Shown one piece after another: positions 1 through 64,000 of a DNA stretch of 64,000 bases. The translations under genes were made by a program, and so were the position numbers. The stretch comes from Candidatus Nitrosotenuis cloacae (GTDB taxonomy: Archaea > Thermoproteota > Nitrososphaeria > Nitrososphaerales > Nitrosopumilaceae). Under the pieces are notes generated by a model, which had not been told where the DNA came from, ran no database searches, and saw nothing but the letters and a program-made list of their open reading frames with translations. The DNA lies in assembly GCF_000955905.1 (NCBI RefSeq), contig NZ_CP011097.1, positions 1,328,582 to 1,392,581 on the forward strand, given 5' to 3'. Position 1 is the first letter of the stretch; every line of letters starts with the position of its first letter.

Positions 1-2270
1 TCAAATCCCGGCAGTGTAGAATTTAACTTCAGCATTGGATCATCTAGTATTTTTTTAATATTGTAATAAGTAGAGTTGTTGTGTACCAAGAATATGCCGT
101 CTTTTTCATTCACAAACTGGACAGCTTTGTATGAATTTACTAGTCCTGATCCTTGCGTGAATGGATCATTTTGAAGATCAGTTGCAGTAGACATCAGTAT
201 GTTTTTTATCATAAAAGAATCATAGTTTTGGTTTTTTTCCTTTAGGCTTTCCATTAAAATGGCAGCAGAGCCCGCAACTAGTGGTGCGGCCATACTTGTT
301 CCACCAAACATTGAAAACGATTCTTGTTTAGAGTCTTTTTTTGCTTTAAGCACATTGCTTGGCACAAAACCATATGCACCAACATTCATCAAATCTGGTT
401 TTGGATCACCAATTATACTTGGGCCCCTACTTGAGAAATCAACCACATTGTTTGCATGAATAGTAGTATTTCCAAATCGTGGCTGGCCCTTGAATGCACC
501 ATATCCAACATAGACATTGTTTGTTGTGGCGCCAACCGTAATCCCAAAGGGGGCAGCATTTGGGAGGCCCATTGTGCCATACCCATGGCCTGCATTACCA
601 GCACTGGATATTATCACCACTCCAGGATATTTTGCGTCAACCGATTGTGGTGTGGATAGAACATTCGCTATCAGTGATAGTATGTCAACACCTGGTGACG
701 TTTTCAGGGATGGAAAATTGGATATTCCCCAGCTGTTTGATATGATATCTGCCCGTGGCCTGCCGGAAAACTTCCAGGTACTGTTTGCACTATCAAATCC
801 GGATGCCCACAACCACCCATATACCGTATCCCCAAACCAAAGCGCCTTTACAGGAATTATTTTTGCGTTTGGTGCAATTCCTGGAAGAGTATATTTTTTT
901 GTATTATTGTAAATGTCATATTGTAATTTTCCTTTTGATGCAATGGATGATGCCGCACCAGTTCCATGTCCAACAAAATCAGTCATTATACCAAAAAAAT
1001 TGCCTTGTGGATCCATTGGAAGCAATAAAGTACCATTTGTTGCTTTTAGGAATTTATCAACTGAAGATTTGTTTTGGGAAAATATACCGTAGACATCAAC
1101 TACTCGAGCGCCGACGGTTCCCGCACTATAATCTAGTTTACCATCCTTGTTGGAGTCATAAACCAAGAACTCATTTCCATTGCCAAGTTTGATTGGTGAT
1201 TCATCAGTAAAATCAAAATCATATGTCGGTTTTTGTCCCTTTTTTAGATCAAATTTTGTGTAGTCTTGCCAAGATGTTGTCAGATCAGGGATTATTGTAT
1301 CATAGACTCCTGGAAATTGTGAATCAACCACCAATACCGGAACTGCCTGAACACTTGTGAATGGCCCCTGCATTGCACCCTGATATATCATGCCAAAGTG
1401 ATAGACACCGCTTGCAGACTTGATGTAATCACGACTGGTTTTTCCTATTTTGTAATCATCAAGAATAGTACCATTAAAAATTGGTGATAACCCACTGGAT
1501 GGGAAAAACGAGTTGTAGATTGATACTGGTGTGCCTTTTCCTTTTTGTTTTAGGTTCAAAAATATGCCATTTTTTGTAAGATATACATTTGAGGTTGCAT
1601 TTTTGGTCAAAGATTTGTTTGTCTTCTCAATGATTGACTTTGTGGTGTTTTCCAGTACACCATATTTGTCAATGTTTGCAACAAATGTCGCATTGGTGAT
1701 TATGATGCCTTGCCCATCAGCATCAAGCATTATTGGGTAATTTTGGTCATCTCGTGCAAGCGAATCTTTTAGATCAGGATTTGAAAAATCAACACCAGTA
1801 TCCACTATTGCTATTTTTATTCCGTTGCCAGTGTAATTGTATTTTATCTGTACAAGCTCTGCCCCAGTAGATTCTCTTATTGCATCCATTTCAGAGTATG
1901 AGATATCATTTTTTGTTGTGTGAAATTCTAATGGAAAGTCTTTGATTATGTGATATCCTCTCGCATTAAGAATCGGTATTGATTGCTCGGAAAGTATCAT
2001 GATCGAAAAAAATCCATTACCAGTTCTAACGCTAGAAATTGAGTTTGCACCAGACAGATCATCAACGGAACCATGACCAAAAACAAGATAACGCTCCAAC
2101 TTGTGATTTTGTATCACTTCTGAAGGCACAGCCATAAGATCAGAGAATCGACTCTGTTCTAGTTTTTGTTGATCTAGTTCTAAAAAACCATAGGAACTAG
2201 AAATCGTTGAGGACAGTAAAAATGTAGATAATATTAGAGAAGCTAGTTTCATTTGAGAAAACGATTTCAT
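1..2270 (-). CDS. Secreted subtilisin-like serine protease (S8), partial, C-terminus off the left edge
   Basis: The frame is open from the ATG at 2270 to base 1, giving about 756 residues without a stop. A signal peptide (residues 1-28, hydrophobic LASLILSTFLLSS core) points to export. The catalytic triad is visible: Asp157 in IVDTGVDFSNPDL, His435 in GHGTGAASS, Ser659 in GTSMAAPLVAG. The Asp-to-His distance of about 278 residues is far longer than in classical subtilisins and recalls the insert of tripeptidyl peptidase II and pyrolysin. The start lies 7 bases after the stop of the upstream gene (2278-3240), so the two are probably co-transcribed. The natural substrate cannot be read from sequence; S-layer turnover or extracellular peptide scavenging is inference. 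Confidence 0.9.
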   Translation of the reverse strand, partial: MKSFSQMKLASLILSTFLLSSTISSSYGFLELDQQKLEQSRFSDLMAVPSEVIQNHKLERYLVFGHGSVDDLSGANSISSVRTGNGFFSIMILSEQSIPILNARGYHIIKDFPLEFHTTKNDISYSEMDAIRESTGAELVQIKYNYTGNGIKIAIVDTGVDFSNPDLKDSLARDDQNYPIMLDADGQGIIITNATFVANIDKYGVLENTTKSIIEKTNKSLTKNATSNVYLTKNGIFLNLKQKGKGTPVSIYNSFFPSSGLSPIFNGTILDDYKIGKTSRDYIKSASGVYHFGMIYQGAMQGPFTSVQAVPVLVVDSQFPGVYDTIIPDLTTSWQDYTKFDLKKGQKPTYDFDFTDESPIKLGNGNEFLVYDSNKDGKLDYSAGTVGARVVDVYGIFSQNKSSVDKFLKATNGTLLLPMDPQGNFFGIMTDFVGHGTGAASSIASKGKLQYDIYNNTKKYTLPGIAPNAKIIPVKALWFGDTVYGWLWASGFDSANSTWKFSGRPRADIISNSWGISNFPSLKTSPGVDILSLIANVLSTPQSVDAKYPGVVIISSAGNAGHGYGTMGLPNAAPFGITVGATTNNVYVGYGAFKGQPRFGNTTIHANNVVDFSSRGPSIIGDPKPDLMNVGAYGFVPSNVLKAKKDSKQESFSMFGGTSMAAPLVAGSAAILMESLKEKNQNYDSFMIKNILMSTATDLQNDPFTQGSGLVNSYKAVQFVNEKDGIFLVHNNSTYYNIKKILDDPMLKLNSTLPGF

Positions 2271-2277
2271 GGTAGGA

Positions 2278-3240
2278 TTATCTTCGTCTTGCAAGAATCA
2301 CAATTTGCAATGCCACAATTATCGCAATCGATGCGACTATGGGAAACAACAAAGAATTTAGCTGTGTGTTTGCCTCTTCCATTGTTCTTACGGAATCAGA
2401 TATGGATGTGACGCTTTTGTCAATGTTCTGGCTTGCAGAATTTAGCGAGGAGCCAAACCCTTCAATTTCTGATTTTAAATTATCCAGCTCAGATGAGGTG
2501 TCATCAAGTGCAGAATTTAGCTCAATGATTTGCTTTGATATTCCACCAAGATCTTGCTTTAGTACCACTGTTGCTGCAGAGCCGTGTGATATTGTGCCTT
2601 GGGAAAATGCAACTATATGAAATACATGTGTACCTTCCTGTGTTGGAATGAATTCGGTATAGTACAATCCCTGATGTAATGTCTTAAAAGAAGTTGAAAG
2701 ATTCACCACTTGTCCATCAGGCAGATGAACGTGTGATGTGCCAAGCAATTTGTCTGGGTTACCTCCAACTAGGAGACCATCGCTTGTGACCTGAGTAAAT
2801 ATCCTAAAGGGTTGCTCAACTGCGGCAGTTTCTGGAGCAAAGACAAGAGTTGTTATAGTTCTAGAAACTGGAATTTTCTCAATTTCTGTTGTTGGTGAGA
2901 ATTTGATCTCTGTTTTTTTGGCAAGACCGTTTTGTTGAGTACTTATTGCCTCAATTGAATAGGTTCCATATGGAATGGTAGTTGAGGCTTCCGGCCACAC
3001 GAACAACTCAGTCTGAAACTGACCATCTTCATCAGTGGTTATTTGTGTGAAAGTGATCACATTCTCATCTGGTCCTGAGAATCTCAGAACCACGTCTTCT
3101 TGCGGTAATGCTTTACCATACACAAAAAGTGGTTTATTTGGAGAATAGATCTGGCTATCGGTAAAAAAGTCTAGTTGTTCTGCGAACACATATGGAATAC
3201 TCATAACAGATGCAAGACAAAAAATCAATAACAGTTTCAT
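2278..3240 (-). CDS. Secreted, C-terminally membrane-anchored beta-sandwich/coiled-coil protein
   Basis: This 320-residue protein has a signal peptide (MKLLLIFCLASVMSIPYVFA). Residues 25-220 look like two Ig/CARDB-like beta-sandwich segments (YSPNKPLFVYGKALPQEDV, then FAPETAAVEQPFRIF). Residues 230-290 are Ser/Leu-rich heptads that should form a coiled coil. It ends in a single membrane helix (IVASIAIIVALQIVILA) with an RRR cytoplasmic tail. The topology is that of a surface protein standing off the membrane. It lies directly upstream of the secreted subtilase, so it may support or recruit that protease (inference from adjacency). I recognise no named family. Confidence 0.8.
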   Translation of the reverse strand: MKLLLIFCLASVMSIPYVFAEQLDFFTDSQIYSPNKPLFVYGKALPQEDVVLRFSGPDENVITFTQITTDEDGQFQTELFVWPEASTTIPYGTYSIEAISTQQNGLAKKTEIKFSPTTEIEKIPVSRTITTLVFAPETAAVEQPFRIFTQVTSDGLLVGGNPDKLLGTSHVHLPDGQVVNLSTSFKTLHQGLYYTEFIPTQEGTHVFHIVAFSQGTISHGSAATVVLKQDLGGISKQIIELNSALDDTSSELDNLKSEIEGFGSSLNSASQNIDKSVTSISDSVRTMEEANTQLNSLLFPIVASIAIIVALQIVILARRR

Positions 3241-3302
3241 CTGTCCAGTATTGAAAAGATCTGCTAGATATTGCTTATGATAGCATCCGCTAGGTTTTGT
3301 TA

Positions 3303-3320
3303 TTAAAAAAAGAAAAAAGG
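3303..3320 (-). terminator. T-rich transcription terminator of the S-layer gene
   Basis: Reading the minus strand just past the S-layer stop codon, the sequence runs into two adjacent T-tracts (6 and 7 T, split by one C). Archaeal RNA polymerase terminates at such oligo-T tracts without needing a hairpin. It lies between the very long S-layer gene and the next minus-strand gene. Confidence 0.6.
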
Positions 3321-3338
3321 GATAGTTTTAGTTTAGTC

Positions 3339-6300
3339 TTAGCTGACAGTTATGTCTACTGATACAGGTGGGCTCAACGCTGTTGGGTTGTCAACACTTT
3401 CCCAGACAAACACTGTTGCAGTGTATGTTCCAGGTGCTGTTGCAATCCAAGACAATGCTGGGCTGAATGATTGACCTGCTGATAGTGAACCTGTAATCCA
3501 TGCGAGTGATACTGTAACACCGTTTTCATCCTGGACTTGTACCAAGTATGCAAATGGTTGCTCTCTGTCCTGGCCGTTGGTCAAATCGGCTGTAATTTGT
3601 ACCTGTTGGTCTACGGACACCTCATCTAAGGTGTTGCCGAAGGCATCAACAACTCTTGCGTTAGAAGCTGGTGCTCTCTCAAGAGGTGGTACTACAGTTC
3701 CGATAAACGCTGTGCCGGTAATATCGAGCTCATCTGCAGTTGTGTACGGGTCAGGTAGTGTATTGTCTTGGTATTCTGCTGTGACAGTGTCACCTTCTGC
3801 GACTCTGAGTCTGTGACCGGATGATTCATCGGTAGTTGTGAAGAACACAGTACCTTCGAATATTCCAGTTGCCTCATTAGTCTCAGTTACAGTCAAGTCA
3901 ATACCGCCTGCGTCTGAATCAGACCAGACGTCAGTGTTAAAGTTGTCAACTGCTTCTGGGTTTAAGTTCATATCTGGATCAATGACTCTTACTACTCCTG
4001 TTCCGCTAGCTGGATAGCTTGCCTCAAGCCATGCGACTTCGCCAATATTCCATCTGATCAATGCTGATCCTACAACAGTTTCATCCTCTGAGAATTCATA
4101 GGATACTGTTAGACCATCATCATCATCAGCAGATAGCAATCCATCTGTTGGACCACTACCGCTTGTTGTACCAGGTGCATCACTTGTGGTTCCGTCACCG
4201 TCAGCATCATGGCTAGTAAATCCGGTAAGGATTACTTCACCAGTGAAGATGCCAGTGTCAGTACCAGTCTCGACAAGTTTGTAATTGTCTCGGTTAAATC
4301 CTCTGGTAGCTACTTTCAATGGATCAGAGGTTGATTCTCCAATTTCATCGATTAGGTTGCTATCAAAGTTTTGATCAGGTGCTACAACTGTGATGTATAC
4401 TTTGTCAGTCCATGTGTACACTTTTTGGTCTAGCTCGACTGTAGCACCAAAGTTAGATGTAAAGATTGTCAGATTGACATCTTCATCTTCTTGGCCTACA
4501 TAATCAGAACCAGATGGACCCCAGTCAGTGAATTCTAATACAATCTCTTCACCTCTTTCCAGTTTATCTCCACCTAACGTTTCTGGAATCTCGATGACAG
4601 TCTGGTATATACCAGTGCTATCACCAGTTTCTCTCAAGTCAGATGGTTCTGGATCGAATGAAGCGCCTGAATTGCTGGCAGTTCCACCCAAGTTACCCAT
4701 TGTAAGGGTATCGGCATCTGAATCCCATTCAATGAGATCCAAATCATATGTCTCTGCCAGATCATTATCAAGGTCAAAGTCTGGTTCAATCAAGGTTAAG
4801 ATCATATCTGAACCAATGATGTAAACAGATTTGTCGGATTGTAGTGCACCGTTTCTGAGATCGAATGTTGCTGAGTCGGTTACAGTGTTAGTATCGCCAG
4901 ATGCATCGGCTGGATCGGTATACTCTACGGTGATAATATCACCTTGTAGTATACAGTATGGAGTACTAGAAACGGCATCGAATCTTGAATCCATACCAGC
5001 TCGTGTACCTGGGTTGTTTAGTGAGTCCCACAGTGTAGTAGTTGGACAAGTTGTGCTTGATGGACCATCAGTATATGAGATATCTAAGTCGAACTCAAAG
5101 ATTCCACTCGTTGGAGCGGTTTCTGTGATTGGTCCTAGATCTCTAATATTAGTCGTGGTTGAGTTGTTGCCACCGACATCAATTTCGCCATTTCTTGGTG
5201 TTGCTAGACCTGCATAAGCAAGTACAACACTGTCTTGGCCTCTTGATACAGTGACCTTAACTGGGCCACGATTAGAGTTTGCTGCTGTTCCTTCTGCAAT
5301 CTTGTCTTCACCAGTAGCTGAAGTATCGAAGTCTGGATCATTTACTTGGACATGGATCGTTAGAGGTCCATCGCCCAATGTCTCAGTAGCTGCGATAGCT
5401 GTGCCACTTGCGGTGATTCCAGTCAAATGGACTGGGAAGATAGATCTGCCAGATGGTGTTGATGATGTTGATGTTGCAAAGTCATCAGTGCTTCCGAATG
5501 GAACTGGATACACGGTTCTATCAAGACTGATTGAGCCGGTATTTGCTCTGATTCCTGCGCCATCACCTACTTCAACTATCTGTCCAGATGCATCTCTAAA
5601 GTCGACATAGTTTACTTCCATATCCAGACCTTGTGCGTTAACAGGGCTGGTTACTAGACCAGCTGATGTGTTACACACTTTGCCCGGAATTATGAAGTCA
5701 CCTGTGAAGATGCCTGTTGCTGAACCTGTTTCAATTAATGTGAAACCGGTTGCAGTAAGACCAACATCAGTAGCTTCGCCTCTTAGTGAGGTTGCGCATG
5801 CGTTGTTAGTATCTTTCCAGCGGGCATCATCAAATGTGATATCTAGTAATCGACCTAGTGCATCACCGTTTGTTAGTGTTGGAAGATTTGTTGCACCGAT
5901 TGTATCTTGTGCAGCGTCTTCAGCACCAAGATTGGTGCTGTTTACTGCTGTATAGATATCGATTAGATCGACATCGGTGTTAAGATCTTGATCTTCCAAG
6001 GTTACTGTTACTGTGTCTGCTTTCTTGTATGTAGGCTTGTCAAATGATACAACACCAGAGTGAGTTGGTGCATCTTCTTGATCTGAAACTTGAGTGATTG
6101 TGCCATCTGCAGCAAGGTCATTATAGTTGACTCTTGGTGCTTCCTCATCATCTAAGTCTTGATGTACAACAAATGATGGGTCATCAGCAACTGTGCTTAG
6201 ACCAGTATATGTTGCTCTGTCAAGGATGTTGAGTTGATTGAGCATTACAAATTCAAGTGTTCCTCCAAAGATAGATGTGTTATCTCCAGTTTCCTCAGCT

Positions 6301-8651
6301 TCAATTCTTACGATTTGGTTATTGACTCTGTTCTCTTTTGTGAGTCCATCGCCAATATAACCAAATGAGAAGAGATCAGCTGCCATTGTCACGTTAGATG
6401 ACAAAGCGGCTGGTGCTAGAGTTACGCGTGTAAAGTTAATCAACAATCCAATACTATCAGTGCTGTCAACACCATCAAAGACAAGTTCATTTATCTTTGC
6501 GGCTTGAGCAGATGGTAGATTTGTTCCATTAAGTAATGAAATTGATTGTGGGCTAACGTTAGTTGCTAATTTGACATACTTTGTTCCTGTTGCAATACTG
6601 AAATCATCATTTGTTTGTCCAGATGTTGTATCGCTAGTCAATATTCCTCGTGTTGAGGTATTGTTAAGCAAGTAAACAGTCGCATTTGTGATTGATGGAG
6701 AAATACCTCTGATGTCAATATTTACTAGGTTGAAACCGTGGAAACGGCTTCCAGCGCTAGTAGATGTTGCTCGTGGATCACGAATTGATTTTAGCAATTC
6801 TGCTCCGGTAGTTTCAAAGTCAATTACAATTGCAGTGACTGAAGATGTTGCGTTTGGATTCAACAAAGCTCTTTCACTGTATTTTTGTACAGTTGTTACG
6901 GCACCGGTTGCTGAGGTGCTTGATGCACCGTCAACCCACCTTAATGTACCGTTACTGCCAAAACCGTTTAGGAAGCTACCACTGGATGCATGTTGTGCGC
7001 CAGTAAAGGTTCCTGTAAGGTTGCTAAGGAACATTGCACTTGTTACTGTTGAGCTCTCAACACCGGCTTCACCAAGGGTGAATGGATCGCCAGTTTGTAA
7101 TGCAGGAATTATTGGTACATCTGCGTTGTTATTATCCAGATCCTCATCTGTTCTGCTGTTTTTGTTTGCATCAGAATCAGTTACGGTTACTGGTATTTCT
7201 TCGCCAGAGTTCCATTCTGCATCAATTGGTGCGATATCAACAGATGCAAATCCGAATCCTACAACGATGCTCTTTGAAGCCTGGTTGTATTCGATTGTTG
7301 CGGATTTGCCTCTTGGAGCATCAGTTGTAATTGCTAATACAGAGGTATCAGACTCGTCATAAGTTCCGAAAATACCGGTGTTTGGACCGCTTTCGGTAAT
7401 TGTGACTGGCTGACTTGCTGAAGTAATTGTGGTTTTACCACCGCTAACGAATCCATTTGGACCGCTAGTCATTATACTGTCGGCGTTGTCTTGTAATTGC
7501 AAAACATTCTTTGTTGCAGATTGTGCATTTCTGTTTACTTTCATTACTCCATTATCCTCGAACATTAATTTGGTTAAGTTACCAGTTAATGCTTTGGATA
7601 GACCGACGGATGTGTCAGTTGAAGTACTGGTTGCTAATGCACCATCTTCATTGAATATTCCATAGAAGGTTGTGGCATTAGTACCTAGTGTACCAAATGT
7701 CCACGAATCCTCATCTGTTGGGTCGATGTTTAGCTGTAAGTCAGTAATAGTTGCATGTACTTGTGAGCTTAATGGGTATGATGTTCTGTCCAGATCAGTT
7801 TTTGCAAACGAATCTACAGTATCAAACTTTAGTGTGGTTGATTGTACACCGCCACCTTTGTTGTACTGAACTACAACGTTACCTGTTGGGTTAAAGTTGT
7901 ATAGTTGGATGAACGGCCAAATTGAGTCTATAACTGCTTGTTTTGGACTGGTAGAAGCTGCATCAGTCATTGATGTTGAGTTTATACCAATGTTTCCAAC
8001 TTTGACAGTACTAGTTCCCAAATTGACTTGTTTATTTTCTCTTAGAACTCCAGTGTTATTTACTGTGAGACTGCCTGGAACAGGCGCATCACATGTAAAT
8101 GCATCCAAGCTTGTGGATCCATCGGCATCGATGTTACCATTCCACTCGAATGTGTTCGTACCAGTGTTAGTAACACTAGTAGTATTAGTGAATGGGAATG
8201 CAACTCCTACAGTTTGTGTGAAGGAAATTGTTGCCCATCCAGTAGTTCTAGAACAAAATGTACCAAAGTCTAATCCTTCTCCGTTTCCACCAACACCAGA
8301 AGCATACTGTATAGCGTCTGCTCTTAGTGCTTGTGCTTTGTCGGCGAAGTAACCATACCAGTTACCGTCAGAGGCTTGAACCATTCTTAGTTTGTTGCCG
8401 TTGATAGTAACATCAGGCTCACCTTTTGCTTTGTCAGTATCTTTGATATCACTATCAATTACTACTACTTCTGTGACCATTGGTCCAGCGATGTAGTTTT
8501 GGAATTGAGAGTTCTCAGCTGATACAAACAAGTTAGCATTTGCTGCTGCTGCTTCTGGCATTGTGCTTGGAGCAAATGCAGAGAAGCCAGCGGCTAGCAT
8601 AATTGTCATTAATGTAAGACTAGTTAATTTACGTCCTATCTCGTTGTTCAT
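3339..8651 (-). CDS. slp: Thaumarchaeal S-layer protein
   Basis: This 1770-residue secreted protein has the N-terminus typical of the major S-layer protein of Nitrosopumilales: MNNEIGRKLTSLTLMTIML, a signal peptide ending near AAAANA, then LFVSAENSQFQNYIAGPMV. The mature part is Thr/Ser/Asp-rich with few Lys and repeated beta-sandwich motifs of the type ETGDSTGIYQTVIEIPE, ETGTDTGIFTGEVILTG and ETNEATGIFEGTVFF, indicating many tandem Ig-like domains. Asp-rich loops (DADGDGTTSDAPG, SADDDDGL) could bind calcium. The final ~100 residues form a CARDB-like domain. These proteins build the hexagonal lattice enclosing the cell, whose acidic pores are thought to favour ammonium entry. It has its own promoter with an adjacent palindrome. 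Length is close to the roughly 1730 residues remembered for N. maritimus. Confidence 0.95.
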   Translation of the reverse strand: MNNEIGRKLTSLTLMTIMLAAGFSAFAPSTMPEAAAANANLFVSAENSQFQNYIAGPMVTEVVVIDSDIKDTDKAKGEPDVTINGNKLRMVQASDGNWYGYFADKAQALRADAIQYASGVGGNGEGLDFGTFCSRTTGWATISFTQTVGVAFPFTNTTSVTNTGTNTFEWNGNIDADGSTSLDAFTCDAPVPGSLTVNNTGVLRENKQVNLGTSTVKVGNIGINSTSMTDAASTSPKQAVIDSIWPFIQLYNFNPTGNVVVQYNKGGGVQSTTLKFDTVDSFAKTDLDRTSYPLSSQVHATITDLQLNIDPTDEDSWTFGTLGTNATTFYGIFNEDGALATSTSTDTSVGLSKALTGNLTKLMFEDNGVMKVNRNAQSATKNVLQLQDNADSIMTSGPNGFVSGGKTTITSASQPVTITESGPNTGIFGTYDESDTSVLAITTDAPRGKSATIEYNQASKSIVVGFGFASVDIAPIDAEWNSGEEIPVTVTDSDANKNSRTDEDLDNNNADVPIIPALQTGDPFTLGEAGVESSTVTSAMFLSNLTGTFTGAQHASSGSFLNGFGSNGTLRWVDGASSTSATGAVTTVQKYSERALLNPNATSSVTAIVIDFETTGAELLKSIRDPRATSTSAGSRFHGFNLVNIDIRGISPSITNATVYLLNNTSTRGILTSDTTSGQTNDDFSIATGTKYVKLATNVSPQSISLLNGTNLPSAQAAKINELVFDGVDSTDSIGLLINFTRVTLAPAALSSNVTMAADLFSFGYIGDGLTKENRVNNQIVRIEAEETGDNTSIFGGTLEFVMLNQLNILDRATYTGLSTVADDPSFVVHQDLDDEEAPRVNYNDLAADGTITQVSDQEDAPTHSGVVSFDKPTYKKADTVTVTLEDQDLNTDVDLIDIYTAVNSTNLGAEDAAQDTIGATNLPTLTNGDALGRLLDITFDDARWKDTNNACATSLRGEATDVGLTATGFTLIETGSATGIFTGDFIIPGKVCNTSAGLVTSPVNAQGLDMEVNYVDFRDASGQIVEVGDGAGIRANTGSISLDRTVYPVPFGSTDDFATSTSSTPSGRSIFPVHLTGITASGTAIAATETLGDGPLTIHVQVNDPDFDTSATGEDKIAEGTAANSNRGPVKVTVSRGQDSVVLAYAGLATPRNGEIDVGGNNSTTTNIRDLGPITETAPTSGIFEFDLDISYTDGPSSTTCPTTTLWDSLNNPGTRAGMDSRFDAVSSTPYCILQGDIITVEYTDPADASGDTNTVTDSATFDLRNGALQSDKSVYIIGSDMILTLIEPDFDLDNDLAETYDLDLIEWDSDADTLTMGNLGGTASNSGASFDPEPSDLRETGDSTGIYQTVIEIPETLGGDKLERGEEIVLEFTDWGPSGSDYVGQEDEDVNLTIFTSNFGATVELDQKVYTWTDKVYITVVAPDQNFDSNLIDEIGESTSDPLKVATRGFNRDNYKLVETGTDTGIFTGEVILTGFTSHDADGDGTTSDAPGTTSGSGPTDGLLSADDDDGLTVSYEFSEDETVVGSALIRWNIGEVAWLEASYPASGTGVVRVIDPDMNLNPEAVDNFNTDVWSDSDAGGIDLTVTETNEATGIFEGTVFFTTTDESSGHRLRVAEGDTVTAEYQDNTLPDPYTTADELDITGTAFIGTVVPPLERAPASNARVVDAFGNTLDEVSVDQQVQITADLTNGQDREQPFAYLVQVQDENGVTVSLAWITGSLSAGQSFSPALSWIATAPGTYTATVFVWESVDNPTALSPPVSVDITVS

Positions 8652-8678
8652 GTTATTGATTTTTTGTTTAAAATTCAG

Positions 8679-8706
8679 TATATAAGACTAATGGACAATT
8701 TGTCCA
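8679..8706 (-). promoter_or_regulatory. S-layer gene promoter with upstream palindrome
   Basis: On the minus strand a TATA box (CTTATATAC, 8679-8687) is centred about 32 bases before the ATG at 8651, leaving a leader of only a few bases. Immediately upstream, over the BRE-proximal region, is a palindrome with 7-bp arms and one central base (TGGACAATTTGTCCA, 8692-8706). It could be an operator or an activator site for this highly expressed gene; the role is inferred from position. Confidence 0.6.
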
Positions 8707-8791
8707 CAATTTGATGTATTTCTGCATTTTTTTCATGCCTATCTCAGCTTAGATCTATTTTCTTGATCGGATATTGTAAGATTTACACCTA

Positions 8792-10117
8792 TTATGAGGT
8801 TGTTTTACCTATTAATGTCATATAAAGAGCAACGGCATCGTTTTCATCTCTTGAACCCACTATTACTGCCGAGCCTCTTTTCATAAAGCTCACTGACAGG
8901 TCATTGTTTCTCATGGATATTCCCAGATCACCTTGATTTTCTATTTTCAAGTTCATATTATTTGCCAAATTTGTGATTTTTTCAGTGTCGATTTCAAATT
9001 TCTGTGTCGGGGTGATTGAGAAGGTTCTCTTACCTCTATTTCTACCACACAGTTCTTCGATTATCAGGTCTTGTTTTGGTACAGACTCGTGTTTGCCAGT
9101 CCCACACACAGTACACTCGTCTACTCGAAATGTTTTAGTCATGACAAAATCTAGATTTTCAAGATCCACGTGTAGTATTTTATCTGAAAGACTTGGAGTT
9201 TTGCCAAGAATTATTTTGACTGCTTCAGCTACCTCAATTCCTCCAATTATGGAAAGAATTGATGGGTGTACGCCTTCAATGCTGCATGTTGGCATTGAGT
9301 CCTCATCCAATTCTGGAAACATGCACGAATAGCATGCACTCTTGCCGGGCAGAATTGTGAATGCCTGGCCAGATACACCTACTGCCGCACCAGTCACAAA
9401 CGGAATGTTTTTTTCAATACATGCCTTGTTTAGCGCATATCTTGCATTGACGCTATCTAATGCATCAATCACAACATCACATCCTTCTATGGCATCAAGT
9501 GCAGTGTAATCATTTATCGATATAGGTAGAGATTCAATTTCAACGTCCGGATTGAGTTTTTTGAGTTTTTTTGCTGCTACTTCTACTTTGATCTGGCCAA
9601 CATCAGATTCATCAAACATTGTTTGTCTGTGTAGGTTTGATAGCTCTATTACATCTCTATCGATAATACGCAGTTTACCAACACCCATTGCAGCCAGTCT
9701 CGTTGTGATTGGATTTCCAAGGCCGCCCACCCCAACTACACATATTTTTGCAGTCCTGAGATTAAGCTGTCCCTGATATCCAATTTCCTCTAACATTATT
9801 TGCCTTGAATATCTATCAATGTCCTTACTAGACAATTCAGAGCCTCCAGCCACTGCCGGTAAAATATAGATCTCATCACCATCTTTGAGTTCAGTATTCA
9901 TTCCGCCGGAAAATCTTGCGTTTTTTCCGTTCACATAGATGTTTATCAGAGAACGCGGTGTCCCGTCATCGTTTAACACCCTACGCTTAAAGTCATCACC
10001 CATATTCTCAGACACTTTGTTAAATGATTCTAAAAGTGAACCAGCTGTGATTTGGAGTTTTTTTTCTCCGCCACCTTTGTTTAAGACCGACGGTATGGTG
10101 AAGGTAATATTTGGCAA
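8792..10117 (-). CDS. MoaD/ThiS-like ubiquitin fold fused to an E1-like adenylyltransferase (MoeB/ThiF/HesA family)
   Basis: This 441-residue protein joins two partners that are normally separate. Residues 1-92 are a MoaD/ThiS-like beta-grasp domain ending in the diglycine of ILPAVAGG. Residues ~95-360 are an E1-like adenylyltransferase: RYSRQI, the nucleotide loop GVGGLGNP, DxD-like IIDRDVIELSNLHRQ, the MPTCSIEG cysteine, and zinc pairs CYSC and CTVC. A C-terminal extension of ~75 residues is unassigned. MoeB-type enzymes adenylate the sulfur-carrier C-terminus for molybdopterin, thiamine or tRNA thiolation. Here the diglycine is internal and cannot be activated unless the chain is cleaved. 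Start is TTG at 10117, abutting the TAA of thrC (TAATTG). Confidence 0.88.
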   Translation of the reverse strand: MPNITFTIPSVLNKGGGEKKLQITAGSLLESFNKVSENMGDDFKRRVLNDDGTPRSLINIYVNGKNARFSGGMNTELKDGDEIYILPAVAGGSELSSKDIDRYSRQIMLEEIGYQGQLNLRTAKICVVGVGGLGNPITTRLAAMGVGKLRIIDRDVIELSNLHRQTMFDESDVGQIKVEVAAKKLKKLNPDVEIESLPISINDYTALDAIEGCDVVIDALDSVNARYALNKACIEKNIPFVTGAAVGVSGQAFTILPGKSACYSCMFPELDEDSMPTCSIEGVHPSILSIIGGIEVAEAVKIILGKTPSLSDKILHVDLENLDFVMTKTFRVDECTVCGTGKHESVPKQDLIIEELCGRNRGKRTFSITPTQKFEIDTEKITNLANNMNLKIENQGDLGISMRNNDLSVSFMKRGSAVIVGSRDENDAVALYMTLIGKTTS

Positions 10118-11332
10118 TTATTTCACCACTGCCGCAATCTTTGCAACATCTGCCGACATTACTTCTGGTTTTGCCAAGACTTCCATGATAGATTCAGTGG
10201 TTTTAAGGCCATTTCCTGTCACATAGCAAACCGTGGTATCGTTTTTGTCAATTTTTCCATCATCGATCATTTTCTTAAGTACTGCTACAGAAACACCGCC
10301 TGCCGGCTCTGTGAAAATCCCCTCTGTTTGTGCAAGGAGCAATATGGCGTCAAGAATTTCTTTGTTGTTTGACTCTTCCGCATATCCGTTGTATTGTTTT
10401 AGTCGTTTTAGCACATAACGCCCATCTCCCGGATCTCCTATTGCAAGACTTTTTGCTATAGTATTCGGATTTTCAACCGGAGTTACTTCGCTCATGTTAT
10501 TTTTGAATGCATTAACTACAGGTGCACATCCATGAGGTTGTGCTGCAATCATGTGCATATTAGATACAGAACTCAATAATGAAACATTTTGTAATTCTTC
10601 AAATCCTTTGCATATGGCATTAAGCATTGCACCGCTTCCTACTGGGACTATGAGTTGATCAGGAACTTGCCAGTCGAGCTGTTCTGCAACCTCATACGCC
10701 AAGGTTTTTGATCCTTCCACATAATACGATCGCATGTTGATGTTGACAATTCCTATACCTTTGCTGTCACCTATTTGTGCAGCAATTCTATTTGCGTCAT
10801 CATATGTTCCATCGACTGCAATGAATTTGCATCCATATGCGAGTGCTTGAGCTATCTTTGCATGCTCAATATCACCTGGAGCAAAAACATAACATGGAAA
10901 CCCACCTTTTGCGGCATGAGCAGCAGTAGCAGATGCAAGGTTTCCAGTAGATGCACATCCAACTGCAGATAATCCAAATTCTTTTGCTTTAGATACTGCG
11001 ATTCCAGCAGGTCTGTCCTTGAATGAGAAAGTTGGATTTACAGAGTCATTTTTTATGTATAAATTGTTAAGGCCTAGCTTCCTTCCGAGCTTCTCGGCCC
11101 TAATTAAAGGAGTCATACCAGCATGAATGCTCACAATATTTGATTTGTCCTGAATCGGTAAGAGTTCAAAATACCGCCAGTACGTATGTTCCCTTCCAGA
11201 GAAAGTGTTTTTAGAAATGTTAGGAAAGTCATATTTAACATCCAGAGGGCCAAAACATTCTTCACAAATGTACTTGAATGTTGATTCGTATTCTTTTTTG
11301 CATTCTCTGCATTGGAGTGATATTTTCCGCAT
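10118..11332 (-). CDS. thrC: Threonine synthase
   Basis: This 404-residue PLP enzyme converts O-phosphohomoserine to threonine. An N-terminal zinc-ribbon pair (CRECKKEYES, ICEECFGPLD) is typical of archaeal threonine synthases. The PLP lysine is in NPTFSFKDRPAG near residue 110, followed by the Gly/Ser-rich ASTGNLASATAAHAA phosphate region and the late IVPVGSGAML and YVTGNG loops. Length fits the family. It is first in a two-gene minus-strand unit with the MoaD-E1 fusion. asd, which supplies aspartate semialdehyde for the same pathway, is at 42.4 kb. Confidence 0.95.
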   Translation of the reverse strand: MRKISLQCRECKKEYESTFKYICEECFGPLDVKYDFPNISKNTFSGREHTYWRYFELLPIQDKSNIVSIHAGMTPLIRAEKLGRKLGLNNLYIKNDSVNPTFSFKDRPAGIAVSKAKEFGLSAVGCASTGNLASATAAHAAKGGFPCYVFAPGDIEHAKIAQALAYGCKFIAVDGTYDDANRIAAQIGDSKGIGIVNINMRSYYVEGSKTLAYEVAEQLDWQVPDQLIVPVGSGAMLNAICKGFEELQNVSLLSSVSNMHMIAAQPHGCAPVVNAFKNNMSEVTPVENPNTIAKSLAIGDPGDGRYVLKRLKQYNGYAEESNNKEILDAILLLAQTEGIFTEPAGGVSVAVLKKMIDDGKIDKNDTTVCYVTGNGLKTTESIMEVLAKPEVMSADVAKIAAVVK

Positions 11333-11493
11333 AAGAAAAACCGAGTAAATTATCTAGTTAAAATGTCCTAATATCAAGTTTAGTGACGCTTAATTTATAG
11401 GGTTAAAAATTTAAGTAAAAAACACCGCGATTACGGCTACACAGCAGTCATGCACAAGGTTTTTACCTAATTTTTAATCCACACTCAGAAAAG

Positions 11494-11964
11494 TTGAAAG
11501 GAAAAATAATTGCGTTGGCAATAGTTTGTGTAATAATCGCATCAGTCATAATAGCAATAACATATGTTGGGCCAATAGATATTTCCACGCCAAAGGTAGA
11601 AGATGAGTTTAAGAACTGGAATAGATCCGGCCCGTTTGCAATAGATAAATTCGAGTATAGAGTCGGAGACAGCATATTCATAACAGTAAATGGTTTAACT
11701 CCAAACGATATCGGTAGTGCAATATTTGTATTGCCAAATGGTACAACTAAATACATCTCAATTCCGTTTGATGGCTCAAAAAAAGAAGGATTCAATCAGT
11801 ACTTCAAACCAGCAGTATCAAAGGCTCGCTTAATTTGTAGTGTAGACGACATAGTTGGTGAATGGACTATCATATTCAGAGAGACGGAATATTCTCCAAT
11901 AAAATTTAGAATGCTCAATGAAACTATCCCAGAAGAGATGGGAAGTTTTCAGAGGGTCTGCTAG
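11494..11964 (+). CDS. Membrane-anchored extracytoplasmic protein of unknown function
   Basis: This 156-residue protein starts at TTG (11494). It has one N-terminal membrane helix ([19 protein letters not shown]) and an extracytoplasmic beta-rich domain with patterns such as [16 protein letters not shown], resembling Ig/CARDB-like domains of other thaumarchaeal surface proteins. One cysteine lies mid-domain and one is at the C-terminus. I do not recognise the family. Its last 4 bases overlap the end of convergent hisI. The 160-bp gap to thrC contains AT-rich stretches around 11388-11415 that may hold its promoter. Confidence 0.75.
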
Positions 11965-12287
11965 TGTAATTTATTATGAAAACAGACTCGTTCCCCAGTG
12001 TGACATGCAGGTCCTGTCGGCTCCACCAAATAGATTATAGCGTCAGAATCACAATCAACTAGAATTTCTTTGACTTTTTGTACATTGCCAGATTCTTCTC
12101 CTTTCATCCAGAGTTTGCTTCTGGATCTACTCCAAAACCAAGAGTTGCCGGTTTTTTTTGTCAGCGAGAGGGATTCTTTATTCGCATATGCCAATGTAAG
12201 GACTTCTTTTGTGTTTACGTCCTGAACTATAACTGGAATTAATCCATCACTTTTTGTAAAATCCAAGTCATCAATGGTCTTTTTCAC
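11961..12287 (-). CDS. hisI: Phosphoribosyl-AMP cyclohydrolase
   Basis: At 108 residues it carries the full family signature: [37 protein letters not shown], the metal-binding VDCDSDAI and [12 protein letters not shown]. It opens the purine ring of phosphoribosyl-AMP, the third step of histidine synthesis. It contains only the HisI domain; the HisE pyrophosphohydrolase, often fused in bacteria, is absent here and elsewhere in the operon. It is the last gene of the his operon, 23 bp after hisF. Confidence 0.95.
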
Positions 12288-12310
12288 ATTTCTTAGAAGA
12301 CAAGTTTTAC

Positions 12311-13114
12311 TTATAATCGTACATGGGTGTTATTTTCTTTGAGATATTCCTTTACTCTATCCACAGAATGTGTTTCATAGTGAAATATTGATGCAGCTAA
12401 TGCAGCATCAACGTCAGTATTTCTGAAGACATCCAACATGTGACGAGGCTCACCACATCCGCCAGATGCAATTACAGGTATGTTAACAGCATCAACTATT
12501 GCTTTTGTGAGCGTCAAATCATATCCATCCTTTGTTCCGTCTTTGTCTATACTGGTCAGAAGAATCTCGCCCGCTCCCAGAGTTTGGGCTTTTTTTGCCC
12601 AATCTATTGCATCGAGGCCTGTTTCTTTTTTGCCTCCATAGATAAAGACCTCAAACCAAAAACTCTTGGAACCATCAGAGAAGATGTTTTTTCCCTTTGA
12701 GACATTGTAGTTTCTTTTTGCATCTATTGCCACAACCACACATTGTCTTCCAAACAGATCCATTAATTCGGTCAAGATTTGTGGGTTTTTCACTGCGCCA
12801 GTATTGATTGCAACCTTGTCTGCGCCACAAAGTAGTATGTCCCTTGCATGCTGAAGAGTCTTGACACCGCCACCCACAGTAAATGGAATATCAATTACTT
12901 GAGCTACTTTGGATACAAGCGATCTGATTGTTTCTCTCTGTTCTTGAGACGCAGTAATGTCCAAAAAGACAAGCTCGTCAGCACCTTCGTTGCTGTATTT
13001 CTCAGCCAAGAGCACCGGATCACCGGCGTCTTTGATGGATTCGAAATTCAGCCCCTTTACCACTCTGCCATTTGCCACATCGAGGCACGGTATGATTCTC
13101 TTTGTTAGCGTCAT
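12311..13114 (-). CDS. hisF: Imidazole glycerol phosphate synthase, cyclase subunit
   Basis: This 267-residue (beta/alpha)8 barrel has the N-terminal catalytic Asp in [15 protein letters not shown], phosphate-binding VGGGVKT and [11 protein letters not shown], and the second acidic residue in [13 protein letters not shown]. With HisH it converts PRFAR plus ammonia to imidazole glycerol phosphate and AICAR. It overlaps hisA by 4 bp (ATGA-type coupling), so the two are translationally coupled. Confidence 0.96.
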
Positions 13115-13824
13115 GCTAGTTTTTTTGCCTCCTCGATTGTGATTTTTCCCTCGTATAATGCCTTACCCAATATCACGCCATATGCATTACATTTTTTCAC
13201 ATCAGAAATATCTGATGGTTTAGAGATTCCACCACTGGCAATTACATTTACGTTTTGTGCACATGCAACAACAAGATTTTGAAGATCAGGCCCCTGAAGC
13301 ATTCCATCTCGCGATACATTAGTAATCAAAAATTCTTGGAATTTATTCTTTGAATAATCTCGAATTGCATCGAGTAGGCTGATTCCAGCCTCACTAGTCC
13401 AGCCGTTTATCACAACATTACCATCAACATGATCAGCTGATATCACTAGTCGTTCTTGTCCAAATTTTTCTCCAAGTTTGATTACAATATTTTTTTCTTT
13501 AAATGCCAAGGTACCTAGAACAATCCTATCTGCAAAATCTAGGGCGGTAGCAATTACTGATTCGTCTCTAAGACCGCCCGCAATTTGTATTGGGATGGAT
13601 ATTTCCTTGGTAATTTGTTCAATTAATTTCAGATTAGTACCTAATTGTAATGTGGCATCAAGATCTACAACATGTAACATATCTGCACCTTGTTTTTCCC
13701 ATTTTTTTGCAATTTCCTGCGGATTGTTGCTGTAGACGGTTTTGTTTTCAGGTTTTCCTTGTACAAGTCTTACCACTTGACCATCCATAAGATCAATTGC
13801 AGGAATTATCTTCACTTTTTGCAC
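13111..13824 (-). CDS. hisA: Phosphoribosylformimino-AICAR-phosphate isomerase (ProFAR isomerase)
   Basis: This 237-residue barrel, paralogous to HisF, has [17 protein letters not shown] with the catalytic Asp, the first phosphate site IAGGLRDES and the second [11 protein letters not shown], plus the second catalytic Asp region [10 protein letters not shown]. It isomerises ProFAR to PRFAR. It overlaps hisH by 13 bp and hisF by 4 bp in the operon. Confidence 0.96.
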
Positions 13825-14417
13825 TCTCGCAAGAAATTCTTAATCATTAACGAGCCAACTTTACCGGACTTTTCTGGGTGAAATTGAGTCCCATACAGAT
13901 TCCCTTTGCAAACAACGGCTGGAACGTCAATTCCATAATCAGAGTCAGCTATTATCACGTTATGGTTTTTTGGATTCACTCTATACGAGTGAACAAAGTA
14001 AACCCAAGAGTTATCTTTGACTCCATCTAGGAGTGGATTTGATTTTTTGATTCTAAGACTGTTCCATCCCATGTGTGGTATTTTGAACTTGTTTGGTAAC
14101 AGTATCACGTCGCCTTCAATTGCCGCCAGTCCTTTTTCTTTGCCTTCTTCACTTTTTTCAAAAAACATCTCCATTCCAAGACATATTCCAAGAACCGGAA
14201 GTTTGTCTTTTACATAGTCCTGAAACGATACACTAGAATAGTCGCGTATGCTTCGTATTGCAGGATCAAAGTTTCCAACACCAGGCAAGATCAGTCCAGC
14301 GTAATTATTGACATTATCAAAGCTGGTTATGACATCAACATCAGATCCTTGTTTCTCCAGTGCGATTTGTAGGCTGAGTATGTTTCCTGCACCGTAATCA
14401 AATATAGCTAATTTCAT
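13812..14417 (-). CDS. hisH: Imidazole glycerol phosphate synthase, glutamine amidotransferase subunit
   Basis: This 201-residue class I amidotransferase has the nucleophile Cys in VLGICLGMEMFFE and the His/Glu pair in GTQFHPEKSG. IFDYGAGNILSL at the N-terminus is typical. It feeds ammonia from glutamine through the HisF barrel. Its ATG overlaps the stop of hisB by one base. Confidence 0.96.
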   Translation of the reverse strand: MKLAIFDYGAGNILSLQIALEKQGSDVDVITSFDNVNNYAGLILPGVGNFDPAIRSIRDYSSVSFQDYVKDKLPVLGICLGMEMFFEKSEEGKEKGLAAIEGDVILLPNKFKIPHMGWNSLRIKKSNPLLDGVKDNSWVYFVHSYRVNPKNHNVIIADSDYGIDVPAVVCKGNLYGTQFHPEKSGKVGSLMIKNFLRECKK

Positions 14418-15001
14418 TACATTGAACCTTTTGTGCTCGGAATTCCTTTTTGTTTTTTGTCCACACTTGCTGCCATTCTTAGTGCTACAGCTAAGGATTT
14501 GATCGCAGCCTCAATTTTGTGATGATCATTTTCTCCATATCTTACGTTTATGTGAATGCAACTATTCAGGTTCTGAACAAGAGATGCGAAAAAGTGCTCA
14601 ATGTCTTCTTTTGACATTCCTTCTATTTGGGCGCGCTTGATGGACAAATTGATCTTGCCGTACGGACGTCGAACTAGATCAACTGAGGATTCTGCAAGAG
14701 ACTCATCCATTGGTACTGATGAATAGTTGAATCGTACAATTCCAGTTCTGTTTCCCAATGCCTTATCAATTGCGTTACCTATTGCAATTCCAGTATCTTC
14801 AATCAGATGGTGCGTAATTCCATCATTTGATTTTGCCTTGACCACAATATCGAGCATTGCATGTTTCCCAAATGATGTGATTAGGTGATCAAAAAAATCA
14901 ATTCCAGTATTAGTTGATGTCTTTCCACTTCCATCAAGATTTACTTGGACAGTAATCGATGTTTCTTTTGTTTCACGTTTGAGTTTACTTGTTCGAGCCA
15001 C
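14417..15001 (-). CDS. hisB: Imidazoleglycerol-phosphate dehydratase
   Basis: This 194-residue monofunctional HisB has the two metal-binding histidine clusters [12 protein letters not shown] and [27 protein letters not shown] near the N-terminus, and the [16 protein letters not shown] segment. It dehydrates imidazole glycerol phosphate to imidazole acetol phosphate. Unlike the enterobacterial protein it has no fused phosphatase domain, so another gene must supply that step; the HAD gene just upstream is the obvious candidate. Confidence 0.96.
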
Positions 15002-15012
15002 AATTACAAAGT

Positions 15013-15990
15013 CTAGTTTGCTAAATTTAATGCCTTTGGAAGCAAATTAATCGATTCAAGTATCAAGTCCGCTTTGTTTTTTTCAAAGAGTTTCTTTTTT
15101 TCAATTGGGTTTGCAGCAGTACCATAAATCCCACAAAAAATCGTTTTTTTACCAAAGTTTTTTGTCTTTTTTGCCATGAGTAAATCCTCCATAGAATCAC
15201 CAACATAGACAACACATTTTGAATTCATGCTGTTAATTGACATAATTAGTGATTTTGGGTTTGGTTTTGCTAATCTTCTTGGTTTGTCTTCAAGAAACAC
15301 CGAGGCAGCAACATTGAATCGATCAAACAATTGATTCAGTGAATACATTGTTGACTGTTTTCCTCTTCCTGTTACAATTGCTATTTTGTTTTGAAATTTA
15401 GCATTTAGCCTTTCCAATAGCTTCTTTGATACAATAACAATGTCATTTTCGATCAGACCTCTTTGAGAGAATGCAGATTGCTTGTTGAATATTTTCTTGT
15501 ATAATTTAGCACCATAAAACATCTGATCAAAAATTTTGTATAATGGATTGGTAGCGTGTGGTCCAGGATAATCTAATTTTTTTCTTATTTCTGTGAGATC
15601 AACACTTAACGTATCGAGGAATTTTTCAATGGATACTATTCCAGTACTATTTGCATTGTTAATCACAACATTGATGAATTTTTGTGGATTTATTCCAAGC
15701 AGATCTGCAGCAACAAGTGAGACAATTGATGCATAGGTTACATCCACTTCATCATTGAATCCTCCGGTTGCTTTGAAACCACTGATTATTGTAGGAGTAA
15801 TTGGAATTGAATTAAGATTTACAAATTGTTTTAACACAAATTTTGTTGTTTGTTTTATTGCCAGATCATATGATTTTGATACATCAATTAGAACTCCATC
15901 ACAATCAAAAACTATTCCATCTGTTTTATCAATTAGATTGATGGTATTTTTTTTGATCAGGATTCCTTTTCCTTTGCTCAGATAAGTCAT
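15013..15990 (-). CDS. HAD-superfamily hydrolase in the his operon; candidate histidinol-phosphatase
   Basis: This 325-residue protein has all HAD motifs: [41 protein letters not shown] and [14 protein letters not shown] long helical cap (residues ~60-190) separates motifs I and II. It resembles a HAD subfamily (remembered as TIGR01548-type, archaea and plants) that tends to sit beside his genes. The operon lacks any recognised histidinol-phosphate phosphatase (no HisN, PHP-type HisJ or HisB-N), and this gene lies between hisC and hisB, sharing a 4-bp overlap with hisC. The phosphatase role is therefore a good inference, unproven from sequence. Confidence 0.85.
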
Positions 15991-17057
15991 TTTAAAAGAT
16001 CACGTATTGCAAGCAGGAATTTGGAATTCATCTCTTTTGTCCCTATGGTCACCCTGAGACATCCATCATGTTTGCCAATCTTTCCTAGCTTACGAATAGA
16101 GATTCCTTGCTCCAAGAGTGCAGTATAGATTCGTTTGTCTGCTCCACGTGCGTCAAATAATACAAAGTTTGCCTTAGAGTCAAAGACATCAAATGCCCCA
16201 CTTTCACGCAATTTTTTGATTATTCTAGTACGCTCGTCTTTGATGATCTTGATTGTTTCGGAGATTTGTCTGATTTTTTGAAGTGCCAGAAATCCAGCCT
16301 CAATTGCTAATGTATTCAGCGGATATGGATATTGGAGTACTCTAGAGAAAACATCAATGAATTTCTTGTTTGATAGAACGTATCCAAGTCGTAGTCCCGC
16401 CAATCCGAAGGATTTTGAAAGTGTTCTAACCACGATTAGGTTTTCATATTTTTTTACTAAACTACTCACAGAATAATCAGAAAATTCTCCATATGCCTCA
16501 TCGACAATTACGAGTCCATCAAACTTTTTTATTAACTGAGCAATTTCTTCTTTTTTAAATTGGAACCCTGTTGGATTGTTTGGGGAATCCAAGTAAAGAA
16601 TGTCCGCCTGCTTGAATTTAGAAAGAAAATTATCTAGACCAAGCGTCATGTCTTTTGTAAAGGGTATCTTTATTGTTGGGATTTGATATAACTTGCACCG
16701 TTCCTCAAAGAAACCAAATGTCGGATTTGATGTGAGTATTTTGGTTTTCTTTGATGCAAAATTTGCAAGGATTATGTCAAGGATTTGATCAGAGCCATTA
16801 CCAATCCCAATCATTTGTTTTGGTAAACCAATATAGTTTGCAAGTGCCTCAATTAATTTATCGGATTTTCCTAGTGGGTATTCACGGACATCAGAGCTTT
16901 TTTGTGCCTCACTGATAAGATCTTGTTGTAGTTGTTTGTTGATGACAAAATTTTCATTAGAATCAAGCTTTATCACATCTTCGTAATATTCAGGCTTTTG
17001 ATATCCTTGTAGTTTTGAGAGATTATCCAGTATTGAGATAAATTGTTTTTTTGTCAT
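15987..17057 (-). CDS. hisC: Histidinol-phosphate aminotransferase
   Basis: This 356-residue fold-type I aminotransferase shows LDSNENFVINKQLQQ, GNGSDQILDIILANF, LDSPNNPTGFQF, the VDEAYGEF Asp/Tyr and the PLP lysine in RTLSKSFGLAGLRLGY. The C-terminal Arg is in CLRVTIGTKEMN. It transaminates imidazole acetol phosphate to histidinol phosphate. It overlaps hisD and the HAD gene by 4 bp each. The paralogue at 41.3-42.3 kb belongs to cobalamin synthesis. Confidence 0.95.
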   Translation of the reverse strand: MTKKQFISILDNLSKLQGYQKPEYYEDVIKLDSNENFVINKQLQQDLISEAQKSSDVREYPLGKSDKLIEALANYIGLPKQMIGIGNGSDQILDIILANFASKKTKILTSNPTFGFFEERCKLYQIPTIKIPFTKDMTLGLDNFLSKFKQADILYLDSPNNPTGFQFKKEEIAQLIKKFDGLVIVDEAYGEFSDYSVSSLVKKYENLIVVRTLSKSFGLAGLRLGYVLSNKKFIDVFSRVLQYPYPLNTLAIEAGFLALQKIRQISETIKIIKDERTRIIKKLRESGAFDVFDSKANFVLFDARGADKRIYTALLEQGISIRKLGKIGKHDGCLRVTIGTKEMNSKFLLAIRDLLK

Positions 17058-18310
17058 AATCTCCCCCGTACTGCATCATAGTGATTTGGCAGATCTTCTG
17101 ATTCTGTTAGAACTTTTAGGTGCTTGTTGATTTGTTTAAGTGCCAATTTAGTTGTCTCTACACTTGTCTGTATCTTTAGAAAATCAAGCACAGATAATGA
17201 TCCACGTGCTCTACCAAATCCATTGGTTGGGAGAATATGATTTGTTCCAAGCAGATAATCACTTGCAGAAGACGGAGTGTCTTGTCCGATTAGTATTAGA
17301 CCTGCAGTTTTGATTTGTTTTGCAATATTGTTTGGGTTTTTTGTGATTATTTGGATGTGCTCAGGTGCAACTTTGTTTGCAAGCAGTATTGCATCAGAAA
17401 CACTCCCTACTGCAATAAATCCATTTTTTTGCAAGCTAGATTGTACTATTTCTTTTCTTGATATGGATGAAATTATTTTTGTTATTTCTGATGCTACTTT
17501 GTTTGCCAGATTTTGTGATGTGGTTATTAGACAACACCTAGTATCAGAGCTGTGTTCTGCTTGAGAGATCAAATCCAATGCCACTAGTTTTGGATTTGCC
17601 GAGTCATCTGCAAGTATCACTAATTCTGTTGGACCTGCAAGCATATCAATTGAAACCACATCAGACACAAGATATTTTGCCATAGTTACAAACGAGCCTC
17701 CGGGTCCTACAATCTTGTCTACTTGTGGAACGATTTTGGTGCCATATGCAAGGGCTGCAATTGCGTGCGCTCCGCCCACTTTGAATATCAGATCAGCACC
17801 GCAAATATCTGCCGCAACCAGAACCATTGGATCAATTTTTCCTTGTTTGTTTGGTGGTGTAACCATGACAATTTTTTCTACGCCGGCTATCTTTGCAGGT
17901 ACAATAGACATTATTGCAGAGCTTGGATATCTAGCAAGGCCTCCAGGAACATAACAGCCCGCACTGCTCAAAGGCACAAACAATTTTGTGATTTTTGTGC
18001 CAGATTCAGTTATTTTGATTTGTTTTAGTTGTTTTTTTAGTGCTGTTTCAGTTTTTACCAATTTGTCTTTTGTCATAGTGATAGCATTGATTTGGTCTTT
18101 TGAGACAAATTTGTAGGCCTCAGATATTTCTTTTTTTGTTACCTGAAGATTTTTTATATCAACACCGTTGAATTTTTTCTCAAATTTTGTGAGAGCAGAA
18201 TCCCCATGCAGATTAACTTGATTAATAATTTCTTGGACTAACTTTGTGCTGTTATTTTTCTCAACTTTTGTTATAGAGAATGCTTTTTTGATTGAAATTA
18301 TTTTCATCAA
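17054..18310 (-). CDS. hisD: Histidinol dehydrogenase
   Basis: This 418-residue zinc enzyme catalyses the last two oxidations, histidinol to histidine. Motifs include VPGGLARYPSSAIMSIVPA, KVGGAHAIAALAYGT, the zinc/substrate segment AGPTELVILAD, SQAEHSSDTRC and APEHIQI. It overlaps hisG by 4 bp at its start and hisC by 4 bp at its end. Confidence 0.96.
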   Translation of the reverse strand: MMKIISIKKAFSITKVEKNNSTKLVQEIINQVNLHGDSALTKFEKKFNGVDIKNLQVTKKEISEAYKFVSKDQINAITMTKDKLVKTETALKKQLKQIKITESGTKITKLFVPLSSAGCYVPGGLARYPSSAIMSIVPAKIAGVEKIVMVTPPNKQGKIDPMVLVAADICGADLIFKVGGAHAIAALAYGTKIVPQVDKIVGPGGSFVTMAKYLVSDVVSIDMLAGPTELVILADDSANPKLVALDLISQAEHSSDTRCCLITTSQNLANKVASEITKIISSISRKEIVQSSLQKNGFIAVGSVSDAILLANKVAPEHIQIITKNPNNIAKQIKTAGLILIGQDTPSSASDYLLGTNHILPTNGFGRARGSLSVLDFLKIQTSVETTKLALKQINKHLKVLTESEDLPNHYDAVRGRL

Positions 18311-19284
18311 TTTTCTTCATCACGTTTTATCTCCTCAAGTTCCAATATCTGTCGTGGCTCGTGCACTACTAATCCTTGAGCTATTTTACGAAGCTTTGGA
18401 ATCATCTTGTGGAATTCAGATTTTGGAATAACAGTGTTTATACCATACCAGCCTTTTTCACTTAGTGGACTAATTGTTGGCTTTTTCAACGACGGCAAAC
18501 TAGTGAGTAGTTTTGAGATGTTTTTTTCCTCCACATTAAGATAGATGTGCAGATATTTTCTTCCTTGTACTGCCCCGCGCATCATAGTCAGAATATCGTA
18601 AATTTTTTCTCGTTTTGCTTTGTCACGCAGTGATGCCTTGTTTGCAATCAAGTGTGCACTTGATTGCATAACAATTTCTGTTATCTTGAGCTGGTTTTGC
18701 TCCAGTGTGGTTCCTGTCTCCGTGACATCCATTATTGCATCTACTGCATCTGGCGGTTTTGCTTCAGTTGCTCCAAATGATAGGTGGATCTGAACTCCCT
18801 TGTTTGTTCCAATGCGCATCCACGGTGTGACAATTTGTGGATCTTTGTTTCCATAGAGTTTTTTGTATGATTTTTGTTGTTTGATGTATTTGGATGCAGT
18901 TGTAAGATATTCTGAAGAAATTCTTAGTATCTTTTTTTGTTTTGCATATGACGCAATCATTTCATCTAAGGATTTGTATCGATAGATATCTGGAATTGCA
19001 ATTACTAGTTTTATTTTGCCAATTTCCAGATCCAATAACGGTTCTACGTCAGATTTTGTTTCGGATATCCAGTCCTTGCCAGTTATTCCAACATCATAAA
19101 GGCCATCTGAAACAAATGTAGGAATCTCCTGCGGTCTTAGCATTTTTACTGTGATTTGTGGATCATCCAAGGTAACTCTGTAGGTACGGCTTTTTCGGTA
19201 AACTTTGGTCCAAGACTTTTCCATTAGAGCAAAAACTGCCTCTTCAAGACTTCCCTTTGGGATTGCAAATTTTACCCCACTCAT
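18307..19284 (-). CDS. hisG: ATP phosphoribosyltransferase, long form
   Basis: This 325-residue enzyme commits ATP and PRPP to histidine synthesis. The N-terminus AIPKGSLEEAVFALME and DVGITGKDWISE are typical, as is the PRPP loop near ATEAKPPDAVDAIMDVTETG. The extra ~75 C-terminal residues (YLHIYLNVEEKNISKLL onward) match the ACT-like allosteric domain of long HisG, which gives feedback inhibition by histidine. It is the first gene of the operon, with a TATA box about 27 bases before the ATG. Confidence 0.95.
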   Translation of the reverse strand: MSGVKFAIPKGSLEEAVFALMEKSWTKVYRKSRTYRVTLDDPQITVKMLRPQEIPTFVSDGLYDVGITGKDWISETKSDVEPLLDLEIGKIKLVIAIPDIYRYKSLDEMIASYAKQKKILRISSEYLTTASKYIKQQKSYKKLYGNKDPQIVTPWMRIGTNKGVQIHLSFGATEAKPPDAVDAIMDVTETGTTLEQNQLKITEIVMQSSAHLIANKASLRDKAKREKIYDILTMMRGAVQGRKYLHIYLNVEEKNISKLLTSLPSLKKPTISPLSEKGWYGINTVIPKSEFHKMIPKLRKIAQGLVVHEPRQILELEEIKRDEEN

Positions 19285-19306
19285 AATATGCTCAGAACAT
19301 TAGCCT

Positions 19307-19317
19307 CTATATTTTTG
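19307..19317 (-). promoter_or_regulatory. his operon promoter (TATA box)
   Basis: On the minus strand AAAAATATAG is centred about 27 bases upstream of the hisG ATG (19284), so the message should be leaderless. It lies in the 37-bp gap after the HMG-CoA reductase gene, which suggests the his genes form an independent unit. Confidence 0.6.
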
Positions 19318-19321
19318 GTGT

Positions 19322-20569
19322 TTATTTTTCTAATAGTTCCTTTGCTCGATTGATTGAAATCTTGCCTTCATGAGTCATCTTCTCTGCAATTTCATCAATT
19401 TGATCAGGTTTTGCGCCTGCTGCAGACGCTATGTTTCTTGCGTGTAATTTCATGTGTCCCTTTTGGATTCCCTCTGAGGCCAAGGCCCTTATTGCGCTAA
19501 GATTTTGGGCAAGACCTACAGCCACGATCACGCATGCTAGCTCGCTTGCAGACTGTATTTGAAGTATTTTGGTGCAAATCTTTGCTGTTGGGTGTACGTT
19601 GATTATTCCACCTACAATTCCAACAGATAATGGCACTTTAATTTTGCCAATCAGGTTTCCATCAGAATCTTTGCTCCATTGTGTAAGGGAACGATATCTT
19701 CCTGTTTTTGCAGCATACGCATGAGCTGCTGCCTCTATTGCTCTTGTGTCTTGTCCGGTTGCATTTGCAACTGCAATTATTCCATTCATTATTCCCTTGT
19801 TATGAGTGACTGCTCGATATTCATCATTGTCTGCAAATTGGTATGCCAGAACAATATTGTCAACTATATCACCACCGCCAAGTTCTTGTTTATCAAATAC
19901 AGCAGTACCACCAACAAGGCGTCGCGTTGAGTAGTTTGATAGAATTTTTAGTAGTGTTTTCCCGCCAGATATTTTTTCAATTAGAGGTGCCACACCTTCA
20001 CACATGGTATTTGTCACATTAGCACCCATAGCATCACCAACATCAATTAAGAGCTCAATTATCAGCATAGGGCCGGAATCAGTTGTTATTTCTTTGCAGG
20101 AGACTTCTTTGGCACCTTTTCCAATTTTGGACAGAGTCATGCTTTTGGAGTTTGCTAAATCAAGTATTTCATCAGAATGTTGCAAGATCTTGGAGGTGGC
20201 TTCCGTCACATCCACATTTAGTAATTGGATTTGTCCAATACTGTAGGATTCATCATTGTACATTATGAATCCGCCATGAATTTTCGCTATTTTTGCTGCT
20301 TTGGAGGCAGCAGCTATCACCGACGGTTCTTCAATGACCATTGGTACTAGGTACTCTTTTTTATTTACAACAAAATTAGTAGCCACACCAAGTGGAAATG
20401 AAAATGTGCCAATTGCATTTTCAACCATTTTATCTGCCTGATCAAAGCCAATCCCTCCAGAGGATTCGAGCATTTTTCTTTCCTCTTTGGTAAGATTTGC
20501 AAATTTTGACACTATATCCAGTCGTTCATTTCTGTTTTTTTCAAAAAAGCGCGAAAATGTCGAGTCCAA
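19322..20569 (-). CDS. hmgA: 3-hydroxy-3-methylglutaryl-CoA reductase, class II-like
   Basis: This 415-residue enzyme reduces HMG-CoA to mevalonate for archaeal isoprenoid lipids. The layout matches class II reductases: GIGFDQADKMVENAIGTF and VEEPSVIAAAS (catalytic Glu) near the N-terminus, the catalytic Lys in HNKGIMNG, Asp in ATGQDTRAIEA and the late His in KLHARNIASAAGA. Most archaea use class I, so the class II type is notable, though I believe it also occurs in Archaeoglobus. Start is TTG (20569), one base after the stop of the upstream dehydrogenase gene, so they form a pair. Confidence 0.93.
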   Translation of the reverse strand: MDSTFSRFFEKNRNERLDIVSKFANLTKEERKMLESSGGIGFDQADKMVENAIGTFSFPLGVATNFVVNKKEYLVPMVIEEPSVIAAASKAAKIAKIHGGFIMYNDESYSIGQIQLLNVDVTEATSKILQHSDEILDLANSKSMTLSKIGKGAKEVSCKEITTDSGPMLIIELLIDVGDAMGANVTNTMCEGVAPLIEKISGGKTLLKILSNYSTRRLVGGTAVFDKQELGGGDIVDNIVLAYQFADNDEYRAVTHNKGIMNGIIAVANATGQDTRAIEAAAHAYAAKTGRYRSLTQWSKDSDGNLIGKIKVPLSVGIVGGIINVHPTAKICTKILQIQSASELACVIVAVGLAQNLSAIRALASEGIQKGHMKLHARNIASAAGAKPDQIDEIAEKMTHEGKISINRAKELLEK

Positions 20570-20570
20570 G

Positions 20571-21662
20571 TTATTTCAAGATTCTCAATAGCTTATCGTC
20601 GGTTTTGTCAGGAAATCCCTTTCCATCGGTGTTTGAAGTAATAACATAAAGATAACCATCCGGCCCTTGCATTACATCTCTTATTCTTCCCAGCCCACTC
20701 AATATGCTTTTTTGTGATTCCAGCTCCTTTTCGTTAATCTCTAGATTGTACAGATTAGAACCGCGCAGAGTAGCCATTATCAGTCGATCTTCATATTCCA
20801 GATCATCACCATTGTATGATACAATTCCGCCAGGCTCAATGCTTGGATCATAACACATGATCGGATCCACAAATTTTTTATTTCCGCCACATTCCTGCTC
20901 CGGCCATCCATAGTTTTGGCCTGGCCTAATTAGATTAATCTCGTCGTTTTTTGTAGGTCCGGTTTCGGATGCAAATAGATTGCCATTTTTGTCCCACGTC
21001 ATGCCTTGTATGTCCCTATGACCAAAAGACAATACTGGAGAATTAGTAAATGGGTTGTCATTAGGAATTGTTCCATCATCGTTTAGTCTGAGTATTTTCC
21101 CTTCAAGTGATTCTGGGTTTTGTGACTCATGTGAGAACTCTTCTGATAGGCCTGTTGCTACATACAGTTTGCCGTCAGGTCCAAACTTGATCACCCCTCC
21201 ATTGTAAAATTGTGATGCTGGAATTTTGTCAATTATTGTGAATGTGTCTTGTATTTTATTATTAGATTCTGTAATACGCAATACTTTGTTCCAGAGAACA
21301 TCATTCTCAGAATAGGTGTAATATACATACAAAAATCGATTATTCATAAAATCTGGATGTGTTGCAATTCCAAGTAATCCACCTCCGTGTATTTTGGCAG
21401 CTCGGATAGTAGCTAATGGCTCATCAAGTAATACTTCAGATTGGATTACTCTGATATTGCCACCTTTTTCGGTGACAAAGATTTGATCATCTGAGAATGC
21501 AATGGCCCAAGGTTTTTTGAGTCCAGTTGCCAAGACTTGGATTGATTCATCTTGTGATTGTGACGGCGGAGGTAACGGTGGAGATTGTGATGGTGAGGTA
21601 AGAATAATTGCCGATGCAGCAAGCGCCGCTATGATTCCTGCAATTCGGAGTTTTTTGTTCAC
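20571..21662 (-). CDS. Secreted PQQ-dependent aldose sugar dehydrogenase-like beta-propeller
   Basis: A six-bladed propeller of the soluble glucose dehydrogenase/YliI family: LATGLKKPWAIAFSDD, the catalytic His in IHGGGLLGIATHP, FYNGGVIKFGPDGKLYVATG, SFGHRDIQGMTWD, the metal/PQQ loop ASETGPTKNDEIN and NYGWPEQECGG. These proteins oxidise aldoses outside the cell. I prefer the GTG at 21662 (NKKLRIAG then a signal-anchor helix, 363 aa) over the TTG at 21737, because that would start only 9 bases from the divergent tRNA gene. Whether PQQ is made or scavenged cannot be seen here. Confidence 0.88.
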   Translation of the reverse strand: MNKKLRIAGIIAALAASAIILTSPSQSPPLPPPSQSQDESIQVLATGLKKPWAIAFSDDQIFVTEKGGNIRVIQSEVLLDEPLATIRAAKIHGGGLLGIATHPDFMNNRFLYVYYTYSENDVLWNKVLRITESNNKIQDTFTIIDKIPASQFYNGGVIKFGPDGKLYVATGLSEEFSHESQNPESLEGKILRLNDDGTIPNDNPFTNSPVLSFGHRDIQGMTWDKNGNLFASETGPTKNDEINLIRPGQNYGWPEQECGGNKKFVDPIMCYDPSIEPGGIVSYNGDDLEYEDRLIMATLRGSNLYNLEINEKELESQKSILSGLGRIRDVMQGPDGYLYVITSNTDGKGFPDKTDDKLLRILK

Positions 21663-21745
21663 GATTAGAAAGGTTTTGAAAATCCTATTAATTATTTGCA
21701 AAAATAAGAGGAGTGTATATATCACTGCTAGTCTCAATTTCAGTC

Positions 21746-21855
21746 AGCGGGGTGGGGAAGTCAGACTGTCATCAGGACAAAGTCATCCCGGCGGGCTCAT
21801 AATCATCTATTGATGTGAAACCCGCAGATCAGTAGTTCAAATCTACTCCCCGCTA
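21746..21855 (+). tRNA. Initiator tRNA-Met (CAT) with two apparent introns
   Basis: Acceptor strands AGCGGGG (21746-21752) and CCCCGCT (21848-21854) pair fully, with discriminator A at 21855 and the archaeal-initiator A1:U72 pair. T-arm AGTAG-TTCAAAT-CTACT is perfect. Anticodon stem GCGGG/CCCGC has the three consecutive G:C pairs of initiators around loop CTCATAA. After A37 the loop carries about 18 extra bases, a canonical 37/38 intron. The D-arm GGG/CCC encloses 29 bases (21758-21786) instead of about 12, implying a second non-canonical intron whose exact borders I cannot fix. No CCA is encoded. Confidence 0.88.
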
Positions 21856-21859
21856 GTAA

Positions 21860-23224
21860 TTAATTAGAATAATTCGAAAACCAAGGTATCAGATCATTGA
21901 ATTTTTTTGGTTTGTTTATGATGTAAAGTCTTTGTGTTGGCCTTGTCAGATGTCGATGCGCAGACGGTTGTGGGATGTATAGTTGCTCAGATATTTGGCG
22001 TGGAACAACAAAACTTGTTTTTTTGGTTGCTTTCTTGCCGCACTTTACACATTCAAAACCTTGATCAGTCCCCTTTGATTTCATTTTTTTGTTGCATTTT
22101 ATGCATAGAGGATTTTGTGAGATGGTCTTTCTTTGCAGTCTCAATACTTCGATAAATTCCACATTAAGCACACGGCCATATTTTGATGATGATCTTCTAA
22201 TTCCACCACCAATGCGCACAAGATCCCCCATAACCAAACTGCTTGCTTCTTTTGTGATTCCAGTCGGCTTGTATACAAAACAGGTTAATTCAATTCCATT
22301 TTTCGATATTGAAAACTTGACATGCCCGCCATTTTCAACTACAGGCTCTTTTGATATCACACCAGTGATAATTCCAGAAGAATAAGCTTTGAGGGCAGAT
22401 GAATTTAGCTCATTTTGTAAGTGATCGCCGGTTCCTTGATTTGATTTGAAGATCAAGTGCCCAAGAGGTTTTTCTTTTGTTTTTATCATTTTTGATGCAT
22501 AAAGTAAGGAATCGGCATCTTCTCCGCGTATGCCAAAAAAAACAGGATCTGGACCATGTGGGGCAAAAATTATGCGTTGTTTTTTTGTATCATAGCTGTT
22601 AAACGTCTTTGGGTATGTTTTTTCCTGCATCATTCTAACACTGGATGGATTGATTTTTCTTTTTTTGCCAAAATGTGATTTTTTTCTGTAACTTAGCAAC
22701 TCAAATGTATGATCATTAAACTGATAACCGATTGCTCCGATTGCGCCTACCAATCCCTGTCCATTCCCAAGATGAAATGATTCCAATCTATTATCTGAGA
22801 TGAATTTCTTTGCATCTTTTCTGTGCACTAGCTGCCATAATGCATTTTTGCTAAATTCCATCATCTGTTTTGGAATTGTATCATTCTCAAAGAAAACAAC
22901 TCCCGGGTTTGCACCGTTTTTGAGATCGGAAAACTTTGTCACAAACCGTATGACCTTATTTTTAATTTTTGCCGGATTATCGGTTTCTATCTTTAGTGAG
23001 ACAGCGCCATTTCCACGTGTTTTCCATGGTATATTTGGATTAAATCGGATGAGTTTTGGATAGTCAACAAATTTTACATTTTCTTTTTTTAGCGAATCAA
23101 TCAATTTGTATGCAAGATAAGTGGTGCACATTCCTTTTGGTGAATCAGTATCATCAAAACCAATATTCAGAACAGTATCTTTCACAGACAACGGAGAATA
23201 CATCCGACATTTGTGATTTACCAT
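21860..23224 (-). CDS. tiaS: tRNA(Ile2) 2-agmatinylcytidine synthetase TiaS
   Basis: This 454-residue enzyme attaches agmatine to C34 of tRNA-Ile(CAU) so that it reads AUA and is charged with isoleucine. The N-terminal signature GFDDTDSPKGMCTTYLA, the GNGAVSLKI and FFGIRGED segments, an OB-fold region (GGHVKFSISKNGIELTCFV) and a C-terminal zinc ribbon (CIKCNKKMKS, CVKCGKKA) fit the family in order. It lies convergent to the CAT-anticodon initiator tRNA and divergent from dph2, with which it shares a 41-bp promoter gap. Confidence 0.94.
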   Translation of the reverse strand: MVNHKCRMYSPLSVKDTVLNIGFDDTDSPKGMCTTYLAYKLIDSLKKENVKFVDYPKLIRFNPNIPWKTRGNGAVSLKIETDNPAKIKNKVIRFVTKFSDLKNGANPGVVFFENDTIPKQMMEFSKNALWQLVHRKDAKKFISDNRLESFHLGNGQGLVGAIGAIGYQFNDHTFELLSYRKKSHFGKKRKINPSSVRMMQEKTYPKTFNSYDTKKQRIIFAPHGPDPVFFGIRGEDADSLLYASKMIKTKEKPLGHLIFKSNQGTGDHLQNELNSSALKAYSSGIITGVISKEPVVENGGHVKFSISKNGIELTCFVYKPTGITKEASSLVMGDLVRIGGGIRRSSSKYGRVLNVEFIEVLRLQRKTISQNPLCIKCNKKMKSKGTDQGFECVKCGKKATKKTSFVVPRQISEQLYIPQPSAHRHLTRPTQRLYIINKPKKFNDLIPWFSNYSN

Positions 23225-23230
23225 AGTTTG

Positions 23231-23245
23231 GTTTAAATTAAAATC
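23231..23245. promoter_or_regulatory. Shared bidirectional TATA element of tiaS and dph2
   Basis: GTTTAAATTAAAATC is AT-rich and TATA-like on both strands. Its centre is about 26 bases before the dph2 ATG (23266) and 15-20 bases before the tiaS ATG (23224). With only 41 bp between the divergent starts there is little room for two independent promoters, so a single TBP platform read both ways is likely. Confidence 0.45.
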
Positions 23246-23265
23246 AAAAGTTTGCTATCCATTCC

Positions 23266-24261
23266 ATGATAATAATAGACGAGGAGAGGATTTTTCAGAT
23301 AATTGAAGAGTGTAAACCTGTTTCTGTTGCTCTAAACGGCCCAGACGGAATGTTGCCCAGAGTGCAAGAAACAGCAGTAAACATCATGAACAGATTTGGC
23401 ATTCCTGCATACGTGCTGGCAGACACTACATGGGGCACATGTGATCTCAACTCAAATGGGGCCAAGGTTCTTGCTGCAGAGATCTTGTTCAATATAGGAC
23501 ACACAATAAACATGCAGAGTTTTGAAAAAAATGTAATAATGATTGATGCATTTGATGACATTCCGTTTGATGACGTATCTCTAAAATGCGCAGAGATGCT
23601 AAAAGGAAAAACTATCTCACTGGTAACTGATAGTCAGCACCTAAACCAAGTAGACTCGGTTCGTTCAATTTTTGAGAATAATGGAGTCAATGTCAAAATA
23701 GGAAAAGGAAAAGGTCAGCTCAACGATGGTCAGGTTTTTGGTTGCGAGTTTTATCCGGCCATGGAAGTAAGAGATCAGGTGGACGCCAATGTTTTCATGG
23801 GGCAGAGCAACTTTCATGCATCAGGCCTTGCATTGTCCACTAACAAGCAGACATTTGTTTTAGATCCATACTTTAATGAGGTAAGAGATGTGACTGAGTT
23901 TGCTCAAATGTTACAACGAAAGGCTACGTTATCAATATACAAAGCAGCCGAAGCAAAAACATTTGGAATAATTGTGGGGCTAAAGGAAGGCCAGATCTCA
24001 AAGACAACAATACTCAAATTCAAGCGAGAGTTAGAAAAAGAAGGAAAAGCAGTACAATTATTTGCATTAACCGATATTACTAATGAAAGACTGCGTAACC
24101 TAAAAGGAATTGATGCTTTCATTCAGGTTGCGTGTCCCAGAATCTCAACTGACAATCAGTTTGACAAGCCGGTTCTTTCTACACCTCAAGCAAATGCATT
24201 ACTCAAGATATTACGAAATGAAAGTATTGAGGATTATCTGCAAATTCCACACTGGCTTTGA
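23266..24261 (+). CDS. dph2: 2-(3-amino-3-carboxypropyl)histidine synthase (diphthamide synthesis) Dph2
   Basis: This 331-residue enzyme starts diphthamide formation on elongation factor 2 with an unusual radical-SAM chemistry. The three cluster-binding cysteines are at 59 (TTWGTCD), 160 (QVFGCEF) and 290 (QVACPRIS), almost the spacing of the Pyrococcus enzyme. ALNGPDGMLPRVQE and the three-fold repeated alpha/beta architecture fit. The start is supported by the TATA element about 26 bases upstream (leaderless). Confidence 0.93.
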   Translation: MIIIDEERIFQIIEECKPVSVALNGPDGMLPRVQETAVNIMNRFGIPAYVLADTTWGTCDLNSNGAKVLAAEILFNIGHTINMQSFEKNVIMIDAFDDIPFDDVSLKCAEMLKGKTISLVTDSQHLNQVDSVRSIFENNGVNVKIGKGKGQLNDGQVFGCEFYPAMEVRDQVDANVFMGQSNFHASGLALSTNKQTFVLDPYFNEVRDVTEFAQMLQRKATLSIYKAAEAKTFGIIVGLKEGQISKTTILKFKRELEKEGKAVQLFALTDITNERLRNLKGIDAFIQVACPRISTDNQFDKPVLSTPQANALLKILRNESIEDYLQIPHWL

Positions 24262-24365
24262 TCAATATATCAACAATAATCTTAATATTGAAGAATCAGA
24301 GAGATTTTTTGACAAGGAAATAACTTGAGAGCAGCAAACAATTTTCTATCTTATAATTGATGTAA

Positions 24366-24734
24366 ATGGCGCGTAAAAACAATTTTTCACATGCAAAAAA
24401 GAATTTTATTCGATATCCCAAAGCTAGAATTCACGTTAGCTGCATAATCAAAGACGAAGAGGGAGACATTGTAGCAATAAAGGGGATGAAGCTTGGTACC
24501 ACGTCAGTTGTACGTGATCAGGTTTGGACCGCAGAAGAAATCTATGAAAAAAGTGGTCAGAGTCCAAATTTTTCCCAGACACATTCCTTTTGGGCACGTG
24601 ATAAAGAAAACAACGAATCCGAAGTATATTGCAAGAGGAAAAACGGTAAGATCTGCCTTGTTGCCCCCTCAATTGTAGATGATGACGGTAGAGATATCCT
24701 AAAAGACATTCAGGTCTGTGACTCTGAAATATAG
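24366..24734 (+). CDS. Conserved hypothetical protein
   Basis: This 122-residue soluble protein has a basic N-terminus (MARKNNFSHAKKNF) and a compact alpha/beta-looking body with a central TEEIYEKS-like helix region and three scattered cysteines, not arranged as an obvious zinc site. I recognise no family. It lies 39 bp before csl4 on the same strand, so it may share transcription with RNA-processing genes. The 104-bp gap before it shows no clear TATA at the expected distance. Confidence 0.7.
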   Translation: MARKNNFSHAKKNFIRYPKARIHVSCIIKDEEGDIVAIKGMKLGTTSVVRDQVWTAEEIYEKSGQSPNFSQTHSFWARDKENNESEVYCKRKNGKICLVAPSIVDDDGRDILKDIQVCDSEI

Positions 24735-24772
24735 CACTAAAGAATTATTAGGTAACACGAAAAAAAGTATCC

Positions 24773-25318
24773 ATGAATGATTTTGTTATGCCTGGTGAAA
24801 AGCTGGGATTTATTGAAGAAATTGAAGGTGGTTCCAACACGTTTGATGACGGAGATACTATCAGAGCATCTTCTGCAGGAATTGCAGAGGTGGACAAAAA
24901 GACCAAAATCGTTCAAGTCAGAAATGGAAGACAGTTATCCATCCCAAAAAAAGGAGACATTGTGATAGGCACCGTTGCTATGATGCTCCCATCCATGATT
25001 GCGGTTGCAATACACTATCTAAATGGCAAGCCAAATTCATCTGGAGTCGAGTGCATTTGCCAAAACCCAGACAGAAAAAGAATCATTGCTAGAATGAACG
25101 ATGTTGTTGCACTAAAAATTGAGACTCACCTTAATGGTGCAATTCATGCTACAATAGATGAGCCCGAGCTTGGCGTTTTATTTACAAAATGTAATGTTTG
25201 TGCTGGAAATGTAGTTCCCATGCGAGACAGAATAAAGTGTCCAAACTGTGGGTTTATGGAAGACAGGAAAATTTCTACCAACTACGAAAAGGCAGATTTC
25301 ATAAAACTACGAGAGTAA
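24773..25318 (+). CDS. csl4: Exosome cap subunit Csl4
   Basis: This 181-residue protein has the Csl4 order: N-terminal beta domain (FVMPGEKLGFIEEIEGG), a central S1 RNA-binding domain (KKGDIVIGTVAMMLPSMIAVAI) and a C-terminal zinc ribbon (KCNVCAGNVV, IKCPNCGFMEDRK). In archaea it caps the Rrp41-Rrp42 ring and guides RNA into the exosome. A TATA-like AGAATTATTAGG lies about 27 bases before the ATG. The stop is one base before the start of pheA. Confidence 0.93.
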   Translation: MNDFVMPGEKLGFIEEIEGGSNTFDDGDTIRASSAGIAEVDKKTKIVQVRNGRQLSIPKKGDIVIGTVAMMLPSMIAVAIHYLNGKPNSSGVECICQNPDRKRIIARMNDVVALKIETHLNGAIHATIDEPELGVLFTKCNVCAGNVVPMRDRIKCPNCGFMEDRKISTNYEKADFIKLRE

Positions 25319-25319
25319 A

Positions 25320-26126
25320 ATGCAAAAAATATCGTTCCAAGGCGAACGAGGCGCATACAGTGAAGATGCGGCAATCTCATTTTTTGGAAATTCAGAGATG
25401 CTGCCATTACCAACATTTTCTGAGGTTATAGAATCAACTGAAAATAACATAACACAGTATTCGGTGCTTCCAATTGAGAACTCTCTTGAGGGCAGTGTGG
25501 GTGAAAGCTATGATTTGCTTTTATCAACCAAGCTTGCAGTGGTAGGCGAGATTTACTATAGAGTCAGACACTGCCTGATAGGATTTGACAAAATTGAAAA
25601 TGTCGATACTGTTTACTCGCATCCACAAGCACTAGGCCAATGCAGAAAGCTCATCCAAAACCACAAACTCAAAACGATTCCTGCCTATGATACCGCTGGT
25701 AGTGTCAAAATAATAAAAGAATTAGGAAAAAAAAACATCTGTTGCATTGCAAGCAAACGCGCATCTGAGATCCACGGAGTTCCAATCATCATAGAGGGAA
25801 TAGAAGACAATTCCAATAATTACACTCGTTTTTTGGTTTTATCACAAAACAAGGCCAAAGATGGAGACAAGACATCAATCATATTTTCAGTAAAGCATGA
25901 AGCAGGAACACTATTTAGGATTCTAAAAGAATTCAACGAATACAAGATAAATCTGACAAAAATAGAGTCAAGACCAAACAAGAGCACTCCCTGGGAATAC
26001 AACTTCTATGTCGATTTTGACGGCAATGAATATGATTCAAAGATATCAGAAATGTTAGAGAAAATAAGCAAACAGTGTGTGTTTCTCAAAGTACTTGGCT
26101 CGTACAAAAAAGCAAAACTAGCCTAA
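25320..26126 (+). CDS. pheA: Prephenate dehydratase
   Basis: This 268-residue enzyme turns prephenate into phenylpyruvate. N-terminal FQGERGAYSEDAA, the periplasmic-binding-like catalytic part with VLPIENSLEGSVGESYDLL and SHPQALGQC, then a C-terminal ACT domain (residues ~185-262) with GTLFRILKEF and the ESRP phenylalanine-binding motif, so feedback inhibition is expected. It directly follows csl4 and overlaps the convergent membrane-protein gene by 4 bp. Confidence 0.95.
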   Translation: MQKISFQGERGAYSEDAAISFFGNSEMLPLPTFSEVIESTENNITQYSVLPIENSLEGSVGESYDLLLSTKLAVVGEIYYRVRHCLIGFDKIENVDTVYSHPQALGQCRKLIQNHKLKTIPAYDTAGSVKIIKELGKKNICCIASKRASEIHGVPIIIEGIEDNSNNYTRFLVLSQNKAKDGDKTSIIFSVKHEAGTLFRILKEFNEYKINLTKIESRPNKSTPWEYNFYVDFDGNEYDSKISEMLEKISKQCVFLKVLGSYKKAKLA

Positions 26127-26587
26127 AAGCCCTTTGGTTTTCTAACGCTAAATGCTGCGCTAAATCCAATTATCACAATTCCTGCAGTAACCACCATAAA
26201 ATGATATGTGAATAATAGTGGATCAGTATTTTTTTGGAACATTCCAACAACATGAAGTTCTGTTTGTCCTGCATTTGTTATTACAATTCTGTTTGTTCCT
26301 TCCTGTAGGACGTACCAATCAAATGTGATTTCATTTTTAAATTCCTCATCCTTTTGGATTCCATCTCCAGGAGTAGTTAGTTTTACATGAAACTTTTCGC
26401 CAGACACCTTAAAGTTTTGGTGTGAGCTTTTTGGTGCAAGAAACTGATATGTTGCGGATTTGGTGACATCAATTTTTTCATCCAATGTGACAGTCTGTAA
26501 TCCAATTGAGGTCACTAGTGCATATGCCCCAATAGCAATGATTACGGCACCTATTCCGATACCGGCTATTGTGAACTTGCTTAGCAT
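26123..26587 (-). CDS. Two-pass membrane protein with an extracytoplasmic beta domain
   Basis: This 154-residue protein has an N-terminal helix (IAGIGIGAVIIAIGAYALV), an ~85-residue extracytoplasmic domain, and a second helix (HFMVVTAGIVIIGFSAAFS) before a short KPKGF tail. The domain ends in IVITNAGQTELHVVGMFQKN, a pattern seen in GOLD/emp24-like or CARDB-like folds. I do not know the family; similar two-helix proteins recur in Thaumarchaeota (from memory). It follows guaB at a 32-bp gap. Confidence 0.72.
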   Translation of the reverse strand: MLSKFTIAGIGIGAVIIAIGAYALVTSIGLQTVTLDEKIDVTKSATYQFLAPKSSHQNFKVSGEKFHVKLTTPGDGIQKDEEFKNEITFDWYVLQEGTNRIVITNAGQTELHVVGMFQKNTDPLLFTYHFMVVTAGIVIIGFSAAFSVRKPKGF

Positions 26588-26619
26588 AGGAAATTATCTG
26601 AATATAGTCAATAAAAAAC

Positions 26620-28050
26620 TTACATTAAATCTACGTCATGAGGCTGGCTTTCTGCAAATCCAGCTCTTGACATTTTGATAAATTCTGCATTTTGCTGCAT
26701 TTGTGGAATGGTGTGTGCTCCACAATAGCTTAGACCGGAACGAACTCCGCCAGCTAGTTGTTTTATGATATCAGTTACGGTTCCCTTGTATGGAACCATT
26801 GCCTCAACTCCTTCTGCAACATAGTCGTTTAGGTCTTCATTGGCTGTGACATTTCCGGTCTCTTTTGATTTTCTTCCTAGTGCGGCATAAAATGATGCCA
26901 TGCCACGATAAATCTTGTATCTTTTGCCATTTTTCATCACAAAAGATCCCGGACTCTCATCGGTTCCGCCAAACAGACTGCCAACCATCACAGTTGAGGC
27001 GCCAGCTGCTAGTGCTTTTGTTAGATCACCAGATGTTCGTGTCCCACCATCAGAAATAATTGGTATTTCGTACTTTTTACCAATTTGTGCGCAATCATAA
27101 ACAGCCGTTAGTTGAGGAACGCCAGAGCCAGTGATTACACGTGTAATGCAAATAGAGCCAGATCCGACGCCAACTTTGACTGCATCTACTCCTGCTTTGA
27201 TCAAATCCTCTGCACCCCTAGCAGTAGCCACATTACCTGCAATTAATTCACAATTTGGAAATGCTTTTTTGATATTACGAATTGTGTTTATTGCATTTTC
27301 GCTGTGGCCATGTGCAATATCAACCACTATTGCATCGGCATCTGCATTTAGTAGTGCCTCAGTTCTTTCCATAAAGTCACCTTTGACCCCAACTGCGGCG
27401 CCTACAAGCGGCCTTCCCTTTTTGTCCTTTGATGCGTTTGGGTAATCCTCATTGTGAGTGATGTCTTTGCTGGTGATCAATCCGCGGATGATTCCCTTAT
27501 CGTCAACAAGCGGCAGTTTTTCGATGCGATGTTGTCGAAGTGTTTCTTTTGCTTCAATTATTGTAATTCCTGGTTTGGCAGTGATCACATCCTTTGTCAT
27601 TATATCCCGGATGAGTTTGTTTGATTGTGACTCAAACATGACATCTCGATGAGTCAGAATCCCTGCTAGCTTGGAATCCTTTACCACCAGTAATCCAGAC
27701 ACACCTTTCTCATGCATGTAGTTTATGGCATCTTTGGCTGATTGGTCTGGTGATATGGTGTACGGATTTTCTATCATTACGCTTGCGGAGCGCTTTACTT
27801 TGAGCACCTCCTCCACTTCTTCTTCGACTGTCAAAAATCTGTGAATGATACCAATTCCGCCTTCTCGAGCCATGGCAATCGCCATAGCAGATTCTGTGAC
27901 AGTATCCATGTTTGCGCTAATTAATGGAATGTTAAGTGAGATATTTTTTGAGAGCTTGGTGCTCAGATCTGTTTGCGATCTAGTAGTGATGTTAGAATAT
28001 TTTGGCACAAGAAGAACATCATCAAAAGTTAATCCTTCTTTGATTTCCAA
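26620..28050 (-). CDS. guaB: IMP dehydrogenase
   Basis: This 476-residue enzyme oxidises IMP to XMP, the committed step to guanine nucleotides. The barrel shows [14 protein letters not shown], the catalytic Cys loop [17 protein letters not shown], and a flap near [10 protein letters not shown]. Two CBS domains (residues ~95-210, [10 protein letters not shown] and [14 protein letters not shown]) are inserted as usual. Start is TTG (28050), with TATA-like CTTATAACATAA about 29 bases upstream. guaA for the next step is at 30.3 kb. Confidence 0.95.
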
Positions 28051-28080
28051 GTAAACCTTCTACAGAAGATTTTGATTATG

Positions 28081-28944
28081 TTATAAGCCTTTCCTGATTT
28101 GCTTTGATAATTTTTGCGCTACAGAAATTGCATCTCTTGTTTCTCTTACGTTATGTGTACGAATAATATCAGCGCCATTAAGAGTTGCGATTGCTTCTGC
28201 AGCAACGGATCCAAAGACTCGATCAGGTGGATCCTTGTTGAGAATTTTTCCTATGAAGGATTTGTTTGAGACAGATATCAGAATTGGTAATCCGAGTTTT
28301 AGGGATGAGAGATTTTGTAATATTGTCAGATCTCTTTTGAGCCAATCCGTTTTGATTTTTGTGAAAAATGGGTTTTTGCCGGTCTTTCTAAAAAATCCAA
28401 TTGCAGGATCCAAAACAATTTGGCTTTTTGATATCTTGGAATTTTTTACTATGGTAAGACTCTCTCTTAGTAGATGTCTTGTTTGAAAGACATCGTTTCC
28501 TTTGATTTTGGGCCTCCCATATGCGCACAAAACAATAGACGGTTGGTACTTTTCCATCACAGATCTCATGTTTTTGTCGTACTTTAGGCCGGAAATGTCA
28601 TTTATGATATCCACGCCACGCTCCAAGGCAGCACTTGCTACTGCGGATCTGCATGTATCAACTGAAATCGGCAGGTTTGTTGCCTTTTGTATTTGTTTTA
28701 TTGCGTAAATTATTCGATTAGACTCTTCTTTTTCCGATATCATTGTGGATAGGTATGGTGCAGTGGACATTCCACCCACATCAATAAAATCAGCTCCATC
28801 TTGTTCTATTTGTTGTGCTGCATCATAGATCTGGGTTCCTTTTTTGATTGATTTTTTGTAAAATGATTCTGGACTGGTGTTGATTATCCCCATTATTCGA
28901 ACAGGGTTTTGCCCCCCAACACGTACTGGACCTAGTTTGTTCAC
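28081..28944 (-). CDS. folP: Dihydropteroate synthase-like enzyme
   Basis: This 287-residue barrel has the pterin-binding signatures IMGIINTSPESF, DFIDVGGMSTAP, ISVDTCRSAVASAAL, IINDISGL and VLDPAIGFFRKTG. Ser in GGMSTAP and the late ADIIRTHNVRET complete the family pattern. In archaea such enzymes may act in tetrahydrofolate or methanopterin-type cofactor synthesis, with a substrate other than p-aminobenzoate. The start is GTG (28944). It is divergent from an MptE-like pyrophosphokinase 17 bp away, supporting a pterin role. Confidence 0.9.
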   Translation of the reverse strand: MNKLGPVRVGGQNPVRIMGIINTSPESFYKKSIKKGTQIYDAAQQIEQDGADFIDVGGMSTAPYLSTMISEKEESNRIIYAIKQIQKATNLPISVDTCRSAVASAALERGVDIINDISGLKYDKNMRSVMEKYQPSIVLCAYGRPKIKGNDVFQTRHLLRESLTIVKNSKISKSQIVLDPAIGFFRKTGKNPFFTKIKTDWLKRDLTILQNLSSLKLGLPILISVSNKSFIGKILNKDPPDRVFGSVAAEAIATLNGADIIRTHNVRETRDAISVAQKLSKQIRKGL

Positions 28945-28961
28945 ATCATTTATGATAAAGC

Positions 28962-29714
28962 ATGCTAATTTTAGAGTTGATGATTACAGGCTGGAATTCA
29001 AAATATAGAAAAATCATACAGGAATTTGGCTACAAAATACAAGATGACCGTAAAGCGGCGGTAATGTTGAATTCTATATTGCACAGACAATTTTCTGCTC
29101 AGAAATTAAAAAAAACTATACAAGGTAAGCCAATATTTGTTGTTGGATCTGGGCCGTCATTAAAGTCGGCATTACCCGCACTCAAAAAACACAAAGACGT
29201 GATCAAAATTTGTGCAGATACCGCACTTTCATTTCTAGTCAAAAATGGAATCAAGCCCCACATAATAATCACAGATCTTGATGGAGACGCAGATTTGATA
29301 AAAAAGATCAGCAAGACTAGTGTAATAATAGTTCATGCTCACGGAGATAACATAACAAAGCTAGAGACAGTAAGAGATTTTAAAAATTGCATTGGAACCA
29401 CACAAACTGAGAAAATCGGCAAGATTGAGAATTTTGGAGGATTCACAGACGGTGACAGATGCGTATTTTTGGCAAATCACTTTGGAGCATCAAGGATATT
29501 CCTATTTGGGATGGATTTTGGACCAAAGATAGGGGTACATTCCAAGACAAAAAAGTCTGAGCGAAAGATAAAGCTCAAAAAATTAGAATATGCAGAGATG
29601 TTATTGGAGTGGCTTGCAAAAAAAACAAGATCAGAACTATACACATTATCAAAGCCACCAAAAGGTTTCAAGAGGATTAATTACAAGGAACTAGAGATTT
29701 ACGCTTCTAGCTAG
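28962..29714 (+). CDS. mptE: 6-hydroxymethyl-7,8-dihydropterin pyrophosphokinase, MptE-like (DUF115)
   Basis: This 250-residue protein shows the DUF115 pattern: IFVVGSGPSLKSALPALK, CADTALSFLVKNGIKPHIIITDLDGD, HAHGDN and ASRIFLFGMDFGP. Archaeal MptE activates hydroxymethyldihydropterin for condensation by the dihydropteroate synthase encoded by the divergent neighbour, so the two form one pathway step pair. Start is 28962 or the in-frame ATG at 28980 (MITGWNSKYR), which would leave more promoter room. Confidence 0.88.
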   Translation: MLILELMITGWNSKYRKIIQEFGYKIQDDRKAAVMLNSILHRQFSAQKLKKTIQGKPIFVVGSGPSLKSALPALKKHKDVIKICADTALSFLVKNGIKPHIIITDLDGDADLIKKISKTSVIIVHAHGDNITKLETVRDFKNCIGTTQTEKIGKIENFGGFTDGDRCVFLANHFGASRIFLFGMDFGPKIGVHSKTKKSERKIKLKKLEYAEMLLEWLAKKTRSELYTLSKPPKGFKRINYKELEIYASS

Positions 29715-29750
29715 AATGCGTTTTAATACCGATATTACCTCAAGTGAATC

Positions 29751-30296
29751 ATGCAGTTCTCAGAGGACAACATCAAAGACGTTTTAGAAGTCAAAGAGCG
29801 ACTAACATCTGAGATCCAAAAGCACAAAGAAGAGATTGAATTTTTGGAAAAAAATCTCACAATAATCAACTCCATATTAAAACAGCAAAGCTTCACAAAG
29901 GCTTCTTCATTAAAGGAAACAAAAACAGAGACGCCCAAAGACGACTATTCTGTTCCGCTCAAGAGAAGCACGGACGGTTCTTTAATCGGAAATGCACACA
30001 TCACACCTAGTCAGGTTTCAATTGTTTTGGATAATACTCTGAATCTCAAAGAAGACATGCATCCATTCAAGTCATTTTTCTTGGAAAGAATAATTGGTGA
30101 GATGAAGAAAAAAGACGTTGCTGAGCTTGAGCGTGGAGCATTAACTGAGGATGCCATGATTAATTGTCTTGTAAACAAAGATGGAGTATTATTACGAGAG
30201 ATAATAATCAAAAATTATCGCCAAAAAGAGCGAGTAAACGAGATAATAAGCACCGCAACATGGTCGCTTTCAAAAATGATTGAAAATTCCAAGTGA
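29751..30296 (+). CDS. Coiled-coil conserved hypothetical protein
   Basis: This 181-residue protein begins with a strong coiled coil (residues 8-45, KERLTSEIQKHKEEIEFLEKN), then a charged linker and a C-terminal domain from ~residue 65 (PLKRSTDGSLIGNAHITP onward) with a long helical end containing TATWSLSKMIE. I recognise no family; it could be a small nucleic-acid-associated or scaffold protein. The stop lies 4 bp before the ATG of guaA, so the two are probably co-transcribed. Confidence 0.75.
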   Translation: MQFSEDNIKDVLEVKERLTSEIQKHKEEIEFLEKNLTIINSILKQQSFTKASSLKETKTETPKDDYSVPLKRSTDGSLIGNAHITPSQVSIVLDNTLNLKEDMHPFKSFFLERIIGEMKKKDVAELERGALTEDAMINCLVNKDGVLLREIIIKNYRQKERVNEIISTATWSLSKMIENSK

Positions 30297-30300
30297 TATA

Positions 30301-31824
30301 ATGGATAAAATCATAGTTTTGGATTTTGGCTCGCAATACAGTCACCTCATATGTAGAAGAATACGCGAATTTTTCGTTTATGCAGAACTAGTCCCATTTG
30401 ACACGCCACTCGAGAAGATAAAAGAAATAAATCCAAAAGGAATAATCTTTTCTGGTGGTCCATCCAGTGTTTACAACAAGGACTCGCCAAGGCCAGACTC
30501 GAAGATCTTTGAGCAAAAATTGCCCTTGCTCGGAATTTGTTATGGACACCAGTTGATAGTTGATAATTTTGGAGGCAAAGTAAAGCGTGCAAACAAGGAA
30601 TACGGCCACTCTACCCTAACAATAGATAATGATTCCAGTCTTTTGGGCGGAGTTGGAAATTCGCTGCGAGCATGGATGAGTCATGGGGATGAGGCTGAAA
30701 ACATTCCTGAGGGCTTTGAGATAATTGGGCACACAGAACGATCACATGCAGCGGCAATCGCAAATAAAAAAGAATCAATCTATGGAATCCAATTCCATCC
30801 AGAGGTAGTCCACACAGAAAACGGGATCAGAATTCTCAAAAACTTTGTTCTCAACATTTGTGATGCAAAACAGGAATGGACAATGGAAAGCTTTGTAGAA
30901 AAAACAGTAAATGAGATTTCAAAAATAGATGGAAATGTGTTATGCGGAGTAAGTGGTGGTATTGACTCGACCGTTGCCGCACTTTTGATTCACAAGGCAA
31001 TAGGAAATAGACTAAAGTGTGTTTTTGTGGATAATGGTCTTTTGCGATTAAACGAAGAACACGAAATTGAGAAAATGTTCAAAGAGAATTTTGCTGTAAA
31101 CTTTACCCCAGTTAATGCAAAACGGCGCTTTTTGGATAAGCTAAAGGAAGTAACAGATCCTGAGAAAAAAAGGAAAATAGTTGGCGAAGAGTTTGTTAGG
31201 ATTTTTACCGAATTTGCTGAAAAAAATGGGCCATTCAAGTGGCTTGCACAGGGAACACTATATCCTGATGTCATAGAAAGTGGAGTCTCAAAGGGGCCTG
31301 CAGCAGTCATAAAAACACATCATAATGTTGGTGGACTGCCAGACTGGCTCAAGCTAGAAGTTCTTGAGCCATTAAGGGAATTATACAAAGATGAAGTAAG
31401 AAAGGTTGCAGCACTTTTGGGTGTTCCAAAAAAACTACTCATGCGTCATCCATTTCCAGGCCCTGGCCTTGCAGTAAGAATTATCGGAGAAGTTACAGAG
31501 AAAAAATTACAAATTGCAAAAATTGCAAGTAAAATTGTTGAGGAAGAATTAGAGGTTGCCGGCTGGTATGAAAAAGTATGGCAAGCGTATGCATCAGTTG
31601 GTGATGACAAGGCAGTTGGAGTGGTAGGCGATGAGCGCAAATATGGCAACATTGTCATGGTTCGGGTGGTCGAGTCAATCGACGCCATGACTGCAGATTG
31701 GACAAGGCTGCCACATGAAATTCTGGCAAAAATAAGCAATCGGATTACAAATGAGATTGACGACGTTACCTGGGTATCATATGTGATATCAAGCAAGCCG
31801 CCTGCCACAATAGAGCCACAATAA
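30301..31824 (+). CDS. guaA: GMP synthase (glutamine-hydrolysing)
   Basis: This 507-residue fused enzyme aminates XMP to GMP. N-terminal class I amidotransferase: LDFGSQYSHLICRRIRE, nucleophile in GICYGHQL, GIQFHPEV. Then the ATP-pyrophosphatase P-loop GVSGGIDSTVAAL (residue ~220) and a C-terminal dimerisation domain ending in TKPPATIE-like SSKPPATIEPQ. I start at ATG 30301 (MDKIIVLDFG); an upstream TTG at 30280 would overlap the preceding gene and add seven uncharacteristic residues. Some archaea split this enzyme into two chains; here it is fused. Confidence 0.95.
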   Translation: MDKIIVLDFGSQYSHLICRRIREFFVYAELVPFDTPLEKIKEINPKGIIFSGGPSSVYNKDSPRPDSKIFEQKLPLLGICYGHQLIVDNFGGKVKRANKEYGHSTLTIDNDSSLLGGVGNSLRAWMSHGDEAENIPEGFEIIGHTERSHAAAIANKKESIYGIQFHPEVVHTENGIRILKNFVLNICDAKQEWTMESFVEKTVNEISKIDGNVLCGVSGGIDSTVAALLIHKAIGNRLKCVFVDNGLLRLNEEHEIEKMFKENFAVNFTPVNAKRRFLDKLKEVTDPEKKRKIVGEEFVRIFTEFAEKNGPFKWLAQGTLYPDVIESGVSKGPAAVIKTHHNVGGLPDWLKLEVLEPLRELYKDEVRKVAALLGVPKKLLMRHPFPGPGLAVRIIGEVTEKKLQIAKIASKIVEEELEVAGWYEKVWQAYASVGDDKAVGVVGDERKYGNIVMVRVVESIDAMTADWTRLPHEILAKISNRITNEIDDVTWVSYVISSKPPATIEPQ

Positions 31825-31891
31825 GAAAATTACGTCGAAGACAAACGATTTTGTAGTAATTTATTTAACAATATCAGATCAGTTCTTTTAT

Positions 31892-32800
31892 GTGAGGAAA
31901 ATTTTATGCGTAATTGCTGCTCTGCTAGTCATATCAATTGTTTTATCGATAGCAGTTTATGCAGAATCAGCCAACGATATTACAAAAAGCAGCAAAAAAT
32001 CAGAAAATACGAAATCCTCAAAACTAGACAAATACGTTAACAAAGAATTTGAAAACAAGATTACCAAACAATTTGCCAAGGATAAAAACTGGACAAAGAT
32101 AAATTCGACATCTGTTTTTACGACATGGATTAAAACTGACGATCATCATACAAAAGACGGAAAAAAGATTTGGAATAAAGCAATCTTTGAGCTTGATCCG
32201 ACAAGAAAGTATGACAAGGTAAAATCCGACAAGAAAACCGTGGTGGTTTATCCGATATTTACCGATTCGGCATACAGCGAGCCTGGATTTTATACCTATT
32301 ACAGAAATGAATGTGATACAAAATGTCTAACCATTAAAATACAGAATAATTTCTTACCACAAGCAAATCCAAACGCAGTACAGATTTTGAAATTATTGGA
32401 TTATTCATTCATAACAGACATTGATGTTGACAAGAATCCTCAAGTTCTTGCCAAATATGACAAGGTCATCATATTACATAACGAATATGTAACAAAAAAA
32501 GAATTTAATGCAATAACGGCCCATCCTAATGTTATCTATCTATATCCAAATGCACTTTATGCAGAGATAAAAGCAGACTATGCAAAAAATACCATCATGT
32601 TGATTCGCGGCCATAACTATCCAAAATCAGATATTCGAAATGGGTTTGATTGGAAGTTTGATAATAGTCCATCTGAATACGATACAGCGTGCAAAAAAAT
32701 GCAGTTTAGCAGAATTGATAATGGGTGGATGCTCAATTGTTATCCAGAAAACATAATTCACAAAAGCATGAGATTCTTAGAAACAATAAAGAAACTTTAG
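31892..32800 (+). CDS. Secreted protein of unknown function
   Basis: This 302-residue protein starts at GTG (31892) with a clear signal peptide (ILCVIAALLVISIVLSIAVYA). The mature part is lysine-rich at first (KSSKKSENTKSSK), then a mixed alpha/beta domain containing IILHNEYVTKKEFNAITAHPNVIYLYPNA in two parts, which may be a Rossmann-like or periplasmic-binding fragment. Four cysteines (NECDTKCL, TACKKM, MLNCYP) could form disulfides. I recognise no family. It stands alone before another small secreted gene. Confidence 0.75.
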   Translation: MRKILCVIAALLVISIVLSIAVYAESANDITKSSKKSENTKSSKLDKYVNKEFENKITKQFAKDKNWTKINSTSVFTTWIKTDDHHTKDGKKIWNKAIFELDPTRKYDKVKSDKKTVVVYPIFTDSAYSEPGFYTYYRNECDTKCLTIKIQNNFLPQANPNAVQILKLLDYSFITDIDVDKNPQVLAKYDKVIILHNEYVTKKEFNAITAHPNVIYLYPNALYAEIKADYAKNTIMLIRGHNYPKSDIRNGFDWKFDNSPSEYDTACKKMQFSRIDNGWMLNCYPENIIHKSMRFLETIKKL

Positions 32801-32897
32801 AAGTATGACACTGATCGTTTAAAACGAAAAAACAGCTGAATATAGAAAATATCAACAAAATACCATCAGAGTAGAAATTGCATCTGGAGTTTGTAAA

Positions 32898-33329
32898 ATG
32901 AACAAAAGTATCGTATTGTTTGCAGTATTTGCAAGTGTAATGTTACTAACGCAGATAATTCCAGTATATGCAGGAGATAGTGAAGCGAGAAAAAAAGCCA
33001 AAGAACGAGAAGAACAAATTGCAAAAGAACTCAAGGAAAAAAAGAAAACTGAACTAACTACTCAGAAAAAGGCATTAGATCCCACAACCAGTAAAGCAAC
33101 TGCAAAAACACCAAAGGGGAAAGCCTCTGCAGAATCAACCAATACCGCAAAACTAGCAAAGCTAAACAGTGCAAAATCTACCTATGAGTCTGCCAAGACA
33201 TCTTTTGATTTGGCAAAAAAAGCACTCAAATCAGACAGCACTAATGCTACAAAAAAACAAAATTATGACAGTGCTAAACTAGCATTAGAAAAAGCCAAGA
33301 TAGACAGAGAGATTGCCAAACTCGATTAG
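32898..33329 (+). CDS. Small secreted Lys/Ala-rich helical protein
   Basis: This 143-residue protein has a signal peptide (IVLFAVFASVMLLTQIIPVYA). The mature chain is almost all Lys, Ala, Thr, Ser and Glu, with helical heptad-like stretches (ARKKAKEREEQIAKELKEKK, LAKLNSAKSTYESAKTSFDL). It is strongly basic and should form an extended helix outside the cell, perhaps binding acidic glycans or the acidic S-layer (inference). No catalytic motif is visible. Confidence 0.72.
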   Translation: MNKSIVLFAVFASVMLLTQIIPVYAGDSEARKKAKEREEQIAKELKEKKKTELTTQKKALDPTTSKATAKTPKGKASAESTNTAKLAKLNSAKSTYESAKTSFDLAKKALKSDSTNATKKQNYDSAKLALEKAKIDREIAKLD

Positions 33330-33332
33330 AAG

Positions 33333-33371
33333 AGCATTGTTGAGATCATAACATATTATTCTAACAATGCT
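33333..33371. terminator. Inverted repeat between convergent genes
   Basis: AGCATTGTT (33333-33341) and AACAATGCT (33363-33371) form a perfect 9-bp stem with a 21-base loop in the gap between two convergent genes. It could slow read-through in both directions; it lacks a strong T-run. Confidence 0.35.
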
Positions 33372-34225
33372 GCTCCAAAAACTCCTGCAGAGTCACCGAG
33401 TTTATTTTTCAAAATTGGAGTATCCATCAAATCACTAAACATCTTATCATATACTGATTGCCTGCCCTCGGTGTAAAGAAAATCAACATTAGATACACCG
33501 CCTCCAAGAACTACAGCATCTGGATCTAAAATATCAATCACATTTGCAAGACTAGTTCCAAAATTATCAAGAAACTCTTTTTTCCATTCTTGATAGTTTT
33601 TGTGAGTTGAATTTTGGATTATTGTGGGTAAAGTTTCATTTTTGTTGGTTAGCTCAAACCATCTTTTCTCTAGCGCCGGACCGCTGATATAGGTCTCAAC
33701 ACATCCAAGCTTTCCACAGTAGCATCGATTCCCATTTTGATGTAAGGTATGATGTCCCCATTCTCCCGCAATGTTTGTTCTGCCTCGATAAATTTTGCCA
33801 TCAAATATTATGCCACCACCAACACCCGTGCCCATTATAACACCAAACACTACACCATGATCTATTCCTACACCCATTTTGGCCTCTGCCATTGCAAAAC
33901 AGTTTGCATCGTTTTCCAGTGTAATGTTTTTGCCGAGTGATTTCTCAAGGTCTTCTTTTAGCGGCATTCCAATCAAACACTGTGTGTTACTGTTTTTGAT
34001 CAATCCGGTTTTCTTTGAGATTGCACCTGGCGTGCATATTCCAACGGTATACTTGTCTATGTCTTTTGCAACATCAGCTATTAGTGAAACAATTGATTTG
34101 ACCACACTAGAATAGCCATTTTGTTGATTTGTTGGGATTCTCTTTCTTTGGATTACTTTTAGATTTTCATCAAGGCATATGCCTTCAATTTTTGTTCCAC
34201 CCAGATCAATTCCGATTCTGTACAC
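33356..34225 (-). CDS. ROK-family sugar kinase (glucokinase-like)
   Basis: This 289-residue protein shows the ROK layout: ATP phosphate loop IGIDLGGTKIEGICLD, the TNSNTQ-like substrate region, LENDANCFAMAEA with catalytic Asp, GTGVGGGIIFDGKIYRG, the EWGHHTL histidine and the zinc motif CYCGKLGCVETYISGPAL, then VLGGGVSNVD for adenine binding. The likely reaction is ATP-dependent phosphorylation of glucose or another hexose/N-acetyl sugar; the exact substrate is not readable. It ends 32 bp upstream of the thermosome gene end on the same strand. Confidence 0.9.
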   Translation of the reverse strand: MYRIGIDLGGTKIEGICLDENLKVIQRKRIPTNQQNGYSSVVKSIVSLIADVAKDIDKYTVGICTPGAISKKTGLIKNSNTQCLIGMPLKEDLEKSLGKNITLENDANCFAMAEAKMGVGIDHGVVFGVIMGTGVGGGIIFDGKIYRGRTNIAGEWGHHTLHQNGNRCYCGKLGCVETYISGPALEKRWFELTNKNETLPTIIQNSTHKNYQEWKKEFLDNFGTSLANVIDILDPDAVVLGGGVSNVDFLYTEGRQSVYDKMFSDLMDTPILKNKLGDSAGVFGAALLE

Positions 34226-34257
34226 TATATTATAAAAAACAGATAATGCTTTAGAGT

Positions 34258-35853
34258 TTATTTTTTGCCAGAAACTGCAATAACGTCATCTATTCGCAGA
34301 ATCATGCACGCGGCCTCGGTTGCAGATTTTGAGATCTGCTCTTTTACTGCAACTGGCTCTACTATATTCAGAGACAGCATGTCATCTATTTTGCCTTCCT
34401 TTGCATTTATTCCGGCCCACTTTCTGCCATTGCTCTGTCTTGCTCTCAGAGTTGCCATGGTATCAATTGGATCCATTCCAGCATTTTCTGCTATTGTTAA
34501 TGGGATTACCTCCAGTGCTTCAGCATACTTTCTGATTGCAAGCTGCTCTCGTCCCTCAAAATTATCAGACCATTCTTTTAGCTGAGATGCCAAATATGCT
34601 TCTGGGGCACCCCCGCCGGCAACAATTGCTGGCTTCTCAATTACATCCTTTACTACCATCAATGCGTCATGTAAGGAACGGTCAACTTCATCTACTACTC
34701 TTTGTGAGCCTCCGCGCACCAAAATTGATACGGATTTTGGATTCTTGCATCCTTCAATGAATACCCACTTGTCAGATTCTACCTTTTTTTGGTGAACCAG
34801 TTCTGCATGGCCCAAGTCTTTGTCTGTCATATCATCAAGGTTTGTTGTGATCCTACCGCCCGATGCCTTTGCTAGTTTTGTCATGTCAGATTCCTTGACG
34901 CGTCTTACTGATAAAATTCCATATTTTGCCAAATAGTGTTGTGCGATATCATCAATTCCTTTTTGGCAGATCAGAACGTTTGCTCCGACTCGTTGCAGCT
35001 TGTCTACCATCGATTTGAGCATCCTGTTTTCTTCCTCTAGGAACATTTGCATTTGAGTAGGATCTGTAATTCTAATTTCTGCACTCATTTCGGTTTTCTC
35101 AACCTCGAGTGCTGCGTTTAGTAATGCGATCTTTGCCTTTTCAATTTTTGTTGGCATTCCGCTGTGAACTACCTCTTTGTCTAGCACTATACCCTTGACT
35201 AGTTCTGTTGCCTGAATTGAGCTGCCTGCCTTTTTTTCTACTTTGATATTGTCAAGATCAACTACGTATTTTTCGCCTTTCTTTTCGGCTACTCTTAACA
35301 CTGCATCAACTACTAGTTTTGCTAAAATACCGCTGTCTTCTGAGATTAGTTTTGATTGCATGCTAGTTGTTGCTATTTTTAATAATGATTCCTCGTCGGT
35401 TGGCTCGACTTTTTTTGCAATTTGTGATAATAATTCCATGACCTTTTCTTGTGCTGCTTGATATCCCTCTATGATAACAGAAGAGTGGACATCTTTTGCT
35501 AGCAGTTGTTCGGCTTTTTCCAATAATGCGCCTGCAAATACGACTGAGGATGTTGTTCCATCACCTACTTCATTGTCGATGGTTTTTGATATTTCCACCA
35601 TCATTTTTGCTGCCGGATGTTGGACATCAATTTCCTTTAGGATGGTTGCACCATCATTTGTAATGGTTACATCTCCAATAGAGTCAACCAGCATCTTGTC
35701 CAAACCTCGTGGACCAAGACTCGTTCTTACCAGATCGGCTACTAGTTTTGCTGCCATGATGTTGTTTTTCTGAGCGTCTCTGCCTTTTTGCTGGAGTGCG
35801 CTTTCCTTTAATACTAGAACCGGACCGTTTGGTGTTTGTTGAATTGAAGCCAT
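34258..35853 (-). CDS. thsA: Thermosome subunit (group II chaperonin)
   Basis: This 531-residue chaperonin carries [26 protein letters not shown] in the equatorial domain, the catalytic [15 protein letters not shown], an apical/helical-protrusion region (residues ~210-360) and the late [15 protein letters not shown]. It uses ATP to fold cytosolic proteins in a double ring with built-in lid. The Gly/Met-rich tail present in many thermosomes is missing: the chain ends at IAVSGKK. A TATA-like CTTTTAAAAAAG lies about 35 bases before the ATG. Several paralogues are usual in Thaumarchaeota, so the subunit letter is uncertain. Confidence 0.95.
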
Positions 35854-35895
35854 GCTTTCTGAAAAAAATCTTTCAAACCCTTTTTTAAAAGTTTG

Positions 35896-37662
35896 CTAGG
35901 CCAGAGGCGATACCACAGATCGCTTTTTTACATCGATTATGCCAGAATGCAGAATCCTAACCGAGGGTAAGGCAAGAAACGGCAAAAACAACGGCATCAG
36001 GTGCGGCCTTGGAAACCTGCATCCGTGATCTTTGAGGGTCTGGTTTAGATCGACAAATCTTCTCAGTACATCATCAAATGGATTTTTTGATATTATTCCG
36101 GCCACTGCAAGTGGCAGAAAAGACAGCACTTTGCCATCTTTTACTATTACCATTCCTCCTTGGGATTTTATCAGGTGGTTTGCAGCAAATGCCATGTCTT
36201 TTTCGCTAGAGCCTATCAATATGAGATCGTTTTCATGAAAGCTCCAAGTTGACGCAAATGCTCCTATTTGAGCCCCAAAATTCTTTAAAAACCCTATTGC
36301 GGATTTGCCAGAACCATAAATCCTATCAAATGCAGCTACCTTCCAAACGTCTTTCTCCTGAGATGCAAGAACATTCTCATCTTGTACGGATAGCTCCGCA
36401 GAGGATAGTTTTGTTATGATTTCAGTTTCCATTTCTATTACATTTACCATCCTAGATTGGCCCTTGCTTTTTATCACAAAATCAGATTCTGAGAAGGGTC
36501 TTAGCTTGACTGTATTTGTAATCCATGCAGGCAAAATGTCTTTTCGTATTTTTGTAACTATACTTCCATTTGAGGCGACCAATTTTCCTCCGACAAAGAC
36601 CTTTCTTGGCTTTTGCTCCAAATCATCAAAGACTAGCATGTCTGCAAGCTTGCCCGGCGCAATTCCGCCCAGATCTTTACCCATGCCATAATAATCAAAA
36701 GAGGTTCGAGACGCACATGTTATGGCGTCAATTGGATTCATTCCAAGCTTGATTGTCTCCCTTATACAGTGATCAATGTGGCCATACTGAGAGATATCCA
36801 GTGGATCCAGCCCGTCTGAGCAAAACATTAGCCTTGCAAGATATGGCCGGTTTGCAATGATTTGCGGTATGATGTTTTTGAGGTCTCTCCGAATTGAGCC
36901 TTCCCTCATCATCACCCACATTCCAAGGCGCAGTCTCTCTATTGTTTGATCATAATCGATTGGCTCATGGCACGAAAATATCCCAGAGGAAATGTACGCA
37001 TTTAGCTTCTTATCAGATGCACCTGCGGTGTGGCCATTAATTATGCAGTTGTGATCCAGCATGTTTGCCAGTTTTTTCATTGTTTGCGGGTCTCGTGTGG
37101 TTACCTTTGTCCAAGAGAACACCTCACCTAGCCCCACCACATCATCCAGTTTTAGTGCGGCCTTGTCTTGTGGTATGGATAAGGTCTTGCCGTGGCTAAA
37201 TCTTCTGTCAACTGGCAACCCGCCAGGCGAGACTGAAAAAATTCTAATCGGCAGACCAGAGCAAATACGGACAAATTCTTTTAGTCCTCTAAACCCGCAG
37301 ACACTCACAATATCAATAGGATCGGAAAAAAGACTAGTAGTTCCACAGAGCAAGGACTGTTTTGCAAGCTCTGATGGTAAGACAAACTGGTCGATATGTA
37401 CATGAGGATCTGCAAATCCAGGCGTGAGGTATTTTCCCTCCAGATCTATTATGGTAGTATGATTCCCTGCGGCATGTGTTGCGTCTGGGCCAACATAGGC
37501 GATTCTGTCTTTGATTATTGCAACTTGGATGTTCTTGTTTATCTCTCTGGTGTAGACATTAACGAGTGAGCAGTTTTTTAGAATAATGTCGGTTTTTTTG
37601 TCGCCCATAGCAACTGCGTTTAATAGATTAATCATGCTAGCAAGACTAGTCACGCCAATCAT
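35896..37662 (-). CDS. ade: Adenine deaminase
   Basis: This amidohydrolase (up to 588 residues) deaminates adenine to hypoxanthine for purine salvage, complementing guaA/guaB in the window. Metal ligands and family marks are present: FADPHVHIDQF, INGHTAG, CHEPIDYDQTIERLRLGMW, FCSDGLDPLDI, and the C-terminal FSFHENDLI-like WSFHENDLILIGSSEKDM. The start is uncertain: 37662 is the longest, but a TATA-like CCTATAATAG at 37678-37687 would put the transcript start near 37656, favouring the in-frame ATG at 37635. Confidence 0.92.
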   Translation of the reverse strand: MIGVTSLASMINLLNAVAMGDKKTDIILKNCSLVNVYTREINKNIQVAIIKDRIAYVGPDATHAAGNHTTIIDLEGKYLTPGFADPHVHIDQFVLPSELAKQSLLCGTTSLFSDPIDIVSVCGFRGLKEFVRICSGLPIRIFSVSPGGLPVDRRFSHGKTLSIPQDKAALKLDDVVGLGEVFSWTKVTTRDPQTMKKLANMLDHNCIINGHTAGASDKKLNAYISSGIFSCHEPIDYDQTIERLRLGMWVMMREGSIRRDLKNIIPQIIANRPYLARLMFCSDGLDPLDISQYGHIDHCIRETIKLGMNPIDAITCASRTSFDYYGMGKDLGGIAPGKLADMLVFDDLEQKPRKVFVGGKLVASNGSIVTKIRKDILPAWITNTVKLRPFSESDFVIKSKGQSRMVNVIEMETEIITKLSSAELSVQDENVLASQEKDVWKVAAFDRIYGSGKSAIGFLKNFGAQIGAFASTWSFHENDLILIGSSEKDMAFAANHLIKSQGGMVIVKDGKVLSFLPLAVAGIISKNPFDDVLRRFVDLNQTLKDHGCRFPRPHLMPLFLPFLALPSVRILHSGIIDVKKRSVVSPLA

Positions 37663-37701
37663 TTTGCAATACGCTCTATTATAGGTTGAATGGGGCCATT
37701 G

Positions 37702-37710
37702 TTTAAATTA
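37702..37710 (+). promoter_or_regulatory. TATA box of the L44e-S27e operon
   Basis: TTTAAATTA is centred 26 bases before the ATG at 37732, indicating a leaderless transcript and arguing against the longer reading frame that opens at 37690. Confidence 0.6.
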
Positions 37711-37731
37711 CCAAATGGGAGGCTTTGTTCT

Positions 37732-38010
37732 ATGAACGTACCCAAGGAAATGAACAGGTATTGTCCCAAGTGCAAGACTCACACACTACAAAAAGTAGCA
37801 CTCTACAAGGCAGGCAAAAGACGTGGCTCTGCAATAGGTGAGCGAAGACACGAAGAGGACAAAAAGGGGTACGGAGGGCAAAAATTCCCAAAGCTTGCCA
37901 AGCCCGCAAAGACTACAAAAAAGCAGACTCTAATATTCACATGTCCTCAATGCAAGAAAAAGACAAATAAACACGGAATCAGGCTACGCAAACTGGAGTT
38001 AGTTGCATAA
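37732..38010 (+). CDS. rpl44e: Large ribosomal subunit protein eL42 (L44e)
   Basis: This 92-residue archaeal/eukaryotic ribosomal protein sits at the tRNA E site of the large subunit. It begins MNVPKEMNRYCPKC, has the invariant AGKRRGSAIGERRHEEDKKGYGG region in its middle, and a second zinc pair CPQCKKKT. The start is fixed by the family N-terminus and the TATA spacing. Its stop codon overlaps the ATG of S27e by one base. Confidence 0.96.
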   Translation: MNVPKEMNRYCPKCKTHTLQKVALYKAGKRRGSAIGERRHEEDKKGYGGQKFPKLAKPAKTTKKQTLIFTCPQCKKKTNKHGIRLRKLELVA

Positions 38011-38207
38011 TGAAACGATCACACATATTGGTTCCAAAGCCAAAGAGCAAATTCCAAAAAGTCCAGTGCAAGGAATGCAGTGCAGAAAACATCCTGTACT
38101 CACATGTCACCACAACAGTAACATGCAAATCCTGCGGAAACGTAATCGCAGAACCAACAGGTTCAATTGCAAAGATTCACGGAACAGTTCTAGGAATTCT
38201 TGAATAA
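38010..38207 (+). CDS. rps27e: Small ribosomal subunit protein eS27 (S27e)
   Basis: This 65-residue zinc-ribbon protein has the family core VQCKECSAENILYSH and CKSCGNVIAEPTGS, ending near the standard IHGTVLGILE. It pairs with L44e in one operon, a common archaeal arrangement. Its last 18 bases overlap the end of convergent cobY. Confidence 0.96.
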   Translation: MKRSHILVPKPKSKFQKVQCKECSAENILYSHVTTTVTCKSCGNVIAEPTGSIAKIHGTVLGILE

Positions 38208-38762
38208 ATCGTAATCTTTTCTTGTGTTTAGATTAACTGCAATTCTTTTATCATCTAGTATTGTATGGGTTTCATTTGTAGTACCAGATTTTGGATTCAC
38301 AATAGAGATTCCGGTGTAATAACACTCCGTATCATCGATTAATACAGAATATTCAAGATTGAGATTTTGTTGCTCTAGGAATTTTTTGCTCACAACAAAG
38401 CTTTGCCAGGATGAGGTTTTCTGGTGTTTTGATACCATATCTTGTATTATGGTATGATCCAGCAACGGCAGATCACCTGACACTACAAAGACTGGCTCTT
38501 CAAAATTTGATAATGCAAATGTTAGATCCTCAACATAGTCTGTCCCCTTAGTGTGTAGTGTTTGGATTTGATTTTCCAGGAGGAGTTTTTCGGTGTTTGG
38601 TGAATTGGGGCTGGTTGCTGTAACAACACTGGAAAAACAATTAGAGCTCACCAGTGCATCAACCACATGCAAGACAAGCGGCTTTTTGTGGTATAGTAGA
38701 AGCTTTTCGCCAGGTATGTCCATCCTTGTTCCTCGGCCTCCAGCCATTACAAGCCCAATCAT
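38190..38762 (-). CDS. cobY: Adenosylcobinamide-phosphate guanylyltransferase CobY
   Basis: This 190-residue nucleotidyltransferase has the GTP-binding signature MAGGRGTRMDIPGEKLLL and FVVSGDLPLLDH for the metal-binding Asp. CobY is the archaeal non-orthologous replacement of bacterial CobU and makes adenosylcobinamide-GDP. It is the last gene of the minus-strand cobalamin operon and overlaps cobS by 4 bp, which supports the assignment over other MobA-like enzymes. Confidence 0.9.
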   Translation of the reverse strand: MIGLVMAGGRGTRMDIPGEKLLLYHKKPLVLHVVDALVSSNCFSSVVTATSPNSPNTEKLLLENQIQTLHTKGTDYVEDLTFALSNFEEPVFVVSGDLPLLDHTIIQDMVSKHQKTSSWQSFVVSKKFLEQQNLNLEYSVLIDDTECYYTGISIVNPKSGTTNETHTILDDKRIAVNLNTRKDYDLFKNS

Positions 38763-39502
38763 ACCGATGCAAACACAAGAAATGACGAAACGCGGGATAA
38801 CTCGTTTATTGCGCCCATTATATCACCAGAGATTCCGCCAAAACTACGCCTGGAAACACCTACCACAACCAAGGTAACAGCAATTCCTACACCAAGCGCT
38901 ACAAATCCCACATAATTTTGGAAAATGGCAATTACACCTATTGTAATCATAATAGCAAGTGTTAGCTTCTTTTTGTCCTTCATGGATTCAATAAATGTGG
39001 AATTAGAGCCAGGCCATGCAGAAGGTCCGATACTAGCAGATAAAACCATGCAGAACTTGGCAATCACCTCACCAATCAATATAGCATGAAACAGCTCAAA
39101 GCCTTTCATAAATGACAGTGCAATTATTACTGCTGCAACATACAATACAATACCAATAATTCCGGCAGAGCCGACCTTTGGATCCCGCATCACCTCTAGT
39201 TTTTTTTCCTTGGTTCCCCTTACCATCAGACCGTCTGCAAAATCAGACAGGCCATCGGTATGATGAATTCCAGTAATAAGGACCAGGCCTGCAGTGACTA
39301 GCAGTCCGACAACTAGAGGCTCCAAAAATATCGATAGGCCCCAGCCCATTGCGCCAAGCAAGAGTCCTATTGCAATTCCAATTACTGGAAAAAGATACAT
39401 GTGTTTTGCAACCGATTGCAGATCCGAGCTTCCAGTAGGAATTATGGTAAGAAATGAAAACACGGATCCTGCCTGCCTAAACATGAATCCACCATCCAAC
39501 AT
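38759..39502 (-). CDS. cobS: Adenosylcobinamide-GDP ribazoletransferase (cobalamin-5'-phosphate synthase)
   Basis: This 247-residue integral membrane enzyme joins adenosylcobinamide-GDP to the lower ligand nucleoside. The Mg-binding motif HHTDGLSDFADGLMVRG is intact, with about six hydrophobic segments and the late RRSFGGISGDIMGAINE, typical of the family. It overlaps cbiB by 26 bp and cobY by 4 bp. An earlier in-frame start (MLDGGFMFRQAG) is used here; the ATG at FRQAGSVFSFLTIIP is an alternative. Confidence 0.93.
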   Translation of the reverse strand: MLDGGFMFRQAGSVFSFLTIIPTGSSDLQSVAKHMYLFPVIGIAIGLLLGAMGWGLSIFLEPLVVGLLVTAGLVLITGIHHTDGLSDFADGLMVRGTKEKKLEVMRDPKVGSAGIIGIVLYVAAVIIALSFMKGFELFHAILIGEVIAKFCMVLSASIGPSAWPGSNSTFIESMKDKKKLTLAIMITIGVIAIFQNYVGFVALGVGIAVTLVVVGVSRRSFGGISGDIMGAINELSRVSSFLVFASV

Positions 39503-40439
39503 AACTCAAAAGTATGATCAGCGGAATTGTGACCAGCCCGCAAAACAAGACGCATGTCGTTTTCATTAGTAGAATGGCAGACTTGTAGTGGGTTTGATCT
39601 GGTTCGATTGTCCCATTTCCCAGGGTGTAATGATCTAGTTTTTCAAACCTAGTTCCTAGTGCGCCTGCCATTGCGGCCATTGGGATTCCGGCATTTGGGC
39701 TGGACGTCTTTTTTCCATCACTTTTCATAGTGTATAATGCACCTTTCCAGTCGGCGCCAACTAGAAATGCGGCTAGCACCATCACATAACCCGTGATTCT
39801 TGCCGGAACATAGTTTAGGACCTTGTCTGAATTTGCGCCAAACCAGCCAATGTTCGCAAATATGGTATTTTTGTAGCCGGCCATGGAATCAATCGTGTTT
39901 ATCGTTCTGTATACGAATGCGCCTGGCAATCCAAACAATCCAAAATAAAACAGAGGACCCGTAACACCATCAACAATATTTTCGCTTGTGGTCTCCAATA
40001 CTCCCGAGACCACGTGGTTTTTGTCTAGTTGTTTGGTGTTTCGTTTTACCAGCATAGATAGTCGGTCTCGCGCTTCATCTAGATTATCCCGAGATAGTGA
40101 TTCCATTACCATCTTTCCGTGCTGTTCAAGTCCGCGAATCGCAATTGTTGTCTTTAGTAATATTATACTGATTATACCAAAAGCCATCACAGATATCACA
40201 TCGGTAAAATGTAAGGTGAAAAATTCAAAATAATACAGCAAGGCGGCAACCACGCCAGAAATTGCAATGGTAACGATCATTCCGCCCATTTTCTCCATTG
40301 TGGGGTTTTGTGATCTTGCAAACGGAAGAAATCTTGCAACCAGCGTACCAACCCAGGCAGTTGGGTGATATTTCGATCTTGGATCGCCAAATGCCAAATC
40401 AAGCAGTATTGCGCCAACTACTATCAAAACAGGAATCAT
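39477..40439 (-). CDS. cbiB: Adenosylcobinamide-phosphate synthase CbiB
   Basis: This 320-residue membrane enzyme attaches aminopropanol phosphate (made from threonine phosphate by CobD) to cobyric acid. It begins with the characteristic DLAFGDPRSKYHPTAWVG, includes YRTINTIDSMAGYKN and SPNAGIPMAAMAGALGTR, and has four or more membrane helices. It overlaps cobQ by 4 bp. Confidence 0.94.
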   Translation of the reverse strand: MIPVLIVVGAILLDLAFGDPRSKYHPTAWVGTLVARFLPFARSQNPTMEKMGGMIVTIAISGVVAALLYYFEFFTLHFTDVISVMAFGIISIILLKTTIAIRGLEQHGKMVMESLSRDNLDEARDRLSMLVKRNTKQLDKNHVVSGVLETTSENIVDGVTGPLFYFGLFGLPGAFVYRTINTIDSMAGYKNTIFANIGWFGANSDKVLNYVPARITGYVMVLAAFLVGADWKGALYTMKSDGKKTSSPNAGIPMAAMAGALGTRFEKLDHYTLGNGTIEPDQTHYKSAILLMKTTCVLFCGLVTIPLIILLSYVGWWIHV

Positions 40440-41266
40440 TGGATTAGCCTCTCAATTGATTTTATGTCAAGATTTTTTTGTACTATATTTGCAAGTTTTT
40501 CCAGCTGGGAGTCCAGTCTCTTTTGGTTTTGCTTTTTGAATAGGTGTATTTTATTATCAAGCGAGTCCTCGTTTGGCAAGTCTAGATCAACTGAAGGTAT
40601 GACGCCGAGAACGGATTTAGATGTTATTTGCTTTAAAATCCTAAAGCCCGGCTGCAATAGCTTGGCATTGCCTCTGAATTTGTTTATGATGAATCCCTTG
40701 ACCAGATTCCGGTGTGCCTCTGAGAGAAGCGACATGGTACCAACCAAGCTAGCAAAAGAGCCTCCCCTTTCTATATCCGCGACAAGCAGCACTGGTGAGT
40801 GGGTCTTTTGTGCCATCTTCATGTTTGCAATATCATATTTTTGCAGGTTTATTTCTGCTGGCGAGCCTGCGCCCTCTAGTATGATGATGTCGTATTTTGA
40901 TTTGAGGTAAGCAAAGGATTCCATTGCTGCTTTGAGTCCTTTGGTTAGCGCAAATTTCTCATAGTATGTTTTGGCGGACATTTTTTTGTAGGGCTTGCCC
41001 TGAATTACTATATCACTCATGTAGTTGCCAAGTGGCTTGAGCAAAATGGGGTTCATGTGGGGACTGATTTGTGCTCGTGCGGCAATTGCCTGGATTGCCT
41101 GCGCTTGGGATATCTCAAAGCCGACCTTGTAGGAATAATTGGACATGTTTTGCGACTTGAACGGCGCAACACTATAGCCCTGATTTGATAGGATTCTGCA
41201 CAAGGCTGCCACAAGCGTTGTCTTGCCGGCACCAGAAGAGGTTCCCTGGATCATTATTGATTTCAT
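40436..41266 (-). CDS. cobQ: Cobyric acid synthase, short form lacking the amidotransferase domain
   Basis: Full CobQ/CbiP is about 480-500 residues. This protein is 276 residues and matches only the ATP-dependent synthetase half: P-loop MIQGTSSGAGKTTLVAALC, FKSQNMSNYSYKV, QAIAARAQISPHMNPILLKP, LEGAGSPAEINL, ADIERGGSFASLVGT and VIPSVDLDLPNEDSLD. It stops where the class I glutamine amidotransferase domain would begin, and no remnant follows because cbiB starts 4 bp earlier. It may use free ammonia or a separate glutaminase subunit to amidate the corrin ring. The reading frame shows no sign of decay. Confidence 0.85.
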   Translation of the reverse strand: MKSIMIQGTSSGAGKTTLVAALCRILSNQGYSVAPFKSQNMSNYSYKVGFEISQAQAIQAIAARAQISPHMNPILLKPLGNYMSDIVIQGKPYKKMSAKTYYEKFALTKGLKAAMESFAYLKSKYDIIILEGAGSPAEINLQKYDIANMKMAQKTHSPVLLVADIERGGSFASLVGTMSLLSEAHRNLVKGFIINKFRGNAKLLQPGFRILKQITSKSVLGVIPSVDLDLPNEDSLDNKIHLFKKQNQKRLDSQLEKLANIVQKNLDIKSIERLIQ

Positions 41267-42330
41267 TGTATACGCTCCAGTGCTGAGACAAGCTTTTGGT
41301 TTTCTTTATGTGTCCTGACTGCAATTCTTATGTGATGGTTATCCAGCCCTCTGAAATTGCTGCAATCACGGACCAGAACGTTTTGGTGGAGTAGTTTTTT
41401 TTGCAATGTTTTGGCTGGCTGCCTTGTTTTGATTAAAATGAAATTAGTGTCAGTATCATGACAGGAAAAACCATCTATTCCAGATATTGAATTAATGAGA
41501 AACTTGGATTCTTTTTTGATTAATCGTTGTGTTTTTGCAAGAAATTGTACATCATCGAGCGCTGCAATTCCTGCCTCTTGCGCCAACCCATTTACACTCC
41601 AAGGAATTTTTATCCTATCCAGAACTGAGACTAGGGCTTTGCTTCCCACTCCATAGCCGATGCGCAATCCTGCCAGACCAAACGACTTGGTCAGAGAACG
41701 CAAAACAAAGAGATTATCATGCTTTGGTACCAGATCTATTACGGATTGGTTTTGAGGCACGGCCAACTCCATAAAGCACTCATCAACAAAGACAATTGAG
41801 GATTTTGCCTTTGCCGACTTTATGATTTGCAGTATGATATGTTTTGGAATGAGTTTGCCAGTCGGGTTGTTTGGGTTGCACAAAAAGACCATACCATTTC
41901 TTGGAATTTTTTGCATGAATTTTTCCAGATCGGCCTGCAAGTCCATGCTGATGAAGAATTGCGGCTTTGCGCCACAAAGACATGATGCGGATTCGTATTC
42001 TGAAAATGTAGGGACTACAATCAATACTTTGGTTCTGTTAATGGTCGCCCGGCAGAAATCATAGATTATCTCAGTTGCCCCATTTCCTACTATGATATAA
42101 TCAGTGGATATTTTGAGGTATTTTGCCAGTTTCTGTTTTAGCTTGGTGGAATCATGGTCCGGATAGGTGGAGACTTTGGCAAGATTTAGTGATTTTTTTA
42201 CCACGCCTGGAAATCCAAGTGGATTCACGTTCGAGCTAAAGTCCAATATTTTGGGATTCGGGTTTTTAATGGAATATGGCCCGCCGTGTCCTGCCCTTAG
42301 ATGAGTTTGGATGTTTTTGGCAAACTTCAC
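41263..42330 (-). CDS. cobD: L-threonine-O-3-phosphate decarboxylase CobD (HisC-like fold)
   Basis: This 355-residue PLP enzyme resembles HisC but has the CobD/CobC N-terminal hallmark LRAGHGGPYSI and LDFSSNVNPLGFP. CNPNNPTGKLIP, VDECFMEL and the PLP lysine in RSLTKSFGLAGLRIGYG are intact. It makes (R)-1-amino-2-propanol phosphate for the corrin nucleotide loop, the substrate of CbiB two genes downstream. It heads the operon and is divergent from asd by 84 bp. The true HisC is in the his operon. Confidence 0.88.
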   Translation of the reverse strand: MKFAKNIQTHLRAGHGGPYSIKNPNPKILDFSSNVNPLGFPGVVKKSLNLAKVSTYPDHDSTKLKQKLAKYLKISTDYIIVGNGATEIIYDFCRATINRTKVLIVVPTFSEYESASCLCGAKPQFFISMDLQADLEKFMQKIPRNGMVFLCNPNNPTGKLIPKHIILQIIKSAKAKSSIVFVDECFMELAVPQNQSVIDLVPKHDNLFVLRSLTKSFGLAGLRIGYGVGSKALVSVLDRIKIPWSVNGLAQEAGIAALDDVQFLAKTQRLIKKESKFLINSISGIDGFSCHDTDTNFILIKTRQPAKTLQKKLLHQNVLVRDCSNFRGLDNHHIRIAVRTHKENQKLVSALERIQ

Positions 42331-42381
42331 GCATTAAATCTGCTCGTGAGTGGTTTAGTTGTTGCGGTTTTGGCTCTAAAG

Positions 42382-42392
42382 AATTATTAATT
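42382..42392 (+). promoter_or_regulatory. TATA box of asd
   Basis: AATTATTAATT is centred about 28 bases before the ATG at 42415, supporting that start and a leaderless mRNA. Confidence 0.5.
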
Positions 42393-42414
42393 GATCGCAC
42401 AAAAAATTTCCTTG

Positions 42415-43494
42415 ATGAAGAAGCGCGTAGCAATACTTGGTGCGACTGGAGCCGTAGGGCAGGAATTCCTCTTATCGCTGGAAAACCACCCTTGGTTTGA
42501 GGTAACACAGCTAGCGGCATCTGAGAGATCGGCTGGCAAAAAATACATTGACGCAATCCGCGATCCAAACTCGGGCATTATAAAATGGCAAGTAGGTGGC
42601 GATGTTCCAAAATATGCACGCGACATGATGGTAACATCAATTGACCAAGTCAAGGTATCTGATCTGGACTTGGTGTTTTCCGCAGTGGAATCCGATGCTG
42701 CCCGAGACATAGAGACCAAATTTGCCAAGGACATCCCAGTGGTATCTACTTCTTCAGCATACAGGTATGAGGAGGACGTTCCAATTTTGATTCCAGGAAT
42801 TAATGATGATCATGTAGAGCTAATAGAGGCACAAAAGAAAAACAGGAACTGGAAGGGCTATGTTTTACCCCTGCCAAACTGCACCACAACCGGCCTTGCC
42901 ATAACCATGAAGCCTCTCTATGACACCTATGGCGCAAAAAAAGTAATCATGACATCAATGCAGGCAATCTCGGGCGCCGGAAGATCTCCTGGAGTATCTG
43001 CATTAGATGTCACAGATAATCTAATTCCATACATTCCAAAGGAAGAAGGAAAGGTTCGAGTAGAGACTGCCAAAATATTGGGCAAGCTAAAGGATGGTAA
43101 AATCATACCAGCAGACATTAGAGTAAGCTGTACATGCACACGAGTTCCAGTAATTGATGGCCACACAGAATCTGTATTTGTAGAGACTTCCAAGACTGCA
43201 AAACTAGATGATGTAAAGCATACCATATCAGAGTTTTCTGATCACATCAGCGTCACTGGATTGCCGTCTGCTCCAAAAGACTATTTGGTAGTGCATGAGG
43301 ATCCGACACGACCACAACCAAGAATTGACAGACAAATCAATGATGGCATGACTACATCGATAGGCAGACTGGAAGAAGACACCATATTTGATAATGGCGT
43401 CAAGTACGTTTTGTTCTCACACAACAAAAAGATGGGCTCAGCAAAAGGTGCGGTTCTGCTAGCAGAGATGCTATACAAAAAAGGAAAAATTTAG
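42415..43494 (+). CDS. asd: Aspartate-semialdehyde dehydrogenase (or malonyl/succinyl-CoA reductase paralogue)
   Basis: This 359-residue enzyme has RVAILGATGAVGQEFL for NADP, the nucleophile in LPNCTTTGLAI, the substrate arginine region CTCTRVPVIDGHTES and SIGRLEED. It reduces aspartyl phosphate to the semialdehyde for threonine, lysine and methionine, agreeing with thrC at 10.1 kb. The malonyl-CoA reductase of Sulfolobales belongs to this same family, and Thaumarchaeota need such a reductase in their 3-hydroxypropionate/4-hydroxybutyrate cycle, so a dual or alternative role cannot be excluded. A TTG at 42391 would add eight unlikely residues. Confidence 0.88.
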   Translation: MKKRVAILGATGAVGQEFLLSLENHPWFEVTQLAASERSAGKKYIDAIRDPNSGIIKWQVGGDVPKYARDMMVTSIDQVKVSDLDLVFSAVESDAARDIETKFAKDIPVVSTSSAYRYEEDVPILIPGINDDHVELIEAQKKNRNWKGYVLPLPNCTTTGLAITMKPLYDTYGAKKVIMTSMQAISGAGRSPGVSALDVTDNLIPYIPKEEGKVRVETAKILGKLKDGKIIPADIRVSCTCTRVPVIDGHTESVFVETSKTAKLDDVKHTISEFSDHISVTGLPSAPKDYLVVHEDPTRPQPRIDRQINDGMTTSIGRLEEDTIFDNGVKYVLFSHNKKMGSAKGAVLLAEMLYKKGKI

Positions 43495-43521
43495 AAAAAT
43501 TTTATAATTTTTCTCTCATAA

Positions 43522-43530
43522 CTTATAAAA
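43522..43530 (+). promoter_or_regulatory. TATA box of the Lrp-type regulator
   Basis: CTTATAAAA is centred about 28 bases before the GTG at 43554. The predicted transcript would therefore begin with GTG-TTT-TAG, an unusual arrangement for the following gene. Confidence 0.55.
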
Positions 43531-43553
43531 CACCAAAGGAATTTGACGAGCAG

Positions 43554-44021
43554 GTGTTTTAGACGGCAAAAATTGATGATCTAGACCTGACTATTCTATC
43601 TGAGCTATCTGAAGATGCGTCCATTTCCATCCCAAGGCTCTCTGAGAAAATAAAGGTCAACCCGTCAGTTGTATATTCTCGAATCAAAAGACTCACCAAG
43701 AAAAAACTGATCGAGCGATTCACCATCATTGTTAATGATAAAGAGCTTGGCTATGGAGTCAAGGCACTCACTGGCATAAACATGGACTCTAAATTTCGTG
43801 ATGGAATAATAGATGAATTATTCAAAATAAAGGGTGTTCGCGAAATATCAGAGGTCACCGGCAGATTTGATATTATAGTAACAATGTATGCCCAGAACCT
43901 ATCAGAAATGCACAAGCTGATATCAGAAGGAATTGGCAGAATTCAGGGAGTGCTGGCATCGGAATCCTTCATAGAGATGAAGCGCAGAACCAAGACCATG
44001 CCTTATAATCACTCGACATGA
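43554..44021 (+). CDS. Lrp/AsnC-family regulator with an in-frame TAG at codon 3 or a non-canonical start
   Basis: From KIDDLDLTILSELSEDASIS the frame encodes a complete Lrp protein: a winged-helix DNA-binding half (PRLSEKIKVNPSVVYSRIKRL) and a RAM ligand-binding half (VREISEVTGRFDIIVTMYAQN, residues ~80-150), about 150 residues in all. No ATG, GTG or TTG lies at the expected N-terminus. The in-frame GTG at 43554, well placed for a leaderless start, is followed by TTT and TAG (43560-43562), then ACG GCA AAA ATT GAT GAT. The next in-frame ATG (43782) would remove the DNA-binding domain. Options are a rare ACG/ATT start, TAG read-through, recent inactivation, or a sequencing error. Confidence 0.8.
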
Positions 44022-44043
44022 GACCATGTTACATTTAATTTCA

Positions 44044-44052
44044 GATTATACC
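44044..44052 (+). promoter_or_regulatory. TATA box of ctaB
   Basis: GATTATACC is centred 26 bases before the ATG at 44074, consistent with a leaderless transcript. Confidence 0.5.
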
Positions 44053-44073
44053 TTTGCAGGAATGGTGAAATAG

Positions 44074-45003
44074 ATGCAAAAAGCACAGGCAAGGGGAAAA
44101 ATTGCCACATATTACGAGTTGACAAAGCCAAAGATCTGGTACCTTTTGGTCTTTACTGCATTTGGCGCCACAATTACTGCATCAAATGTGTATAACGTTG
44201 AGGTATCACCAGCTACCTGGGCTTTGATGCTATTTGGAGTAGCTGCTGGATCTGCAGCAGCCAACACTTTGACCAATTATCATGATAGAGACATTGACAG
44301 TATAATGGAGAGAACCAAGAGCAGGCCAATTCCATCTGGTAGAATCTCACCACCGGAAAAGGCGCGGGACTTTGGACTGGTATTAGCTGGCATATCTTTG
44401 GCGTGTGCATTTGCCACATCATATACGGCTGGATTTTGGAATGGGATATGGGCAGGCATTTTCATGACATTTGGCTTGGTAAATAATGTCGCAGTTTACT
44501 CACATGCACTAAAAAGAAGAAGCCGAACCAACATCATACTGGGGGGTCTTTGTGGTGGGGCGCCTCCATTGATTGGCCATGCTGCCGTAACACTACAAGG
44601 ACTATGGGATTTAGGAATGGTAATGGGTGGTTTGGTGTTTATCTGGATTCCAATGCACATTTGGGCACTCACCTTACACTTCAAAGACGATTACAACAAG
44701 GTAAATGTTCCAATGCTTACTGCTGTACAATCTGAAAAGACATCGGCCAGAGTAATTGCAATATCCACATTGGTCATGGTTTTGTTTAGTGTGGTGCCGT
44801 TCTTTTTGACACACGAGGGAAAACCGGTTATGAGTGAGATCTATCTATACACGGCAATTGCGTCAGGTGCTTTGATGCTGATTTTATCATTCTGGGTCAT
44901 TGCAAAGCCATCGGAAAAATCATCATGGGTCTTGTTCAAGTTTTCCAGCCCATACCTGGCAGTGTTGTTTATCGCATTAATGGTTGATTCTGGATTCAGA
45001 TAG
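44074..45003 (+). CDS. ctaB: Protoheme IX farnesyltransferase (heme O synthase)
   Basis: This 309-residue UbiA-family membrane enzyme adds a farnesyl group to heme b for the heme-copper oxidase of aerobic respiration. It begins with YYELTKPKIWYLLVFTAFGA, has the prenyl-diphosphate Asp motif NYHDRDIDSIMERTKSRP and the YSHALKRRSRTNIILGG region, plus WALTLHFKDDYNKVNVPML, which distinguishes CtaB from other prenyltransferases. About nine hydrophobic helices are seen. Confidence 0.95.
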   Translation: MQKAQARGKIATYYELTKPKIWYLLVFTAFGATITASNVYNVEVSPATWALMLFGVAAGSAAANTLTNYHDRDIDSIMERTKSRPIPSGRISPPEKARDFGLVLAGISLACAFATSYTAGFWNGIWAGIFMTFGLVNNVAVYSHALKRRSRTNIILGGLCGGAPPLIGHAAVTLQGLWDLGMVMGGLVFIWIPMHIWALTLHFKDDYNKVNVPMLTAVQSEKTSARVIAISTLVMVLFSVVPFFLTHEGKPVMSEIYLYTAIASGALMLILSFWVIAKPSEKSSWVLFKFSSPYLAVLFIALMVDSGFR

Positions 45004-45146
45004 TACAATACAGAAATTAGTTTTCTTGGATATTTTCCAGAAATAATTGGGAGAGAAAGTTTTTGCTTGTGCGTAAAATAATTGGGAATAATTGGGAAAA
45101 GAAAAAATCAAGATTTATGATAAATTGTTAGAAAAGCTCAAAGACT

Positions 45147-45476
45147 CTACTTGACCTTTAGTCTCTTAAAGGCCAAGTCCAGTGCCAGCTTGTTAATTGA
45201 CTGTGCCTGAGCCGAATCTGGGTTTAGCTGGTACATTTTGGCCTTGCCTACGTCTCGGCTATTTACCAAAACTCCTTGTGATTCCAGCTTTCTTATCTCG
45301 TTTAGCGCAGTCTTGAATGTAATGCCTGCGTTTTTTGCAATATCTGATATAGAGTAATCATACTTTTTAAAAACGCACAGAAAGTCCAGAATCTTTGATG
45401 TGCTGCATGGAAAGAGGTGCTCTAGTGGGCCTTCCTCTAAGGCCTTGTCTTGTATGAGTTTTGTCTTGGCTTTCAT
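45147..45476 (-). CDS. Winged-helix transcriptional regulator
   Basis: This 109-residue protein has a winged-helix core (residues ~28-85): STSKILDFLCVFKKYDYSIS, DIAKNAGITFKTALNEIRKL as helix-turn-helix and SQGVLVNSRDVGKAKMYQLN as wing. I start at ATG 45476 because a TATA box at 45498-45505 is 26 bases upstream; a longer TTG start at 45497 would fall inside that TATA box. It is divergent from another small winged-helix gene, typical of thaumarchaeal regulator pairs. The regulated target is unknown. Confidence 0.8.
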   Translation of the reverse strand: MKAKTKLIQDKALEEGPLEHLFPCSTSKILDFLCVFKKYDYSISDIAKNAGITFKTALNEIRKLESQGVLVNSRDVGKAKMYQLNPDSAQAQSINKLALDLAFKRLKVK

Positions 45477-45497
45477 GGTGTTAATGTGGTGATTCAA

Positions 45498-45505
45498 TTA
45501 TATAA
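45498..45505 (-). promoter_or_regulatory. TATA box of the winged-helix regulator
   Basis: On the minus strand TTATATAA is centred 26 bases before the ATG at 45476, which fixes that start as leaderless. Confidence 0.6.
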
Positions 45506-45550
45506 CCATTTACTTGTTATTATGGAAATCATTACATAATTGATAATATA

Positions 45551-45826
45551 ATGGAATATGCCAATTATTCTGTGAAGTATGATGATCTATCCGTTACAAT
45601 ACTTGCCAAGCTGGCCTTGGATGGAGTCATTGGCGGCAAGCACACATCTTCAGAGTCAATCAAGCGAGGATTCCCCTCACATCTCAAAGGCGATGTGGAC
45701 AAGACCCTCAAAAAACTGGTAAGAACAAATCTCGTATTGCACCACCCTACGTCTTATGGAATACAGTATTCACTAAATCCAAGGAGACTAGATGAGATTA
45801 GAAAGATTGTTTCAGACTTTGGATGA
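45551..45826 (+). CDS. Small winged-helix-like protein
   Basis: This 91-residue protein contains DLSVTILAKLALDGVIGGKH, then a recognition-helix-like GDVDKTLKKLVRTNLVLHH and a wing YGIQYSLNPRRLDEIRKI, the secondary structure order of a winged helix. It is divergent from the regulator at 45147-45476 with a gap of about 75 bp, suggesting shared control. No ligand domain is present. Confidence 0.7.
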   Translation: MEYANYSVKYDDLSVTILAKLALDGVIGGKHTSSESIKRGFPSHLKGDVDKTLKKLVRTNLVLHHPTSYGIQYSLNPRRLDEIRKIVSDFG

Positions 45827-45876
45827 TTATTTGGACAACAGTCGTCTTAAGTCTTGGAAAATCATTTTTGGATACA

Positions 45877-45954
45877 ATGGGTGAGAAACGCGGAATTGGT
45901 GAGCGTGGGCCTGATAAAGAAAAGCGTGAGTTTAATGTAGAAAACAAAGGTTGA
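45877..45954 (+). CDS. Possible 25-residue charged peptide
   Basis: ATG at 45877 opens MGEKRGIGERGPDKEKREF... to TGA at 45954. The composition is strongly charged and non-random for a 25-codon frame, and codon choice resembles its neighbours, but no promoter or family was recognised. Treat as tentative. Confidence 0.3.
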   Translation: MGEKRGIGERGPDKEKREFNVENKG

Positions 45955-45967
45955 TTTTCTAAAAGTG

Positions 45968-46117
45968 CTACAGTTCGTTTTTGATAACGACTTTGCCATT
46001 TTCCTCAACAAAGATTACCGTTTGGCCATCTTCAATGTGCAAAAATCGCCTGGCATCCTCTGGAATTGTCACCTGATATCTTACTGTGACTTTGCTTGCA
46101 CCAAGAATTCTAGTCAT
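45968..46117 (-). CDS. AbrB/SpoVT-type DNA-binding mini-protein
   Basis: This 49-residue protein (ATG at 46117, TAG at 45968-45970) is a lone swapped-hairpin AbrB domain: MTRILGASKVTVRYQVTIP, EDARRFLHIEDGQTVIF, then a short beta end. Such domains dimerise to form a DNA-binding barrel and serve as regulators or antitoxins (MazE/VapB type). No toxin gene adjoins it. It is divergent from a cupredoxin gene, and the 14-bp palindrome at 46164-46177 lies between them. Confidence 0.78.
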   Translation of the reverse strand: MTRILGASKVTVRYQVTIPEDARRFLHIEDGQTVIFVEENGKVVIKNEL

Positions 46118-46163
46118 TCTGGCATGCTTACATGCTATTCACGCATTAATGTAGCCATGAATA

Positions 46164-46177
46164 ACATGTATACATGT
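46164..46177. promoter_or_regulatory. 14-bp perfect palindrome between AbrB-like and cupredoxin genes
   Basis: ACATGTATACATGT is its own reverse complement. It lies 47 bp upstream of the AbrB-like start and 39 bp upstream of the cupredoxin ATG, a natural place for an operator acting on both genes. Confidence 0.5.
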
Positions 46178-46215
46178 ATCCACGTTTACCAAGAATCCTT
46201 ATATTCTGTAGTGAT

Positions 46216-47367
46216 ATGAAGGCCATCAAATTGAATAACAGATTACTCATAACGTTGGTTTTTGCCTTGAGCTTATCGACATTACCCGTATTTGGTGCAG
46301 AAATCAAAATTCCTCTTGGGGCATCAAAGCAGATCTGCGAAAATACGGATAGCTGCTATTTACCATCTACAATCAACGTCAGAGCAGGTGAGATTGTCAC
46401 ATGGACTAACAATGACAGTGCAGCTCATACAGTAACCAGCACAAAAGATTCGTTTGATAGTAGTATAATTTCTTCTGGTAAAAGTTTTGTTTTCAAATTC
46501 CAGGAATCTGGTAAATTCGAGTATCTTTGTATTCTCCACCCTTGGGCGAGAGGAATTATCATAGTTGATGACGGTCAATCTAGTTCATCGGATCATGCAG
46601 AAAACATTGAGACAAAGAAAACAATTGCAAAATCTCAAGATGTTCCTGCTGAAAACACTCAGGAAATTGAAGCAAAAAAACAAGTAATAAAATCTCAAAT
46701 TGAAACAGATACAACCGAAGCTAAATTCAAGAAACAAGCAATTTTGGATCGAATAAAGATCCCTTCATTGATATTAAAAACAGATAACACAGAATATGAA
46801 GACGGTGACAAGATCACAATTATGGGAAAAGTTTTCCCGATAATCAAGAAAAAATCAGTGACTTTGCAGCTACTCAATCCTGAAGGAGATCTAGTACTTG
46901 CACAACAAATAACACCTAACAAAAAATCAGGCATCTTTTCCCTGAAATTAGAGCCTGGAGGAGACCTCTGGGAAGAGTCTGGAACATATTCAATTGCTGC
47001 ACAATACCACAAGTACAACTATCCTGCAGTGGCATCATTTGATTACATTTCAGAGTCGGAGCCAACAAGCGATATTTTTTATCTAAACATCGATTCTCAG
47101 ACATTTGAGATCCCATATGAGATAGAAGGTGGAATCATACAAGACATGTCACTTGACCAAGAAACTCCAAGCCTTGATATTTCATTTGAGGCATTACATG
47201 ACGGTATAATTACAATAGATATTCCTCAAAACCTTCTTGATTATGAATACGGATTTGTTATAATGATTGATAGTTCAGAAGCTGTCTTTACTGATCTAGA
47301 CAATGGAAAACTAGAGATTCCTTTTGAGGATGGAAGTAACGAAATTAACATTATTAGTCTAAAGTGA
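46216..47367 (+). CDS. Secreted cupredoxin (plastocyanin-like) with C-terminal beta domains
   Basis: From ATG 46216 this 383-residue protein has a signal peptide (LLITLVFALSLSTLPVFGA), a cupredoxin domain (residues ~28-115) and, after a charged helical linker, beta-sandwich domains (YEDGDKITIMGKVFPIIKKK onward). Copper ligands His (NDSAAHTVTS), Cys and His (YLCILHPWARG) are present. The methionine expected two residues after HPW in thaumarchaeal homologues (HPWM) is Ala here, so the axial ligand is missing or different. Such copper proteins carry electrons in ammonia oxidation and respiration. Upstream in-frame ATG 46174 lies in the palindrome and is rejected. Confidence 0.88.
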   Translation: MKAIKLNNRLLITLVFALSLSTLPVFGAEIKIPLGASKQICENTDSCYLPSTINVRAGEIVTWTNNDSAAHTVTSTKDSFDSSIISSGKSFVFKFQESGKFEYLCILHPWARGIIIVDDGQSSSSDHAENIETKKTIAKSQDVPAENTQEIEAKKQVIKSQIETDTTEAKFKKQAILDRIKIPSLILKTDNTEYEDGDKITIMGKVFPIIKKKSVTLQLLNPEGDLVLAQQITPNKKSGIFSLKLEPGGDLWEESGTYSIAAQYHKYNYPAVASFDYISESEPTSDIFYLNIDSQTFEIPYEIEGGIIQDMSLDQETPSLDISFEALHDGIITIDIPQNLLDYEYGFVIMIDSSEAVFTDLDNGKLEIPFEDGSNEINIISLK

Positions 47368-47437
47368 GAGTTTTGATGAACAGTTTTGTTGTTTTAAATT
47401 TCTCATATTCGGGCTGTGATGTTTTTAGTTCTAGATA

Positions 47438-47662
47438 ATGAAACAAGAAGAACTAGAAAAAAAGGTCATCGAACTGGAAGAAAAGATAGACGCAGTTACA
47501 GAGCACAGCAATGAGCTAGAAGAACAAACAAGGCAGGCCTTTTCAAAAATATTAAAACTAATGACAAGATATGCTTCGGCAAATAATGAAATCGCAGAAA
47601 GAACGGTATCAAATTTAGAAGAAGAGCTCAAATCATTTGATGAGGACGATGAGAATGCCTGA
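47438..47662 (+). CDS. Short coiled-coil protein
   Basis: This 74-residue acidic protein is one long coiled coil (EELEKKVIELEEKIDAVTEH) ending in a very acidic tail (SFDEDDENA). It has no recognisable enzymatic motif. Its stop (47660-47662) lies 2 bases before the TTG of the following gene, so they probably form an operon and may interact. Confidence 0.7.
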   Translation: MKQEELEKKVIELEEKIDAVTEHSNELEEQTRQAFSKILKLMTRYASANNEIAERTVSNLEEELKSFDEDDENA

Positions 47663-47664
47663 GA

Positions 47665-48126
47665 TTGTGGGTTAGGGTTATCGAATTGATGCAAAACAGA
47701 CCAGCAAATCTTGAATTCCAAGTATTTGATGGTACCAAGATTTCCGAAGACATACAGACGGATGTAAAATATCAGGACATCATCTATTACAAATGGGACA
47801 GAAAAGAGGCAATTTCAAGTGATCAGGAAAAACGTATCGACTATCAAAAAGCAGCCTCTGAGATGGAAAAACTAGACTGGAGTTTTGTTCACAATCACAT
47901 CGGATTCGTCAACAAACGCAAAGCAATAACAATCCAGTTTGTTAGACTAGGAGAAAATAAATGGTATGCAGAAAACATCATCATGCAACAAGGAAGATGG
48001 ACTGGATGTGTATGGCATTGCAATGCGGATAACAAAACCATTACACACATGACAAGGTTGTTTTTTGAAGAAGATCCTAAATGGTTTGATTCCTTGTCTT
48101 GGAAGTTTAAGCGGGTTCAGACATAG
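47665..48126 (+). CDS. Conserved hypothetical protein
   Basis: This protein starts at TTG 47665 (153 aa) or ATG 47689 (145 aa, MQNRPANLEFQVF). It is a compact alpha/beta protein rich in Trp, with KLDWSFVHNHIGFVNKRKAI and GRWTGCVWHCNADNKTI. The paired Cys/His (GCVWHC) might bind a metal. I recognise no family. It follows the coiled-coil gene in the same unit. Confidence 0.7.
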   Translation: MWVRVIELMQNRPANLEFQVFDGTKISEDIQTDVKYQDIIYYKWDRKEAISSDQEKRIDYQKAASEMEKLDWSFVHNHIGFVNKRKAITIQFVRLGENKWYAENIIMQQGRWTGCVWHCNADNKTITHMTRLFFEEDPKWFDSLSWKFKRVQT

Positions 48127-48220
48127 GTAGCCTATTCAATTTATTATAAAACAGTGATAGACCCTACTGATAATTCCTACGTTTTGCTTTAATATCAAAA
48201 ATTCAAAAACTAATCAGACT

Positions 48221-48258
48221 GTGGAGTGGGGAGTCCTAACCGGTGCCCCAACGACCAC
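48221..48258 (-). ncRNA. tRNA D-arm-like hairpin, possible tRNA remnant or terminator
   Basis: GTGG (48221-48224) pairs with CCAC (48255-48258) and GGGG (48228-48231) with CCCC (48246-48249). On the minus strand the inner hairpin reads like a D-arm, with GGTTAGGAC in the loop and two T before it, but no anticodon or T-arm follows. It is GC-rich against its surroundings and sits just downstream of the RHH gene, so a terminator role is also possible. Confidence 0.3.
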
Positions 48259-48274
48259 ACGTCCTATCTCGAAA

Positions 48275-48418
48275 TTATTTGAGTGATTTTTTCAAAGTAT
48301 CATTGATTACTGCAGAAAAGCTTACTGATTTTCCGGTCTTTTTTATCAGGTCTGCCTGGAGATGTCTTAGCTTTTTTTCCACATCCTCATCAATTACTAT
48401 GGTGTGTCTTCTAATCAT
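48275..48418 (-). CDS. Ribbon-helix-helix DNA-binding mini-protein
   Basis: This 47-residue protein (ATG at 48418, TAA at 48275-48277) has the RHH order: a beta strand RRHTIVIDEDV, helix EKKLRHLQADLIKKTG and helix SVSFSAVINDTLKKSL. Such proteins bind DNA as dimers and act as repressors or antitoxins. No toxin gene adjoins it. It is too short for routine gene callers. Confidence 0.78.
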   Translation of the reverse strand: MIRRHTIVIDEDVEKKLRHLQADLIKKTGKSVSFSAVINDTLKKSLK

Positions 48419-48524
48419 TTAGTACTGTCATACAATTATGATTATTCTACTTTGGCATCAAATACCACTTTTGGTATTTTGCACATGATTGATTAGAAAT
48501 ATGTGGATTGGTATGAATTTCATA

Positions 48525-50093
48525 CTATTGGACGGAAAACGAGTCCGAATCCACATAGGCGCCATTATATTTTCCAGTGATGATGTATTTTCCCACCTGC
48601 CAATTAGAGTCAATCATTATTGGTACGGTGAACTGGCCCTTGTTGGTAAGAATTCCCTTGAGATCGTAGGTGTTGCCATCAGGCTTGGTTATGGTAAGTA
48701 TGATGTAGGTTCCTGTCTTGAAGTCATCTACCTTGCCGGTAATCTTTCCCTGGGTTGATTGGTAGGACTGTTTTGCAAATGTTGGTGCACTTATTTGGAC
48801 CACGCCTAGGCTGGCGGGCTCGGGCTCTGATGGAATGTCATCTGGGATGGCAGAAGTGATGGTTGGGGCATTGGATTCCTCCTGGAATTCTATTTTGATG
48901 TTCATTATCCCGTTTTGTATCAAATACTGTAGTCCTGCAACAAAGTCGGCATCTGAGATGGTTCCCTGAGACCACCACTTTGCGTTGTTTTTGACCCAAT
49001 ACGGTATTGGCTGCGAGTTTGCCTGGCCTGGCGCGGTTTGCGGAATTGTAATGATGTCATTTTCAATCATGTATTTTATTCCTGTAAGAAACTCTTGATC
49101 ATTTATGGTACCATCTGACCACCATTTTCCTAGATCTTTTACCCAGTCAGGAATTGAGATCTGCTTTGGTGGTATGATTGGTTTTGGTGTTGGTTTTGGT
49201 GCCGGAGTGGTGCTTGAGATCTCCTTTCCAAATACATAGAGCCAGACTATGCCGTTTTTTGATTTGTCATTTAGTACACCATTGATGAGAATGTCATTTT
49301 TTTGTGATGTAATTTTGATGTCTGCAATATTATATGAGCGGGCAGAGATGTTTATTCCGGACTTTACATATTCTGGATAGTCATATAGCGAGCCAACTTT
49401 TTTTGAGAACGTGCCTGCACTTGTTTGGTCTGGTGTAATGGTTTCTACCTTGAAAAATCCGCCCTCGTCCTCGATTAGCTTTTTGGCAAACTCGGTTTGC
49501 AGTGGCGTTATTATAAGATGGTCTGCATCGGTACTGGAATAATCCAGGTCCTGCTGGATTGGAGTATTGCAGATATAGTCTTGCCAGGACTGGGATGTTT
49601 TTATTGTATCAATCATCAATTGACCGTGCAACAACTCGTGATAGTACACCACCAGGTCCTCAATTTGCTTGATTGCAGGATCCTTTTCGGCGCTTTGTGC
49701 CAAGGCTGCAGAATTTAGCATCAGCTCGTTGTTGCAGTTTATGGTCATTTTTCCGTTTGATACCGTTATGGAGCACTTCCAAACATAGATGCCACCAGTG
49801 ATTGCACCACCAGAGTGGGCAATGGAGGGATCAAATTTTGCCAGTCTTGTCTGGACGGTGGCATTTATTGATTGGTAGGTTTCGCCTTGGTCACAGGGAA
49901 AATAGTATGTTACTGGCGATGAAAATGAATTGGTTGTATCTGTGACGTCTTTTTTTGGAATGGATAGTTTTTCAAATTCTGATTTTAGTTTGTCAAAGAG
50001 GGCCTGCTCTTGTGATGTGGGCTCGACATATGCGGCAAAGGCAACAGGAATCACAGTAAAAAGGGCAAAGATTGCAATGATTCCTATTCTCAA
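48525..50093 (-). CDS. Secreted HExxH metallopeptidase-like protein with two WWSxG repeats
   Basis: This 522-residue secreted protein has a signal peptide (IGIIAIFALFTVIPVAFA). Residues ~20-260 contain YYHELLHGQLMI, a zincin-type HExxH motif, with cysteines that may form disulfides (YFPCDQ, WKCSIT, INCNNE, YICNTP). A Pro-rich linker follows (TTPAPKPTPKPIIPPK). Two copies of a ~38-residue repeat (IPDWVKDLGKWWSDGTINDQ; IPYWVKNNAKWWSQGTISDA) lie at ~310-390; this repeat is common in thaumarchaeal surface proteins. The C-terminus is a beta-sandwich. I see no clear third zinc ligand, so activity is uncertain. Confidence 0.82.
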   Translation of the reverse strand: MRIGIIAIFALFTVIPVAFAAYVEPTSQEQALFDKLKSEFEKLSIPKKDVTDTTNSFSSPVTYYFPCDQGETYQSINATVQTRLAKFDPSIAHSGGAITGGIYVWKCSITVSNGKMTINCNNELMLNSAALAQSAEKDPAIKQIEDLVVYYHELLHGQLMIDTIKTSQSWQDYICNTPIQQDLDYSSTDADHLIITPLQTEFAKKLIEDEGGFFKVETITPDQTSAGTFSKKVGSLYDYPEYVKSGINISARSYNIADIKITSQKNDILINGVLNDKSKNGIVWLYVFGKEISSTTPAPKPTPKPIIPPKQISIPDWVKDLGKWWSDGTINDQEFLTGIKYMIENDIITIPQTAPGQANSQPIPYWVKNNAKWWSQGTISDADFVAGLQYLIQNGIMNIKIEFQEESNAPTITSAIPDDIPSEPEPASLGVVQISAPTFAKQSYQSTQGKITGKVDDFKTGTYIILTITKPDGNTYDLKGILTNKGQFTVPIMIDSNWQVGKYIITGKYNGAYVDSDSFSVQ

Positions 50094-50149
50094 TTCAGAT
50101 GTTCTTTTATGATTTGTTACTTAAGACTTGGGTTGCATTGTACAGTGAA

Positions 50150-51547
50150 TTATTCCACGTAATGGTGGTGAATCAGCTGGTCATAGAATCGGACAGACTT
50201 GATGTTGACAAACTCCAGCATTCCGTATTTTGATAGCTCCCTGCCATAGCCGCTCTGCTTTATTCCGCCAAATGGAACTCGTGGATCAGAGATTACGACA
50301 TTGTTCACTGTGACAATGCCAGACTCTATTTGCTTTGAGAGCGTTTCTGCTTTTTTTAGATTATCAGTCCAAATGCTTGCGCCAAGGCCATACTCGGAAT
50401 CATTTGCCAGCCTAATTGCTTCCTTTTCATCATCAAATATTGTGATTGGTGCAACAGGCCCAAAGGTCTCCTCATTTGAAATTCTCATGTCTGGTGTCAG
50501 TCCTGTAAGAATCGTAGGCTTGTAAAAATAGCCCTTGTTTCCAATTTGTGCTCCACCGGTTAGGATTTGGGCTCCCTTCTTTTTTGCATCTTCTACCATT
50601 GATGAGATGTTTTCCAGTGCTTCCTTGTTTACAAGCGGTCCAATGTCGGTCTCTATTACCATTGGATCGCCTACTTGCAGGCGCTCGGTATTGTGGATGA
50701 ATCTTTCAGTGAATTCTTTAGCTAGCTTTCTTGAGACAAAGAATCTCTTTGATGCGACACAACTTTGGCCGCAGTTGATGAATCTACCCTTTACTGCACC
50801 ATTTGCTGCCTTTTCCACATTAGCATCTTCTAAAACTATGAATGGATCGCTTCCGCCCAATTCCAGGACGCATTTTTTTAGCAACATTGCAGACTTTTGG
50901 CCGACCATTGCACCCACTCTTGTGCTGCCGGTAAATGTTACTGCGTTGACGTCTGCCTCAATTAGGTGATTTGCAGATTCCGATCCTCCAACCAACGTTT
51001 GGAAAACTCCATCTGGGACGCCAGACTCTTTGCAGGCCTTTTCGATTTCGATTCCGGACTGCATTGTTACACTTGATGGCTTCATGACTATGGTGTTTCC
51101 TGCAATGAGGCTTGGGGCTGCAAATCTTAGAGCTTGCCAGTATGGAAAATTCCATGGCATAATAGATCCTATGATTCCAAGTGGCTCAAATGTGACAAAG
51201 CTTTTTCGCGCATCGGTGTTTAGTATTTCATCAGACAACAGAGTTCCGCCATTATCTGCATAGAATTCGAGTGCCCAGGCACACTTTTCAACCTCGGAGA
51301 TTGCCTCCTTTAGGACCTTGCCCATTTCCTTTGTGGCAACCTCTGCAAGCATTATCTTGTTTTTGCGCAAATAATCCGTTAGATGGTACAGAGCAGCTCG
51401 TCTTGTCTCCAAGTCTCCTTTCCAGCTGGAAAATGCAATCCTTGACTTTGATACTTGGTCCCTTACTTGGTCCCTCGACATTGACTCAAAAGTAGAGATT
51501 GGCTCACCTGTCGCAGGATTGATTGTGGTGATGGTTTTGTTACTCAT
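50150..51547 (-). CDS. NAD(P)-dependent aldehyde dehydrogenase (succinate-semialdehyde dehydrogenase type)
   Basis: This 465-residue ALDH has MPWNFPYWQALRFAAPSL, cofactor-binding VMKPSSVT and FTGSTRVGAMV, catalytic Glu in LELGGSDPFIVLEDA and Cys in INCGQSCVASKRF. It most resembles GabD/Sad-type enzymes oxidising succinate semialdehyde, an intermediate of the thaumarchaeal 3-hydroxypropionate/4-hydroxybutyrate cycle, but the substrate is not fixed by sequence. It ends 56 bp downstream of the HExxH gene start and follows a DUF6659-like gene by 21 bp on the same strand. Confidence 0.9.
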   Translation of the reverse strand: MSNKTITTINPATGEPISTFESMSRDQVRDQVSKSRIAFSSWKGDLETRRAALYHLTDYLRKNKIMLAEVATKEMGKVLKEAISEVEKCAWALEFYADNGGTLLSDEILNTDARKSFVTFEPLGIIGSIMPWNFPYWQALRFAAPSLIAGNTIVMKPSSVTMQSGIEIEKACKESGVPDGVFQTLVGGSESANHLIEADVNAVTFTGSTRVGAMVGQKSAMLLKKCVLELGGSDPFIVLEDANVEKAANGAVKGRFINCGQSCVASKRFFVSRKLAKEFTERFIHNTERLQVGDPMVIETDIGPLVNKEALENISSMVEDAKKKGAQILTGGAQIGNKGYFYKPTILTGLTPDMRISNEETFGPVAPITIFDDEKEAIRLANDSEYGLGASIWTDNLKKAETLSKQIESGIVTVNNVVISDPRVPFGGIKQSGYGRELSKYGMLEFVNIKSVRFYDQLIHHHYVE

Positions 51548-51568
51548 TTTTGTGTGGCTTTGTATCTC

Positions 51569-51988
51569 CTAGACCTTGGTTTTATTGATAAAGAACAAGC
51601 TATTGGTTGCATCATCGACTATTTGCTTGTCAATGTTTTGGACTTTTTTGGCAATCTGTGCAATTCTGTCCGGACTCAGGTCCTTGTCTACTGTAAGATA
51701 GACAGTAATCATTGGAAGGTAAAGAATCAGTTGCTGCATTTTTTCTCTGACAATGTGAATGTATTGCGTCAGACCATATGCTTGGTTAAAGTGCTCTCGT
51801 CTGCTTCGTCTCAGACCGACTTGGTAGTAAAACATCATTCTGTCCTTGTCTGGCTCGTATGGCTCTGATGATAATGATGATTGGTCAATTAGGACGTGGC
51901 CTTCCAGATCAATTAATCCTAGATGAACTATTTGTGAATCTGTTTTGAATATCTCGCTTGCAAGTCGTCTTATTTCTTGAGATACCAT
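51569..51988 (-). CDS. DUF6659-like thaumarchaeal protein (roadblock-like)
   Basis: This 139-residue protein shares its plan with the one at 52099-52476: a helix, then IVHLGLIDLEGHVLIDQSSL, MMFYYQVGLRRSRREHF and a final beta/alpha part (MITVYLTVDKDLSPDRIAQI). The pattern resembles roadblock/LC7-type sensory modules and the DUF6659 family I associate with Thaumarchaeota. Its promoter has TATA (52044-52051) followed directly by the ACCATTCATTGGT element. It may be co-transcribed with the aldehyde dehydrogenase. Confidence 0.72.
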   Translation of the reverse strand: MVSQEIRRLASEIFKTDSQIVHLGLIDLEGHVLIDQSSLSSEPYEPDKDRMMFYYQVGLRRSRREHFNQAYGLTQYIHIVREKMQQLILYLPMITVYLTVDKDLSPDRIAQIAKKVQNIDKQIVDDATNSLFFINKTKV

Positions 51989-52030
51989 TTAGCACACCTC
52001 AGAATGGCTAATCAGAAATTGGTTGTATTT

Positions 52031-52051
52031 ACCATTCATTGGTATTATAAA
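52031..52051 (-). promoter_or_regulatory. Promoter with operator-like ACCATTCATTGGT element directly behind the TATA box
   Basis: On the minus strand TTTATAAT (52044-52051) is followed at once by ACCAATGAATGGT (52031-52043), a near-palindrome (ACCA...TGGT arms). The gene start is 43 bases further on. The same arrangement occurs at 52993-53012. Confidence 0.6.
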
Positions 52052-52098
52052 CCAACACGCACATAATAAAGATATTGGTAATTGTCGGCGCAAAAACG

Positions 52099-52476
52099 CT
52101 AAGAAATGATCTGGATTATCTTTTTTGGTATAACCCCAAAATCAACATCGGATTCAGAGACTACAAACAAAACATGCTTGTCGATTGGGAAGCTCATCTC
52201 AAGAACCTTGTCTCGTAGAGCCATTGCGAATTTGACCTTTCCTAGCTGTGTATCAAAGTCTTGGCGCATCTTGACTCGCAAGACCAGCTCCATGAAGAGC
52301 ATCTCATCGTCCTTTGCGCTGGAAAAGGTAGTCAGTCCGCTTTTCATGCCGCCCTCAATTAGTCTGCCGCGCTCATTGATTATTCCAGCAAAGCGGATTT
52401 TGGGATCAAGTTTGTGAATTTGATCGCAGATACTTTGATAGTTGCGAGCCTCACTCAACGATATGATGTATGACAA
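52099..52476 (-). CDS. DUF6659-like thaumarchaeal protein
   Basis: This 125-residue protein contains the family core IRFAGIINERGRLIEGGMKSG, DDEMLFMELVLRVKMRQDFD, LGKVKFAMALRDKVLEMSFP and FGVIPKKIIQII. Proteins of this pattern are numerous in Thaumarchaeota as I remember, without known function; the fold looks like a roadblock or profilin-like sensor. It is a paralogue of the gene at 51569-51988. Half-sites of the ACCA element (ATACCAACCAATACCAT read on the minus strand, 52522-52538) lie about 50 bp upstream. Confidence 0.78.
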   Translation of the reverse strand: MSYIISLSEARNYQSICDQIHKLDPKIRFAGIINERGRLIEGGMKSGLTTFSSAKDDEMLFMELVLRVKMRQDFDTQLGKVKFAMALRDKVLEMSFPIDKHVLFVVSESDVDFGVIPKKIIQIIS

Positions 52477-52556
52477 GTAGATGAAAAGACTATCGATTTT
52501 GCAGAACCAGTTTTTGTCATTGTATGGTATTGGTTGGTATGACTAGTGATTACGCA

Positions 52557-52676
52557 ATGCTTTTCAATCAGTATGATTGGATAATAGGTCTTCTTCATAT
52601 GTCATGGATATATGCAGTGAGTATTTTGTGTATTTTCCAACTTGCAGGACATCAAAACTATGGGTGTGAGAAATAA
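52557..52676 (+). CDS. Possible 39-residue membrane peptide
   Basis: ATG at 52557 opens a 39-residue frame with one hydrophobic segment (WIIGLLHMSWIYAVSILCIF) ending at TAA 52674-52676, which overlaps the ATG of the zinc-ribbon gene (TAATG). The overlap suggests translational coupling. No clear TATA was found. Confidence 0.4.
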   Translation: MLFNQYDWIIGLLHMSWIYAVSILCIFQLAGHQNYGCEK

Positions 52677-52915
52677 TGGCAATGACTTGTAATGGAATTT
52701 GTCATAGATACAAGGCTGCAAAACAGATTGGCAAGAGTCGGTATCTTTTGGGACAAAAAAGGTGCAATGGGTGTGAGATATTCATCAGGTGGGATGGCCT
52801 TTGGTGCCCATGCTGTAATTACAAGCTCAGATCAAGGCCCCGTGTGAGCCAATACAAAGCAAGATATCTGGAGCAGACAGTAAAGCGAAAAGCCCTGAAA
52901 AACATCATTGTTTAG
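52676..52915 (+). CDS. Small double-zinc-knuckle protein
   Basis: This 79-residue basic protein has MTCNGICHRYKA, QKRCNGCEIFIRWDGLWCPC and CPCCNYKLRSRPR: cysteines for one or two zinc sites, then a lysine/arginine-rich tail. It is a recurrent small family in Thaumarchaeota (from memory), often present in many copies; function unknown, nucleic-acid binding likely. A second in-frame ATG is at 52682 (MTCNG), matching the usual family start. Confidence 0.82.
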   Translation: MAMTCNGICHRYKAAKQIGKSRYLLGQKRCNGCEIFIRWDGLWCPCCNYKLRSRPRVSQYKARYLEQTVKRKALKNIIV

Positions 52916-52964
52916 ACCCAGGCACAAAAATTACGAACGAGTTTGATTGGGATTGGTGCTGGTT

Positions 52965-52977
52965 ACCATTCATTACC
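52965..52977 (+). promoter_or_regulatory. Second copy of the ACCATTCATT element upstream of the phasin-like gene
   Basis: ACCATTCATTACC matches the first ten bases of the 13-bp element found at 53000-53012, 35 bp further upstream. Together they could permit cooperative binding of one regulator. Confidence 0.45.
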
Positions 52978-52992
52978 AAATAAAACCAAATG

Positions 52993-53012
52993 TTTATATA
53001 CCATTCATTGGT
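52993..53012 (+). promoter_or_regulatory. Phasin-like gene promoter: TATA followed by ACCATTCATTGGT
   Basis: TTTATATA (52993-53000) is centred 27 bases before the ATG at 53024, giving a leaderless mRNA. ACCATTCATTGGT (53000-53012) begins on the last TATA base and fills the space up to the transcription start. A protein bound here would block TFB/polymerase entry. A related sequence in inverse orientation (ACCAATGGATGG) spans the start codon at 53020-53031. Confidence 0.62.
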
Positions 53013-53023
53013 TGTAATAACCA

Positions 53024-53512
53024 ATGGATGGAAAGAAATACCAAGACTCCAAAAGAGCCCAAGTACAATTTCCTCCACAACAAAAGGTGCAAAACAAAAT
53101 GACAACAAACGAAACAACAAAAGACGTGTTTTCAGTATACACCAAGAGCTTTGACAAGCTAAAGAGCGCATTGGACAAATCAGCAGCACAATCACTACAG
53201 TCATACACAAGCCTAAACCAAGAACTAGTAACTTCTTGGACTAACTTTGTGCACACTGCAGTAACAATCCAGCAAAGCGTTGCCAACAAAATTGGCATCA
53301 ACTATTCTTTGCCAGAACAAACAATCACTGCTGTTTCTGATGCAACCGAGGCAATCGTAAAGGCAGTCGAGACAAACAACAAAGTAGTCCAAACTGCATT
53401 TGATGCAACAATCCAAAACGTAAAGACAATCAACCAAAACGCATCAGCATTTGCCGAGCTAAACCAAAACGTCATCAACTCTTGGCTCAGTGCCTGGAAA
53501 CCACGAAACTAA
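53024..53512 (+). CDS. Phasin-like helical protein
   Basis: This 162-residue protein is nearly all amphipathic helix with few charged clusters: VYTKSFDKLKSALDKSAAQS, VTSWTNFVHTAVTIQQSV, VVQTAFDATIQNVKTINQNA. It lacks cysteine and is rich in Ala, Thr, Asn, Gln and Ser, as in phasins coating polyhydroxyalkanoate granules. The N-terminal ~25 residues are basic and separate. No PHA synthase is in the window, so the granule role is inference. A T-rich stretch (53518-53537) follows the stop as terminator. It is controlled by the promoter at 52993-53012. Confidence 0.75.
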   Translation: MDGKKYQDSKRAQVQFPPQQKVQNKMTTNETTKDVFSVYTKSFDKLKSALDKSAAQSLQSYTSLNQELVTSWTNFVHTAVTIQQSVANKIGINYSLPEQTITAVSDATEAIVKAVETNNKVVQTAFDATIQNVKTINQNASAFAELNQNVINSWLSAWKPRN

Positions 53513-53517
53513 ATATT

Positions 53518-53537
53518 CTCTTTTTTCCTTTTTTTTA
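53518..53537 (+). terminator. T-rich terminator after the phasin-like gene
   Basis: Two T-tracts (6 and 8 T, separated by CC) start 6 bases after the stop codon, the usual archaeal termination signal. Confidence 0.55.
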
Positions 53538-53637
53538 TCCAAACTCTGAATATCGTATTATAATTTGTAAGAATTTCATTATTATTGTATAAAAAGATCA
53601 GAAATCACAAAATATGGTTTAAGAAATTCTACCACAG

Positions 53638-53760
53638 ATGCACCACATCAAGACCAAACCAGATAATACTTTGATCATATCATGGAATGATGGCATTGTA
53701 GCTGTCGCCAAGATACTACTCGTTTTTGGCCTTAAGCTAGGGTGCCGGATTTTTTACTAG
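53638..53760 (+). CDS. Possible 40-residue peptide
   Basis: ATG at 53638 opens a 40-codon frame (MHHIKTKPDNTLIISWNDG... to TAG at 53760) with one moderately hydrophobic stretch (IVAVAKILLVFGLKLG). It fills an otherwise empty 258-bp gap. No promoter or family was recognised, so this may be chance. Confidence 0.25.
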   Translation: MHHIKTKPDNTLIISWNDGIVAVAKILLVFGLKLGCRIFY

Positions 53761-53771
53761 GAAAAAATACA

Positions 53772-54161
53772 CTATGGCTTGTTTTGCCTTTGCATCTTGT
53801 CTAGGGCTTCCTTTGATTTTGTTTCTGCGTCTTTGGCAAAGTTTTGCCATATGTTTTGCCAGTGATCGAAAAACGCCTTGAATGATGCGAATCCTGACTC
53901 TTTCCACATGTCTTCCCACGCTTTCTGGGACCATTGGTACGGGTTTTGCTCAAAGTTCTTTGAGAGGTTTTGCCAGATCTCGTTGTATTTTTTCATCTCA
54001 TCAAAGTTTGAGGACTTCATTGCTTGCTCAAAGCCTTGAATGTAGAGCTTGAATGCGCTTGCTGCCTGCTCTTGCATTGTTTGAAATGATTTGGTCCAAG
54101 CTTCAGTTGCCTTGGAATATGCGTCTAGGAAATCGTTGCCTTTTGGTTTGTTTGATTCCAT
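53772..54161 (-). CDS. Phasin/PhaE-like helical protein
   Basis: This 129-residue helical protein is rich in Trp, Phe, Lys and Gln: FLDAYSKATEAWTKSFQTMQ, AASAFKLYIQGFEQAMKSS, EIWQNLSKNFEQNPYQWSQ, FDHWQNIWQNFAKDAET. The spaced WxxxF and WQN patterns resemble PhaE subunits of class III PHA synthases and phasins. It faces the other phasin-like gene convergently. It may belong to the same storage-granule or membrane-surface system. Confidence 0.72.
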   Translation of the reverse strand: MESNKPKGNDFLDAYSKATEAWTKSFQTMQEQAASAFKLYIQGFEQAMKSSNFDEMKKYNEIWQNLSKNFEQNPYQWSQKAWEDMWKESGFASFKAFFDHWQNIWQNFAKDAETKSKEALDKMQRQNKP

Positions 54162-54198
54162 GGTTTAGTATGGAATTAATTGCACAAATAGTTGTTGA

Positions 54199-54624
54199 TT
54201 ATTGCTCTAGCTGCTTTAGGGCTTTGGTGCTGAGTGTTTGCTTGATGGTTCGAGGCTTGCCGTCAATGAATACATCCCCACAACAATACTTCATGGAGAA
54301 TTCTGCCATCTGGATTAGGATTGGTGCCAGTGCATGGCCTTTTTCGGTCATGGTGTACTCTACTCGTGGTGGGGTCTCGGGATAGATCTTGCGTGAAATG
54401 AGGGCATCTTTTTCCATTTCTCTAAGCCGGACTGAAAGTGTTTTTGGGTTGATTCCCTCAATAGAGTCCAGAAACTGGTTGAATCTGCTTTGCTTGAACA
54501 TTAGCATGTTACGTATGATATGCATGGTGAATTTTTTTCCCATCAGCTTTAATGTGGTATCCACTGGGCAGGCCTTGATGTCGCAGCAGCTTGGGTTTAG
54601 AAATTCTTTGTAATCTTGTTGCAA
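54199..54624 (-). CDS. HxlR-family regulator with N-terminal cysteines
   Basis: This 141-residue winged helix matches HxlR: CPVDTTLKLMGKKFTMHIIR, FNQFLDSIEGINPKTLSVRL, EKDALISRKIYPETPPRVEY and TMTEKGHALAPIL. Extra cysteines (PSCCDIKACP near residue 13-19, KYCCGD near 113) could sense redox state or metal, as in some HxlR proteins. Start is TTG (54624). It is divergent from the SEC-C gene with an 88-bp gap holding direct TTTCTAT repeats, so it probably regulates that neighbour. Confidence 0.88.
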   Translation of the reverse strand: MQQDYKEFLNPSCCDIKACPVDTTLKLMGKKFTMHIIRNMLMFKQSRFNQFLDSIEGINPKTLSVRLREMEKDALISRKIYPETPPRVEYTMTEKGHALAPILIQMAEFSMKYCCGDVFIDGKPRTIKQTLSTKALKQLEQ

Positions 54625-54712
54625 CTTACCATTTCCTCACTTACTGTTGTATTGGGAACTTTCTATGTTAAATACTTACCTTTCTATAGTAACTACAAGG
54701 AAGTAACAAACT

Positions 54713-55054
54713 ATGGAATGTACAGCGGAATCATGTAAAATGGAAGGCATAGAATCTTGCGCTTGTGGCTCAAGCAAGCCATACGAGCAATGTTGTGGAT
54801 GCGAAACAATGGATCCTATACAACATGCTATGATGGCCTGGCACAAGGCATTCTTTGCTGCGCATCATGATGCAATGGCTGAAAGAATGAGAAAGAGAAT
54901 AGAGTCCTCATACGGCCCAACCATGGACAAGGCAGCTGATGCTGTCTTTGAGGCAGTTGGAAAAGTATGGAGCTCCATGCTAACTCAATCTGAGGCAAAA
55001 AAAGAGGTTGCATCAAAGTTGCAGAAAATATTTTCTGAAACAAATAGGAGATAG
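54713..55054 (+). CDS. SEC-C zinc-motif protein
   Basis: This 113-residue protein begins with clustered cysteines: MECTAESCKMEG and the SEC-C signature CACGSSKPYEQCCGC. The rest is helical (AMMAWHKAFFAAHHDAMAER, ADAVFEAVGKVWSSML). SEC-C domains bind zinc and occur at the end of SecA and in many small proteins of unknown role. It is divergent from the cysteine-rich HxlR regulator. Its stop codon lies in the stem of a strong terminator. Confidence 0.82.
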   Translation: MECTAESCKMEGIESCACGSSKPYEQCCGCETMDPIQHAMMAWHKAFFAAHHDAMAERMRKRIESSYGPTMDKAADAVFEAVGKVWSSMLTQSEAKKEVASKLQKIFSETNRR

Positions 55055-55096
55055 TGGAGCAATCCCCAATGCACTATCTCTTATTTTCTTTTTTTT
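55048..55096 (+). terminator. Hairpin plus T-run terminator of the SEC-C gene
   Basis: GAGATAGTG (55048-55056) and CACTATCTC (55072-55080) form a perfect 9-bp stem, followed directly by a 16-base T-rich run (55081-55096). The stem includes the stop codon. This hairpin-and-T design is rarer in archaea than plain T-runs. Confidence 0.7.
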
Positions 55097-55108
55097 AAAG
55101 AGTAGAAC

Positions 55109-55234
55109 GTCACTGGCAGACTGCATGCCAATAGCAATTTGTAGACCAAGCTTCCATGAAGCATGCCAGTGACTTTGGTTACGGGTTTTGGTAAAACATT
55201 GATGTTTTACATTTTGTCTGTGTGGTAAAATGTA
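55109..55234. ncRNA. Intergenic cluster of three inverted repeats, possible structured RNA
   Basis: The 264-bp gap between the SEC-C gene and the wHTH gene has no convincing ORF but three perfect inverted repeats: GTCACTGGCA/TGCCAGTGAC (55109-55118, 55164-55173; 10 bp), GTAAAACAT/ATGTTTTAC (55191-55210; 9 bp, 2-base loop) and TACATTTT/AAAATGTA (55208-55215, 55227-55234; 8 bp). They may be hairpins of a small RNA or regulator sites. The last two overlap and are mutually exclusive. Confidence 0.4.
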
Positions 55235-55318
55235 TTAAAATTGGCCGAAGGTTTTCTGGTGTTGTTCTAGGAATGTAAAACCGTTCTTCTCCCCATCTAA
55301 TGACGTAATTCAGTCACA

Positions 55319-55597
55319 TTACAGATTGATGGATTGTTCCCATACTTTTCTTAGATTTGGATCATCTGAAAATATCCAAACAATAGCACGATCTTTTGTG
55401 AAAATTATCTTGTTCGACTTTTCTAGATAGCCCAGAATTCTGTTAAATGTCTGAGTCTGTATCGTTTTTGGCAATGCTCTTTGTAGTGCACTTTTTGATG
55501 GAAACTCATGATGTTCTTTTAGGACGTCTTCTACCATTTCGATACTTGCCAGACGAGGATCATGTCCTTTATTTTCAGAGACTGTTCTACTAGCCAT
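55319..55597 (-). CDS. Small winged-helix protein
   Basis: This 92-residue protein has a helix-turn-helix-like middle (HHEFPSKSALQRALPKTIQ, TFNRILGYLEKSNKIIF) and a wing (KDRAIVWIFSDDPNLRKVW). Similar short proteins occur in several archaea. It follows the RelE-like gene by 58 bp on the same strand and could be the DNA-binding antitoxin of a toxin-first pair, or an independent regulator. Confidence 0.7.
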   Translation of the reverse strand: MASRTVSENKGHDPRLASIEMVEDVLKEHHEFPSKSALQRALPKTIQTQTFNRILGYLEKSNKIIFTKDRAIVWIFSDDPNLRKVWEQSINL

Positions 55598-55655
55598 GCT
55601 ACATTATAGTACAATCTGGTATATAACATATTTGTACTATTGATTACCAGCAATA

Positions 55656-55994
55656 TCAATTCTTGTAGCCAAAACGCGCATTGTACTTTTTGTGGTCTAG
55701 CGCCTCCAGCACGAGAATTCCGATTCCAACATCATCAAAGGAATGTATAGCATACATTAATCGCCAATAATCCACAAGCTCGATTCTAAACAGCGTCTTA
55801 ATTTTGAATTTTTTTATGTAATAGTCTGGAATCTTGTTACGCTCTATGTGATCACCTCTAGTAGGTTCTTGTTTGAGTAGATCTATAGTGTCAGTAATGG
55901 ATTTGTGTAATTTGCTACTAGTGTTCAAGCTTGTGTAAAATGGAACAAAGTCATCTTTTGTTCCTCTGATCTTCAATGGTTTGTTAAATTTCAT
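55656..55994 (-). CDS. RelE/ParE-like protein, possible toxin
   Basis: This 112-residue basic protein ends with the arrangement usual for RelE-type mRNA interferases: IKTLFRIELVDYWRLMYAIH, then GIGILVLEALDHKKYNARFG, in which a central strand with Arg, an R-x-x-Y pair and a final H-K-x-Y are typical. The N-terminal half is helical. Length is slightly above the usual 85-100. A winged-helix gene downstream may be the antitoxin. Toxicity is not shown. Confidence 0.65.
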   Translation of the reverse strand: MKFNKPLKIRGTKDDFVPFYTSLNTSSKLHKSITDTIDLLKQEPTRGDHIERNKIPDYYIKKFKIKTLFRIELVDYWRLMYAIHSFDDVGIGILVLEALDHKKYNARFGYKN

Positions 55995-56059
55995 TTCTTC
56001 AAACGCAAATGATGTTAGTGATATTAAATTATGATGTTCAAATCATCTCATAATACTCA

Positions 56060-56165
56060 GTGATACGCAGGTTCACATGATATCAGACACGAGCCTGATA
56101 AGAGATCCTCCCGCGTACCAGGTTCTAGCATACGCGATTCTGCAATTAAAGGAACACTACTAAAT
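56060..56165 (+). ncRNA. Two consecutive hairpins; possible small RNA, or a 28-residue ORF
   Basis: TATCAG/CTGATA (56081-56086, 56095-56100) and CGCGTA/TACGCG (56112-56117, 56131-56136) form two adjacent hairpins in a patch more GC-rich than its flanks. An overlapping frame from ATG 56077 to TAA 56163 encodes 28 residues (MISDTSLIRDPPAYQVLAYA...). I cannot decide between RNA and peptide. Confidence 0.35.
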
Positions 56166-56190
56166 TATACGAACAAGTTGTGTTTTGAGC

Positions 56191-56499
56191 CTAGATTTTT
56201 ATGATTTTATTCACATCGGATATTGTTATGATTCCTTTTGATGTGGAATTTGCATTCTTTTTGATTGCATCAATTACTTTCTCAACTTGATCGTCTTCCA
56301 CTATAGTTACAATGCAATCAATTAGGTTATAGAATTGTTCTTCTAGCTTTGTTCCTCGTGTTGTGTGTATTTTTTCTCTTTCTGCAGGCCCTCTCCCTCG
56401 TGCGTAAAACACAGTAAGACCGCCAACTCCAGCGTTTTCTACTGCCTCAACTACACTCTCTAGCTTGCCAAACTGGAAAAATGCCTCAACTCGTTTCAT
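56191..56499 (-). CDS. P-II-like signalling protein
   Basis: This 102-residue P-II fold protein starts MKRVEAFFQFGKLESVVEAV and has GGLTVFYARGRGP leading into the T-loop (AEREKIHTTRGTKLEEQFYN). The uridylylated tyrosine of bacterial GlnB is not at its usual place. The B-loop TGxxGDGK is not conserved (NSTSKGIITI). P-II proteins bind ATP/ADP and 2-oxoglutarate and gate ammonium transporters. It is near amt but is transcribed separately (TATA-like CATTAAATTC at 56526-56535). Confidence 0.88.
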   Translation of the reverse strand: MKRVEAFFQFGKLESVVEAVENAGVGGLTVFYARGRGPAEREKIHTTRGTKLEEQFYNLIDCIVTIVEDDQVEKVIDAIKKNANSTSKGIITISDVNKIIKI

Positions 56500-56564
56500 T
56501 AAAACAAGGCAGGTAGTCCAGAATTTAATGTCATAGATCGATTTTCAAACGTGATAATTTTGGA

Positions 56565-56687
56565 TTATCGATTTTTGCCAAACGCACCCTGATGATCTGT
56601 TAGGCAACACTTGCATTCTTTTAGGTAGCACTCAGATTGCGTTTCGTGCCCGCATGAGCCGCAATCACATGGTTTGTAGTTTGCCAT
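56565..56687 (-). CDS. 40-residue cysteine-rich zinc protein
   Basis: ATG at 56687 begins MANYKPCDCGSCGHETQSEC, followed by YLKECKCCLTDHQGAFG: eight cysteines and two histidines in 40 residues, enough for two metal sites. Similar tiny proteins occur in other Thaumarchaeota (from memory). A TATA-like TATTAAAAA at 56712-56720 lies about 28 bases before this ATG, supporting it over a longer frame that would begin at 56834 inside the CBS gene. Confidence 0.75.
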   Translation of the reverse strand: MANYKPCDCGSCGHETQSECYLKECKCCLTDHQGAFGKNR

Positions 56688-56791
56688 CGTACCACAAATG
56701 AATTCATTGTTTTTAATACAATAGGTAGCAACCCAGCTTTGATTTTCAGACAAGGAAATTATGTTGCGATTTTTTATAGACAGATAAAAGA

Positions 56792-57664
56792 ATGAACACA
56801 TTGAGTACCGCAAAGGATCTAATGAAGGATCCAATCACTGTGAGTAAAGATGCAAATGTTGCAGAAGCGCTAAGAAAAATAGTAAACAAAGACATTAGCC
56901 GCATCATAATAACTGATAATGATGAGCCAGTAGGGCTCGTAACTGAGCGAGACATTGGTCTGTTTCTTCTAACAGAGCAGACCGACAGAAAAATTGACGA
57001 AATTCCGATTACTGAAATCATGAACCGACTTGTAACAGTAAATCATTCTGCTAGTATTGAGGATTGTGTCCAGATTATGGTAGATCGGGAGATTGGCTCA
57101 CTTGGAGTAAATTTTGATGGTAAAACAAAGGGGATCATAACAAGGACAGACCTCACCAAGTACTATATCACAAATTTTGTAGGCGAAAAGCGTGTAGGCG
57201 ACGTAATGACAATATCATTTGTGTCATGTTATGACGATGATCCGCTGTATGATGTATTATCCAAGATGATCAGCCAGCGCGTATCAAGGATTATTGTAAA
57301 GGATCATGGCGACAAGCCAGTCGGAGTATTGTCATTTAGGGATCTGTTCAGACTAACGATGGTTCTCGGCAAAGAAGAAGAAATAGTGGACAATTCGTCT
57401 GGTATTTCTGTTTTGTTTTCAAGAAAAGGCCTCATCTCAAAGACGGGCTTTGGTGGAACTGCCCAGGCCAAAGAGGCAATGACGGTTAACATGATAACAG
57501 TAGAGCATGATGACGACTTGGTCATGGCATGCACTTCACTTGTAGAAAACGACATTAATGGAGCTGCAGTCTTGGTCAACAACAAACTAACTGGAGTTCT
57601 TAGCAAAACAGACGTGGTCAGGGCAATAGCGGCAATTTCTAAAAAGAAAAAAGACACTATCTAA
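56792..57664 (+). CDS. Protein with four CBS domains
   Basis: This 290-residue cytosolic protein consists of two CBS pairs: AKDLMKDPITVSKDANVAEA, ITEIMNRLVTVNHSASIEDC, VGDVMTISFVSCYDDDPLYD and AKEAMTVNMITVEHDDDLVM, each followed by a SRIIV-type strand. CBS domains bind adenine nucleotides and so report energy state. It lies between the two P-II-like genes and Amt, convergent with the amt unit at a 2-bp gap, which suggests a role in nitrogen or energy signalling (inference). Confidence 0.9.
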   Translation: MNTLSTAKDLMKDPITVSKDANVAEALRKIVNKDISRIIITDNDEPVGLVTERDIGLFLLTEQTDRKIDEIPITEIMNRLVTVNHSASIEDCVQIMVDREIGSLGVNFDGKTKGIITRTDLTKYYITNFVGEKRVGDVMTISFVSCYDDDPLYDVLSKMISQRVSRIIVKDHGDKPVGVLSFRDLFRLTMVLGKEEEIVDNSSGISVLFSRKGLISKTGFGGTAQAKEAMTVNMITVEHDDDLVMACTSLVENDINGAAVLVNNKLTGVLSKTDVVRAIAAISKKKKDTI

Positions 57665-57666
57665 GA

Positions 57667-57771
57667 CTATTTCGCTGGATTCATTATCACATAATAGATA
57701 ACAGGACCTACAAAAATAGCAGTCAACCCTATTCCAGAGATTATCCAAGTTAGCTTTTTTCTATCCATCAT
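57667..57771 (-). CDS. 34-residue single-helix membrane peptide coupled to amt
   Basis: ATG at 57771 (or 57768) opens MMDRKKLTWIISGIGLTAIF... to TAG at 57667: three positive residues, one membrane helix (TWIISGIGLTAIFVGPVIYY) and a short tail. Its first 11 bases overlap the end of amt in another frame, ATG ATG GAT AG including the amt stop TAG, a classic coupling signal. It could be a regulatory or stability peptide of the transporter. No family is known to me. Confidence 0.68.
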   Translation of the reverse strand: MMDRKKLTWIISGIGLTAIFVGPVIYYVIMNPAK

Positions 57772-59035
57772 GTTTTTTCTGCACCTCTTCGTCTAGCTTG
57801 AATTCTTCCTCATCAGCATATGCCTGCTCAGCATGCTCACCAATGTCGAGTCCTATCTCTTCGACTTCCTTTGAGACCCGTATTCCAATTAGGAACTTTA
57901 TGACCTTGAGTATAGCAAACGTTCCACCAAATCCTAATGCACCTGCGACTGCAACACCTATTCCTTGGGTCACAATCTGCATTGGGTTGCCAAAGAGCAA
58001 GCCGTCTGGACCACCTGGATTTATTGCAGAAGATGCAAAGATTCCAATTGCTAGCGATCCAATGATTCCTGCAATTCCGTGGACAGAGCTTACATCTAGT
58101 GCGTCATCAATTTTCAATCTGTCCTTGATTAGCAAAACTCCACAGTATGATGCAAGACCGATTGCAATTCCGATGATAAAGGAATGTTCTACGCTAACAT
58201 AGCCAGATGCTGGTGTGATCCCTGCAAGTCCCGCAATGGCTCCATTGATTGCAGCTATAACACTTGGCTTGCCGGTTCTCATCCAAGACAGTCCAACCCA
58301 GATCAGAGCAGAAATTGATGATGCCATGTGAGTGACAATCACGGTATTTCCTGCTACGCCGCCAGATGATAATGCACTTCCTGCATTGAATCCGAACCAA
58401 CCTAACCATAACAGTGATGAGCCTAAAACCGCGATTGGGATGCTGTGTGGCACCATTATTGCAGGACCATAGTTTCTTCGCTTTCCTAGAACAATGGCTG
58501 CAGCTAGTGCACCCATTCCGACACTTGTGTGAATTACAATACCGCCTGCAAAGTCAAATACTCCAAGATCTCCAAGCCACCCACCTCCCCAAATCCAGTG
58601 GGTCAGTGGATAATAGATCAGAGCAGACCAAGCTACGATAAATATGATAAATGATGAGAACTTCATCCTCTCGGCAATTACGCCAGTCAAGAGCAATGGA
58701 GTAATTGCTGCAAACATTAGCTGGAATTTAGCAAACAGGACTCCAGGAATAGTTGGTGCAAATGGCAGCGAGTCATCCCATGGGACTCCCTTTAGGAAAA
58801 CATAGTCCATGTTGCCAACTATTCCAGCAGTGTCTGGTCCAAACACCAAGCTAAATCCAAATACAAACCACATCACACTGAGGAGCGCCAATCCAAAGAA
58901 AATCTGCATGAAAATCGAAACAGTATTTTTTCTGCGTAATAGACCAGCCTCAAAAAGACCTAGTGCTGGGATCATCAACAATACCAAACTGCCAGCAATC
59001 AGAATCCACGCTGTGTCACCAGAGTCTATTGGCAC
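57761..59035 (-). CDS. amt: Ammonium transporter Amt
   Basis: This 424-residue Amt/MEP/Rh protein has about 11 membrane helices. Pore histidines are in DFAGGIVIHTSVGMGALAAA and DVSSVHGIAGIIG; the ammonium-recruiting Trp/Phe region is in LTHWIWGGGWLGDLG. The acidic, helical C-terminal tail (EEIGLDIGEHAEQAYADEEE) is where P-II proteins usually act. Ammonium is the energy source of these organisms. It starts at GTG (59035) with TATA AATATAATT (59060-59068) 29 bases upstream. Divergent from the second P-II-like gene. Confidence 0.95.
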   Translation of the reverse strand: MPIDSGDTAWILIAGSLVLLMIPALGLFEAGLLRRKNTVSIFMQIFFGLALLSVMWFVFGFSLVFGPDTAGIVGNMDYVFLKGVPWDDSLPFAPTIPGVLFAKFQLMFAAITPLLLTGVIAERMKFSSFIIFIVAWSALIYYPLTHWIWGGGWLGDLGVFDFAGGIVIHTSVGMGALAAAIVLGKRRNYGPAIMVPHSIPIAVLGSSLLWLGWFGFNAGSALSSGGVAGNTVIVTHMASSISALIWVGLSWMRTGKPSVIAAINGAIAGLAGITPASGYVSVEHSFIIGIAIGLASYCGVLLIKDRLKIDDALDVSSVHGIAGIIGSLAIGIFASSAINPGGPDGLLFGNPMQIVTQGIGVAVAGALGFGGTFAILKVIKFLIGIRVSKEVEEIGLDIGEHAEQAYADEEEFKLDEEVQKKHDG

Positions 59036-59059
59036 AGTGCTTTCGAATCAAATTTAGTA

Positions 59060-59068
59060 ATATAATTG
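59060..59068 (-). promoter_or_regulatory. TATA box of amt
   Basis: On the minus strand AATTATATT is centred 29 bases before the GTG start of amt at 59035, indicating a leaderless or nearly leaderless transcript. It faces the glnK-like TATA (GATATTTTAC, 59135-59144) of the divergent gene. Confidence 0.55.
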
Positions 59069-59167
59069 TGCGTTCATTTTCAATTTTGATAATCATTTGA
59101 TTATCGGATGTTGCATCAATGAGATTCAAAAAAAGATATTTTACTGTGTGATGGATTTGAAAAACAC

Positions 59168-59497
59168 TTGATACGAATCGAAGTCATTTTGCCAAAAAAT
59201 GAGGTAATGGCAGTAAGTGAAGGCCTAAAGCAGATCAATGTTGGCGGCCTGACCGTCTCAAAAAAACGTGGGCGTGGAAAGAATCCAGGCCCTGAAATCC
59301 ACGCATCAAAAGGAACCGAAGTGTTCATTCCCCAGTTCTCAGACAAGTACGTTCTGGAGATAATCATACCAGAAAATATGGAAGAAAAAGCAATTCAAAT
59401 AATAAAACAAAATGCAACAATAGGCAAGATCTTTGTGCATCCTGTCCTTCGCACCTATGATATCAAGACAGGCGCTGAGGGCGAAAAGGCAATCTAG
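59168..59497 (+). CDS. glnK: P-II-like protein (GlnK-like) divergent from amt
   Basis: This 109-residue P-II fold protein reads IRIEVILPKNEVMAVSEGLK, GGLTVSKKRGRGKNPGPEIH as T-loop, YVLEIIIPENMEEKAIQIIK and IGKIFVHPVLRTYDI. The T-loop differs from that of the other P-II in the window and has no GlnB-type tyrosine; the B-loop is shortened, with TIGKIF replacing TGxxGDGKIF. The start is TTG (59168), with a TATA about 28 bases upstream. The pairing with amt implies it gates that transporter. Confidence 0.9.
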   Translation: MIRIEVILPKNEVMAVSEGLKQINVGGLTVSKKRGRGKNPGPEIHASKGTEVFIPQFSDKYVLEIIIPENMEEKAIQIIKQNATIGKIFVHPVLRTYDIKTGAEGEKAI

Positions 59498-59640
59498 AAT
59501 TTGCCGACTAGTGCCTTCCAGCAGGACAGATGATACCAGTTTTCTCGATATAGTGTTGCATCCAGATCAGATAGACTGGTTTGTTCTTTGCATCTTTGAC
59601 ATGTGACTAGTGTCTGTTTGTTAGATTTGTCCAATGACAT
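59494..59640 (-). CDS. 48-residue zinc-binding mini-protein
   Basis: ATG at 59640 begins MSLDKSNKQTLVTCQRCKEQ and continues with ATLYRENWYHLSCWKALVG to TAG at 59494. CxxC and HxxC form a treble-clef or LIM-like zinc site. It overlaps the end of the P-II gene by 4 bp convergently. Function unknown. Confidence 0.7.
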   Translation of the reverse strand: MSLDKSNKQTLVTCQRCKEQTSLSDLDATLYRENWYHLSCWKALVGKF

Positions 59641-59714
59641 GAAAGTTGTTTTTCAGATTTGATTTAAAACCAATTGTTTGTGTTTTTTAAAAACATGTTC
59701 CGCAAATGTGATTA

Positions 59715-61310
59715 CTATTTTGTGGAACTGGTGGGCTTTTTTACGGTTTTTGTTGTGGTCTTTTTCTTTGTGTCCTTCTTTTTGGTATCTTTCTTTTTTG
59801 TATCTTTTTTCTTGGTGTCTTTTTTGTCTGTCTTTTTGTCTTTATCGGATTTGGTGTCAGGTTTGGTGTCAGATTTAGTATCGGGTTTGGTGTCAGATTT
59901 AGTATCGGGTTTGGTGTCAGATTTAGTATCGGGTTTGGTGTCAGATTTAGTATCGGGTTTGGTGTCAGATTTAGTATCGGGTTTGGTGTCAGGAGAAACA
60001 TCAGAGATGTTGAACTTTAGGCTAGCCGGAACATATGGATCAAAGTCAACCAGTCCTCGCCCTATCAGATACATCTGGAGTGTATAAGCTCCCTTGGATG
60101 GGATCGTGATTAGTCTTGAATCAGCTCCGCTTGGTACTGGTATTCCAAGAATGTCGCCATTTTTGCCAGTATTTACGATGAACTCTTTTCCTTTATAGTC
60201 CTGTACGCTGTATGCATATCTGATGTCTTTTGCTAGAGCACCAGATGAATCAAAGAATGCCATGGTAAATGAGACATCCTTGCTTGATCCATATCTCGGA
60301 TCATACGATATGGTTGCCTTGTAGCCGTTTGAGAATTTTACATCAGTAGATTTGAGGACTGCACTTGCATCAGGCATTATTTGCACAACCATTGTATGCT
60401 TGTCGGTTACCTTTTTGGCAAGCATTTTGAGCTCTTCTCCAGTAATCACAAAATGAAGCACGTTTGTGTCCTTGTTTGAATATGTGTCAAGACTTAGATC
60501 TTTTGAAAATATCGGAATGCCATTAACAGTTCCCTTGAAGCTGTTTACATTCTGGAAGTTAGCAAAGGATTTCGGGATTTCAATGTCAGTTCGTATCATT
60601 GGAGTGTGTTGAGCATGCTCCCAATGGAATGGCATCTCAAATGATATTGTATTGGTCGATTCTGTAAACTGGAAGTTTGTTATCTCATCTTGGAAGGTTC
60701 TGACAGTGACTGGCGTCTTGCCAGTGGTTGTTGCCAGTGAGAGTTGTTGTTCTTGAGCGATGTTTATTGTAGTTTCAAATTCAATGTCTTCTGTGGTTTG
60801 GGTTTTTGGATTTGTTGCACCAATTATTGCTACTTTTACTGTGTATGGTCCCGGCTTGTCAAAGACTGGACCTTTCATTATTGGTGTGCTGGTAGCTGAT
60901 GATGTTAGTGCACTTGGAACTATGGGATCCTTATCGCCCTCATATTTTGTGCAACGCCAGACCTCTTTTTCTGCACAACCAGATTTTGGCTGGATTTTTA
61001 CTGTCAGCTCGCCATCGCTGTCATAAAACATCTGGGCTGCAAGCAAGGTCTCGCCGGAAAGAATCTGGACTCGATATGTGACTTTTTCTATGTTGGTATT
61101 GGACTTTGAATCAAAGAATCTAACGTTTAGCTTGGCAGTGGAGTCTTTTGATGGGTTGAAATCAGCAGGATCTAGTGCTGCGGAAATTGTAACCTGCTTG
61201 TCCCCAAAGCTCACTGGAGGGGCTGCAGAGCCACCATGGTGTTGTGCATATGCCAGGTTGACCGAAAGCAAGACAGCAAAAAATGCTGCAAAAATTAATA
61301 ATTTTATCAA
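59715..61310 (-). CDS. Secreted protein with a repetitive, highly charged C-terminus
   Basis: From TTG 61310 this ~531-residue protein has a signal peptide (IKLLIFAAFFAVLLSVNLAYA), a His-rich start (QHHGGSAAPPV), beta-sandwich domains (residues ~30-430), then six DTKPDTKS octad repeats and four KKDTK units ending in a Lys/Thr tail. TTG 61310 is preferred over TTG 61334 because a TATA-like sequence at 61337-61345 lies 25-30 bases upstream of it. The tail should be extended and could bind the cell wall or acidic S-layer. Family not recognised. Confidence 0.78.
   Translation of the reverse strand: MIKLLIFAAFFAVLLSVNLAYAQHHGGSAAPPVSFGDKQVTISAALDPADFNPSKDSTAKLNVRFFDSKSNTNIEKVTYRVQILSGETLLAAQMFYDSDGELTVKIQPKSGCAEKEVWRCTKYEGDKDPIVPSALTSSATSTPIMKGPVFDKPGPYTVKVAIIGATNPKTQTTEDIEFETTINIAQEQQLSLATTTGKTPVTVRTFQDEITNFQFTESTNTISFEMPFHWEHAQHTPMIRTDIEIPKSFANFQNVNSFKGTVNGIPIFSKDLSLDTYSNKDTNVLHFVITGEELKMLAKKVTDKHTMVVQIMPDASAVLKSTDVKFSNGYKATISYDPRYGSSKDVSFTMAFFDSSGALAKDIRYAYSVQDYKGKEFIVNTGKNGDILGIPVPSGADSRLITIPSKGAYTLQMYLIGRGLVDFDPYVPASLKFNISDVSPDTKPDTKSDTKPDTKSDTKPDTKSDTKPDTKSDTKPDTKSDTKPDTKSDKDKKTDKKDTKKKDTKKKDTKKKDTKKKTTTKTVKKPTSSTK
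59849..59993. repeat. Tandem 24-bp coding repeat
   Basis: About six near-identical copies of a 24-bp unit (core TTTGGTGTCAGATTTAGTAT on the plus strand) encode DTKPDTKS on the minus strand. The copies differ by very few bases, indicating recent expansion by slippage or unequal recombination. Confidence 0.85.
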
Positions 61311-61431
61311 GTGATCATCTGAGCTTTGAGGCAATATTAAAAATTAATTCATCATTTATCCTAGGATTATCCAATTTCTCAGAGATGATAATCAGACTAG
61401 GCATTAAAACTTGGAATTTCTCAATTGATTC

Positions 61432-62241
61432 ATGATTGCAGACAGGATGCTAAGGGATCTCATACCAACGACGCTTACTGCAGTTCCTGGCGTTAGCATA
61501 CAGAAGCAGGCAAAAATAGAGGAGGCAATCGGTCTTTTGATTCCATATCTAGAGTCCATGGCAGACTCACTTATTGTAACAGGAGACAAGAACGAGCCAA
61601 TTGGTGTTGTCGGTGGGCGAGAGATTGTGGAAAAAATACTGGCAAATCCATCCAGAAGCATATTTGAGGACGTAATTGAAAAAATAATGTCTAATATCGT
61701 AACTCGGGTTTCCGGCACGAGTACTGTTCGCGACACCGTACAAGACTGGAAAAACACAGGTAGGGCATTTTCTATAATTCCAAACGCAATTGGTGGCTTT
61801 TCTGTTATTTCTGCTAGAAAAATGCTTGAGGTTGGAAAAATATCGATGACTGACATGAGAATATCGGAGCTGCCAAAAAAGAAAATTCACACATTTAGCA
61901 CAAACTCTACAATAAATGAGGTCATCAATGCAATGCTCAAAAACAAAACCCGCAAAATTCTTCTAGAAAATACAAACCAGTTCATCAGTGACAGAATAAT
62001 AATAGAAAAAATTGCGTCAGATCTGAACTATCTAAAAAACACAAACAACTTTTTGGAAATGCCAGTGACTGGATTCGGATTAGAATATGCAAAGGTCATA
62101 ACAAAAGACATCATGGTAAACGAGCTTGCAAGCATTATGTTTGGAATGCAGCACCCCTATGCAGTCTTTCGTGATCAGGTGATCAGCCCATGGGATATCT
62201 GTCTGGCTCTGCTTTCAGAGCGAATGCAGGAATACGACTAG
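61432..62241 (+). CDS. CBS-domain protein, degenerate
   Basis: This 269-residue protein resembles CBS-pair proteins: a first pair with SMADSLIVTGDKNEPIGVVG and VIEKIMSNIVTRVSGTSTVR, a second with ISELPKKKIHTFSTNSTIN and NKTRKILLENTNQF. The start (ATG 61432) leads into MLRDLIPTTLTAVPGVS. The C-terminal ~40 residues (GMQHPYAVFRDQVISPWDIC) include another CBS-like strand. Ligand and target are unknown. It overlaps the 3' end of the convergent PEF-type protein gene by 59 bp. Confidence 0.8.
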   Translation: MIADRMLRDLIPTTLTAVPGVSIQKQAKIEEAIGLLIPYLESMADSLIVTGDKNEPIGVVGGREIVEKILANPSRSIFEDVIEKIMSNIVTRVSGTSTVRDTVQDWKNTGRAFSIIPNAIGGFSVISARKMLEVGKISMTDMRISELPKKKIHTFSTNSTINEVINAMLKNKTRKILLENTNQFISDRIIIEKIASDLNYLKNTNNFLEMPVTGFGLEYAKVITKDIMVNELASIMFGMQHPYAVFRDQVISPWDICLALLSERMQEYD

Positions 62242-62779
62242 ATTTTTTCCTTAGTTTTTGTGCCAGGATCACACCAGATGATACAACAATCAAGGCTAGA
62301 ACGCCTGATGGGAACTCTGGAATCACTCGTGTTCCAACAATTTCTACCTGTGTCGTGTCTTTGGGTAGAACAAAGATCATCGTGCTTTTGTTATTCTGGG
62401 ATGAGGATTCGTATCCTTTTTCTTTTCCATCTATGAGCAAAGTCAGTCGTTTCCCTTCGCCGAATACAAGCTCCTGTGAGAATCTTACTGACATTATATC
62501 TTCCTGGTTTACATTATCAAGTGAAATTACCAGTGATTTTCTGTCCTGATTTACATCAATAGATGTAATCTGTGCAATGTGATCCTCGTCTGAGCTTTCA
62601 CCCTCCCCAACGGTACTAAATCGATAGAATATTGTAAAATCGGTATTATCCACATTGATTTGGTATTTTTTCATCATGATTTCTGCAATGTCCGCATACT
62701 GGACTGGCTGAATAGAATCTGCAAACGCAAATCCTGGAAACAAAACAACTCCAAATATCAAAAACAGGATTAATTGCAT
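62183..62779 (-). CDS. Secreted protein with a PEF-type C-terminal sorting signal
   Basis: From ATG 62779 (198 aa) it begins MQLILFLIFGVVLFPGFAFA, a signal peptide; the longer frame from 62836 adds residues before it and overlaps the zinc finger gene. The extracytoplasmic domain is beta-rich. The end, VIPEFPSGVLALIVVSSGVI followed by LAQKLRKKSSR, has the PEF motif, a membrane helix and a basic tail of archaeal PEF/PEFG-CTERM surface proteins, presumably cleaved or anchored by an archaeosortase. It overlaps convergently with the CBS gene. Confidence 0.82.
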   Translation of the reverse strand: MQLILFLIFGVVLFPGFAFADSIQPVQYADIAEIMMKKYQINVDNTDFTIFYRFSTVGEGESSDEDHIAQITSIDVNQDRKSLVISLDNVNQEDIMSVRFSQELVFGEGKRLTLLIDGKEKGYESSSQNNKSTMIFVLPKDTTQVEIVGTRVIPEFPSGVLALIVVSSGVILAQKLRKKSSRIPAFALKAEPDRYPMG

Positions 62780-62780
62780 T

Positions 62781-62909
62781 TTAGAATCGTCTGGTATCGC
62801 CTTCCAATAATCCAGACCCATCATGGATTCGGTCAATGTGTTTTGAGAGGTCTTCTTTGGAAGGAAACTTGGATTCGCAGTAAGGACATGTGTATTGTTT
62901 TCCCATCAT
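62781..62909 (-). CDS. C2H2 zinc finger mini-protein
   Basis: ATG at 62909 (or 62906) encodes 42 residues containing one perfect C2H2 finger: YTCPYCESKFPSKEDLSKHI followed by DRIH, that is C-x2-C-x12-H-x4-H. The stop (62781) lies one base before the ATG of the PEF-type gene, so both share one mRNA. Single-finger proteins of this kind recur in Thaumarchaeota (from memory); role unknown, perhaps nucleic-acid binding. Confidence 0.82.
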   Translation of the reverse strand: MMGKQYTCPYCESKFPSKEDLSKHIDRIHDGSGLLEGDTRRF

Positions 62910-62999
62910 TACTGATCCTTGATTTAGTTATTTGAAAGAGCTAGTCAATTATCAAAATAGAAAAAGAACTTAATCTCATTTGTGATAATTTTGTGTTTG

Positions 63000-63009
63000 C
63001 TTTAATTAC
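63000..63009 (+). promoter_or_regulatory. TATA box of the universal stress protein
   Basis: CTTTAATTAC is centred 27 bases before the GTG at 63031, supporting that start and a leaderless mRNA. Confidence 0.5.
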
Positions 63010-63030
63010 ATTCAGTCTCGGTATTACTCC

Positions 63031-63459
63031 GTGATCAAGCCAAAGTATCAGAGAATTCTTGTTGCGTTGGACGGCTCCAAGAATTCTATTCGCGGACTGA
63101 ATAATGCGATTTATCTGGCAAGGCAATGCCAAGCAACAATAACTGGAATCTATGTAATTCCAAGGCCTCCGCATCCAGCGTTTAGATCACCTAGATATCC
63201 AGAAAAACCACGCCTAAGAGGCGCCCAAAATCTGATGGATTTTGCAAAAAGACACTCGGCACAAAATGGAATCATCTTTGAGCAAAAAATAGTGTTTGGC
63301 GATACCAGTAGTACGATTGTAAAATTTGCCAAGAATAAGAGATTTGATCTTATTGTGATTGGTGCTAGAGGGATAAGTGCAGTGAAGGAAGTCTTCTTTG
63401 GAAGCGTATCAAACTATGTGTTGCATAAATCATCCATACCAGTGCTAGTAGTAAAATAA
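63031..63459 (+). CDS. Universal stress protein (UspA family)
   Basis: This 142-residue protein has the Usp fold: YQRILVALDGSKNSIRGLNN, ITGIYVIPRPPHPAF, and the ATP-binding C-terminal motif LIVIGARGISAVKEVFFGSV (G-x2-G-x9-G-S) before SSIPVLVVK. It likely binds ATP as a dimer. The start is GTG 63031. Many paralogues exist in Thaumarchaeota, and individual roles are unknown. Confidence 0.92.
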   Translation: MIKPKYQRILVALDGSKNSIRGLNNAIYLARQCQATITGIYVIPRPPHPAFRSPRYPEKPRLRGAQNLMDFAKRHSAQNGIIFEQKIVFGDTSSTIVKFAKNKRFDLIVIGARGISAVKEVFFGSVSNYVLHKSSIPVLVVK

Positions 63460-63468
63460 GAAAAAGAG

Positions 63469-64000
63469 TTAGCTCTTAAGAGCTTGACCGTTGTTTTGGT
63501 TTAGCTTTGATGTCGGGATTATTCTATAACCACCACACTCAAACTCAAAGACATCTGCATAGACAAACTTGGTTTTGCCCGAAAATGTCTCATCATTATC
63601 ATGCAAGGTAGTAACAAAATAGTCAGTTATGCGACAATCCGTATAGGCAAGTTTTCGTAGTATCTTCGCATTGTGAGCCACAGAAATATCTACATCAAAC
63701 TCATCATAATCAGAGTCGTGCGCCATTCCGCGTCGCTCATAGCTCATCTCTGCAGTCTTGTATAGAATTTCCTTGTCGGCACCTACACCACCCCATAGCT
63801 GAAACGTTGGAGTCTGTCCCCACTTGTAGCCAGAGTTTTGCGTAAACACTTTGAAAGAATTTACGTCCTCGTTGCCTTCTGAAAACTTGAAAGTGGTTCG
63901 AATGCTCAGATCGCCCACACTGTCACTATCGGCATAAGCGTTTGTTGTTGCAAAGACTGCCGTGACTAGAGCCGCAGCTAGTATCGAATAGTTCAGAATC
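63469..64000 (-). CDS. Secreted beta-rich protein, N-terminus off the right edge
   Basis: The frame is open to base 64000. Reading in from the edge gives ILNYSILAAALVTAVFATTN then AYADSDSV, a signal peptide ending near AYA, so only the first few residues are missing. The mature part has a beta-rich pattern (LSIRTTFKFSEGNEDV, TFQLWGGVGADKEILY, YFVTTLHDNDETFSGK, YADVFEFECGGYRIIP). A GTG at 63918 gives 149 residues but would discard the signal peptide, so it is not the true start. Family not recognised. Confidence 0.78.
   Translation of the reverse strand, partial: ILNYSILAAALVTAVFATTNAYADSDSVGDLSIRTTFKFSEGNEDVNSFKVFTQNSGYKWGQTPTFQLWGGVGADKEILYKTAEMSYERRGMAHDSDYDEFDVDISVAHNAKILRKLAYTDCRITDYFVTTLHDNDETFSGKTKFVYADVFEFECGGYRIIPTSKLNQNNGQALKS

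Follow-up and report, generated by a model that had tools for sequence, protein, structure and literature searches.

In bacteria, AbrB regulates the transition state globally, through sites that are loose. Bacterial PhaR belongs to a protein family different from that of the archaeal proteins considered here and has different sites. The repeats of the haloarchaeal PhaR system are reportedly described by Cai et al. in 2015. The PhaR of Haloferax mediterranei is a repressor of phaRP, whose promoter contains four tandem repeats presumed to be the PhaR site (PMC9049629). A pseudo-consensus, TGGNA-N5-TGGNA, is available for AbrB (PMC11497800). Bacterial PhaR of the Cupriavidus/Ralstonia type exerts granule-responsive control over phasin and over its own gene, from separate promoters (PMC3079617; PMC9049629). 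In Nitrosopumilus, granules have been seen and attributed to polyhydroxyalkanoate, with six metabolic genes listed and no regulator, despite a search for the PhaR KO (PMC11082331). Here we analyse a stretch of 64,000 nucleotides (the window) of the genome of Candidatus Nitrosotenuis cloacae, for which it had been predicted that a 13-bp near-palindrome, ACCATTCATTGGT, placed identically behind two TATA boxes, serves a dedicated repressor of a small regulon.

Results

The two exact copies of ACCATTCATTGGT named in the original prediction, at 52031-52043 and 53000-53012, are borne out; a pattern search found two exact copies in the 1,620,156-bp genome, both in the phasin-like and DUF6659-like promoters, against a chance expectation from base composition of about 0.07. 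Exact copies are therefore not strewn at random positions over the genome, nor is the element absent from orthologous promoters, where it is kept. With up to three mismatches allowed, the window shows no excess of the 13-mer (35 seen versus 32.75 expected from shuffles) and, because it does not rise above the shuffle frequency, the degenerate 13-mer is the wrong description of the element. Its use as a search pattern at two to three mismatches was dropped, the matches being chance-like and mostly intragenic. A further copy claimed at 52965-52977 differs at three positions; what stands there is ACCA-N6-ACCA, within a direct-repeat array (52965/52975/52985). Similarly, the supposed inverse partial copy at 53020-53031 is the next unit of an alternating array (ACCA 53020, TGGA 53029, ACCA 53040). 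The 13-mer is thus a real yet incomplete description, only part of a larger element, and the conserved unit is the 4-bp half-site ACCA/TGGT in helical-turn arrays. Steps measure 10 bp between direct repeats, 9 bp from ACCA to TGGT and 11 bp from TGGT to ACCA, so that neighbouring half-sites are separated by roughly a turn of the helix, except across the phasin TATA box (15 bp) and across the TATA region of the DUF6659-like promoter (25 bp).

The phasin-like protein (162 aa, an open reading frame at 53024-53512, plus strand) is preceded by two arrays on the plus strand. The upstream array (52954-52988) has TGGT at 52954 and ACCA at 52965, 52975 and 52985, in steps of 11, 10 and 10 bp. On the minus strand, positions 52964-52978 (TGGTAATGAATGGTA) read TGGTA-ATGAA-TGGTA, which agrees with the AbrB pseudo-consensus. 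The downstream array (53000-53043) alternates ACCA 53000, TGGT 53009, ACCA 53020, a degenerate TGGA 53029 and ACCA 53040 in steps of 9, 11, 9 and 11 bp, contains the 13-mer at 53000-53012 and overlaps the phasin start codon. The TATA box TTTATATA (52993-53000, plus strand) is conserved in orthologues, which read TTTAWATA or CTTAAATA, and here the site does lie directly behind it, as had been proposed. The distance from the TATA box to the start codon at 53024 indicates that the transcript is probably leaderless. Across ten orthologous phasin promoters (a gapless alignment of nine promoters of the genus and one of another), conservation reaches 97.5% in the half-site columns and 93% in the TATA box, compared with 72% in the remaining columns (Mann-Whitney p 5e-8, uncorrected for shared ancestry). 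Farther along are a PhaE/phasin-like gene (53772-54161, minus strand, 129 aa), assigned from its sequence and syntenic in locus L033, for which no family scored above cut-off and in front of which no operator array was found, and a gene for an HxlR-family regulator (54199-54624, minus strand; Pfam HxlR 3.3e-24).

At the second promoter, half-sites occur at 52020, 52031, 52040, 52051 and 52076. The array proper (52020-52054, minus strand) reads TGGT 52054, ACCA 52043, TGGT 52034 and ACCA 52023, in steps of 11, 9 and 11 bp, and contains the 13-mer at 52031-52043; its chain of four half-sites was matched by none of 2000 dinucleotide shuffles. The TATA box originally assigned here, TTTATAAT beside 52043, is not conserved, the orthologues reading TTTGCAAT, TTTGTAAT and ACGATAAT. 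The conserved box is ACCAATATCTTTATAT-like and lies about 20 bp upstream of it (approximately 52063-52070); together with an ACCA half-site at 52076-52079 (52063-52079, minus strand) it is kept in three orthologous promoters. With the TATA box that much further upstream, the array comes to lie over the predicted transcription start. An identical placement behind two TATA boxes is consequently not confirmed: the phasin array abuts its TATA box, whereas the DUF6659-like array covers the predicted start. A protein bound at either array would nevertheless be placed to block initiation.

The first gene of this operon (51569-51988, minus strand) encodes a 139-aa protein without a Pfam match, which we call DUF6659-like for its weak similarity to the neighbouring DUF6659 protein (E 4.7e-4). 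The second (50150-51547, minus strand), beginning 21 bp behind it, encodes an aldehyde dehydrogenase (Pfam Aldedh 1e-148) that is succinate-semialdehyde-dehydrogenase-like, the best NCBIfam models being SSADH, below their cut-off. In the cluster L045, the aldehyde dehydrogenase gene is followed, divergently, by those for phasin, the DUF6659-like protein and PhaR. DUF6659 or DUF6659-like genes adjoin polyhydroxyalkanoate genes repeatedly (52099-52476 of the window, minus strand; L110:3188-3547; L046:2671-3057), next to phasin here and to phaE elsewhere in the same genome, which suggests a storage-related role for the DUF6659 family, whose function is unassigned.

The composite ACCA-N5-TGGT-N7-ACCA has 20 exact matches in 17 genomes of the genus, every one of them at a phasin, DUF6659-like or phaR gene; with the same half-sites and the two spacings swapped, the same genomes give 5. 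The upstream triplet, W-ACCA at 10-bp steps, has 12 exact matches in these genomes, 10 of them at phasin genes. The eleventh (L228:1261-1600; G116:C117) is intact between the divergent remnants of a decayed aldehyde dehydrogenase/phasin locus, where the dehydrogenase is reduced to 65 aa by a large internal deletion and the phasin-like frame is broken at its start. The twelfth (L223; G076:C21:7491-7515) has no phasin, DUF6659-like or phaR gene nearby. Among 30 exact composite matches sampled from other genera, 20 coincide with a phaR start codon; the other 10 lie elsewhere and are of the order of the chance level. In a set of 200 genomes of the family, 164 of which have phasin homologues, the exact composite is found in 74 of the 163 with PhaR and in none of the 37 without (Fisher p 5e-9, uncorrected for phylogeny), a co-occurrence that is in part trivial since phaR starts themselves carry the site.

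Most genera of the family have phasin directly behind phaR, a gene whose product of about 140 aa ends in an AbrB domain, and at locus L062 a phaR-phasin operon faces phaE-phaC. The phaR homologue of Ca. Nitrosotenuis cloacae (G000:C1:747491-747901) is beside phaC and phaE, outside the window and 634 kb from the phasin gene. Its 137-aa product has an N-terminal region in addition to the C-terminal AbrB domain, which passes the TIGR01439 AbrB model (29.2 bits versus a cut-off of 28.3, residues 96-127) and falls just below that of PF04014 (24.5 versus 24.7). Only a partial site, TGGT-N7-ACCA inside the first codons, is present at this phaR; no dense array was found in front of phaE-phaC of the same genome, so that the synthase would fall outside the regulon. 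In other genera, phaR starts carry the same alternating array as phasin 53000-53043, although a codon constraint (M-x-G-N) contributes to site conservation there. In a sample for which the motif was one ground of selection, 1.9 half-sites fall within the 70 untranslated bp ahead of phaR, versus 0.4 in shuffles. Homologues of phaR are also present in three other families of the order, with no clear array in front.

The likeness between phasin and phaR extends into the reading frame. Within the genus, the phasin start ACCAATGGATGGAAAGAAATACCA (MDGKKYQ) resembles, in the same register, the phaR start of other genera, ACCAATGAATGGTAATNNNNACCA (MNGNxxQ), and the first codons MDGKKYQD resemble a PhaR start, MSGNNNQYD. 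Codons 1 to about 26 (53024-53100), which are missing from most other phasins, are PhaR-start-like. It is a plausible inference that a former upstream phaR left its promoter, operator and first codons to the phasin gene, as if by deletion.

The relation to haloarchaeal PhaR is confined to the AbrB domain (tblastn 7e-9 with Haloferax larsenii and 2e-8 with Haladaptatus). The matches of PhaR in the plasmid collection are haloarchaeal proteins, and the two examined belong to operons of the form phaR-(phasin)-phaE-phaC. Matches came from only four plasmid records, in one of which the locus is truncated by the start of the record; among their phaR promoters, that of H. larsenii has five NCCA/TGGN half-sites in 9-10 bp steps, a result reached by 5 of 2000 shuffles, and the match in Haladaptatus is weaker (73 of 2000).

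Discussion

We propose, with a probability of roughly three in four, that the arrays form the operator of a PhaR-type repressor of granule genes, putatively bound at phasin, the DUF6659-like/aldehyde dehydrogenase operon and phaR. The dedicated repressor and small regulon of the original prediction thus find support in the conservation of the element, its near-exclusive genomic location and its co-occurrence with PhaR. The regulon as first drawn, which joins the DUF6659-like, aldehyde dehydrogenase and phasin-like genes, is well supported as far as it goes and was incomplete, phaR, outside the window, being a putative member as well. PhaR is most likely the binder; by analogy with the haloarchaeal system, its effect is most likely repression and granules are most likely the signal. 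PhaR would bind the ACCA/TGGT arrays cooperatively; these cover the phasin TATA box and start site, the predicted start of the DUF6659-like/aldehyde dehydrogenase transcript and the beginning of phaR. With few granules in the cell PhaR would sit on the arrays and, as modelled on Haloferax mediterranei, block the assembly of the pre-initiation complex or RNA polymerase; as polyhydroxyalkanoate granules form, they would draw PhaR away from the DNA and so switch on phasin, the aldehyde dehydrogenase operon and phaR.

The same operators and regulon could serve another binder, for example the HxlR-family protein, whose gene (54199-54624) is 1.2 kb from the phasin promoter, or one of the five further AbrB/MazE domains of the genome. 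We regard this as unlikely. The HxlR gene was rejected as a source of the binder, since the syntenic locus L033 lacks it although the operator is there in full, and in other genera phasin is co-encoded with PhaR, not with HxlR. The other AbrB/MazE genes were set aside as well, having no arrays at their promoters: of the six such genes, only phaR has half-sites so spaced at its start. One of the six, a stand-alone AbrB-type protein of 56 aa, is encoded in the window itself (45980-46138, minus strand), with no array in front.

PhaR or some other protein might also act as an activator, or as a tether that docks DNA to storage granules, instead of repressing. Half-sites are indeed found upstream of the TATA box, a position open to activators, and a dual role is reported for a bacterial PhaR (PMC12849132). 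TATA box, start site and start codon are also overlapped by half-sites, however, which is where a repressor would be expected, and haloarchaeal PhaR represses phaRP (PMC9049629); a positive or tethering function therefore seems quite improbable. Chance, or a segmental duplication that left a 13-mer common to two promoters without regulatory meaning, could be argued from the lack of enrichment of the 13-mer at three mismatches in the window. This we consider very remote indeed, because the two promoters have half-sites and not flanks in common, the half-site frame is kept in orthologous promoters while the spacers diverge, and exact composites recur at the same genes in many genomes.

The PhaR-type operator that we favour is closest to the haloarchaeal PhaR/phaRP system, with which it shares an AbrB-domain protein encoded beside phasin in a polyhydroxyalkanoate cluster, the C-terminal position of that domain, homology, and tandem repeats in phasin or phaR promoters. 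The haloarchaeal arrangement of phaR beside phasin and phaE-phaC recurs in L062, whereas in Ca. Nitrosotenuis cloacae phaR is next to phaC with phasin elsewhere, the two being far apart and under separate promoters, unlike in phaRP. Other differences are that the regulon here also includes the DUF6659-like/aldehyde dehydrogenase operon, that ACCA predominates among the half-sites, whose spacing alternates between 9 and 11, and that PhaR has 137 aa versus 110 aa in haloarchaea. Since arrays are not evident in three other families of the order, the likeness to the haloarchaeal repeats may go back to an ancient origin or may reflect convergence. The upstream array, TGGTA-N5-TGGTA, has the half-site and spacing of bacterial AbrB sites; unlike those, however, the sites here are confined to one small gene set and include inverted 9/11-bp arrangements. 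To bacterial PhaR the likeness is in control logic only, a granule response over phasin and its own gene.

To our knowledge, a DNA site has been defined for few of the transcription factors in ammonia-oxidising archaea. Possibly, and we offer this as a tentative proposal that we hold at somewhat below even odds, ammonia-oxidising archaea have a granule-sensing, AbrB-type PhaR that controls phasin, phaR and the aldehyde dehydrogenase operon in trans through helical-turn arrays, coupling carbon storage to central semialdehyde metabolism, the phasin promoter, operator and first codons having come from phaR in this lineage. If our reading is correct, it would provide a regulator, the DNA site that goes with it and a small regulon open to testing for polyhydroxyalkanoate storage in ammonia-oxidising archaea, the first such regulon to be defined in these organisms, and would carry the haloarchaeal PhaR system into another archaeal phylum.
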